DNA from: a virus
Direction: 5' to 3' (one strand)
IMG/VR virus record: IMGVR_UViG_3300021373_001602
Location: 1-28,745 of that record
Length of the DNA: 28,745 nt
The notes under the pieces are model-generated. The model saw only the letters and a program-made list of their open reading frames with translations. It was not told where the DNA came from and made no database searches. Below are positions 1 through 28,745 of this stretch, piece after piece; within the stretch, counting starts at the first letter, position 1, and each line of letters opens with the position of its first letter. The position numbers were made by a program, and so were the translations under genes.

Positions 1-637
1 TGAATAGAGCCTCTATTCCACTCTTCGAGCCTGCTCTCTTACTCTCCCATCTCTTATATCTTTTCTTCGGTTCCTCTTTCGGAATATGGGAATAATCCAA
101 GCGTAGCAGGCCCTCTCCTTTATTGGCCTTCGTTCTCTGCAGAGCAGCATCCGCTCTATCTGGGAGAGCGTATCGATAATACATCCTAGCGCAATCCGTT
201 AGAGCACTGGAATCCGGTTCTCCTATTCCTACTAGATTATCCCATAGTTCCTTAGCTGCTTTCGCTGCTCTCTTCCAATCAGTAGCGGGGATAGGCTCCT
301 GCAGAGGGAGAACGATTCTCCACTTCTCTACCTCTGCATTATTTGAGTAGGATGTATGGGCTATAGAATGATATTGATCGAAGGAAGTACAGTATCCAAA
401 TTCGGTTCCATCATCGAGATCATATACTAAGCAGGATACCTCGATAGCATGAGAACCGCATCGATTACCAGCGAAGGAAGTAGGACTCCAAAGAGGGAGG
501 CTCTTCTTCTCTCGTACCTTATATGGAACCGCAGGAAGCATTAAGGCCTGGGCTAGTTTTCTAAGATCGAGTTCTGCTTCTACTGGCTTAACCTCATAGT
601 GAGAAGAGAAGGTGCTAATCTTAAATGTTTTCTCCAT
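1..637 (-). CDS. AEP-type DNA primase, N-terminal part (continues at 28745)
   Basis: This is the first 212 residues of a protein that continues on the other side of the circular join to 28403, 280 residues in all. It looks like an archaeo-eukaryotic primase (AEP) catalytic domain that makes primers for phage replication. A DLDD run at about residues 73-76 fits the metal-binding hhhDhD motif. SIAHTSYS at 91-98 fits the sxH motif, WRIVLPL at 106-112 is the usual following strand, and an aspartate near 148 could be the third motif. The ATG at 637 lies 8 bases after the methyltransferase stop, with AGGAGGAGAG just upstream. It belongs to a leftward replication operon with RusA and the VirE-like helicase. 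The AEP assignment rests on motif pattern only. Confidence 0.75.
   Translation of the reverse strand, partial: MEKTFKISTFSSHYEVKPVEAELDLRKLAQALMLPAVPYKVREKKSLPLWSPTSFAGNRCGSHAIEVSCLVYDLDDGTEFGYCTSFDQYHSIAHTSYSNNAEVEKWRIVLPLQEPIPATDWKRAAKAAKELWDNLVGIGEPDSSALTDCARMYYRYALPDRADAALQRTKANKGEGLLRLDYSHIPKEEPKKRYKRWESKRAGSKSGIEALF
2..137. repeat. Terminal redundancy, left copy (circular join)
   Basis: These 136 bases match 28610-28745 at all but one position: base 128 is C here and T at 28736. The mismatch falls in the primase gene and is synonymous (lysine AAG versus AAA). The primase frame continues through the join, so this is the overlap expected of a circular or circularly permuted genome assembled as a linear contig. 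A true short direct terminal repeat is less likely because it would lie inside a gene. Base 1 (T) does not match its partner 28609 (G) and is probably an assembly-edge error. Confidence 0.9.
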
Positions 638-645
638 CTCTCCTC

Positions 646-1284
646 CTAGAATAATTTAGTTTGCTTAGAGTGCTCGTTATACCTGGCCAGCGTTCTCTCG
701 AAGTACTCCGGATCTAGTTCCCATGCATCTAGATCGAATCCTAGATCATAACAAGCGCAAGCGATAGAACCGCTCCCCAGATGAGTATCTAGAATCTTAT
801 CTCCATCCTTAGCGAACTTCTCTAAGCAAAATTTATAGAGTTCGATAGGCTTCTGAGTAGGATGGATCTTAGGTACTTGATTACCAAGTATTAAAGCATG
901 CTTAAATATAGGAGCGGGCTTATTAAAAGAAGTCCATCCCATCTCCCACCCGGAGAAGTTCTCCCAAGGCTGGACCTTATCCCAAGCGATTACGCAGCGA
1001 GTAGGAGGGAGGTTAAAATAGTTCCCTCCCCATATGATCTGCTCTTTACTTACTCGGAAGAGTTCCTCGAAGTACTCCGGAGGAGGAGCCTTATCCCATC
1101 TCTCTATTTTATAATCTGTATTAAGACTTCCATTTTTTAATCTTCCTCCTCCTTTATATGGATTGGAGGTTTTAATCTCGTATGGAGGATCTACTATAGC
1201 GAGATCGTATTGGTTATCTTTCATCTCTCGCATAGCAGCTAGAGAGCATCCTAGATGGAGATTTATACTTGGATCGTTACGCAT
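646..1284 (-). CDS. DNA adenine-N6 methyltransferase (beta class)
   Basis: This 212-residue protein should methylate adenine in phage DNA using S-adenosylmethionine, most likely to protect it from host restriction. The catalytic DPPY motif is at residues 32-35, followed by WGGNYF (85-90), HPTQKP (141-146) and the cofactor-binding segment LDTHLGSGSIA (165-175) with ELDPEY after it. The catalytic motif preceding the cofactor motif is the beta-class order of the N6_N4_Mtase family. DPPY favours N6-adenine over N4-cytosine. The start overlaps the RusA stop by 8 bases, so the two are translationally coupled. No restriction endonuclease is adjacent, so it is an orphan methylase. The recognition sequence cannot be read from the protein. 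Confidence 0.92.
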   Translation of the reverse strand: MRNDPSINLHLGCSLAAMREMKDNQYDLAIVDPPYEIKTSNPYKGGGRLKNGSLNTDYKIERWDKAPPPEYFEELFRVSKEQIIWGGNYFNLPPTRCVIAWDKVQPWENFSGWEMGWTSFNKPAPIFKHALILGNQVPKIHPTQKPIELYKFCLEKFAKDGDKILDTHLGSGSIACACYDLGFDLDAWELDPEYFERTLARYNEHSKQTKLF

Positions 1285-1720
1285 CCTCTCTCCTCCATTG
1301 ATAGATAGAGAATAGAGTATGGGCTTCTTCCATCTCTCCTGCGTAGTAGTCCTCAGAAGAGAGAGATACTACCCGGTTATCATCTATCCATATCTCACTC
1401 TGTGTAATGATATCGAGAACCATCTTAATAAGATTATCGATATCAGGCTTCTTAGGTCTCCATATTCTACCCTGCGGAAGTTCTCCTTTAACTCTTAGTA
1501 ATCTCTTCGTTCTAGGATGGATAAAGGTTATTTGTATTCTAAGAATCCCATCGAGCGGAGCCCAGTTCTCTCCCTTCGCTGCTTCTAGATGCTTAACCTG
1601 CTCTTCCTTGTACGTTCTCGAAGTCTGAGCAGTATACGCTCTCCCCGTTCTAGTAAAACGAGGCCTCCCCATTGCTACGGGGGGACCTTGTAAAATACCT
1701 TGATATGCTAGTTTCCACAT
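1277..1720 (-). CDS. rusA: RusA-like Holliday junction resolvase
   Basis: The 147-residue product matches the RusA endodeoxyribonuclease family, which cuts four-way and branched DNA during phage recombination or before packaging. PVAMGRPRFTRTG near the N-terminus is the usual first strand. RPKKPDIDNLIKMVLD (88-103) carries the paired catalytic aspartates (D93, D95), and WIDDNRVV (111-118) carries the third acidic site (D113/D114). The length is close to that of typical RusA proteins. The start codon touches the stop of the upstream HTH gene and the end overlaps the adenine methyltransferase gene, placing it inside the early leftward operon. Confidence 0.93.
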   Translation of the reverse strand: MWKLAYQGILQGPPVAMGRPRFTRTGRAYTAQTSRTYKEEQVKHLEAAKGENWAPLDGILRIQITFIHPRTKRLLRVKGELPQGRIWRPKKPDIDNLIKMVLDIITQSEIWIDDNRVVSLSSEDYYAGEMEEAHTLFSIYQWRREDA

Positions 1721-2235
1721 TATACTCTCTCCATCTCGATCATCTTGGAGAGTTTATTATACTTCGTTTCCCAATTATCTCCACTCAGCATCTCGCATAA
1801 TCTAACGAGGGCTACTACAGAGGGGAAGGTATCTCCAGCGATCCATTTAGAGATAGCGTTCTCAGTTACTCCGCAGACCTCCGCAATATCTACCAGAGCA
1901 TAATCGGAGCCCATAATATATCCATGCAGAACTCTAGCGAACTGCGGATCCTTGATAGCGGTATACTTAGCACGAGCCCAGGCTACAGCCTCCTCCGGTT
2001 TATCCTCGAATACCTCTCTACGAAGTACGAGCCCGTTAATCTGTACTTTCGCTTCCCATACCCAAGAGCAGTAAATAGGGCTCCATATCTTACAGAGTTC
2101 TCCAACCTGTACTACTGCGTTTAATGGTACGTGGTTATCTAGATAGATGGGCTTGGGAGGTGTTCTCCGCTTGCTCATCTTTCTGAGTGCTGTTCTTCCA
2201 TTCTCTTTAACGTATCTTCTACGGTTCTTATTCAT
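1720..2235 (-). CDS. Basic protein with C-terminal HTH domain
   Basis: This 171-residue protein starts with a strongly basic stretch (about residues 1-28). A middle region rich in aromatic and hydrophobic residues resembles the AP2/integrase-type pattern of a strand-rich DNA-contact domain (VQINGLVLRREVF, then EEAVAWARAKY). It ends in a helix-turn-helix segment around 113-150 (YALVDIAEVCGVTENAISKW followed by FPSVVALVRLCEML), typical of XRE/Cro-like domains. It sits between a small membrane peptide and rusA in the early operon. A transcriptional regulator or replication accessory role is an inference. The start lies three bases after the stop of the small upstream gene. Confidence 0.7.
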   Translation of the reverse strand: MNKNRRRYVKENGRTALRKMSKRRTPPKPIYLDNHVPLNAVVQVGELCKIWSPIYCSWVWEAKVQINGLVLRREVFEDKPEEAVAWARAKYTAIKDPQFARVLHGYIMGSDYALVDIAEVCGVTENAISKWIAGDTFPSVVALVRLCEMLSGDNWETKYNKLSKMIEMERV

Positions 2236-2236
2236 C

Positions 2237-2344
2237 TTACACCCCCATCAAATAGCAAAGAGCAGAAAGAGTAGCAGGGATAGCGAACACTGCTACAGTT
2301 ACGAGGATATACCCCATCATAGTTAATTTAGTTTCTTTGTTCAT
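2237..2344 (-). CDS. Small single-span membrane protein (35 aa)
   Basis: A 35-residue reading frame starts at ATG 2344 with the leader GAGGTACAAACA directly before it, the same leader used by the flanking genes. It ends at TAA just before the next ATG. Residues 10-33 (GYILVTVAVFAIPATLSALC and onward) form one clear hydrophobic span with a short charged N-terminus (MNKETK). It fills an otherwise empty 125-base gap. The function is unknown. Small early membrane peptides in phages can be superinfection-exclusion or host-takeover factors, but nothing here identifies which. Confidence 0.65.
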   Translation of the reverse strand: MNKETKLTMMGYILVTVAVFAIPATLSALCYLMGV

Positions 2345-2359
2345 TGTTTGTACCTCTTG

Positions 2360-2668
2360 TTAGTTAACTTTACTGAAATCATTAATACGCATCTCGAGAA
2401 CTGCTTTCGAGATCCCATACTGCTTAGCGATCTTCGCTACTTGGTTAAGGGTTAGCAGTTTCTCTTCCTCGATAAGAACATAGAGATTAGAATATACATC
2501 ATGCTTATCTACTTTCTCTCCGCTCATCTTCTGAGAGCCTTCTACCCACATCTTAAATAGATTCTCTGTGATCTCCTTAGCGTTATGCTTATTGGCTCCA
2601 GAGAGTCTTAATCGATTGCATGCATCGATAATCCCTTCATACTTTGTAAAATATTGATATCTTTTCAT
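2360..2668 (-). CDS. Hypothetical early protein (102 aa)
   Basis: I chose ATG 2668 (MKRYQYFTKYEG) because it follows the GAGGTACAAACA leader. A longer reading frame to 2761 would run backwards through a hairpin and overlap the upstream gene. The product is mostly helical and charged. Residues about 75-98 (TLNQVAKIAKQYGISKAVLE) have the spacing of a helix-turn-helix, but the match is weak. It is unrecognised as a family and is probably a small early regulator or host-interaction protein. Confidence 0.7.
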   Translation of the reverse strand: MKRYQYFTKYEGIIDACNRLRLSGANKHNAKEITENLFKMWVEGSQKMSGEKVDKHDVYSNLYVLIEEEKLLTLNQVAKIAKQYGISKAVLEMRINDFSKVN

Positions 2669-2690
2669 TGTTTGTACCTCTGAGTAAGAA

Positions 2691-2709
2691 GGGGAGGAAG
2701 GCCCTCCCC
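2691..2709 (-). other. Intergenic hairpin
   Basis: GGGGAGG and CCTCCCC form a perfect 7-bp stem with a 5-base loop between two early genes, just upstream of a GAGGTACAAACA leader. Reading leftward the downstream bases are TTCTTACTC, too weak for a convincing intrinsic terminator. It may act as a partial terminator or as an mRNA-stabilising or processing structure. Similar G-rich hairpins occur at 14979-15002 and 16077-16128. Confidence 0.5.
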
Positions 2710-2720
2710 GGATTGATTGA

Positions 2721-2972
2721 TTATTTTTTGATAGTGTATTTTTCTGCGATATCTTTAGCATTGACTAACCATTGCTCACCATCTTTATCTGTTCCGATAT
2801 ATTGCAATCCTTCGATATAGTTGTGAGTTACAGATGTAATCTCTAATGTTTGTCCATTCGCTTTATAAATGATTACAGTACCCATAGAGAGGTTGTATCC
2901 ATCTACTACCGCTAATGTTTCTGCTGTATTTTTTGAGTTATTGATTTGTTTTTGCAAGTCTACTAAGTTCAT
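2721..2972 (-). CDS. Hypothetical early protein, first gene of the leftward operon (83 aa)
   Basis: The 83-residue product starts at ATG 2972 after the AAGAGGTACAAACA leader and is the promoter-proximal gene of the early block. Residues 1-25 are helical. About 30-75 alternate as a small beta-rich domain (GTVIIYKANGQTLEITSV, then YIEGLQYIGTDKDGEQWLV), resembling small SH3-like or Tudor-like barrels, though this is only a fold impression. No family is recognised. Being first after the early promoter suggests it is made immediately on infection. Confidence 0.75.
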   Translation of the reverse strand: MNLVDLQKQINNSKNTAETLAVVDGYNLSMGTVIIYKANGQTLEITSVTHNYIEGLQYIGTDKDGEQWLVNAKDIAEKYTIKK

Positions 2973-3013
2973 TGTTTGTACCTCTTGTTTGTATCCCTTA
3001 TTGGATATACTTA

Positions 3014-3044
3014 ACTATAGCATAGTTTTCTATATATGTATCAA
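3014..3044 (-). promoter_or_regulatory. Candidate early leftward promoter
   Basis: On the minus strand TTGATA (3044-3039) is followed 19 bases later by TGCTATAGT, an extended -10 element with TATAGT at 3019-3014. The spacer is two bases longer than ideal, but the TGn extension compensates in known sigma70 promoters. It lies 42 bases before the ATG at 2972, in the only sizeable gap upstream of the early operon, and would drive the leftward early genes. Confidence 0.6.
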
Positions 3045-3055
3045 GAAAATAGAGA

Positions 3056-3075
3056 TTATTTACTATATTTTTGTG
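3056..3075. promoter_or_regulatory. Operator-like element shared with the 25.5 kb control region
   Basis: The 20 bases TTATTTACTATATTTTTGTG here match the tandem repeat at 25477-25497 with one substitution and one base of T-run length difference. The element sits between the divergent early genes, upstream of the plus-strand gene at 3106 and just behind the candidate leftward promoter. Recurrence in two control regions suggests a binding site for one of the phage HTH proteins. This is inferred from position and similarity only. Confidence 0.5.
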
Positions 3076-3105
3076 GTATATTGCTATCGTATCGGAGGTA
3101 ACGAT

Positions 3106-3639
3106 ATGAAAAGTACACAAGAAAGATTAAGAGAATCTGATATTTTATGGTTTAAGTACGTAGTACCTACGCTCGCAGAGAGATTCCCCGGTGCATGGAG
3201 AACCGAGATTGGAACCGATCGGGATCTTAAGCATGGTATAGACTATACATATAGAGAAAATGATACCGATAAGGAACTTACTATCTCTGCTCGATTATGG
3301 AAGAGTAGACCTTGCCAGCACTTCGCATTGAGATGGAAGAGAACTAAGTATCCGAAGATGGGCTTGGAGATTGCTTCTCGATTAAAGGCTATCCAGGAGG
3401 GAGAGGAGATCTCCGATCTAACTATGGAGGGCTTCTTGTACTCTGGTAGATTATGGATAGCGATAATAGATACTCGTAGACTCTATACCGCTATAGATGG
3501 TCTGGTTCCCTTTATGAGCGAGTTTACTGTAGAGAATACAGGACCGGGAGATCTCACCATCTTTAAGAGGGCTCCCTTCGATCTGTTTACAGCTCATGAG
3601 ATAGAGAAGATTATACTCCCCTTAAGAACTGCGCTTTAA
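3106..3639 (+). CDS. Plus-strand hypothetical protein, possible PD-(D/E)XK-like fold (177 aa)
   Basis: The start is ATG 3106, preceded by a perfect GGAGG (ATCGGAGGTAACGATATG). I rejected an upstream extension to 2869 because it crosses the promoter region. Residues 30-58 (GTDRDLKHGIDYTYRE, then ELTISARLWK) have the D, then strand with R/K, spacing seen in divergent PD-(D/E)XK nuclease-like phage proteins. The usual E-x-K is not intact, so catalysis is doubtful. The second half is strand-helix mixed (MEGFLYSGRLWIAIIDTRRL). It is transcribed away from the early operon and converges on the holin-like gene, overlapping it by 29 bases. The function is unknown. Confidence 0.7.
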   Translation: MKSTQERLRESDILWFKYVVPTLAERFPGAWRTEIGTDRDLKHGIDYTYRENDTDKELTISARLWKSRPCQHFALRWKRTKYPKMGLEIASRLKAIQEGEEISDLTMEGFLYSGRLWIAIIDTRRLYTAIDGLVPFMSEFTVENTGPGDLTIFKRAPFDLFTAHEIEKIILPLRTAL

Positions 3640-3928
3640 TTTCATCTACTATCTTGAATATATGCTGTATCTTAGTCTCCAGCGTAGTTACCTTCTTATC
3701 TAGATCGTTAATCTCTTGTACTAGTTCCTTCCGGATAGCATCCTCTCGATTCTGCATATCGGATATAACCTTATCGTATCGATCTCGGATATCCTGCTCT
3801 CTTTGATCTTGCTTCTGCTCTCGCTCATCTGCTCTCTTCTGTAACTGTTGATTCTGCATATAGAGAAAAGCAGCGAAGGCTATATTCGCTCCTCCGTTTA
3901 ACAGGATATTGATTAAGGGCTCTTCCAT
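3611..3928 (-). CDS. Holin-like membrane protein with coiled-coil tail
   Basis: The start chosen is ATG 3928, which shares a base with the amidase stop (TAATG) and has GGAG 7 bases upstream. A TTG at 3940 is possible but less likely. The 105-residue product has one hydrophobic segment near residues 5-25 (LINILLNGGANIAFAAFLYM). A long charged coiled coil follows (QLQKRADEREQKQDQREQ and onward to about residue 95). This BhlA/UviB-like layout and the position directly after an amidase gene suggest a holin or an accessory of host lysis in the inner membrane. It is the last gene of the late leftward operon. Confidence 0.65.
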   Translation of the reverse strand: MEEPLINILLNGGANIAFAAFLYMQNQQLQKRADEREQKQDQREQDIRDRYDKVISDMQNREDAIRKELVQEINDLDKKVTTLETKIQHIFKIVDEIKAQFLRGV

Positions 3929-4506
3929 TACAGACTCCAATAAATAATCCCTGCTGCTATTGCATGAGCAATAACTCGCAGAGATTCTAGATTTAATAGA
4001 TCTCGATGGGTATCCATAAAGAGAGGCTCGCAGCAGATAGCGATCGGATCTCTTACTCCTCTAATCGTGTACCAAGCGTTCTTAGTCCAATCACTAGAGC
4101 TACACTTCTTCGGTAGACATCTTACCAGGCCTGGAAGACTAGCGTAACTTAACTTATCTGTTATACACGTTGCTAGATCGCTTCCCTGCTGGCTTCCCAT
4201 ATGGAAGAAAGAAGCGTAATCTCCTCCTCCGCTATTTAAATGGAGAGCGAGATAAACTTGCTTCTCATTCTTAAAGCGCTCGGAGTATTCGTTTACTCGC
4301 TTATGCCTATCTGGATAGAATCCATCCGATATAGGGAGAACCTTTACTCCGTTATCTAGTAACTTCTCCTCTATCATGAGAGAGAGATAACCAGTATATA
4401 AGGCTTCCATACCATTAGAGAACTCTGGAGTAGGAGTTACCTCCGCTCCTCGATCGTTTGGTTTATTTGGCTTGCCTGCGTGCTGTCTATCTATGAATAC
4501 TATCAT
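3928..4506 (-). CDS. N-acetylmuramoyl-L-alanine amidase (endolysin)
   Basis: The 192-residue product resembles zinc amidases of the Amidase_3 type, which cut the bond between muramic acid and the stem peptide to release progeny. FIDRQHAGKP (4-13) supplies the first zinc histidine (H9). E34 in NGMEALYTGYL is the expected zinc glutamate, H89 in YLALHLNSGG the second histidine, and E160 in CCEPLFMDT the catalytic glutamate. No signal peptide or cell-wall-binding domain is evident, so it probably depends on the adjacent holin. The start has ATCGGAGTATAG upstream. Confidence 0.85.
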   Translation of the reverse strand: MIVFIDRQHAGKPNKPNDRGAEVTPTPEFSNGMEALYTGYLSLMIEEKLLDNGVKVLPISDGFYPDRHKRVNEYSERFKNEKQVYLALHLNSGGGDYASFFHMGSQQGSDLATCITDKLSYASLPGLVRCLPKKCSSSDWTKNAWYTIRGVRDPIAICCEPLFMDTHRDLLNLESLRVIAHAIAAGIIYWSL

Positions 4507-4547
4507 AAGCCTACTATACTCCGATATTCTATGAAAGGAGGGAAAGA

Positions 4548-6248
4548 TTATTTACGTATCGATACCATAGGATTATCCTCGATATGCAGAACGTATCTCC
4601 AGCGATTATCGCTCCATGACTTGCTAACGATCTGACATTTATGGTCCGTTAATCCGACCCTCTCAGAAGTAATAGATACAATATCTCCGAGATCTAGATA
4701 TCCATACTTCGGAGCAGCAGAGATCTCGATAGCGTAGTTCCCTAGAGCATGGGCTCTAATCTTATCTCTAGCAATTCGGATAGCAGTCTGTAGATCATAT
4801 ACGAAGGGAGCCTCTATTACCTTCTCTCGGATTCCGTACCGGGTGTAACTGATATAAGCGATGGGATCTCTATATTTAAGAGGTTCATCTTCTACCAAGA
4901 GGGGATCGATAGTAACTTGTGATCTATACGCTCCTGTCATACCTGCGTAACTGAATCGGATAGTAATCTTATTGATAATCTCACCTTCCAGAGGAGTTAA
5001 CGGAGAGATTATTTCTACTTCTCCGCTCTCTATTAGATGATGAGAGGGGATTATCTCTTGGGAGTATGTATAGAGATTAAGGGCTACCTTAATTCCGTTC
5101 CCTCCCATTACTACCATAATAGGAAGCATGCTCCATATGTTCTGCTGTATCCAATCGAGAGCAGGTACATCTAGATCGTTTACATAGCCTCCGAACTTGT
5201 ACCGATCTAGTACGGGAGCAAGCCCATTCCAGGAGGAATAATCGAATAGTAAATCCGTTTTTTCTAGTACATAAAGAGAGAGATCTACAGCACCCTGTAA
5301 AGGTCCATCCCCCATTATACTAGGAATCCCTCCTCTAGAGCCTCCCCAGCTAGCATAATATTGGAAGGCTATCTGCGGGCTCGATACTTGGAAGTTATCG
5401 TATTGTGTATTGGTTCCTTCTGGGCTTGCTATTCCTTGTAGGTAGAAGGGTACGTAAGCATGAAGGAATCCCTTCGAATCTACTGCAATCTCTACGGGAT
5501 TAGTAAAGGAGCCTCCCTGCCCATCGAAGATCTTTACTAGAGAGGTGCCTGGGTTCATTACTTGATGGTATGCTACTTGGAAGTATTGAGTTTTTAAAGT
5601 AACCGTTCCTCCGGCTTGATAGCATGGAGTACATCTAAGTTCATCATTTAAGGAGATACTCCCAGCCTGCTCTCTTACGCTGGTTCCGAGTTCTCCAAAT
5701 ACGAAGGGAACGATTTTCCCCTTACTCTTTTCGATGATACCGATAGCGTAGTTATCCTCTATAATAACGTGCTCTTCTCCCAGTAACTTCGCTTCTCTCA
5801 CGTTAACAGAGTTCTCTATAGTAAATGCTACTGTACCCTTAGGATTATCCGGGGCTCCGAAGATGGCATCTAGTGCTCTACCCTTAAAGATTCCGATTCT
5901 ATCCTGCTGAGTGAATTTAGTTTTTCCCTCGATTACTATCACCATCGAGAGAGTACAGATAGCATCGTTAATACTTCTCCCCTTAAGGAACTCCGATACC
6001 CAGTCTACCTCCTCGAAAGTTAATTCGATAGAGATAGTATTAGCCTCGAGATCTACTCCGAGGAGATCGCTCTGCAGATTAACAGGAGGATCTTCTAGGG
6101 CTCCTCGATATGGGATAACTGTATTCTCTGCAGTATCTTCTATATCGATAGGTACTGTAGAGAATCGGTATATCGCTCCGAAATATTCTATATCCATAAG
6201 GAAGCAGATATCTCCCTGCTCTATATCGCTCCGCTTTATGGTATCCAT
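4548..6248 (-). CDS. Tail hub / baseplate-type protein
   Basis: The 566-residue product starts at an ATG that overlaps the stop of the giant tail protein (TAATG). Its N-terminal 150 residues are strand-rich with repeated charged turns. The last 150 (FVYDLQTAIRIARDKIRAHA, then YLDLGDIVSITSERVGLTDH) have the pattern of phage tail hub or gpJ/gp27-like proteins, where a helix bearing an arginine-rich face is followed by the LGDIV strand. Position between the distal tail protein and the lysis genes agrees. It probably sits at the tail tip, linking tube and receptor-binding parts. The family assignment is inferred from context and short motifs. Confidence 0.7.
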   Translation of the reverse strand: MDTIKRSDIEQGDICFLMDIEYFGAIYRFSTVPIDIEDTAENTVIPYRGALEDPPVNLQSDLLGVDLEANTISIELTFEEVDWVSEFLKGRSINDAICTLSMVIVIEGKTKFTQQDRIGIFKGRALDAIFGAPDNPKGTVAFTIENSVNVREAKLLGEEHVIIEDNYAIGIIEKSKGKIVPFVFGELGTSVREQAGSISLNDELRCTPCYQAGGTVTLKTQYFQVAYHQVMNPGTSLVKIFDGQGGSFTNPVEIAVDSKGFLHAYVPFYLQGIASPEGTNTQYDNFQVSSPQIAFQYYASWGGSRGGIPSIMGDGPLQGAVDLSLYVLEKTDLLFDYSSWNGLAPVLDRYKFGGYVNDLDVPALDWIQQNIWSMLPIMVVMGGNGIKVALNLYTYSQEIIPSHHLIESGEVEIISPLTPLEGEIINKITIRFSYAGMTGAYRSQVTIDPLLVEDEPLKYRDPIAYISYTRYGIREKVIEAPFVYDLQTAIRIARDKIRAHALGNYAIEISAAPKYGYLDLGDIVSITSERVGLTDHKCQIVSKSWSDNRWRYVLHIEDNPMVSIRK

Positions 6249-9200
6249 TACTCTATCTCCTCGAGGTTCACAGTTGCTACTCGGAACATCTCGTTAACCA
6301 TCTCTTCACCTATAACGCTCTCTACTGTAACTTCTCCAGTAGTTCTCGCTAGAAGATGCTGCTCTCTGCGGTTTAGGATTGCCTCGTTCTCTCCATCTAA
6401 CCCGGTACGGAATGCAGTTACATCTATAGAGGGGAGATATACAAGAGGCTCTCGATTACTCAGATAGCGGAAGATTCCCTGCATAAGATATGGATCTCCG
6501 TAGTTCGCTATGGGCTGGGCTCCTGCGCTCTGTGATATTTGCCAGTAGTCCGGATCGAGTTCATTTAACCGAGTAGTATCTATAGGTTCTGTCCAGGCTA
6601 TGCTAGCAGTCCTTCTTCCTGCGCTCATCTTACGAGAGAAAAACATTCCATCGAGAGTCTCTTGCTCTTGGATATTTGGAGAGTATGTAATCGATCTCCC
6701 TCTCTGGTACTGCGGAGCGGGGAAGGCTACGGAGCCCATAAGAAGAGATCCGATCTGGAAGTAGCCCTCGAGAGTATCTTGTACAGGGATCTCTATTGCT
6801 AGAGCGTATTGGCCTAAGTTCACTCCATCTAATCTGCTCTTGATAAATGTAATGCTATCCGGGATTAGCTTAAAGGTTCCAGAGGCTGGAATAGTGCTAG
6901 GATCTGTAAGGCTCGTATCGTATTGGAGAACCGTTTGCTTAACGGAGTTATTATTAGTCCAGATCCCCTCGCTATTCATACGGATCTTAACGATCTTAGT
7001 AGTTTCTCCGCTCGTTAGTTCTGCTCTCCATCCAATAGCCTCTCCATATCGTAATAGGAACTTCTTACCAGTATCGTTAGAGATAAGGGTATTCCCCTTC
7101 TTTATATAGGTTCCGTTAAATCCTTCGCTAATATCTACATCTGCTAATACAGTCCATGCAGATCCATTCCAGGACTGGAGAGAGAACTTACGGAAGTTAA
7201 CGTTAGCAAGATGCACTCCTAGAACATCTGAGAGCCCTAGATTCTTCTCTGTAGCCTGTACTACTGGATCGATAAACAGAGGGATTCTCGCTTGGGTTGC
7301 ATCTCCGGTACTTCTCCAAGTAACTCGAGGAGATAGAGATATCTTGTGGAATATGTTCTCGATAGGGTAATCATATCGAGGAGTAATCTTATACTCATCT
7401 TCTCCCCTCGCTGGAGAATCCTTCGCAGTTATTGCGAGCCCTTGATCTATATACTGATACTCTCCAAGGGGAGGATACTTCGCTCCTCGTAGAGTAAACT
7501 TACCGAGCCCAGCCTGCTCTCCAGATGTAATCGAGACTTCCTGCCAATGAGATTCGAAAGTAAGGACCCCAGAGAAGGAGAAGTGACCCCATTCAATGAA
7601 GTTACCCGCTCCGCTGGCTCCCTTCGTTATCCCTGTAATCGATTGGAGAGTCCACTTCTTAGCCTGGGCTCCATCTGCGGTTCGATAGTAGATCTCAGCA
7701 TCTGTATCGAAGAGCCCTATTACTATCTCTGTTGAGGCTGTCATATCATGAGTAATCGTAGCCTTAATCCCTGCAGAATCTCTTACTTGGATGGTAGTAG
7801 TAGAGAATCTTAATTGGAGTTCTGTGCTATTGGTTGTATCATCTTGGAAGATCTTAATAGCGATATAATCGGATAGAACGCTAGTCCCTTGATCTACTTG
7901 GAGCCTCAATCGGATAACTTGCCCTTCATCGAAATAGCCTCCGGAATGAGAATATCTATAGTTACGTACATTCCCAGAGGTAGTAATATTTAATCCTTCA
8001 TCATCGAGAGCCTGCGTTCCCGCTCCTGTAGTATTGTATTGGCTAGAGCTAGCAGGGAGCATAACCGGGATATAAGTACTCTCCCATACAAGATACTGAT
8101 AGAAGGGAGGATTATCCGATCTCGCAGGATATGAGAAAGAAGAGTAACCTCCGAGGGCTAGACTCCATACACTGTTCGTATTATGGCCTATTACCTTCGC
8201 TCTCCCCTCATGAACACATGAAGAAAGATTGAGCAATCTATCGGAGTTGCTTCCGTAGTCTAAGATATATCCGTTAGATGCTGTAGTAATTCCTCCGCTC
8301 GCATATCTCCAAGAGTTACCCATATCCTCAGAATAGAATCCGATTAGCCTTCCATCTCCGTACTCTTGAGCGATTACCCATATTAATCCATCTTGATAGA
8401 AGCAAGTAACATTCCCTCCGCTCATCACATTAGAGGTAATGCTAGAGAAAGTTGTTACACTGGTGGATATCGTGTTCTCATTCGAATCAGTCCAATAAGA
8501 AGCGGATAATCTGATCCCCGGATTGGGAATCTTAGTAAAGTTTAACTCTTGAGTATCGGAGATATACGCTACTCCGATAGTACCATCTGGAAGGGCTACT
8601 GGGCTAGGCTGGTGAAAGTATCCATCTGATATGCTCGAGATAGAATCTACTAGAGAGAATGTAGTACCCCCATCCCTGGATACATACTGCGCTAATCTAT
8701 TTGTATTGCTAGCCTCAAGTTCTACGAAGAGAACTACGGTATTATCTACCGTTACTAGTTTCATCTTCTTAGGTTCATTGGAACTAGATGCAATAGAATC
8801 TATAAGCCCTCTTGGAGAGATCTGCTTCCATGTATCTCCATCATCGAGAGATCTATGGACCTTGATATTAACTGCGTTCTCATCTGTGTACTGGAAATAG
8901 GCTACCAATAGGCTCCCATCCTGTAATCGAGTAATCGTAGGGAGTCCCAGGCTCGAAGGAGTTCCTACTAGAATAACGCTCTCGAAAGTTTCTACTAGAT
9001 CTATTGTTCCGCTCTGCTTCTGTCTACGCAGAGAGATGGTATATCGATTGGAGGAATCTAGAATCTCCGAGATTACCCACATCGATCCATTTAAATCGCT
9101 TACGCAATCGCTATAGAAGTAAGTTCCTACAGCTGTGCTCGAGGAGTACTTCCAATATCCGGACTCTGTTAGGATATGGGCTGCATCCTTACCGAGTTCC

Positions 9201-9457
9201 GTACTATCTTCTCCCTTCCACTTAAAGCGGGCTTCTCCGGGGAGCCCTCCTTGGATAGTCTCTACTGTGATCTCCTCACCTTGAGAACCGATAGAAGAGA
9301 GTATAAGATTAACTCCATCGCTCTGCGCTTCCGGTACTCCTGCTCTCGAGTTCGCTTGGGTGTACTGAGATTGAGCAGCCCATAGATTATCCTTCGATAT
9401 AGAGATCGTAGGAATGAGGAATCCTCTTAAATAGTCTGGAGTTATATTGGTAGCCAT
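6248..9457 (-). CDS. Giant distal tail protein with BNR/Asp-box beta-propeller
   Basis: This 1069-residue protein, the longest in the genome, lies directly after the tape measure gene. Three Asp-box motifs (S-x-D-x-G-x-T-W/F type) are visible: SLDDGDTW (203-210), SRDGGTTF (260-267) and SEDMGNSW (376-383). They indicate a sialidase-like beta-propeller of roughly residues 100-400. A middle region (about 480-650) looks like a carbohydrate-binding jelly roll (YFDEGQVIRLRLQVDQGTSV). The C-terminal 170 residues resemble a distal-tail attachment domain (GYFQIGSLLMGSVAFPAPQY). It likely binds or trims host surface glycans. True sialidase activity is not shown: I do not see the FRIP motif or a clear arginine triad. 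Confidence 0.78.
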   Translation of the reverse strand: MATNITPDYLRGFLIPTISISKDNLWAAQSQYTQANSRAGVPEAQSDGVNLILSSIGSQGEEITVETIQGGLPGEARFKWKGEDSTELGKDAAHILTESGYWKYSSSTAVGTYFYSDCVSDLNGSMWVISEILDSSNRYTISLRRQKQSGTIDLVETFESVILVGTPSSLGLPTITRLQDGSLLVAYFQYTDENAVNIKVHRSLDDGDTWKQISPRGLIDSIASSSNEPKKMKLVTVDNTVVLFVELEASNTNRLAQYVSRDGGTTFSLVDSISSISDGYFHQPSPVALPDGTIGVAYISDTQELNFTKIPNPGIRLSASYWTDSNENTISTSVTTFSSITSNVMSGGNVTCFYQDGLIWVIAQEYGDGRLIGFYSEDMGNSWRYASGGITTASNGYILDYGSNSDRLLNLSSCVHEGRAKVIGHNTNSVWSLALGGYSSFSYPARSDNPPFYQYLVWESTYIPVMLPASSSQYNTTGAGTQALDDEGLNITTSGNVRNYRYSHSGGYFDEGQVIRLRLQVDQGTSVLSDYIAIKIFQDDTTNSTELQLRFSTTTIQVRDSAGIKATITHDMTASTEIVIGLFDTDAEIYYRTADGAQAKKWTLQSITGITKGASGAGNFIEWGHFSFSGVLTFESHWQEVSITSGEQAGLGKFTLRGAKYPPLGEYQYIDQGLAITAKDSPARGEDEYKITPRYDYPIENIFHKISLSPRVTWRSTGDATQARIPLFIDPVVQATEKNLGLSDVLGVHLANVNFRKFSLQSWNGSAWTVLADVDISEGFNGTYIKKGNTLISNDTGKKFLLRYGEAIGWRAELTSGETTKIVKIRMNSEGIWTNNNSVKQTVLQYDTSLTDPSTIPASGTFKLIPDSITFIKSRLDGVNLGQYALAIEIPVQDTLEGYFQIGSLLMGSVAFPAPQYQRGRSITYSPNIQEQETLDGMFFSRKMSAGRRTASIAWTEPIDTTRLNELDPDYWQISQSAGAQPIANYGDPYLMQGIFRYLSNREPLVYLPSIDVTAFRTGLDGENEAILNRREQHLLARTTGEVTVESVIGEEMVNEMFRVATVNLEEIE

Positions 9458-9458
9458 C

Positions 9459-11486
9459 TTAATATCCTTGTATTCCTACTGTTCTAGTCTGTTGAATTCC
9501 CAGATCCTTAGCGAACCTTCCGAAGTGCTTAAAGGGTTGGATTACTACGGTCTGTACTCCTGGAGAGCCTCCCTGCTGGAGATTCCGTACTCCTTGCTCT
9601 CCTCCCATCCTGCGTACAGTTGCTCTATCTAGAATTGCTTCTCCTCGCAATACTCTAGCGTTCGCTTCATCTGGAGCGATCCCTCCCATATGGAATTGGA
9701 TCTGCGGAGCGGGTTGCGCTGCGACCACTCCAGCTTGAGCGGCTCCGGCTGCAGTTGCGATACCTGCCATAATAGGACCAAGTACAGGTCCAAGGGTTAG
9801 AGCCTTGGTTACTGCTTCTGCAGTATTCATCGCTATCTCTGCGATGCTCGCTGCCTTGCTCATATTGAAGAGAGCGATGGCCATATGGGCTCTTTTCTCC
9901 ATCTGCTTGCGCTCTTCCTTGGAGAGTTTTTCTAGGCTCTCTGCTTTCTTCTGAGATGCTTCTACATCAATCTCATTAGATGCCATCTTGAGCTCGTTAA
10001 GCTCCTGTAGACTACCCGTAAGATCCTTAAAATACCCTAACATATCCTCAGCATTTTTAAATTCTTCCTCTGTCAGACCTAAGATCCTCTCCTCTTCGGT
10101 ATCTAGGTTATCCATCTTCTTCTCATGCCTTAAGGCTTCTATGGCCATAGCTGCCTCGGCTTCTCTTCCAGTAGCGATACCGAGCATCTCCAGGGCTCCT
10201 ATCTGCTCTTCGATTCTCGCTTGCTGGGCTAGCTTCTTTCTACCCTCATCATCTAGGAAGGCCTCCGCAATTGCTCTATCCATATCCGCTTGGAGGTTCT
10301 TCTCCTTAATGACATCATCCGAGAGGGCTAGAGCCTCTTCTAGTGCTTTCGCTAGCTCTTCCTCTGCGGTAAGTGTTCTCTCGGTTGCTACTGCTCTCCG
10401 CTCGGATTGAGTAGCAGCCTCTTCCGTAGCATCTGCTAGCTCTTTCTCGAAAGTTACCATCTCTTGAGCTTTTTCCACTGCTTCTGCTTGCATTGCTTCG
10501 ATCGCTTCTCTCTGCTTCGTTTGATTAGCGATATCTGCGAGGAGAGCCTTCTCCAGTTTTCCTAGTTCTGCAGCCTGGGCTAGTCCTTCTTTAGTGAGGT
10601 TTAGATTATTCTTTACGCTTGCGGTCTGTAACTGTAGAGTTCTTAATCTCTCTACTTCTCCTTCGGAGAGAACTACGTTAGACTTCCCAGCAGCGATATA
10701 GGAATCCTTAAGGCTCTGGATAGTTGCCAGTAGAAGCTCGCTCTCGGAGATGCTACTCTGCACTGCTTCGATATTACCCCGGAAGGATTCGTTAGCTGCC
10801 TCTCCTGCTTTCTGGAGATTGAACTCGTACTCCGAGATCTGACCTGTAAGCAGTTGATACTCCAATCTCTGTTCTCGTAGTTTCCCTGCTGCATCGATAA
10901 GGTTATTCTCTTGCTCGTTCTGAGATTCGATTAGAGCCTTCTGTGCATCCCGGAGGGCTAGAGTAGTCTCTCTTACTTTTTCTAGTTCCGCTTGATGGGC
11001 TACGTATCCAAGAGTTAAGGCTCCAATAGCGATACCTCCTGCAATAACAAGAGGATTAAGAGCAGCGAAGGACATAGTTAAGCCCTCTGTAACTGCGAAA
11101 GCATCCGCTAATCCATCTGCTGCTTCTGCTAACTGTGGATTAACACCTCTAAGAGCGAGCCCTATAGAAGAGAATCCTCTATCGATATCTCCGGATGCCT
11201 CTCCCACTCTCTCTAAGCGTTCCTCCGCTCTCCGAGCAGCATCTGCCATATCATCGAATTCTTTAGAACCTCTCCGGGCTGCTGCTGCTGCATTCTTAGC
11301 GGCTTTCGCACTAGCATCCGCACTCTTCTTAGCGGCTTTCTCCGCTTGCTTTAGTTGCCTATCGAGAGCGGATACCATCTTACGGGCTTCCGCTTCCGTT
11401 ACATTTGGCATCTGCTTAAGTTTATTAATTAGATCCTTGAGATCCGCTTTATAAGCGATATTGATCGATCTTTTCTCTTCTGCCAT
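9459..11486 (-). CDS. Tape measure protein
   Basis: The 675-residue product is dominated by long helices rich in Ala, Glu, Lys and Gln (for example residues 40-75 and 330-470). It has hydrophobic helices near 130-165 (NPLVIAGGIAIGALTLGYVA) and near 565-600 (TLGPVLGPIMAGIATAAGAA). This matches siphovirus tape measure proteins, which fix tail length and travel with DNA at injection. At about 0.15 nm per residue the tail would be about 100 nm. It follows the chaperone and gp10-like genes and precedes the distal tail gene. Confidence 0.9.
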   Translation of the reverse strand: MAEEKRSINIAYKADLKDLINKLKQMPNVTEAEARKMVSALDRQLKQAEKAAKKSADASAKAAKNAAAAARRGSKEFDDMADAARRAEERLERVGEASGDIDRGFSSIGLALRGVNPQLAEAADGLADAFAVTEGLTMSFAALNPLVIAGGIAIGALTLGYVAHQAELEKVRETTLALRDAQKALIESQNEQENNLIDAAGKLREQRLEYQLLTGQISEYEFNLQKAGEAANESFRGNIEAVQSSISESELLLATIQSLKDSYIAAGKSNVVLSEGEVERLRTLQLQTASVKNNLNLTKEGLAQAAELGKLEKALLADIANQTKQREAIEAMQAEAVEKAQEMVTFEKELADATEEAATQSERRAVATERTLTAEEELAKALEEALALSDDVIKEKNLQADMDRAIAEAFLDDEGRKKLAQQARIEEQIGALEMLGIATGREAEAAMAIEALRHEKKMDNLDTEEERILGLTEEEFKNAEDMLGYFKDLTGSLQELNELKMASNEIDVEASQKKAESLEKLSKEERKQMEKRAHMAIALFNMSKAASIAEIAMNTAEAVTKALTLGPVLGPIMAGIATAAGAAQAGVVAAQPAPQIQFHMGGIAPDEANARVLRGEAILDRATVRRMGGEQGVRNLQQGGSPGVQTVVIQPFKHFGRFAKDLGIQQTRTVGIQGY

Positions 11487-11959
11487 TATATCCTCCGCAT
11501 GAGGTCATCGGCTAGAGCCTTAACAACCTTGTTAGCTGCCTTCCTCTGTGGTTTAATCATGAGCTCATTGGCTACCCGCTTCCCTTGAGGCTGGATAATA
11601 TCTTGCCCTCTATTGTTCTCGGAATCTACTCCGAACTTTATAGTCCAAGAGTAAGGAGCCCTATTACGAAGATAAGCCTCGAATACTCCACCGGGGAGAA
11701 TCCGGAAGCCTCTCTCGAACATCTTCCAAGAGCCCTTAGAGGTTTTCTTAAAGAAGGTAACCTCTCCTTCTGCAGTCTTACGGATAATGGGCTTCCTTAC
11801 AGGCCAGTCTCTTACTGCATCTTCTTCGATCTTCTTAAGAGTATCCTCGAGCACCTTACGAGCATTCGGAGCTACAGTATCTAGGAAGCCTGTATAGAAC
11901 TGTTGGAGATCTGTATCTATCTCTATTCCTGCTCTCTTAGTAGTGATTTTAGTGCTCAT
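11486..11959 (-). CDS. HK97 gp10-like head-tail/tail component
   Basis: The 157-residue product has an N-terminal helix ending in EEDAVRDWPVR, a strand hairpin, and the segment YLRNRAPYSWTIKFGVDS, with the N-x-x-x-Y...I..G pattern seen in HK97 gp10-like neck/tail completion proteins. A basic C-terminal helix follows. The ATG at 11959 overlaps the TGA of the frameshifted chaperone (ATGA). The location between the tail chaperones and the tape measure gene is unusual, as gp10-like genes normally lie before the tail tube gene. Function in tail completion is inferred from the motif. Confidence 0.65.
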   Translation of the reverse strand: MSTKITTKRAGIEIDTDLQQFYTGFLDTVAPNARKVLEDTLKKIEEDAVRDWPVRKPIIRKTAEGEVTFFKKTSKGSWKMFERGFRILPGGVFEAYLRNRAPYSWTIKFGVDSENNRGQDIIQPQGKRVANELMIKPQRKAANKVVKALADDLMRRI

Positions 11960-12515
11960 CTCTTACCCCGTATTATCTCCTCCATTCTAGCCCTTTTTAT
12001 CCGCTCTTGTCTATCCTTTAATGCTTTCGGATCTTCATTCGCTAGCCTGTACTCTGCTAGGAGCGATACTCGGAGATCTTCAGGGAGAGTATAATACCAG
12101 AGAGGATCCTTCCCCCATCGGAGAGAGATCCGGAGAGCGAGGAGATCTAGCCCTCCTCTCCCTCTTGCGTAAAATTTGCTCTCTCTTCTACCTCTTGCTC
12201 AGAAGGGATTACTCTCATCATCTCTATGAGAACTTCGCTCCCCATCTCGTATACCTTCGCAGGAGATACTCCAGCATCCAATAAACGATCGAGAACCTTA
12301 TATCCGAAGGCTATGGGATCTCCGCTCGTTATTGGATAGGCTGGGAGTACTCGCTTATGGTCTACGGATACCGCAATAGCAGCAGCGCAGAGCCTACCGA
12401 GTTGAGCTCGGTTTAGTCCTTGAGTACCCCATATGGATACGAAGTCTAAGCAAGTAGCAATCGAGGAAGGAATCTTCCCCTCATGCTTCCCGAGTTTCTT
12501 AAGATCTAATAGCAT
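11956..12515 (-). CDS. Tail assembly chaperone, -1 frameshift fusion (GT-like)
   Basis: This entry is the extended product made when ribosomes slip back one base at the A AAT TTT site (12177-12171) in the upstream chaperone gene. Bases 12515-12171 are read in frame 0 (115 residues, ending ...ANF). Reading then resumes at 12171 in the -1 frame as YARGRGGLDLLALRI and continues 71 residues to TGA at 11956-11958, giving 186 residues. The -1 extension (RWGKDPLWYYTLPEDLR, then LANEDPKALKDRQERIKRAR) has no good start codon of its own and would otherwise leave nearly 190 bases non-coding. Gene order matches lambda G/GT, where both products guide tail tube assembly around the tape measure. Confidence 0.85.
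12132..12177 (-). promoter_or_regulatory. Programmed -1 frameshift signal: slippery heptamer plus stem-loop
   Basis: On the coding strand A AAT TTT (12177-12171) fits X XXY YYZ exactly in the chaperone frame. Nine bases later GGAGAGGAGG (12161-12152) can pair with CCTC G CTCTCC (12142-12132), making a 10-bp stem with one bulged G and a 9-base loop that contains the frame-0 stop codon. Spacer length and stem strength are typical of efficient -1 sites. Slippage opens the 71-residue extension. Confidence 0.85.
12147..12515 (-). CDS. Tail assembly chaperone (G-like)
   Basis: The 122-residue unshifted product ends at TAG 12149-12147. It is mostly helical (LNRAQLGRLCAAAIAVSV, then VSPAKVYEMGSEVLIEMMRV), small and acidic at its C-terminus, and lies between the tail tube and tape measure genes, as tail assembly chaperones do. 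A strong AAGGAGGTACT precedes ATG 12515. In the known system the short form is made in excess and the frameshifted form in small amounts. The acidic tail after residue 100 is the part replaced in the longer product. Confidence 0.85.
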   Translation of the reverse strand: MLLDLKKLGKHEGKIPSSIATCLDFVSIWGTQGLNRAQLGRLCAAAIAVSVDHKRVLPAYPITSGDPIAFGYKVLDRLLDAGVSPAKVYEMGSEVLIEMMRVIPSEQEVEERANFTQEGEEG

Positions 12516-12539
12516 AGTACCTCCTTATGCTGTTCTAGA

Positions 12540-13052
12540 TTATGCAGGACCTGTAACCGATACTCCACCGTAACAAGTAAAGTTTAGAGTGAATGAAGAG
12601 GGATCACCTTCTGAGAAGTCAAGAGAGCATACACATTTAGATAATGTAACTGTGTGATCTGCATCATCTCCGAAGTCTGTACCCTCTGCAGTGTACCTAA
12701 TATCGATTGTATAATGTTCTACGTATGGAGTACCAGCAGTACCAGTAGAGATATTACCTGCGTAGTTACCAGCCTGGTTAATGAAATCTCGGATACTACC
12801 TGCTTCCGATCCATCTGTAAACTGTCTAAAGTGGAAAGAGAAGGAGCCTGTTTTCGCTTGCTCATCTTGCTTACGGATAGCAGAGAAGTTACCTCGATCC
12901 ATAACTACGAGTTCCGAGAACTGCTGAGGATCTGCGAAAGTAAAGTTACCATCTTCGTACGCTACTTCGAGGGCTACTGCGGTAGGAGTAGTACCATCGA
13001 GTAATTCGATCTTACCATCTCTTTTAGTTTTTGGGACTGTTGAATATGCCAT
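12540..13052 (-). CDS. Major tail tube protein
   Basis: The 170-residue product is strand-rich with few charged helices. It carries the pattern of a phage tail tube monomer: an N-terminal DGKIELLDGTTP hairpin, a central GSFSFHFRQFTDGSEAGSI segment and a C-terminal SLDFSEGDPSSFTLNFTCYG strand pair. It lies between the tail terminator-like gene and the chaperones. CCGGAGGCC precedes ATG 13052. Codon choice is richer in GTA, GCT and ACT than in neighbouring genes, as in the capsid gene, which fits high expression. Confidence 0.8.
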   Translation of the reverse strand: MAYSTVPKTKRDGKIELLDGTTPTAVALEVAYEDGNFTFADPQQFSELVVMDRGNFSAIRKQDEQAKTGSFSFHFRQFTDGSEAGSIRDFINQAGNYAGNISTGTAGTPYVEHYTIDIRYTAEGTDFGDDADHTVTLSKCVCSLDFSEGDPSSFTLNFTCYGGVSVTGPA

Positions 13053-13094
13053 GAGGGCCTCCGGGGATAATGATTACTATTTTAACCGATAAGG

Positions 13095-13523
13095 TTAGAT
13101 AGTGTGTAATATATTGAACGATAAAGTAATAAGGATATACTCTTGGGAATCTGTAACCGATCTCTCGGATGAGGTGTATCGAATAGTAAACTCATTATCC
13201 GTAGAATACACCTCTAATATCTTATTGATTACCTGCTCTTCTGCATCTAGGCTAGCATCGTAATCCGTAGGATAAATATCGAGAGGTCTTAATCGATGAG
13301 AGAAGATTACCTGCATAGGAGTAGAGAGATACACTCCTACCGCTCTACGCTGTCTCTCTTCCATTGCTGTACTAGATGCAACGGATATAGAGAATGCTTT
13401 ATGGGCTACAGTGTTCTCCGTTCTTCCAAAAAAGTCCGGAGTATGCTTCGATTCTTTGAACCCGGAGAGAGTCTCTATCTTCGTAGCGATTGCCTTGCGG
13501 ATACTCGAGAGAGATTGAGGCAT
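13095..13523 (-). CDS. Tail terminator-like protein
   Basis: The 142-residue product sits just before the tail tube gene, the usual place of the tail terminator that caps the tube and joins it to the head. The N-terminal helix SLSSIRKAIATKIETLSGF is followed by strands VGVYLSTPMQVIFSHR, an acidic helix SLDAEEQVINKILEVY and a C-terminal strand YILITLSFNI. This matches the alpha/beta layout of lambda gpU and related proteins. The assignment rests on fold pattern and position. Confidence 0.6.
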   Translation of the reverse strand: MPQSLSSIRKAIATKIETLSGFKESKHTPDFFGRTENTVAHKAFSISVASSTAMEERQRRAVGVYLSTPMQVIFSHRLRPLDIYPTDYDASLDAEEQVINKILEVYSTDNEFTIRYTSSERSVTDSQEYILITLSFNILHTI

Positions 13524-14290
13524 TATCTTCTCCTCATCCTGCGGGAGAATCTTCCGTTACTATTCAAGTAGATTACAGGCTGCTTAGCGACTCTATCATT
13601 AGGGTTACCTGTTTGACCATCGTGATTATGATCATAGATAAAGTTAATCCGCTTCCACTCATCTTTATACTGAGCGAAGTGCTCATTAGCAAGATCGAGA
13701 TATCTTCCGTTACTCTGTCCTAGACTAGAATGGAAATCTCGGAAGATATAATAGAGTGCTAGATTCTGATGAGCAGCCCGGAAAGCCTCCGGAGACATCA
13801 CAAGATATTCGAGCCCTCCTCCTTCGGTTCTCATTCTCTGTACCATCGTATACCAGGCTTCATCGATATAAGTCTGATACGAAGTAAGGTTAGAAGGTCT
13901 AATATCTGCTAACTGAGAATACGTAGCAGTTAAATCTCCATCCGATACGACTGGATATAACCTGCGTAATACAAGAGCTGCCATTCTACGAAAAACATAA
14001 ACATCTCCTACAATTGTAATCTTCCACTCCTGCAGGTATCCTTCTCCGAGTACCAAGCTCTCATCCAGACTCGAAGGAGAATGGACATAAGTAGGAATAT
14101 TAGCAGGGAAGGAAGCAGAGGCATTATCTATTAATTTGGTTTGATCTGGTTTGTAGAGAGTATATCTTACTTCGGTAGGAACCGCTAGCACTCCATCCCG
14201 GTAGATCGGTAATGTTGTAGTATTAGACTTCCCTCGCTCTAAGAGTTCTGGGATCTTGATCTGCGGAGCGTATGGAGTGCTAGTAGGCAT
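13523..14290 (-). CDS. Putative head-tail connector protein
   Basis: The 255-residue product starts at an ATG overlapping the upstream stop (TAATG). Residues 15-75 form a beta-rich Ig-like region (TLPIYRDGVLAVPTEVRYTL). From 110 on it is helical, with TSYQTYIDEAWYTMVQRMRT, then FRAAHQNLALYYIFRDFHSS. The helical part resembles adaptor proteins that sit below the portal. The position two genes after the capsid gene agrees. The basic, glycine/asparagine-rich C-terminus (RFSRRMRRR) is unusual. I am not certain of the family. Confidence 0.55.
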   Translation of the reverse strand: MPTSTPYAPQIKIPELLERGKSNTTTLPIYRDGVLAVPTEVRYTLYKPDQTKLIDNASASFPANIPTYVHSPSSLDESLVLGEGYLQEWKITIVGDVYVFRRMAALVLRRLYPVVSDGDLTATYSQLADIRPSNLTSYQTYIDEAWYTMVQRMRTEGGGLEYLVMSPEAFRAAHQNLALYYIFRDFHSSLGQSNGRYLDLANEHFAQYKDEWKRINFIYDHNHDGQTGNPNDRVAKQPVIYLNSNGRFSRRMRRR

Positions 14291-14949
14291 TAGATTATCT
14301 CTTTATAAATTTCGATTCCCTTCTCTTGGAAGGCTTGGATAAATGATAGCATATCTTCTCGAATCTTGTAATGCTCATCGATCTTAGCCTTAATCTCTGG
14401 AATATGCTGCGAGTTCTGCATCCTTCCAACGGCTTTCTGATGAGTAAGGCTCTCGAGTTCCCAGAAGTGAGGCTCGATAGGTTGGAGAGTTCCATCTAGG
14501 ATTAAAGAGCAGGACCACTTAAGGAAGGATTCTCTATCGAAGTTCTTAATAACTCGGTTCCCTACTACTCGTACAGATTGCCACTTAGGACAATGATAGT
14601 ATCCATTACGGACTCGATATTGATGTATATACTGATACTTCGCAGGATCTAGATATACCCATCCTCTCTGCTGTAGATTCCCAATCCGAGAGCCTGCGTT
14701 ACCTCTCTCTCCTTGGATTTGATGTACTCCGTTCACTCCTGGAATGATATGCTCCATACGGATATTGGGAACGAAGTAGAAAGATCGCTCGATCTTAGTT
14801 GTTTTACCCTTCGTTATTTCTTTCTCGAAGTAGTTATAACTCCAGTTAGTAGGATGCCACTTATAAAAGAACGGATGATTAGCCTGCTCTGGGAGTAACT
14901 CTTGTTTCTGCGATTGGACTGGAGCCCAGGGTTGCGGATTATAACTCAT
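14290..14949 (-). CDS. Hypothetical structural-region protein (219 aa)
   Basis: This 219-residue protein is unusually rich in Tyr, Trp, His and Gln. A zinc-free aromatic N-terminal half (HPFFYKWHPTNWSYNYF, then FYFVPNIRMEHIIPGV) and a long C-terminal helix (about 180-215) are visible. It starts at ATG 14949 after AATGAGGTACATACA, a variant of the early-gene leader. Its place between the capsid and connector genes suggests a head completion or virion protein, but I do not recognise the family. Confidence 0.7.
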   Translation of the reverse strand: MSYNPQPWAPVQSQKQELLPEQANHPFFYKWHPTNWSYNYFEKEITKGKTTKIERSFYFVPNIRMEHIIPGVNGVHQIQGERGNAGSRIGNLQQRGWVYLDPAKYQYIHQYRVRNGYYHCPKWQSVRVVGNRVIKNFDRESFLKWSCSLILDGTLQPIEPHFWELESLTHQKAVGRMQNSQHIPEIKAKIDEHYKIREDMLSFIQAFQEKGIEIYKEII

Positions 14950-14971
14950 TGTATGTACCTCATTGTAAGTT

Positions 14972-15002
14972 AAAACGAGGGGAAGAGCAGAAGCCCTTCC
15001 CC
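14972..15002 (-). terminator. Hairpin after the major capsid gene (partial terminator)
   Basis: GGGGAAG and CTTCCCC (14979-15002) pair over 7 bp. An A-C mismatch and two more G-C pairs extend the stem to an AGAA-type loop. Reading leftward it is followed by TCGTTTT (14978-14972), a short interrupted U tract. It lies 20 bases past the capsid stop and would reduce transcription into the downstream head-tail genes or protect the capsid mRNA 3' end. Confidence 0.6.
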
Positions 15003-15021
15003 ATATTGAAATCCGTTAGGA

Positions 15022-15954
15022 TTAACTAAGAGTAGCGATCTCTACTCCACGCTCATCACTGATGATCGCTATACCGAGATAAGCATGTCCTACGATCTGG
15101 GTTAATGCTTGAGCAGCAGTACGATCCATCTCTACCATAACTTCTCCCATCTGCATAGATTCAGCAGCACCCGGAAGAGCAGCAGGCATACCAGTAGCGT
15201 AACCGATAGCACCTGGAGCGAACATAGCAGCCTGGTAGTTAGATCCACCGTTAATCACGTATGAAGAGGTATAGATCTCAACACCCATAAAAGATCCTTT
15301 ATAGTGAGAACCTTTAGCAGCCAAGGCTTCGAAAGAAGCAGGAGCGTAGGCTACCGCACCAGTCTCGTTACGGATAGAATCTTGCAATTCTGCGAACTGA
15401 GCAGGATGCAATACTGCAACGTAAGGACCCGGAGCACCTTTATTAGAATCTGCTGCTTCCAATGCTTGGATAGCATCTTGGAAGATATCTACAGTCAATG
15501 CAGAAGCAGAACCTACTTGAGCAGTAAAACCAGAGAATACAGCTGCAGTAAGTTTAGCGAATAAAGCATCGTAAGATTTAGAGATATGCTCTGCGATACG
15601 GAATGGATCGATATCCTGTCCCATACCTGTCATAGTTGCAAGGTCTGTAATAGAGTAAGCAAGAGAGTTACGCTTACATACTACGTCTACGTGACTATCT
15701 ACGAGAGCAGTATTCGCTACTGCATTCTCTTCGGTTCCACCAGTGAAAGCAGTAAAGCCATCTTCACCATCTAAAAACGCCTTGCGAACTCGGATCGTGT
15801 CTGATCCTTGGCCATTTATCGATCCAACGAAGTCTACGAAGGGAGTGTTACGGAGGTTTACGGAATCCTTAAGTAATAAGCGGATTTCCATAGAGATCAT
15901 CTGAGCGAGTCTTAAATCACCGACTAGCCCGGTATTAGTAATTTCATTTGCCAT
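15022..15954 (-). CDS. Major capsid protein (HK97 fold)
   Basis: The 310-residue product is the capsid subunit. It has the typical layout: an N-terminal arm, an extended loop-like strand pair (GQGSDTIRVRKAFLDGEDG), a spine helix (DPFRIAEHISKSYDALFAKL, about 115-135), then the A-domain (PYVAVLHPAQFAELQDSI) and the late AQALTQIVGHAYLGIAII strand. No long N-terminal delta domain is present, consistent with the separate scaffold gene. Gene order portal, scaffold, capsid supports this. The gene has its own candidate promoter at 16035-16063, and codon choice differs from average genes here, as expected for the most abundant protein. No obvious GGAGG precedes ATG 15954. Confidence 0.9.
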   Translation of the reverse strand: MANEITNTGLVGDLRLAQMISMEIRLLLKDSVNLRNTPFVDFVGSINGQGSDTIRVRKAFLDGEDGFTAFTGGTEENAVANTALVDSHVDVVCKRNSLAYSITDLATMTGMGQDIDPFRIAEHISKSYDALFAKLTAAVFSGFTAQVGSASALTVDIFQDAIQALEAADSNKGAPGPYVAVLHPAQFAELQDSIRNETGAVAYAPASFEALAAKGSHYKGSFMGVEIYTSSYVINGGSNYQAAMFAPGAIGYATGMPAALPGAAESMQMGEVMVEMDRTAAQALTQIVGHAYLGIAIISDERGVEIATLS

Positions 15955-16034
15955 GTTAGCACCATTAGAAGAAAGGGGAATAATATATTTATCTGGGCTC
16001 TTCTGCTGTTTCGGGAGCGACCCTACCCATAAGC

Positions 16035-16063
16035 AATATAAACGATAAAAACAGCACTAGCAA
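16035..16063 (-). promoter_or_regulatory. Candidate sigma70-like promoter for the capsid gene
   Basis: On the minus strand TTGCTA (16063-16058) and TATATT (16040-16035) are separated by exactly 17 bases. The -10 matches consensus at five of six positions and the -35 at four. It begins only a few bases beyond the U tract of the upstream terminator and gives a leader of about 75 bases before the capsid ATG. Confidence 0.7.
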
Positions 16064-16067
16064 GGAT

Positions 16068-16128
16068 AAAAAAAAACCCCTCGAGGAGAACGAGGGGAAG
16101 GGCTTGGGGAGGTACATCCGAAGCCCTT
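16068..16128 (-). terminator. Tandem hairpins with strong intrinsic terminator
   Basis: Reading leftward, a first hairpin pairs AAGGGCTT (16128-16121) with AAGCCCTT (16105-16098). It is followed directly by a second, CCCCTCG/CGAGGGG with a 7-base loop (16097-16077), and nine U residues (16076-16068). The second is a textbook Rho-independent terminator. It closes the transcript of the head-fibre gene and insulates the capsid promoter beside it. Confidence 0.9.
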
Positions 16129-16148
16129 TTTAAGGGATTGTAAGGAGA

Positions 16149-17516
16149 TTATAAAGATACGACAATTTCAGCACCAGTAACATTGATAACTGACTTAACC
16201 TTAAGGTTATTAGCATCTGTTAATTGTACATCTAACTGGATCTTGTTTCCGCTGCTATCGTATGCTGAAACATGAACGATCTTCTCACCGAGTCCATGAT
16301 TCAATGTAGCAAAGGTGTTAGCGGTCAAGTTCTGAGGAGCGAAAGTACTTCGGAACTGAGACTTAGCAACCAATACTTCACCATTAGTAACGCTAGCCAA
16401 GTTACCTGCTGCAGGATCTGCAGAGATAGCGGCTTGAGCACGAGCATTAGTGAAGTAAAGGTTAGTAGAACCTTCTGCGATATCATCAGAATCAGCAGTA
16501 AGAGCGATCTCACCTGTAGAACTGTTATAAGCAAGTCCAGCAGCATCTACAGAGATAGCAGCACGAGCACGAGCATTAGTGAAGTAAAGGTTACTTCCTT
16601 CGCTTACGTTACTTGTAGTAGCATTAAGAGAGTATTCTCCACCATCGAAAGATAGTCCAGTACCTGCAGAGAACTCATTAAATACATCGCTTAAAAGTAC
16701 GCTCATTACTCCAGCAGCAGATTTAGTAAGAAGTTGTACATCTTCAGCACCTGCAGCTCCAACCGTAAGAGCAGCACGAGCACGAGCATCAGTGAAGTAA
16801 AGGTTAGAACCTTCGCTTACATCTCCTGTATCGATTGACATAGAGATAACACCAGTACTACTATCGTAAGCAAGGATATCTCCAGATACAGAGATAGCAC
16901 CTCGAGCACGAGCATCAGTGAAGTACAAGTTACTAGAACCTTCAGTAATACCATCGCTATCTACATTTAATGAGTAAGTACCGTTGGAGGAATCGTAAGA
17001 TAATCCAGTACCAGCAGCGAAGAATCCTCGGATCTCACCTTGATCAGCAGTGAACTCACCAGTAGCAGCATTATAATCGATACCAGCAGAAGCAGAGAGG
17101 GCTCCTCGAACTTCAGCATCTGTAACATCTGCACCTTCGATTTCTGCGAAGTCAGCAGTTGTACCAGCAGTACCACCATTATGGATAAAGGTCTGAGCAC
17201 GCCCAGAGACTGCAGTAAGAACGATGATATCACCTTCTTGTTTCTCGTTACCGTTCTCATAGTTAGCAGTTACCCAAGCAGAAAGAGAAGCAGCAGTAGT
17301 ATCTACGCTTACATCTGTAATGGTAAGAGGCTTAAGTTTAAGTTTAAGATCTCCACCTTCTGTAACAAGCTCAGCATAGTTAGCAGAATCTGCAGCGATA
17401 CCGACTACAGAATTTGCTTCCAAGTAAGAACGGGTAACAGCGTGGTTATCAGCAGAAGGAGCGCTGTTAAGTTGTACAGCCCCTTCGAAAATATTTGTAG
17501 GTGCAAGAAATTGCAT
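16149..17516 (-). CDS. Repeat-containing fibre protein, probably head fibre
   Basis: I prefer ATG 17516 (MQFLAPTNIFEG, 455 residues) because GGAG lies 6-7 bases upstream. ATG 17528 has no such site. The N-terminus resembles fibre attachment segments (VQLNSAPSADNHAVTRSYLE). Four repeats of EGS-NLYFT(D/N)ARA-x-AIS follow, the pattern of phage fibre shafts. A C-terminal domain has the LNHGLGEKIVHVSAYDSSG pattern. Its location between scaffold and capsid genes, not among tail genes, argues for a capsid-attached fibre that binds host or surface material. The tail fibre alternative is not excluded. Confidence 0.75.
   Translation of the reverse strand: MQFLAPTNIFEGAVQLNSAPSADNHAVTRSYLEANSVVGIAADSANYAELVTEGGDLKLKLKPLTITDVSVDTTAASLSAWVTANYENGNEKQEGDIIVLTAVSGRAQTFIHNGGTAGTTADFAEIEGADVTDAEVRGALSASAGIDYNAATGEFTADQGEIRGFFAAGTGLSYDSSNGTYSLNVDSDGITEGSSNLYFTDARARGAISVSGDILAYDSSTGVISMSIDTGDVSEGSNLYFTDARARAALTVGAAGAEDVQLLTKSAAGVMSVLLSDVFNEFSAGTGLSFDGGEYSLNATTSNVSEGSNLYFTNARARAAISVDAAGLAYNSSTGEIALTADSDDIAEGSTNLYFTNARAQAAISADPAAGNLASVTNGEVLVAKSQFRSTFAPQNLTANTFATLNHGLGEKIVHVSAYDSSGNKIQLDVQLTDANNLKVKSVINVTGAEIVVSL
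16422..16943 (-). repeat. Four coding repeats of the fibre shaft
   Basis: Copies lie at 16943-16890, 16814-16767, 16601-16554 and 16475-16422. Each encodes a variant of EGSNLYFTDARARAAIS. DNA similarity is high between copies, for example the shared plus-strand run AGTGAAGTA(A/C)A(A/G)GTTA. Spacing is irregular (129 to 213 bases), so this is a diverged internal duplication, not a CRISPR array, and a likely site of copy-number variation. Confidence 0.85.
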
Positions 17517-17539
17517 TTTTAACTCCATATATAGATTGA

Positions 17540-17556
17540 GAGGGATTCTCTCCCTC
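17540..17556. other. Short hairpin before the fibre gene
   Basis: GAGGGA and TCCCTC form a perfect 6-bp stem with a 5-base loop in the 38-base gap between the 72-residue protein gene and the fibre start. No U tract follows, so it is not a terminator. It may stabilise or separate the messages. Confidence 0.35.
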
Positions 17557-17566
17557 GCTCTCTATA

Positions 17567-17785
17567 CTACCTCAGTAATATCTCTCCGGAGAGTGAAATT
17601 TGGAAAGATATGGTTACTTGATTAACGCTATTATGAGTAACGAGCCCTTCTGCTATAGTCCCATCGCTTAGGATAATCTCTACCATAGGTTTATAGCCCA
17701 GATTATGAGTAATGATTACTTGAGTAGAATTAGAGAAGGTATGGACTTCCGGTCTAGAAGAACCCGGAGAAGAATATAGAGCCAT
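17567..17785 (-). CDS. Small stand-alone 'H-N-L-G' virion domain protein (72 aa)
   Basis: This 72-residue product contains STQVIITHNLGYKPMVEII and then NQVTISFQISLSGEILL. It is the same domain pattern as the C-terminus of the downstream fibre protein (HGLGEKIVHVSAYDSSG ... NLKVKSVINVTGAEIVV). That domain is common at the ends of phage fibre and decoration proteins. Here it is encoded alone, so it may decorate the capsid or co-assemble with the fibre tip. The ATG at 17785 abuts the stop of the upstream gene. Confidence 0.7.
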   Translation of the reverse strand: MALYSSPGSSRPEVHTFSNSTQVIITHNLGYKPMVEIILSDGTIAEGLVTHNSVNQVTISFQISLSGEILLR

Positions 17786-18093
17786 TATTCCTCCTCGAAG
17801 ATTAGAGTAACTGTAGCAGAGGAAGAGCTCTTGGTAGCGATATAGATAGTATCCATCTTATTACGACCTCTACCCGCTTTAACTGCTATCTTCGCTCCTC
17901 CTGCGATAAAATCTTTATTCGCTCCAAGAATCTGTCCATCCGTTCCTTCATGACTCCAGTAGATAGAGTGCTGCTCAGATCCGATAGTAACAGTAGAAGC
18001 AATCGCGGGGATCTGGATCTCCGTTGCTGTTTGATTTGCTGTGAATGTTTTCACGAAGCAGGCTGCTCTCTCTCCTCGTAGATCAAGTGCCAT
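17785..18093 (-). CDS. Small putative head decoration protein (102 aa)
   Basis: The 102-residue product is strand-rich (KTFTANQTATEIQIPAIAST, then KMDTIYIATKSSSSATVTLI), with no membrane segment or catalytic motif. It lies between scaffold and capsid genes, the usual place of decoration proteins. CTAGGAGGTACTT precedes ATG 18093, a strong ribosome site. A virion surface role is inferred from position only. Confidence 0.6.
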   Translation of the reverse strand: MALDLRGERAACFVKTFTANQTATEIQIPAIASTVTIGSEQHSIYWSHEGTDGQILGANKDFIAGGAKIAVKAGRGRNKMDTIYIATKSSSSATVTLIFEEE

Positions 18094-18115
18094 AAGTACC
18101 TCCTAGAATGTATCT

Positions 18116-18763
18116 TTAATAAGTTCGAGTTCTCTTCTGTTGTCTCCAGGCTTTCTTAATAGCCTCGTGATTCTGCTCATAAAAATCCATATCTCCGCTT
18201 CCTACTCTCGAGAGGATATCTCCGCTCTGTACTGGAGCAGGTTTCGCTCCTGTATTAGTCCGAGGAGGAAGGAGAGAAGGATTCTCTACTGGTTCCGCTT
18301 GAGTTGCTTGGGTTGCTTCTGCGGTTGGAGATGCTTCTGCGGTAGCCTCTGGAGTTGCTTTCGCTTGGAGATGAGGTCTAAGAACCATAGGAGCCTCCGC
18401 TGGATTCTCCTTGATACCCTTAATCCACTCTTCTAGAGATGTATCGCTATTCGATCTACTATAAGCCCATTCTACAGCATCTCTAAGATCTGGATCTGTA
18501 AAACCTAGATCCGAGAGCATAGATACTCGAGAGTACTTACTCTCCGCTTCCTGTAGAGATTGCTCTAGAGTAGTTACCTTCTCTTGTAATGTAGAGATCT
18601 TAGTAAGTTCTCCGGATTGATTATCGAGTGTATCTTGGAGAGCCTTCGCTGCTTCTTCCGCTTGGATTGCTCGAGCACTGAGTTTAGAGATTCTATCCTT
18701 AAAAGCAGCCTCGATATCCGCTTTAAGTACGTACTCTACTCCCTCGTGATTAATTGTTTTCAT
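18116..18763 (-). CDS. Capsid scaffolding protein
   Basis: The 215-residue product has a long charged coiled coil (about residues 25-85). A low-complexity Ala/Thr/Pro/Glu linker follows (ATPEATAEASPTAEATQATQ, about 138-157). It ends in a basic helix (EQNHEAIKKAWRQQKRTRTY). This coiled-coil, linker, basic-tail layout and the position between portal and capsid genes are characteristic of scaffold proteins that guide prohead assembly. The start uses the GGAGGTACAAACG leader. No protease gene is present, so scaffold is probably expelled intact or removed by another route. Confidence 0.85.
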   Translation of the reverse strand: MKTINHEGVEYVLKADIEAAFKDRISKLSARAIQAEEAAKALQDTLDNQSGELTKISTLQEKVTTLEQSLQEAESKYSRVSMLSDLGFTDPDLRDAVEWAYSRSNSDTSLEEWIKGIKENPAEAPMVLRPHLQAKATPEATAEASPTAEATQATQAEPVENPSLLPPRTNTGAKPAPVQSGDILSRVGSGDMDFYEQNHEAIKKAWRQQKRTRTY

Positions 18764-19064
18764 CGTTTGTACCTCCGTTATGGTTTCTTTGTCTAATATA
18801 TCGAATAAATGAAGATTCTGCTAGAATCTTATCATCCCAAGGCATCTCCCAGGCTATATCGATAAGAGTCTCTATCTCTGCGAGGGGTAACCAATGATCA
18901 TTAGCATCCATCTCCTCGAGTATATACCTTCTCTTTTCGTAATAGCAGCAGCCCGGATGGACCAATCTAACATACATAGAGAGAGCCCATTCCTCGCATG
19001 AGATCCATTCTACGATAGAATCTTTTATCTCCTGGATGGGCTTATTACACTCTTCGCAGTTCAT
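18750..19064 (-). CDS. Small CxxC protein between portal and scaffold (104 aa)
   Basis: This 104-residue acidic protein begins MNCEECNKPI, with a CxxC pair at residues 3-6 and a second cysteine/histidine cluster (LVHPGCCYYEKRR) near 36-46, together suggesting a small zinc-binding knuckle. It starts at the portal stop and overlaps the scaffold start by 14 bases, so it is translated with them. No known family is recognised. A role in head assembly is inferred from position. Confidence 0.65.
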   Translation of the reverse strand: MNCEECNKPIQEIKDSIVEWISCEEWALSMYVRLVHPGCCYYEKRRYILEEMDANDHWLPLAEIETLIDIAWEMPWDDKILAESSFIRYIRQRNHNGGTNDENN

Positions 19065-20521
19065 TACATAAACTCCGCTCTCTCTCTTCGAATCTGTAGA
19101 AGATACTCTCGAGCCTCTCGATCATCCATATCATCATACATCATCATAACCGCTTGCACTGGAGAGATTAATCCTGCCTGCATCTTAGCGATAATATCCT
19201 CTCTCTGCGCTCTCATCTCATCCGGAGTTAATGGCATTGAGTGATAGGATACTCTATATCCAGCCTCTGGGAGAGATGTTCCGAGGAAGCGATTAGCGAG
19301 CATAGCAGTTTTAGCTAAGAGCTCTTCATCTCCCAAGCGGAATACGGGAGCGAATTTCTTCTGCGCTTCTCTTTGTCCACTCTTCGATACTGCGAGAGCA
19401 TAACCAGAGCGGGGATCTCCATTGGTTCTGCTAAGTTCGCTTGGAGAGAGTCCTGCTGCTAGTCCTACTCTCATCTCATATTTAGAGATAGACTCTAACA
19501 GAGCATGAGGATCGGTAGGAATCGAGAAGGAGCCTACGAGGGGCTGGCCTTGAGCATCCGGATCTTGAGTAAATACGAGAATCGAAGAGGGATCGGTAGC
19601 AATCGAAGATCTCCGAGCAATCTCATTCTGATCTATTTGCGAGAGTCCTGCTACAGATAATCCGGCTACGTACTTCTGGCTCCAGCAGGCATCCCTCACC
19701 AAATGAACCCACATACTGTACAGGGTTGCGCTCGTTAGGGAGCCATAGAGCATTTGAGAAGCGTTATAAGCATCCCATAAGAATCCAGTTTTCTCCGCAT
19801 GGTATAGAACTACAGGAAGGAAGGGATTACCCTCTCCATCTCGATAGGGATAATCCGCTCCTCTGTGAGTAGGATGGCCCATGAACTCTACGCTCATATC
19901 CTTACCGAGAGATCCATCCTTACCGATCTCGTACATTCCGAAGATAGGCTCCTCTGGATTACGGATATCGAGTACATCTGCTACCCAGATAGGCTTCCCT
20001 TCGAACTCTCGGAGCCTAGCCTCTTGATAATAAACGGGGATATCGGGCTGGTCCGGATGGGCTTCGCAATATAGGAGATCTGGAGTAACGATCCGGTATT
20101 GGATACCAGGAGCGATAGTAGGAGATCCTTTTACATGAGGATTAACATCTATTCGGATTGCGCTCTCTCGTAATCCGATTACCATCTGTTGCGCTCTCTG
20201 CATGAGCTGCCATAGTCCAGCCTGGGTAACCAATCCCTCTCGAGCAGTTAGAGCAGAGATATCTCCGTTAAGATTAGTAACTGCTGGGACCTCATGATAT
20301 AAAACTGATAACTGTCTAGTGATCTGCTCGAATGGATTGGAGGAGAGATCCGCAGGACCCCAAGCCTCTCTCCGATCTGCTGGAAGATGCCTAGCGAGTT
20401 CATCTTCTAGATCTTGCTCCCATGCTCCGATAATCATTCGCTTTCTAAGTGCTGTGTGACTCCATCTTTCTTGCTCATCTGCAGTAGGAGCGAGAGGCTT
20501 AATAGGTAGGTTAATATACAT
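19064..20521 (-). CDS. Portal protein
   Basis: The 485-residue product follows the large terminase by two bases and precedes the scaffold and capsid genes. It has the helical/strand mixture of portal proteins: an early helix region with LARHLPADRREAWGPADLSS, a clip/stem-like central part, and a crown-like C-terminal helix set (EAREYLLQIRRERAEFM). GLAAGLSPSELSRTNGDPRS, a segment typical of SPP1-type portals, lies at about residue 358. It would form the dodecameric DNA gate at one capsid vertex. Confidence 0.85.
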   Translation of the reverse strand: MYINLPIKPLAPTADEQERWSHTALRKRMIIGAWEQDLEDELARHLPADRREAWGPADLSSNPFEQITRQLSVLYHEVPAVTNLNGDISALTAREGLVTQAGLWQLMQRAQQMVIGLRESAIRIDVNPHVKGSPTIAPGIQYRIVTPDLLYCEAHPDQPDIPVYYQEARLREFEGKPIWVADVLDIRNPEEPIFGMYEIGKDGSLGKDMSVEFMGHPTHRGADYPYRDGEGNPFLPVVLYHAEKTGFLWDAYNASQMLYGSLTSATLYSMWVHLVRDACWSQKYVAGLSVAGLSQIDQNEIARRSSIATDPSSILVFTQDPDAQGQPLVGSFSIPTDPHALLESISKYEMRVGLAAGLSPSELSRTNGDPRSGYALAVSKSGQREAQKKFAPVFRLGDEELLAKTAMLANRFLGTSLPEAGYRVSYHSMPLTPDEMRAQREDIIAKMQAGLISPVQAVMMMYDDMDDREAREYLLQIRRERAEFM

Positions 20522-20522
20522 A

Positions 20523-21938
20523 TCAATAGATCCTTAGTTTACCGGGGATATTTAGTTTATTAGTTTCTAGGGTTGGAACGACACAGTATCGAAGAGCATC
20601 GACCGAATGACCCCACTCATCTCTACTTCTAGCACTCTGGTTCTTTTTCATTGTCCACCGCTGCAGCGATAGGATTAACCGCTCGCATTTAGGATGGATA
20701 AAAAATTGCCTTCGTGCCATAATCGAGTGTATCATAGCGCTACCATAATATACACTATAACGAGGCTTCTTGATAGTACGAATACGGAAGGGGAGATTAC
20801 CTTGAGGATAACCCATAACTCTCTCGAAAGCCTTCATAAGTAGCGAGTTACTCATCTTCCCACCTCCGGAGCCTCCGTAATGGATATTATCTCCGGTCCA
20901 TCTGCAGGATGCAGCCTCGATAGAGTTTCTACTCAGCATCTCCAATATCGCTCTAGCATGGGCTTCCGGAGGAGCGGAACCGCTTACATATTCATCGAGA
21001 ACATATACCCAAGGTTTAGAACTATCACTCATCTCTACCGCTGCGAGGATTGCTACCTGCGCATTAGGCTGGGAACCATGATCCACTCCTACGCAGAAGG
21101 AATAGTTACCCATTGGAGCAGGTTCCTTAGATATCATATCTTCGGAGAACTGATCGAATACTCTCCCCTCCGGAATACCTACTACCCAATCCCCATTTAA
21201 TCGAGCGGCTCTATCTATTGGGAGATAAGTCTGGGAGATTGCATCGATCTGATTCTGGGATATAATCGGCTTGCAATACTTCGGAGTAGTCTCTTCTACT
21301 GTAAGGGGAGCCCTATGGCAAGTAACTCTCCCTTGATCTACTAGTTCTTTAAGGTAGGATACATCTTGACCCACTGGAGTCATCGTTATTCCAATTGTAC
21401 CCGTAGTACCTCCCGCTCCTCCTCGAAGAACACGAGCAGCAAGTTCTCCCCATACATCTTGGGATACAGGCTCATCTATTGCAACGTAACCCACTGTAGC
21501 GGAAGCAAGTCCGAGCCCTTGGTTAGCAGTCTTAATATGTATCATGCTCCCATTATTAAATCTTACTACTGGATGGATTCCTCGAAAGCCTCTCCCCGGT
21601 ACGAACTCGCAGGAAGGATGGAGAGCATCCTTAGGACACATCGCATAGAGTTTCTCTTGGATCGTTATGCTCTGCTGGTGAGAGTGAGTAATTAAGAAGG
21701 CCTGGATAGGAGGAGGATCTGTTTTAAGATACGGATGATTCCCTAGGCATCTATAAAGGAGTTCTGCTGTCTGAGCGTAAGTTTTTCCTACTTGGTTCCC
21801 TCCGAGTAGTAACTTAATCTTGCTGGGATCTCGTAGCCAAGCCTCTTGCGGAGGAGTAGGACAGAAGTAAGCAAGCGGATTCTGCGTAGCTCTATTCCTT
21901 AATCTCCTTAGATTCTTTGTAGTATCCCGGATGCTCAT
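20523..21938 (-). CDS. terL: Terminase large subunit
   Basis: The 471-residue product is the packaging ATPase and nuclease. Walker A is GGNQVGKT (46-53) and Walker B YVAIDEP (151-157), with a coupling-like segment TPVG near 187-190. The nuclease domain shows VGVDHGS (D286), VLDEYV (D315) and a late HSVDALRYCV aspartate, the three-carboxylate RNase H-like pattern. It lies between the small HTH gene (stop/start overlap TAATG) and the portal gene. Confidence 0.96.
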   Translation of the reverse strand: MSIRDTTKNLRRLRNRATQNPLAYFCPTPPQEAWLRDPSKIKLLLGGNQVGKTYAQTAELLYRCLGNHPYLKTDPPPIQAFLITHSHQQSITIQEKLYAMCPKDALHPSCEFVPGRGFRGIHPVVRFNNGSMIHIKTANQGLGLASATVGYVAIDEPVSQDVWGELAARVLRGGAGGTTGTIGITMTPVGQDVSYLKELVDQGRVTCHRAPLTVEETTPKYCKPIISQNQIDAISQTYLPIDRAARLNGDWVVGIPEGRVFDQFSEDMISKEPAPMGNYSFCVGVDHGSQPNAQVAILAAVEMSDSSKPWVYVLDEYVSGSAPPEAHARAILEMLSRNSIEAASCRWTGDNIHYGGSGGGKMSNSLLMKAFERVMGYPQGNLPFRIRTIKKPRYSVYYGSAMIHSIMARRQFFIHPKCERLILSLQRWTMKKNQSARSRDEWGHSVDALRYCVVPTLETNKLNIPGKLRIY

Positions 21939-22171
21939 TAGAACTTAATCCCCATCGCTGCTGCTCCCTCTCTTATCGTTTTCTCTATCGGTTCCTTCCT
22001 CAGAAGGGAGATCTCTTTGCATACTAGAAAGAAGTATTCTGTTTTTGGGTTCGATAATCCTGCCCTCCACTTGCACAAGAGAGAAGGATGAGAGCCTATC
22101 CTGCCAGCTAACCAGCTTAGGCTCTTCTCGTGCTTCATGAGTTCCAATTGTACCCATAATCCGAAGTTCAT
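21938..22171 (-). CDS. Small HTH protein before terL (77 aa)
   Basis: The 77-residue product has a compact XRE/Cro-like helix-turn-helix over about residues 10-50 (KSLSWLAGRIGSHPSLLCKW, then RAGLSNPKTEYFFLVCKEI). A stop codon (TAG) lies 6 bases upstream in the same frame, so ATG 22171 is the earliest start. GGTAGAGG just before it is a close-spaced ribosome site. It overlaps the terL start by one base. It may be a late regulator or a DNA-binding packaging accessory. Most of its length is also open in the overlapping frame of the 22256-21945 reading frame. Confidence 0.75.
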   Translation of the reverse strand: MNFGLWVQLELMKHEKSLSWLAGRIGSHPSLLCKWRAGLSNPKTEYFFLVCKEISLLRKEPIEKTIREGAAAMGIKF

Positions 22172-22256
22172 CCTCTACCCCATGACAATCGCAAGGAATG
22201 CACCCGCAAACCTCGCATTTTTTCTCTACTTTCGAGTATCGAGTACTTTTAAGCAT
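21945..22256 (-). CDS. Possible overlapping Cys-rich ORF (uncertain)
   Basis: This 103-residue frame starts at ATG 22256 inside the end of the preceding membrane protein gene. Its first 30 residues contain the cysteine cluster CEVCGCIPCDCHG, which looks like a genuine metal-binding knuckle. After about residue 28 it overlaps the HTH gene in another frame for 227 bases. No good ribosome site precedes the start. Either only the N-terminal knuckle is meaningful, or there is true overlapping coding, or an ancestral longer gene has been split. Low confidence that it is expressed in full. Confidence 0.3.
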   Translation of the reverse strand: MLKSTRYSKVEKKCEVCGCIPCDCHGVEDELRIMGTIGTHEAREEPKLVSWQDRLSSFSLVQVEGRIIEPKNRILLSSMQRDLPSEEGTDRENDKRGSSSDGD

Positions 22257-22651
22257 TGATCTATCTCTATTTCCATATTCTTACACTCGCTAAGAATCGA
22301 GATGGTGTTATTCAGATTAGCGATCTCTTCACACTCCGATTGAGAAGCCCCATCTCCTTCTCTTGTCTGCAGTCTACAGAACATCTCTCTACAGAGTCCC
22401 TCTCCATTCTTAAAGATGAAGTCCGCAGAGCAGGGAACCTCGATAAGATCTGGAGCGGTTAAACTCTTACGGATATCGAGTTCCTCTTTATGGATTGAGT
22501 TCTGCAGCGTTGCTAGACTGTTGATAACTTCCGCTTGATCTGTGGATAACTTCTCCCAGTTCTTAGAGCGGTTCTCGAGAGCGAGTACTGCTCCAGTAGT
22601 TAGAAGAGAGCCTCCCATCGCAGAGATGAGAATAATCTGTAGTACTGTCAT
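22226..22651 (-). CDS. Cysteine-rich single-pass membrane protein (141 aa)
   Basis: The 141-residue product has an N-terminal hydrophobic span (TVLQIILISAMGGSLLTTGA). A coiled-coil-like helix with KLSTDQAEVINSLATLQNS follows, then a domain with six cysteines (74, 87, 92, 107, 123, 133), including GLCREMFCRLQTREG and SECEEI. An N-in/C-out orientation would put the cysteines in the periplasm, where disulfides form. The layout is reminiscent of spanin-like or envelope proteins, but it lies between the terminase genes, not with lysis genes. The start overlaps the terS stop (ATGA). Confidence 0.65.
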   Translation of the reverse strand: MTVLQIILISAMGGSLLTTGAVLALENRSKNWEKLSTDQAEVINSLATLQNSIHKEELDIRKSLTAPDLIEVPCSADFIFKNGEGLCREMFCRLQTREGDGASQSECEEIANLNNTISILSECKNMEIEIDQCLKVLDTRK

Positions 22652-23313
22652 TTTTTTACCTGTGGAATATGGATAACATCTTGCATAGAGTGTATCGTAC
22701 CCTCGAGCCTCTGTCTAAGGATTGGAGGGAGAGATACAATAGCAGAAGTGATCTCGCTTAAGAGTTGCTCATCCGTTAATCCTTCGAGTTCATCTCCCAT
22801 ACCTTCCTCCGCTTCGATCTGTCTTATCTGCTGTACTACTTGAAGGAGTTGTCTCTGGAGTGCTGCGTACGCTTGCCAAGATTGCGAGGATTCTGCTTTA
22901 GCCATACTGGAGCGTAGTTCCTTCGCTTGGATCTTCATGAGTTCGAGCATACTTGATGGAAGAGGAGCCTCTTTTATCTGCTTATCTTCTTTAAGTACAC
23001 CATCTTTAGAGTATCCATGCCTTCTCTCGAGTAACCATGCTGCTGCCTTCCAATCTTTCTTCGAGGCCTGGGCTATCGTTCCGAGATGTACTACTGCTCC
23101 CTCCGCTTCTGCCTTTTTTATATTGTCGTAAAAAGTACGATACACTCCGCTCTCGAATCCTTCTCCCTTTTTAATCCACTCGTAGAGAGTACTCCTGGAT
23201 ATCCCTGCATATTGAGCAGCGATCTCATAAGTAGTACCAGCCCGGAGAGCCTCGATTATCCGCTCTCGTACTGGTTCTGTAAATTTGCTCTTCCTTCCCT
23301 TCGGTTTAGGCAT
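22648..23313 (-). CDS. terS: Terminase small subunit
   Basis: The 221-residue product begins with a basic tail (MPKPKGRKSKF). A helix-turn-helix follows at about 14-52 (RERIIEALRAGTTYEIAAQY, then AGISRSTLYEWIKKGEGFES), the DNA-recognition domain of small terminases. An oligomerisation helix region (about 120-175) and a basic/hydrophobic C-terminus come next. It should bind the packaging site and present it to TerL. Unusually it is separated from terL by two small genes. AAGAGGATAATACG precedes the ATG. Confidence 0.88.
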   Translation of the reverse strand: MPKPKGRKSKFTEPVRERIIEALRAGTTYEIAAQYAGISRSTLYEWIKKGEGFESGVYRTFYDNIKKAEAEGAVVHLGTIAQASKKDWKAAAWLLERRHGYSKDGVLKEDKQIKEAPLPSSMLELMKIQAKELRSSMAKAESSQSWQAYAALQRQLLQVVQQIRQIEAEEGMGDELEGLTDEQLLSEITSAIVSLPPILRQRLEGTIHSMQDVIHIPQVKK

Positions 23314-23365
23314 CGTATTATCCTCTTTTTTCTGTAAAAATTTACCTATATCAAAAAAATCTCGT

Positions 23366-23425
23366 GGTGAGTGCAGTGCGGGGGGGGTACCCTAGGTACA
23401 CATGCCTATAGCCTAGCCCTCTGCG
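23366..23425. promoter_or_regulatory. Candidate packaging (cos/pac) region
   Basis: The gap before terS contains the longest G run in the window (8 G at 23380-23387). It is followed by the inverted repeat GTACC-CTA-GGTAC (23387-23399) and a further CCTAGG ... CCTAG pair. It has locally high GC beside an AT-rich flank. Packaging sites commonly lie next to terS and include such structure. Nothing in the sequence proves cleavage here. Confidence 0.35.
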
Positions 23426-23739
23426 GAGCCCTCTGGCATGTAGGAGGGCTGCCACCATAGAACCCTAGCGATAGTATCCCAAGAGCGGTAGAGACTCTCT
23501 AACCATTCATTAGTATAGAAGAACTCGTTATCCTTTGGCTGCATTAAATGAAGAGAGTTAAGGGAGCCCTTCGATATTGAGGATACAAGTTCATGTATCT
23601 GTTTCTCTGAGAATCCATCTTCTAATAATCGATTGAGATTAACCATTATAAAGAGAGGATCCATCTTCTCTAGTTCCTGCTCTATGTAATCTACAGCCTC
23701 TGGCATATCGAGAGGGGCTGCTAATAATTTTATTTCCAT
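23413..23739 (-). CDS. Hypothetical late protein (108 aa)
   Basis: The 108-residue acidic product starts at ATG 23739 after AGAGGTACAAGAT. It is mainly helical, with DMPEAVDYIEQELEKMDPL, a central FSEKQIHELVSSI helix and a Trp/Tyr-rich end (SLYRSWDTIARVLWWQPSYM). It precedes terS by about 100 bases. No family is recognised. It could be an assembly or packaging accessory given its place. Confidence 0.65.
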   Translation of the reverse strand: MEIKLLAAPLDMPEAVDYIEQELEKMDPLFIMVNLNRLLEDGFSEKQIHELVSSISKGSLNSLHLMQPKDNEFFYTNEWLESLYRSWDTIARVLWWQPSYMPEGSAEG

Positions 23740-23779
23740 ATCTTGTACCTCTACTTATGGATAAGTATTGTTATTTTGT

Positions 23780-24253
23780 CTAGAAGGAGAACCGCTTCCC
23801 CTTCTTCTTAAGTGATTCCTTCGCTTTCTCGAAGAGTTGCTTATCTGCAGTCTCTACCGTTCTTCCCTTCGATAGAAAAGAATATACACGAGCTCTAGCC
23901 CATTGCTCTTGGGTTGCTCCTGGTCTATGACCTACTGCCCAGGCTGCTAGACCTTTATCGAATACCTCTTGGATAATCCCTCTTGGAATATCTGTAACGG
24001 AGGCTACTGCTTTAATAAATCTCTCTCGAGGCTTCCCTTCCTTCTTAACTGCTTCCTCTTGGATAACAGATCGGAGCCCGCTCTTCTTAATACGCTGGGT
24101 ATATTTGCTGGGCTTAGTCTCTGCTCGAGCATCTCCCGGAAGAGGCTTAAAGGATTCTTTCCCCTTTATTCTCTTTCGGATCTCTGCTTTCCTTCTGGCC
24201 TGGGTACTCTCTCCGAGTCCTCGAGTATATTTCTTTGGAACCTTAGCAGCCAT
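23780..24253 (-). CDS. DUF5824-like phage protein (157 aa)
   Basis: The 157-residue product has a strongly basic first half (KKYTRGLGESTQARRKAEIR). Its second half matches a widespread phage family of unknown function: KGLAAWAVGHRPGATQEQW, then ARARVYSFLSKGRTVETADK. The A-x-GHRPGA-x-Q-x-QW and RV-x-SF motifs are the distinguishing parts. It follows a 22-residue basic micro-protein by two bases. The family often occurs near head or packaging genes, and DNA contact is plausible from its basic charge. Confidence 0.75.
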   Translation of the reverse strand: MAAKVPKKYTRGLGESTQARRKAEIRKRIKGKESFKPLPGDARAETKPSKYTQRIKKSGLRSVIQEEAVKKEGKPRERFIKAVASVTDIPRGIIQEVFDKGLAAWAVGHRPGATQEQWARARVYSFLSKGRTVETADKQLFEKAKESLKKKGKRFSF

Positions 24254-24255
24254 CT

Positions 24256-24324
24256 CTATCTCCTTCGAGTAGTTCTGCGCTTAGGTTTATTGGGTGCTTT
24301 CTTCTTCTTCGGTTTATTGTACAT
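24256..24324 (-). CDS. Micro-protein of 22 residues, almost all basic
   Basis: ATG 24324 is preceded by ATCGGAGATAAG, a good ribosome site, and the frame encodes MYNKPKKKKAPNKPKRRTTR plus two arginines before TAG 24256. It fits the gap between two certain genes, and the following gene's ribosome site overlaps its stop. Thirteen of 22 residues are Lys or Arg. A nucleic-acid-binding or charge-neutralising role is inferred. The similarly basic C-terminus of the upstream 74-residue protein suggests a related function or origin. Confidence 0.55.
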   Translation of the reverse strand: MYNKPKKKKAPNKPKRRTTRRR

Positions 24325-24325
24325 C

Positions 24326-24550
24326 TTATCTCCGATATCTATCTCTTCTGCGTTCTTCTCTTCTCTTTCGCTTCTTAGGCTTGGAGTATGGAGTAGATCC
24401 TCTTAGTTCTCCATCCTTATACATTCTCATCGCTATCGCTGCAGCCTGCTCCCATCGATAGCCCTCTCTTAATAAGCGAGTAATCTTGTAACTGATTAGC
24501 AGATTATCTTCTCTAGATCTCCTCATAATCTTCGCTATCCTCTTCTCCAT
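24326..24550 (-). CDS. Small basic protein (74 aa)
   Basis: The 74-residue product has a helical core, LLISYKITRLLREGYRWEQA followed by AAIAMRMYKDGEL. This core is often seen in small phage proteins of unknown function. A highly basic tail follows (KPKKRKRREERRRDRYRR). It overlaps the upstream 118-residue gene by 38 bases and its last codons hold the ribosome site of the micro-protein gene. Probably binds DNA or RNA, by charge only. Confidence 0.7.
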   Translation of the reverse strand: MEKRIAKIMRRSREDNLLISYKITRLLREGYRWEQAAAIAMRMYKDGELRGSTPYSKPKKRKRREERRRDRYRR

Positions 24551-24869
24551 CGTGTCCTCTTACATGGTTTATAGTAGAGAGTATCGCTCCCATTAATCCT
24601 AGAGCGGGGAAGCCTTCGTTACGGAAGTCTAGATCTACTCCGTTCATATCCCATTTGGCATATATGTAGATCTCTCCATTAACTGTTATAATGCTAGTAT
24701 CTCCAATACTATCGCAGCAGATAGCCTCGTGCATCTCTTCGATCTGTGCTTCTAGGAACGCTTGAGCGGTAGAGATCTGGAAGTTCTCTTCGATCTCAAT
24801 ACCGGGAAAGAGTTCCGAGAGGGAGATGCCTTCGAGTTCTGGAATCTGTTTCTTTTTCTTCATTTTCAT
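24513..24869 (-). CDS. Hypothetical protein, first gene of the late block (118 aa)
   Basis: The 118-residue product starts with a basic N-terminus (MKMKKKKQIP). An acidic middle (ELFPGIEIEENFQISTAQAF), a strand hairpin (DTSIITVNGEIYIYAKWDMN) and a very acidic tail (HDGEEDSEDYEEI) follow. AAGGTAATATT precedes ATG 24869. It lies head-to-head with the plus-strand gene at 24900 across a 30-base gap. No family recognised. Confidence 0.65.
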   Translation of the reverse strand: MKMKKKKQIPELEGISLSELFPGIEIEENFQISTAQAFLEAQIEEMHEAICCDSIGDTSIITVNGEIYIYAKWDMNGVDLDFRNEGFPALGLMGAILSTINHVRGHDGEEDSEDYEEI

Positions 24870-24899
24870 AATATTACCTTAGCATATATAGGAGGCTTC

Positions 24900-25247
24900 A
24901 TGCCTACAATTAAAGTCCCACGAGAGATACAAGTAATAGCCCAGCGTGCAATAAACTATAACCTCGAGCAGCCCATTAGTAAACGTGCAGCGTATAAAGA
25001 TGAGGGAGGGAAGAGAGTTCCCGGTACTGGAATGAGAACCGCTAGAAGATTAGCACGAGGAGAAGTAGACTTAAAGCAGTTAGAGTTAATGGATGCTTGG
25101 TTCGCTAGACATGGAGAAGCGGAAGCAGAATCGAAAGCAAGGCAAGATAAAACGAGTAAGGCTGCTGTGGCCTGGGCTCTCTGGGGAGGTACTCCTGCTC
25201 GATCTTGGGTTAAGCGTGCAATCAGAAGCCTTCGATCTAATGAATAA
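24900..25247 (+). CDS. Plus-strand conserved phage protein (115 aa)
   Basis: ATG 24900 has TATAGGAGGCTTC before it. An upstream extension to 24762 would overlap the divergent gene and is rejected. The 115-residue product carries a pattern I recognise from a common phage family of unknown function: VPREIQVIAQRAINYNLEQP, then RTARRLARGEVDLKQLELMD, AWFARHGEAEAES, AAVAWALWGGTPARSW and a basic end. In related proteins the motifs FARH and AWxLWGG are conserved. It is one of only two plus-strand genes and borders the iteron array, whose first repeat begins at the last base of its stop codon. Confidence 0.75.
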   Translation: MPTIKVPREIQVIAQRAINYNLEQPISKRAAYKDEGGKRVPGTGMRTARRLARGEVDLKQLELMDAWFARHGEAEAESKARQDKTSKAAVAWALWGGTPARSWVKRAIRSLRSNE

Positions 25248-25287
25248 CACTAGATAACACTAGATATACACTAGATAACACTAGGTA
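25247..25287. repeat. Four-copy 10-bp iteron-like array
   Basis: ACACTAGATA occurs at 25247-25256, 25257-25266 and 25268-25277, and as ACACTAGGTA at 25278-25287. Spacing is 10, 11 and 10 bases, one helical turn each, so a protein could bind all copies on one face. The inverted form CCTAGTGTTA recurs at 25470-25480 and ACTAGATA at 25516-25523. Such arrays mark replication origins or operators. Confidence 0.85.
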
Positions 25288-25313
25288 AAATCTACGATAC
25301 TATCGCTGCTACG

Positions 25314-25346
25314 GGCTCGAAGTGCTAATATATAGGGCTTCGAGCC
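25314..25346. other. Perfect 9-bp inverted repeat
   Basis: GGCTCGAAG (25314-25322) and CTTCGAGCC (25338-25346) are exact inverse complements, separated by 15 AT-rich bases that contain TAATATAT. No U tract follows in either direction, so a terminator is unlikely. It could be an origin cruciform, a binding site for a dimer or an RNA structure. Confidence 0.6.
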
Positions 25347-25421
25347 TTGCTGCGTGTATATATAATATAAATAAGTATATCAATTTATATTCTCTATATA
25401 AACTGAGTACTAATATAGGGC
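25322..25421. repeat. Two copies of a TAATATAGGGC-type element
   Basis: GTGCTAATATATAGGGC (25322-25338) and GTACTAATATAGGGC (25407-25421) are near-identical and lie in the same direction 85 bases apart. Each looks like a -10 box (TAATAT) followed by a start region. Matching -35 boxes are not obvious, so these could be promoters that need an activator, or protein-binding sites. Confidence 0.5.
25355..25383 (-). promoter_or_regulatory. Weak candidate leftward promoter for the late block
   Basis: On the minus strand TTGATA (25383-25378) is followed after 17 bases by TATACA (25360-25355), inside a very AT-rich run with alternative -10 boxes. It would read leftward through the array and antisense to the plus-strand gene into the late genes at 24869. 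AT-richness makes chance matches likely. Confidence 0.3.
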
Positions 25422-25473
25422 TATTTTTGGTACTTCGTTCTCTATCTATCGGAGTTATCGCAGAATAAACCTA

Positions 25474-25515
25474 GTGTTATTTACTGTATTTTTTGTGTTA
25501 TTTACTGTATTTTTT
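25474..25515. repeat. Perfect tandem 21-bp repeat
   Basis: A 21-base unit starting GTGTTATTTACTG and ending in TATTTTTT occurs twice without a gap (25474-25494 and 25495-25515). The 21-base period is two helical turns. It is flanked by CCTAGTG on the left and ACTAGATA on the right, both variants of the iteron. A close match occurs in the early promoter region at 3056-3075. Confidence 0.85.
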
Positions 25516-25594
25516 ACTAGATACGGAGGCATCTGGTTTATTTTTCTTACTGGATATCAAGTATTACTATAGTTCTGCATAGGATTCTAAACGC

Positions 25595-25623
25595 AAAAAG
25601 AGCCCGGAGAGAACTCCGGACTC
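25595..25623 (-). terminator. Intrinsic terminator of the early operon
   Basis: Reading leftward GAGTCCGGAG (25623-25614), loop TTCT and CTCCGGGCTC (25609-25600) make a 10-bp stem with one G-U pair. Five U residues (25599-25595) follow. It lies 80 bases past the cytosine methyltransferase stop, the last gene of the early block. Confidence 0.9.
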
Positions 25624-25702
25624 AAGATATCATGCCAAGAACAAAAACATTCAATCCAACCAACAGAAGCAATATATACTATCTGAGGATGGATTACAAG
25701 TA

Positions 25703-26536
25703 CTATCCGTTATATTCTCCAGCCTGTAAGATTCCACTCTCCCAGAGTTGCTTCCCTATCCATTCTGAGCATTGAGGAACAATAGCATTCCCTAGGGCTG
25801 CAATTCTGTCCACCCTATTGGGAATCCCATCATCTCTTCTACAAATTGAGGACTCAATCGGAAATTCGTTCCAGTAATTTCTCTCTTCTTTATATACTCT
25901 CCCACTACTGTGTTTAAGCATCTCTGATACTTCCCTGTATGCCTGCTCGGTGTTAGTGGGTTCATCTTGTGATCGGTCTTGGTTGGAGTAGGAAGAGAGC
26001 CTCCGTTCATTGCTAATATAGTATCCAATCGTTCTCGGGTAAGCGATACAGAACCATCTCGCTCTTTTATGAGGGGCTCCGAAGTCACTCGCTCGTATAG
26101 TACACCATTCCGCATCGTACCCGATTTCGGATAGCGATCCAAGTACTGTTCCAAGCCCTCGAATAGTGATCGCTGCAACGTTCTCCATAATAACTGCTTT
26201 GGGCTGTAACTCATCGATAATACGATGCATCTCCCAGTAAAGACCAGATTTTTCTCCATGTAATCCATCTCCTTTTCCTGCGGTTGAAATATCTTGACAA
26301 GGGAATCCCCCGCATAGGATATCCACTTGCTCTACATTGTTCTTCGTTATGTTTCTTACATCTTCATAGATTCGAGCCTCGGGCCAGTGCTTAGCGAGTA
26401 CCTTCTGACAGAAGTTATTCTGCTCTACTTGCCATTGAGTAAATGCTCCGGGGATCGCTCTCTCCAATCCGAGTTCGAATCCTCCAATACCTGCGAATAG
26501 GCTTCCGATACTGTATCTTCTTACTTTCTCTTCCAT
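25703..26536 (-). CDS. dcm: C5-cytosine DNA methyltransferase
   Basis: The 277-residue product methylates carbon 5 of cytosine. Motif I FAGIGG (14-19), motif IV GGFPCQ with catalytic Cys80, motif VI ENV (118-120), motif VIII-like KRARWF (157-162), and motif IX/X RVDRIAALGNAIVPQ (241-255) are all present and in order, so it looks active. The target-recognition region (about 165-235) is short. The start overlaps the helicase gene by 16 bases. With the adenine methylase it probably protects phage DNA from restriction. The last third of the gene also encodes a conserved-looking protein in the +1 frame. Confidence 0.95.
   Translation of the reverse strand: MEEKVRRYSIGSLFAGIGGFELGLERAIPGAFTQWQVEQNNFCQKVLAKHWPEARIYEDVRNITKNNVEQVDILCGGFPCQDISTAGKGDGLHGEKSGLYWEMHRIIDELQPKAVIMENVAAITIRGLGTVLGSLSEIGYDAEWCTIRASDFGAPHKRARWFCIAYPRTIGYYISNERRLSSYSNQDRSQDEPTNTEQAYREVSEMLKHSSGRVYKEERNYWNEFPIESSICRRDDGIPNRVDRIAALGNAIVPQCSEWIGKQLWESGILQAGEYNG
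25792..26268 (-). CDS. Overlapping +1-frame ORF with methylase-associated motifs
   Basis: This frame, shifted +1 relative to dcm, is open for 158 codons, and its last 70 residues are not random-looking. LPTPTKTDHK (92-101) and LSPQFVEEMMGFPIGWTEL (138-156) closely follow the pattern TPTxxD ... LNPxFVExMMGFPxGWT. I know this pattern from the C-terminal parts of phage cytosine methylase proteins or separate proteins next to them. The same DNA encodes IESSICRRDDGIPNRVDRIA in the dcm frame, also standard. The start is unclear: ATG 26268 or ATG 26010, with no good ribosome site at either. It may be expressed by internal initiation or +1 frameshifting, or be a relic of overprinting. Confidence 0.45.
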   Translation of the reverse strand: MDYMEKNLVFTGRCIVLSMSYSPKQLLWRTLQRSLFEGLEQYLDRYPKSGTMRNGVLYERVTSEPLIKERDGSVSLTRERLDTILAMNGGSLPTPTKTDHKMNPLTPSRHTGKYQRCLNTVVGEYIKKREITGTNFRLSPQFVEEMMGFPIGWTELQP

Positions 26537-27789
26537 ATCCTCTGCCCATCCAATATTACTTGTTTGTATCCGCTCTCCTTACAGATCTGTGCTATCCGCT
26601 TAGCGTTCCCCGTATGCTGCTGTGATACTGGAAGATCTAGATAGTTCATGATCTCAGTAGTATTATTTTTTCCTCCTGCGATCGCCTCTCTAACCTTGAT
26701 AGCCCAAGGATCATCGATAATATAAGCCTCCTGCAGTTCTGAGAGCATCCGCTGGGATTCCCATTCTAGATACCAGATCTCTCCCTGTAAGTATTCCTCG
26801 AGGGCTTCTGCGAAGAGTTGCTCTCTCCATGCTCTTAAGTATTCGAGATCTACTTGCTGAGTAACCGTAATAGGCCATACTCTCCGCTCCGGTCCATCGC
26901 TTAAGAACTGATAGTTATTGGAGGTCCCAGCGAAAACTACTCTACGGAGATAACTCTTTGGAAACTGCTGATAAGATGGTCTAAACTTATCCTCTGCGGA
27001 GGAGATGAACGCTTTAAAGTTATCTGCTGTTCTTCCTTGCAAGGAGTGCAGCTCTGCTAGTTCCCATAACCAAGATTCTGTACTATGGATTAACTCTAGA
27101 GAATCCTTCTTGGAGATATCGAGCGGAGAATCCGAGAACCAATCCTCTCCAATGAGAGTTTTTAATCCTGTAGACTTACCCAAGCCTTTCTCTCCGCAGA
27201 GTACAAGGAAGGTATCCATCTTGCATCCGGGCTTCATAACTCTAGCAACGAGAGAGATAATCCACTTCTTAGACATCTCCTGTATAAGTTGCTCGGAGCC
27301 TGGGATAATCTGCGCTCGGAATACATTGCGGAATAGATTATGGATTCTCTGCTCTCCATCCCACTTAGGAAGATTAGTAACCCATGCCTTGATATTCTCT
27401 TGGATATTCTTATGGGCTACCCGGAGTACTGCTCTCTTGATATCTGCGCTAGGATATCTAATGTTATATGCTCTTTCGATATGGAGTCCAATATCCTCGA
27501 GATCCGGATCCCATAACTCTCTCTCCTTCCAGATTACTTTATTACTGTGATCGTTATAACAGAGGCTCGAATAGATAGGATCGTTCTCTAAGATGAGGGC
27601 TATATTATTTCTATTGGCATAAGGCTTGGGAGTTCTAGTAAGTTCTCCATCCTTGTTATACTTCGCTTCTGACTTCTGCAGCATATCCCATACATCGATA
27701 TTAGCCTCTTCTGGAGCGAACTTATACTCCGCTTCCTGTCCTATCTGCTTAGCGATCTCTAACATCTTCTTCATTTGTTCTTGGTTCAT
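26521..27789 (-). CDS. VirE-like P-loop helicase/primase-associated ATPase
   Basis: The 422-residue product matches the VirE (virulence-associated E) family of phage and plasmid replication ATPases. A helical N-terminal part (about 1-150, with WVTNLPKWDGEQRIHNLF) precedes Walker A GEKGLGKST (199-207). A Walker B-like WLWELAEL (240-247), sensor FAGTSN (286-291) and GPERRVWP (299-306) follow. The C-terminal 60 residues look like a small winged-helix (TEIMNYLDLPVSQQHTGNAK). It probably unwinds DNA at the replication fork together with the separate primase of the same operon. Confidence 0.88.
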   Translation of the reverse strand: MNQEQMKKMLEIAKQIGQEAEYKFAPEEANIDVWDMLQKSEAKYNKDGELTRTPKPYANRNNIALILENDPIYSSLCYNDHSNKVIWKERELWDPDLEDIGLHIERAYNIRYPSADIKRAVLRVAHKNIQENIKAWVTNLPKWDGEQRIHNLFRNVFRAQIIPGSEQLIQEMSKKWIISLVARVMKPGCKMDTFLVLCGEKGLGKSTGLKTLIGEDWFSDSPLDISKKDSLELIHSTESWLWELAELHSLQGRTADNFKAFISSAEDKFRPSYQQFPKSYLRRVVFAGTSNNYQFLSDGPERRVWPITVTQQVDLEYLRAWREQLFAEALEEYLQGEIWYLEWESQRMLSELQEAYIIDDPWAIKVREAIAGGKNNTTEIMNYLDLPVSQQHTGNAKRIAQICKESGYKQVILDGQRIWKRK

Positions 27790-27794
27790 TGTGC

Positions 27795-28058
27795 TTACTC
27801 CTGTAATCTTCGTACTGCGTAGGCATATTCTACTCCGCAGTTAGCAATCGCTGCTATAATCAATCGGTTAAGATCAAGGAGAGATCCTCCCTTTACTTGG
27901 TTGAGCACCTCGCATAATAGCACGAGATTCGAGATCCGAGGAGAGAATCTCTTAGATCCATTCATGCTGCTATAACTCACTCCCGATAACTTCGAGAGTT
28001 CTGCTCGTGTTATTGGCAACCCTTCGAGTTGCTCTGCTAACCATTTATTAAAATACAT
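27795..28058 (-). CDS. Small HTH regulator (87 aa)
   Basis: The 87-residue product has a helix-turn-helix over about residues 14-50 (LPITRAELSKLSGVSYSSMN, then FSPRISNLVLLCEVL). TACGGAGGTACT precedes ATG 28058. It lies between another HTH gene and the helicase gene, five bases before the latter. The upstream gap contains GTATTTTTGTG, resembling the operator-like repeats elsewhere. Likely a replication or early-gene regulator. Confidence 0.75.
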   Translation of the reverse strand: MYFNKWLAEQLEGLPITRAELSKLSGVSYSSMNGSKRFSPRISNLVLLCEVLNQVKGGSLLDLNRLIIAAIANCGVEYAYAVRRLQE

Positions 28059-28079
28059 AGTACCTCCGTATTTTTGTGT

Positions 28080-28406
28080 TTATTGGTTATCGTTCTTATT
28101 GTGTTTTTCCTTAATACGTAGCCTTCTCTCCGCTAGTGCATTCTCCCCAGTAGATCTTATCCCTCTCAGAAGGAGCATATTATACTCCTCTCTTGTATCG
28201 CTTAAGACCTCACATATAGCGAGATATACATCTAACTTCGGATATCTCTTACCGCTCATATACGCTCGTAGTGTATTAACCTTAATCCCTACTCCCTTCG
28301 CTACTTCGTGCAAGGTCATCTCCTTATATTCTGCGTATCTGAAGATATGCAATCCGAAGGAGGTGCAGTTCATAGGAAGCGTAGGTATCTTCTTACTAGA
28401 TCTCAT
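28080..28406 (-). CDS. XRE-like HTH regulator (108 aa)
   Basis: I chose ATG 28406 because it overlaps the primase stop (ATGA) and has GGAG 8 bases upstream. ATG 28439 lies inside the primase end with no clear site. The product has an XRE-type HTH at about 25-60 (MTLHEVAKGVGIKVNTLRAY, then MSGKRYPKLDVYLAICEVL) and a basic C-terminus (RRLRIKEKHNKNDNQ). It could regulate the early block or act at the origin. Confidence 0.8.
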   Translation of the reverse strand: MRSSKKIPTLPMNCTSFGLHIFRYAEYKEMTLHEVAKGVGIKVNTLRAYMSGKRYPKLDVYLAICEVLSDTREEYNMLLLRGIRSTGENALAERRLRIKEKHNKNDNQ

Positions 28407-28745
28407 ACTAGATTCTCCAAGTATCCCCACCATCCGCATTTATTAGCCCGGTTACAGTGTGGATATCTCACTGCATGCAGAAGATCGGGATCGATTGAGA
28501 AGTAGACTTCTCTTTGGTTACAGGCTGGACAAAGTATATTCCGGGCTACGTTACCCTGGATAGATGCTCCGATCTGCTGAGCGAGTGCCATTCTATATTC
28601 TGGATTATGGAATAGAGCCTCTATTCCACTCTTCGAGCCTGCTCTCTTACTCTCCCATCTCTTATATCTTTTCTTCGGTTCCTCTTTCGGAATATGGGAA
28701 TAATCCAAGCGTAGCAGGCCCTCTCCTTTATTGGCTTTCGTTCTC
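28403..28745 (-). CDS. AEP-type primase, C-terminal zinc part (continues at 637)
   Basis: This is the rest of the primase gene that begins at 637. It overlaps the first part over the 136-base join and adds residues 213-280. Cysteines 239 and 242 (NILCPAC) and 264 and 270 (YPHCNRANKCGWWG) form a four-cysteine zinc ribbon of the kind primases use for template recognition. Here it is C-terminal to the catalytic domain, the reverse of DnaG. The gene ends at TGA 28403, overlapping the next HTH start. Confidence 0.8.
   Translation of the reverse strand, partial: RTKANKGEGLLRLDYSHIPKEEPKKRYKRWESKRAGSKSGIEALFHNPEYRMALAQQIGASIQGNVARNILCPACNQREVYFSIDPDLLHAVRYPHCNRANKCGWWGYLENLV
28610..28745. repeat. 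Terminal redundancy, right copy
   Basis: This is the second copy of the 136-base join, equal to bases 2-137 except T at 28736. Its immediate left flank (28609 G) continues the primase frame correctly (histidine 213), so this side is the reliable reading of the junction. Confidence 0.9.

Follow-up and report, generated by a model that had tools for sequence, protein, structure and literature searches.

A probable replication origin of the PICI/SaPI type in a tailed phage, with a VapE-like helicase as candidate initiator

The locus considered here raises the question of what a compact array of short repeats, placed in a noncoding gap, does for the virus that carries it. The window, the whole stretch of DNA analyzed, is a 28,745-base virus record. 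Its two ends share 137 bases, apart from two mismatches, which corresponds to a genome of ~28.6 kb; a scan of genome contigs for the host gave no true relative. The record contains genes of a tailed phage (large and small terminase, major head protein, and tape measure), and nearly all genes lie on the − strand in one long series, of which the last encodes a methyltransferase. The array occupies the gap between the 3′ ends of two converging genes, this methyltransferase gene and a small gene that is the sole clear + strand gene near the proposed origin. An earlier note, made from the sequence alone, had read the array as a likely replication origin or master control region. The present analysis indicates that the region 25247–25511 is very probably the replication origin of the phage, and we put at roughly three in four the probability that it is an origin of the PICI/SaPI type in an autonomous tailed phage, with the VapE-like protein, rather than the HTH proteins, as initiator. 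The features of the locus are as follows.

24900–25247, + strand: gene for a conserved small protein of 115 aa; its stop adjoins the left arm
25247–25287, + strand: left arm, four iterons pointing inward (ataACACTAGA, ataACACTAGA, tatACACTAGA, ataACACTAGG), phasing 10-11-10 bp
25314–25346, no strand assigned: stem-loop GGCTCGAAG...CTTCGAGCC, between the left arm and the AT-rich core
25355–25420, no strand assigned: AT-rich core, presumed melting site, about 17–25% GC
25424–25435, + strand: TTTTTGGTACTT element, which recurs in near relatives
25470–25511, − strand: right arm, four inward iterons (ataACACTAGG, aatACAGTAAA, ataACACAAAA, aatACAGTAAA)
25600–25623, − strand: intrinsic terminator, closing the long − strand operon ahead of the array
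25703–26536, − strand: C5 cytosine DNA methyltransferase gene, an optional insert between the VapE gene and the array
26521–27789, − strand: gene for the VapE-like AAA+ helicase (PF05272), the proposed initiator and a homologue of SaPI PriRep1 (7pds)
26524–26718, − strand: predicted C-terminal winged helix of VapE, residues 358–422 (model; helices and a beta hairpin)
28403–28744, − strand: primase-like gene, 3′ portion (putative Zn ribbon); the gene extends across the contig ends
2–637, − strand: primase-like gene, 5′ portion, split from the 3′ portion by the contig ends

The left arm is formed by copies of ACACTAG(A/G)TA (ACACTAGRTA) at 25247, 25257, 25268, and 25278 on the + strand, and the window holds no other copy. 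Read on the − strand, the right arm comprises ACACTAGG, ACAGTAAA, ACACAAAA, and ACAGTAAA, degenerate iterons that keep the 10/11/10 phasing of the left arm. The arms are ~190–200 bp apart, and the stretches 25247–25299 and 25456–25508 that contain them are inverted repeats, matching at 42 of 53 positions. The earlier description of inverted copies flanking a perfect 21-bp tandem holds in that the tandem (25474–25515) is exact and an inverted set lies ~190 bp away, but the tandem is the second arm itself, two helical turns of it, and the sole exact inverted copy is CTAGTGT at 25471; ACTAGATA, near 25516, is a partial iteron copy in direct orientation. The AT-rich stretch reported between the two sets is also present, with 17% GC at 25360–25419, and its TATAATATAAATA block is almost invariant among near relatives. 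The stem-loop beside it has a DNA fold z of −5.7 and shows three two-sided pair changes among near relatives, with the structure kept.

The four-copy iteron chain is far beyond chance. In 200 dinucleotide shuffles of the entire window, not even three identical 7-mers at 10/11-bp steps occurred, as against four in the window itself. The helical-turn spacing claimed for these copies is confirmed. The longest exact tandem run in 40 shuffles of the window was 12 bp, as against the 21 bp observed, and the best inverted repeat in 40 shuffles of the region matched at 31 of 53 positions, as against 42. It should be noted that the count of one 9-mer with one mismatch (5 copies in the window region) was matched in 10 of 100 shuffles and is not significant alone; what makes the array significant is its phasing, together with the exact tandem and the inverted match between the arms. 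GC skew in the window tracks the coding strand and is uninformative on the origin, because nearly all genes are on one strand. The only RNA family matches at the array locus are far below the gathering score.

Absence of the array from close relatives, which the earlier note would have counted against an origin, is not what is found. Viral contigs searched with the 115-aa protein yielded 59 loci, and a search with VapE some 150 more, many of them overlapping; in most, the same layout is present just downstream of the small gene with a different repeat word. After removal of duplicates, the two-arm array was detected in 45 VapE phages by an exact-word scan that missed L038, which has the array too. 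In these phages, 188 of the 198 steps from one exact copy to the next measure 10, 11, or 20–22 bp, the arm-to-arm distance is 188–221 bp in all but three, and the AT-rich center is also kept. The words differ by lineage (ACACTAG, ACAGATA, ATACACGTA, GCAGATA, TGACAGA, and CCACATA) around a common core, CA(C/G), which is found again in AACACTAG, ATACACCA, TTCACACGT, and others. Conservation of a layout while its word changes is the trace expected from an initiator and its iterons evolving together.

The array is also tied in position to the VapE gene. It lies 1–350 bp past the VapE stop in 25 of the 45 lineages; in the window the distance is ~1 kb, and there and in the remaining lineages at least one gene, often for a methyltransferase, intervenes. 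The methyltransferase gene is missing in the relatives L039, L040, L044–L047, and others. In the loci examined, the array falls between the 3′ end of VapE and the small + strand gene; in L074–L076 it starts directly at the VapE stop and is parted from the small gene by a further gene. All small-gene loci with a detected array have VapE downstream, and an array of this form was not found where VapE is ≤34% identical to that of the window or where the stretch seen contains no VapE. The 115-aa protein (SKRAAY..., with a WALWGG motif) is 58–94% conserved, exceeding VapE in this group, and matches no known family above the cut-off (best phrog_2859, E 0.002).

Arrays of looser form, composed of short repeats just downstream of VapE, are present in the cultured VapE phages U5, PS3, and IPLA35, in which a 9-mer occurs 9, 8, and 9 times, respectively, compared with ≤5 times in 100 shuffles (0/100 in each case). 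In L036, whose VapE is distant (about 29% identity), GGTCCCACT iterons begin 22 bp after the VapE stop and are accompanied by an inverted set, all within 22–300 bases past the VapE gene.

Boxes of the forms TTATCCACA and TTATNCACA, which we take to be DnaA boxes, provide a second line of evidence. Among 20 records, a PF05272 match is absent only from those of L077 and L078, and in L077, which lacks VapE, ten TTATCCACA boxes are packed into 157 bp at precisely the array position. This spot accounts for 10 of the 11 such boxes in the 29.9-kb record, where 0.12 would be expected in the 7.2-kb locus. In the window, the TTATNCACA boxes form no cluster and their count is at chance level. An intergenic site with VapE-type iterons in some phages and DnaA boxes in others is hard to explain except as an origin. 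In L079, which also encodes a distant VapE, the array position (1159–1281) has six DnaA boxes next to GGACATTA-like repeats, and L079 is possibly an intermediate between two modes of initiation.

The statement of the earlier note that no classical initiator is present is misleading, since the VapE-like protein has a homologue in SaPI PriRep1, an initiator helicase that loads itself. The window protein matches PF05272 with 204 bits (cut-off 25), and the profile of its family matches 7pds (“similar to D. nodosus vapE”) with an E of 2e-60 over profile positions 45–364; this sequence match, with an identity of about 23%, ends ahead of the C-terminal domain. An AlphaFold2 model of VapE (mean pLDDT 87.6) extends the similarity to nearly the full length, aligning with 7pds, PriRep1 in complex with dsDNA, over ~454 columns (E 1e-22, TM 0.66), and the next fold matches are the SaPI5 primase-helicase (7ola), NrS-1, vaccinia D5, LTag, and E1. 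From the order of elements in the model, the last 65 residues are predicted to be a winged helix, in which the helix 393–405, carrying Lys397, is in the recognition position. The suggestion that the primase/helicase pair may bind the array gains support, with VapE as the best candidate for a putative iteron-binding protein.

In PICIs, the origin directly follows the 3′ end of rep and always has two iteron sets around an AT-rich region, and the pri-rep-ori of EcCICFT073 and others drives plasmid replication (PMC6092414). In SaPI Rep and Cch2, the C-terminal domain binds iterons directly downstream of the protein's own gene (PMC7581432). The window locus has all of the features of these origins that are testable in sequence: location 3′ of a helicase gene, two iteron sets, and an AT-rich stretch between them. 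With the origins of SaPIbov1, SaPI1, EfCIV583, and EcCICFT073 (PMC6092414, PMC7581432) it shares the place 3′ of the gene for a self-loading initiator helicase, a primase encoded adjacent, and an iteron word that varies by element while the layout is constant. It differs in belonging to a tailed phage that encodes its own terminase, head, and tape-measure proteins and in which no integrase was found; in that relatives often have a methyltransferase gene between helicase and array; in its inward arms, strict 10/11-bp phasing, arm spacing of about 200 bp, and stem-loop beside the core; and, compared with SaPI PriRep1 (7pds) and the SaPI5 primase-helicase (7ola), in having the primase-like protein as a separate gene. 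SCCmec Cch2, with its AAGTG iterons, is likewise a helicase that binds direct repeats just downstream of its gene through its C-terminal domain, but it has three iterons and belongs to the D5/Primase_Cterm group, not PF05272 (PMC7581432). That the element is itself a PICI can be rejected, as it has its own terminases, head, and tape measure and no PF00589 or PF00239 match. Lambdoid (O protein) origins are likewise phage origins with iterons beside an AT-rich stretch; they have one iteron set, located within the O gene, and rely on loading of the DnaB helicase of the host. The window, in contrast, has two mirrored sets in a noncoding gap and a phage-encoded helicase, and its record gives no DnaB_C match. 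Iteron origins of the lambdoid type are treated in PMC7466680.

The layout kept in relatives, the DnaA boxes in VapE-less L077, and the match to published PICI/SaPI origins together support the origin reading, as proposed in the earlier note. The element is real and well conserved and, given the PICI origins, ordinary in kind; such origins have apparently been little described in autonomous phages, and nothing was found in the open literature on VapE, iterons, and phage together. Finding one layout in dozens of autonomous, uncultured phages, and more loosely in the three cultured VapE phages, ties these phages and satellites to one replication module, points toward a role in replication for VapE proteins, which often carry only the annotation “virulence-associated,” and provides a naturally occurring series of initiator-iteron pairs that could be used in a test of specificity.

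We infer that the C-terminal winged helix of VapE would bind the iterons, one VapE oligomer assembling on each inward arm. The AT-rich core between the arms would then melt, two helicases would load in face-to-face orientation, and the primase-like protein, encoded alongside in the same operon, might prime both forks. The mirrored arms suggest two opposed assemblies and hence bidirectional firing.

A different origin mechanism, in which HTH_C, the primase-like protein, or the small + strand protein binds the iterons directly and the binder loads VapE, is unlikely but deserves the most attention among the alternatives. Most array loci contain HTH_C (gene at 1720–2235) and the primase-like gene, and in distance (Mantel) tests with VapE core distance controlled, iteron distance follows the N-terminal part of VapE and the primase-like protein at least as closely as it follows the C-terminal domain; for the primase-like protein, r is 0.33 (p 0.006). 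The same test gives an r of about 0 for the small protein and only a weak relation for HTH_C (p 0.11), the array sits at the VapE stop in L074–L076, and the helicases SaPI Rep and Cch2 bind iterons themselves (PMC7581432). HTH proteins had also been put forward as binders of the array; HTH_A and HTH_B are unlikely in this role because 18 array loci have no detectable homologue of either, which leaves the weak signal of HTH_C.

If VapE is the binder, part of its specificity may be visible at residue 397. Window-type lineages with ACAC iterons have Lys397 and ACAG lineages have Arg397, and of 330 VapE columns, this residue correlates best with the C/G of the iteron core (phi 0.78), although the lineages in this correlation are not independent. 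In a tree of the helicase core, residue and iteron change together more than once: in the window clade inside an Arg/G group, in the ACACGTA group beside an Arg/G group, and in L150 compared with L070/L076. A universal code of Lys for C and Arg for G is rejected by exceptions, Arg occurring with C in L178, L123, and L176 and Lys with G in L209, while L211 is mixed. Because of these exceptions, the greater number of co-changes at column 84 than at 397, and the whole-domain distances, Lys/Arg397 is kept as a lead and not as proof. The broader proposal, that PICI-type origins are used in a large environmental group of autonomous tailed phages and repeatedly switch specificity, partly through Lys/Arg397 matching ACAC/ACAG, is therefore tentative and on balance doubtful. 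Were it true, origin recognition would be partly readable from sequence, and co-infecting relatives could be kept from firing each other's origins.

It is far less probable that the array is an operator cluster or transcription control region bound by a protein of the Xre HTH type. The phage does encode several small HTH proteins, and phased repeats occur in operators too, but promoter-like sites are no commoner than in shuffles, HTH_A and HTH_B are missing from the 18 loci mentioned above, and DnaA boxes take the place of the array in L077. The array also lies between converging 3′ ends, beyond the terminator of the − strand operon, and the idea of a master control region is for this reason unsupported.

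That the array serves in recombination, partition, or packaging (as attP with arm sites, as parS, or as pac/cos) is the least credible reading, for although short-site arms around a core resemble arm-type integrase sites and contig ends of relatives lie 0.5–2 kb away, no tyrosine integrase (PF00589) or resolvase (PF00239) match was obtained in nine records, ParB_N is found in one of the nine and not in the window's, and the contig ends are on the other side of the small + strand gene, near terS, not at the array. The ParB_N match is in the record of L053 (G002), at 27856–28089, in a 409-aa frame. The near-full-length contig ends of L043, L048, L053, L072, L077–L079, L084, L088, and L089 cluster upstream of the small gene and beside terS, in a region equivalent to 23.3–24.9 kb of the window, which suggests a packaging start (cos or pac) near terS, 0.5–2 kb upstream of the small + strand gene.

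Follow-up and report, generated by a model that had tools for sequence, protein, structure and literature searches.

The window analyzed here is a stretch of 28,745 nucleotides from an IMG/VR virus record, in which terminase and helicase genes are also found. On its minus strand lies a dcm gene, whose product we term alpha, and within that gene a second open reading frame, beta, in the +1 frame. The features of the locus are as follows.

25703..26536, minus strand: alpha (dcm), cytosine-C5 methyltransferase large chain; 277 aa, frame 0, motifs I-VIII and X
25792..26259, minus strand: beta, +1-frame ORF inside alpha; 155 aa from the ATG at 26259, or 158 aa from the ATG at 26268
26285..26308, minus strand: alpha motif IV, GFPCQDIS, with the catalytic Cys, from alignment
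26269..26274, minus strand: AAGGAG, Shine-Dalgarno-like, 9 nt 5' of the beta ATG; the purine-rich stretch and ATG recur in the clade
26057..26071, minus strand: alpha motif VIII, HKRAR, from alignment; the profile match to canonical enzymes stops just past it
25966..25995, minus strand: beta LPTPTKTDHK block, present in one to several copies among relatives
25795..25857, minus strand: beta motif IX-like segment, LSPQFVEEMMGFPIGWTELQP, from profile alignment to canonical motif IX and to fused and split relatives
25772..25798, minus strand: alpha motif X, ALGNAIVPQ, from alignment; the AF2 model is confident here

Between its flanking stops the +1 ORF spans 179 codons, and it lies entirely within alpha. 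The ATG at 26259 is the best candidate for the start of beta and likely the true one, giving a protein of 155 aa that is offset from alpha by exactly +1 (26536-26259 = 277 = 92 x 3 + 1). A first-pass annotation had quoted two peptides encoded in overlapping frames at 25792-26010. Both are found there on the minus strand, yet this interval corresponds to just the last ~73 codons of beta, and the phenomenon is larger than was noted.

Alpha matches PF00145 (E=8.7e-47) and phrog_363 (E=2.7e-76). It contains the C5-methyltransferase motifs I-VIII and X, with motif IX absent from frame 0, and its profile match to canonical enzymes ends after motif VIII. The AF2 model (pLDDT 82.5, pTM 0.76), for which the best Foldseek matches are to M.HhaI, shows a C5 large domain, motif X included, with confidence, but is of low confidence for residues 180-240, where the small domain would be. 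Alpha is best read as the large catalytic domain, comprising the AdoMet site and PCQ catalytic loop, with motifs I-VIII and X.

Elsewhere in the window, an AT-rich stretch downstream of the methyltransferase contains tandem repeats (ATAACACTAG in 4.4 copies at 25244-25288, and a 21-bp unit in two copies at 25474-25515), and is possibly an origin or regulatory region. A 115-aa ORF at 24900-25247 on the plus strand, with no PHROG match, lies amid mostly minus-strand genes. A second DNA methyltransferase (646-1284, minus strand; phrog_67) has a DPPY motif, as is usual in enzymes acting on adenine or N4-cytosine. There seems to be redundancy between the two contig ends (1-137 and ~28609-28745); a run of 40 bases close to the right end is found again close to the left, and the ORFs at both ends share sequence, with a match that is not exact to the last base. 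This suggests a circular map or a terminal repeat.

Motif IX and the relatives of beta

The C-terminal end of beta is motif IX, LSPQFVEEMMGFPIGW, and beta contains no motif X. The canonical C5 motif IX, LTPREcxRLQGFPDxW, has a spacing equal to that in beta, and hhalign superposes the two, though the match is weak and covers a short stretch (E=0.0045, probability 7.8). When beta is aligned by profile with the C-terminal half of relatives that are fused or split, the probability is 99 and the E is 3.5e-18. The relatives provide the stronger argument for the identity of beta. Beta also matches phrog_1008 (E=5e-16).

The motifs of the relatives were typed by profile search and simple patterns (row L057 of alignment A2, set in the wrong frame, was left out), and motif IX in the +1 frame together with motif X in frame 0 was found at 215 of 269 loci. 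In unbiased sets of 89 viral and 80 GTDB genome (bacterial) loci, picked by frame 0 alone, the same arrangement occurs at 84 and 49 loci respectively. A search of E. coli gave four matching genomes. Other relatives are fused, with motifs I-VIII, LPTP blocks, IX and X in one chain (mycobacteriophage Shauna1 gp67, and the Actinobacteria loci L226 and L269); in Shauna1 gp67 and L269 the reading frame of the LPTP block is that of motifs IX and X. A split form occurs in phages Blue7, Andrew, KHumphrey, Camperdownii and Inventum, where alpha is truncated and is followed, in the +1 frame, by the same C-terminal half. It is through the split actinophage and fused Actinobacteria relatives that beta can be linked with the enzyme's C-terminal half.

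Natural frame switches are seen at three loci. In L179 motif IX is now part of the alpha frame, and in L159 motif X has passed into beta, in the +1 frame. In L239 the first part of beta is kept in the +1 frame, with motifs IX and X in frame 0. A weakly supported tree of motifs I-VIII did not recover the order of the nested, split and fused forms. The first-pass annotation had raised the possibility that one protein arose by overprinting the other; two selected proteins do share the DNA, but the direction is left unsettled by the tree.

Proteins related to the +1 peptide were found in 271 phage records (with a loose E limit of 10) and at 79 IMG/VR loci. The description of this peptide as a pattern known from methylase-associated proteins needs amending, as it is not an unrelated protein but one having the motif IX that is absent from the frame-0 protein. 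Could beta nevertheless be an overprinted protein whose function has nothing to do with the methyltransferase, for example that of a regulator or an anti-restriction factor? Taken alone it matches no Pfam or NCBIfam family above threshold, and its AF2 model (pLDDT 61, pTM 0.25) is of high confidence only at the motif IX end and has no Foldseek match. A weak fold in isolation might equally fit a part that needs its partner. A PDB profile search with beta returned one match, which we judged to be due to chance. We consider an unrelated function improbable, because motif IX of beta is in register with the fused and split methyltransferases, and because at each of the 80 loci retrieved by a search with the beta motif pattern the same DNA encodes alpha in its other frame, with no stand-alone beta gene among them.

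The start of beta

In the clade to which the window belongs, an ATG is found at the same place, give or take a few codons, in all listed members. It is preceded by a purine-rich stretch, for example aaaggagagg, even where indels shift alpha by one codon. In several members (L009, L010, L012, L015, L093, L094 and L112) a +1-frame TAA or TAG lies immediately 5' of the ATG. Two loci listed alongside the clade, L029 and L030, lie outside it and are without the conserved start. A conserved ATG with a Shine-Dalgarno sequence and a stop directly before it favors internal initiation over frameshifting. In other clades beta starts elsewhere, often without a clear Shine-Dalgarno sequence, so that the argument for an internal start is firm for the clade of the window only.

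The first-pass annotation had offered +1 slippage, making an alternative C-terminus, as one explanation. A programmed +1 frameshift would join the N-terminal domain of alpha to the C-terminus of beta, and the resulting chain could fold, since natural in-frame fusions of both halves exist (Shauna1, L105; L226 and L269). Such a frameshift is disfavored by the conserved start, with its Shine-Dalgarno sequence and, in many members of the clade, a +1 stop right before the ATG. Moreover, the depletion of stops described below begins near the beta ATG, upstream of motif VIII, and the fusion chain made in the window would be without motif X. We therefore regard frameshifting as quite unlikely, while the option of an embedded gene is strongly supported.

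Constraint on the +1 frame

Since frame 0 is conserved, some +1 similarity must arise as its echo, and synonymous shuffles were used as the control. Codons were shuffled within each gene 200 times, keeping the frame-0 protein and the codon usage, and the +1 profile was trained on loci other than the one scored. The longest +1 ORF in the window is 179 codons, compared with a mean of 75 in the shuffles, and none of the 200 reached 179. Its +1 profile score is 165, against 18.8 +/- 8.7 (maximum 75.5) for the shuffles. This bears out the earlier contention that the ORF in the window is not due to chance, as both measures beat all the synonymous shuffles. The +2 frame of the window was unremarkable in the shuffle test.

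The same holds among relatives. In the unbiased sets the +1 profile score exceeds all 200 shuffles at 86 of the 89 viral loci and 72 of the 80 genome loci. The +1 ORF is longer than at least 99.5% of shuffles at 69 viral and 38 genome loci; for the +2 frame these counts are 1 and 0. Of 36 loci tested from a strict non-redundant subset, 35 pass, and for the 17 genes there with less than 50% GC the median +1 ORF is 191 codons versus 79. The loci are related, and these counts are therefore not numbers of independent events.

Stops in the +1 frame were counted in 143 distinct (non-redundant) nested genes aligned to the window, with codons numbered by the alpha alignment.

Alpha codons 1-60: 376 observed, 328 expected
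Alpha codons 61-90: 42 observed, 124 expected
Alpha codons 91-230: 5 observed, 432 expected
Alpha codons 231-240: 27 observed, 68 expected
Alpha codons past 240: 281 observed, 177 expected

Thus +1 stops, rather than being scattered through the homologous dcm genes, are essentially absent, and in the 143 genes there is no depletion outside the shared interval. The +1 constraint is limited to the region from about alpha motif IV through to the end of the motif IX-like segment, and conservation in this frame peaks at that segment with a mean z of -23.

A reduction in synonymous change, for which the first-pass annotation had proposed a test, is also observed. Between the window and its near relatives the divergence at four-fold sites is 0.40 upstream and 0.18 in the overlap, and despite having fewer four-fold differences the alpha protein changes faster there. 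The usual pattern of divergence at the three codon positions (0.05/0.06/0.30) is flattened to 0.29/0.22/0.33 in the overlap. Four-fold divergence is also low 3' of the overlap (0.16, n=62); this downstream stretch is short as well, and the argument rests on the contrast with the upstream region. We conclude that beta is under protein-level selection, as alpha is. That the +1 similarity is a mere echo of the frame-0 protein or a constraint at the level of DNA is scarcely credible, for although parts of it must be echo and some +1 motifs do lie opposite conserved frame 0 (SGTMRNG opposite IGYDAEW, for example), the shuffles reproduce neither the openness nor the profile scores, there is no signal in the +2 frame, and the canonical methyltransferase L101 has no +1 signal.

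Known systems and a two-subunit reading

M.EcoHK31I is made of two polypeptides; motifs I-VIII, motif X and the predicted target-recognition domain (TRD) are in the larger, and motif IX is in the smaller (PMC3404938). In the account of Lee, Kam & Shaw 1995 given in PMC3404938 it is an alpha/beta C5 methyltransferase of YGGCCR. Compared with M.EcoHK31I as it is described, the window has the same division, with a large chain having motifs I-VIII and X without IX, and a small chain having IX without X. The small-chain ORF of the window overlaps the large one, and the beta ORF of M.EcoHK31I is also said to be nested in alpha in a different frame. M.EcoHK31I differs in belonging to a bacterial restriction-modification system, whereas the window is a viral contig, and in having its predicted TRD in alpha, whereas the fused relatives of the window suggest that beta holds part of the TRD.

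M.AquI is a split C5 methyltransferase with motifs IX and X in its small chain (PMC3404938). On a two-subunit reading the window shares with it a two-chain C5 enzyme split after motif VIII, but is not of this type because motif X sits in alpha and not in the small chain. It is the actinophage relatives Blue7 gp92/91 and Andrew gp43/44 that resemble M.AquI. Nor is the window a canonical single-chain C5 methyltransferase, as motif IX is not in the frame of motifs I-VIII and X.

In Streptococcus thermophilus 5093-group phages, pneumococcal phage MM1 and Tn5252, C5-methyltransferase ORFs overlap totally in different frames (PMC5601072). As in the window, dcm there contains a second ORF in the +1 frame; the difference is that their frame 0 has both IX and X, and that the nested ORF ends early without a motif IX-like segment. 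This different nested +1 ORF, in canonical streptococcal C5 methyltransferases, is found at 1637-2062 in MM1 (L098) and 1637-2056 in P0095 (L103). In MM1 it ends in SLSDILEEEVDERYFLS, opposite HLRGGSGRKVFPLS in frame 0, and a +1 segment resembling it, SLSDILETQDAPPKYFLS, is present at genome locus L206.

The kind of system is therefore known, M.EcoHK31I and the streptococcal overlaps having been described already. In PHROGs, where alpha falls in phrog_363 and beta in phrog_1008, both families are labeled "DNA methyltransferase", with no sign that they represent two frames of one locus. The literature searched gave no description of most relatives of this viral dcm type having a nested beta, and the near-universality of the nested beta in such viral genes appears to be under-recognized.

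Beta has motif IX, the sole motif missing from alpha, and the two ORFs thus look like subunits of one enzyme. Most probably the locus specifies an M.EcoHK31I-type cytosine-C5 DNA methyltransferase of two subunits, the beta ORF lying inside that of alpha. One mRNA would yield both proteins, beta being translated separately from the internal ATG with its own Shine-Dalgarno sequence. The contribution of beta would be motif IX, along with a segment that matches the region of target recognition in the fused relatives, and the small domain that contacts DNA would thereby be completed in trans. We infer that alpha and beta associate and that neither works alone, and the phage would use the enzyme to methylate its own DNA against host restriction.

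The LPTP blocks, one to several in number, lie between motifs VIII and IX, and their number lengthens alpha and beta together, in both frames. A speculative and rather unlikely reading is therefore that each block is a target-recognition module written twice, for one subunit and for the other. Specificity would then evolve by gain and loss of modules in both frames, and an occasional indel would turn a nested pair into a split or a fused enzyme.

It thus appears that a dcm type very common among viruses makes up only half of an enzyme, whose other half is hidden in the +1 frame and usually escapes annotation. If alpha is half an enzyme, expressing it or scoring it alone would yield false negatives. 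Two selected proteins here overlap over a long stretch, and the overlap is widespread, being present in 84 of the 89 viral relatives selected by frame 0; with nested, split and fused forms of one enzyme side by side it makes the evolution of overlapping genes testable.
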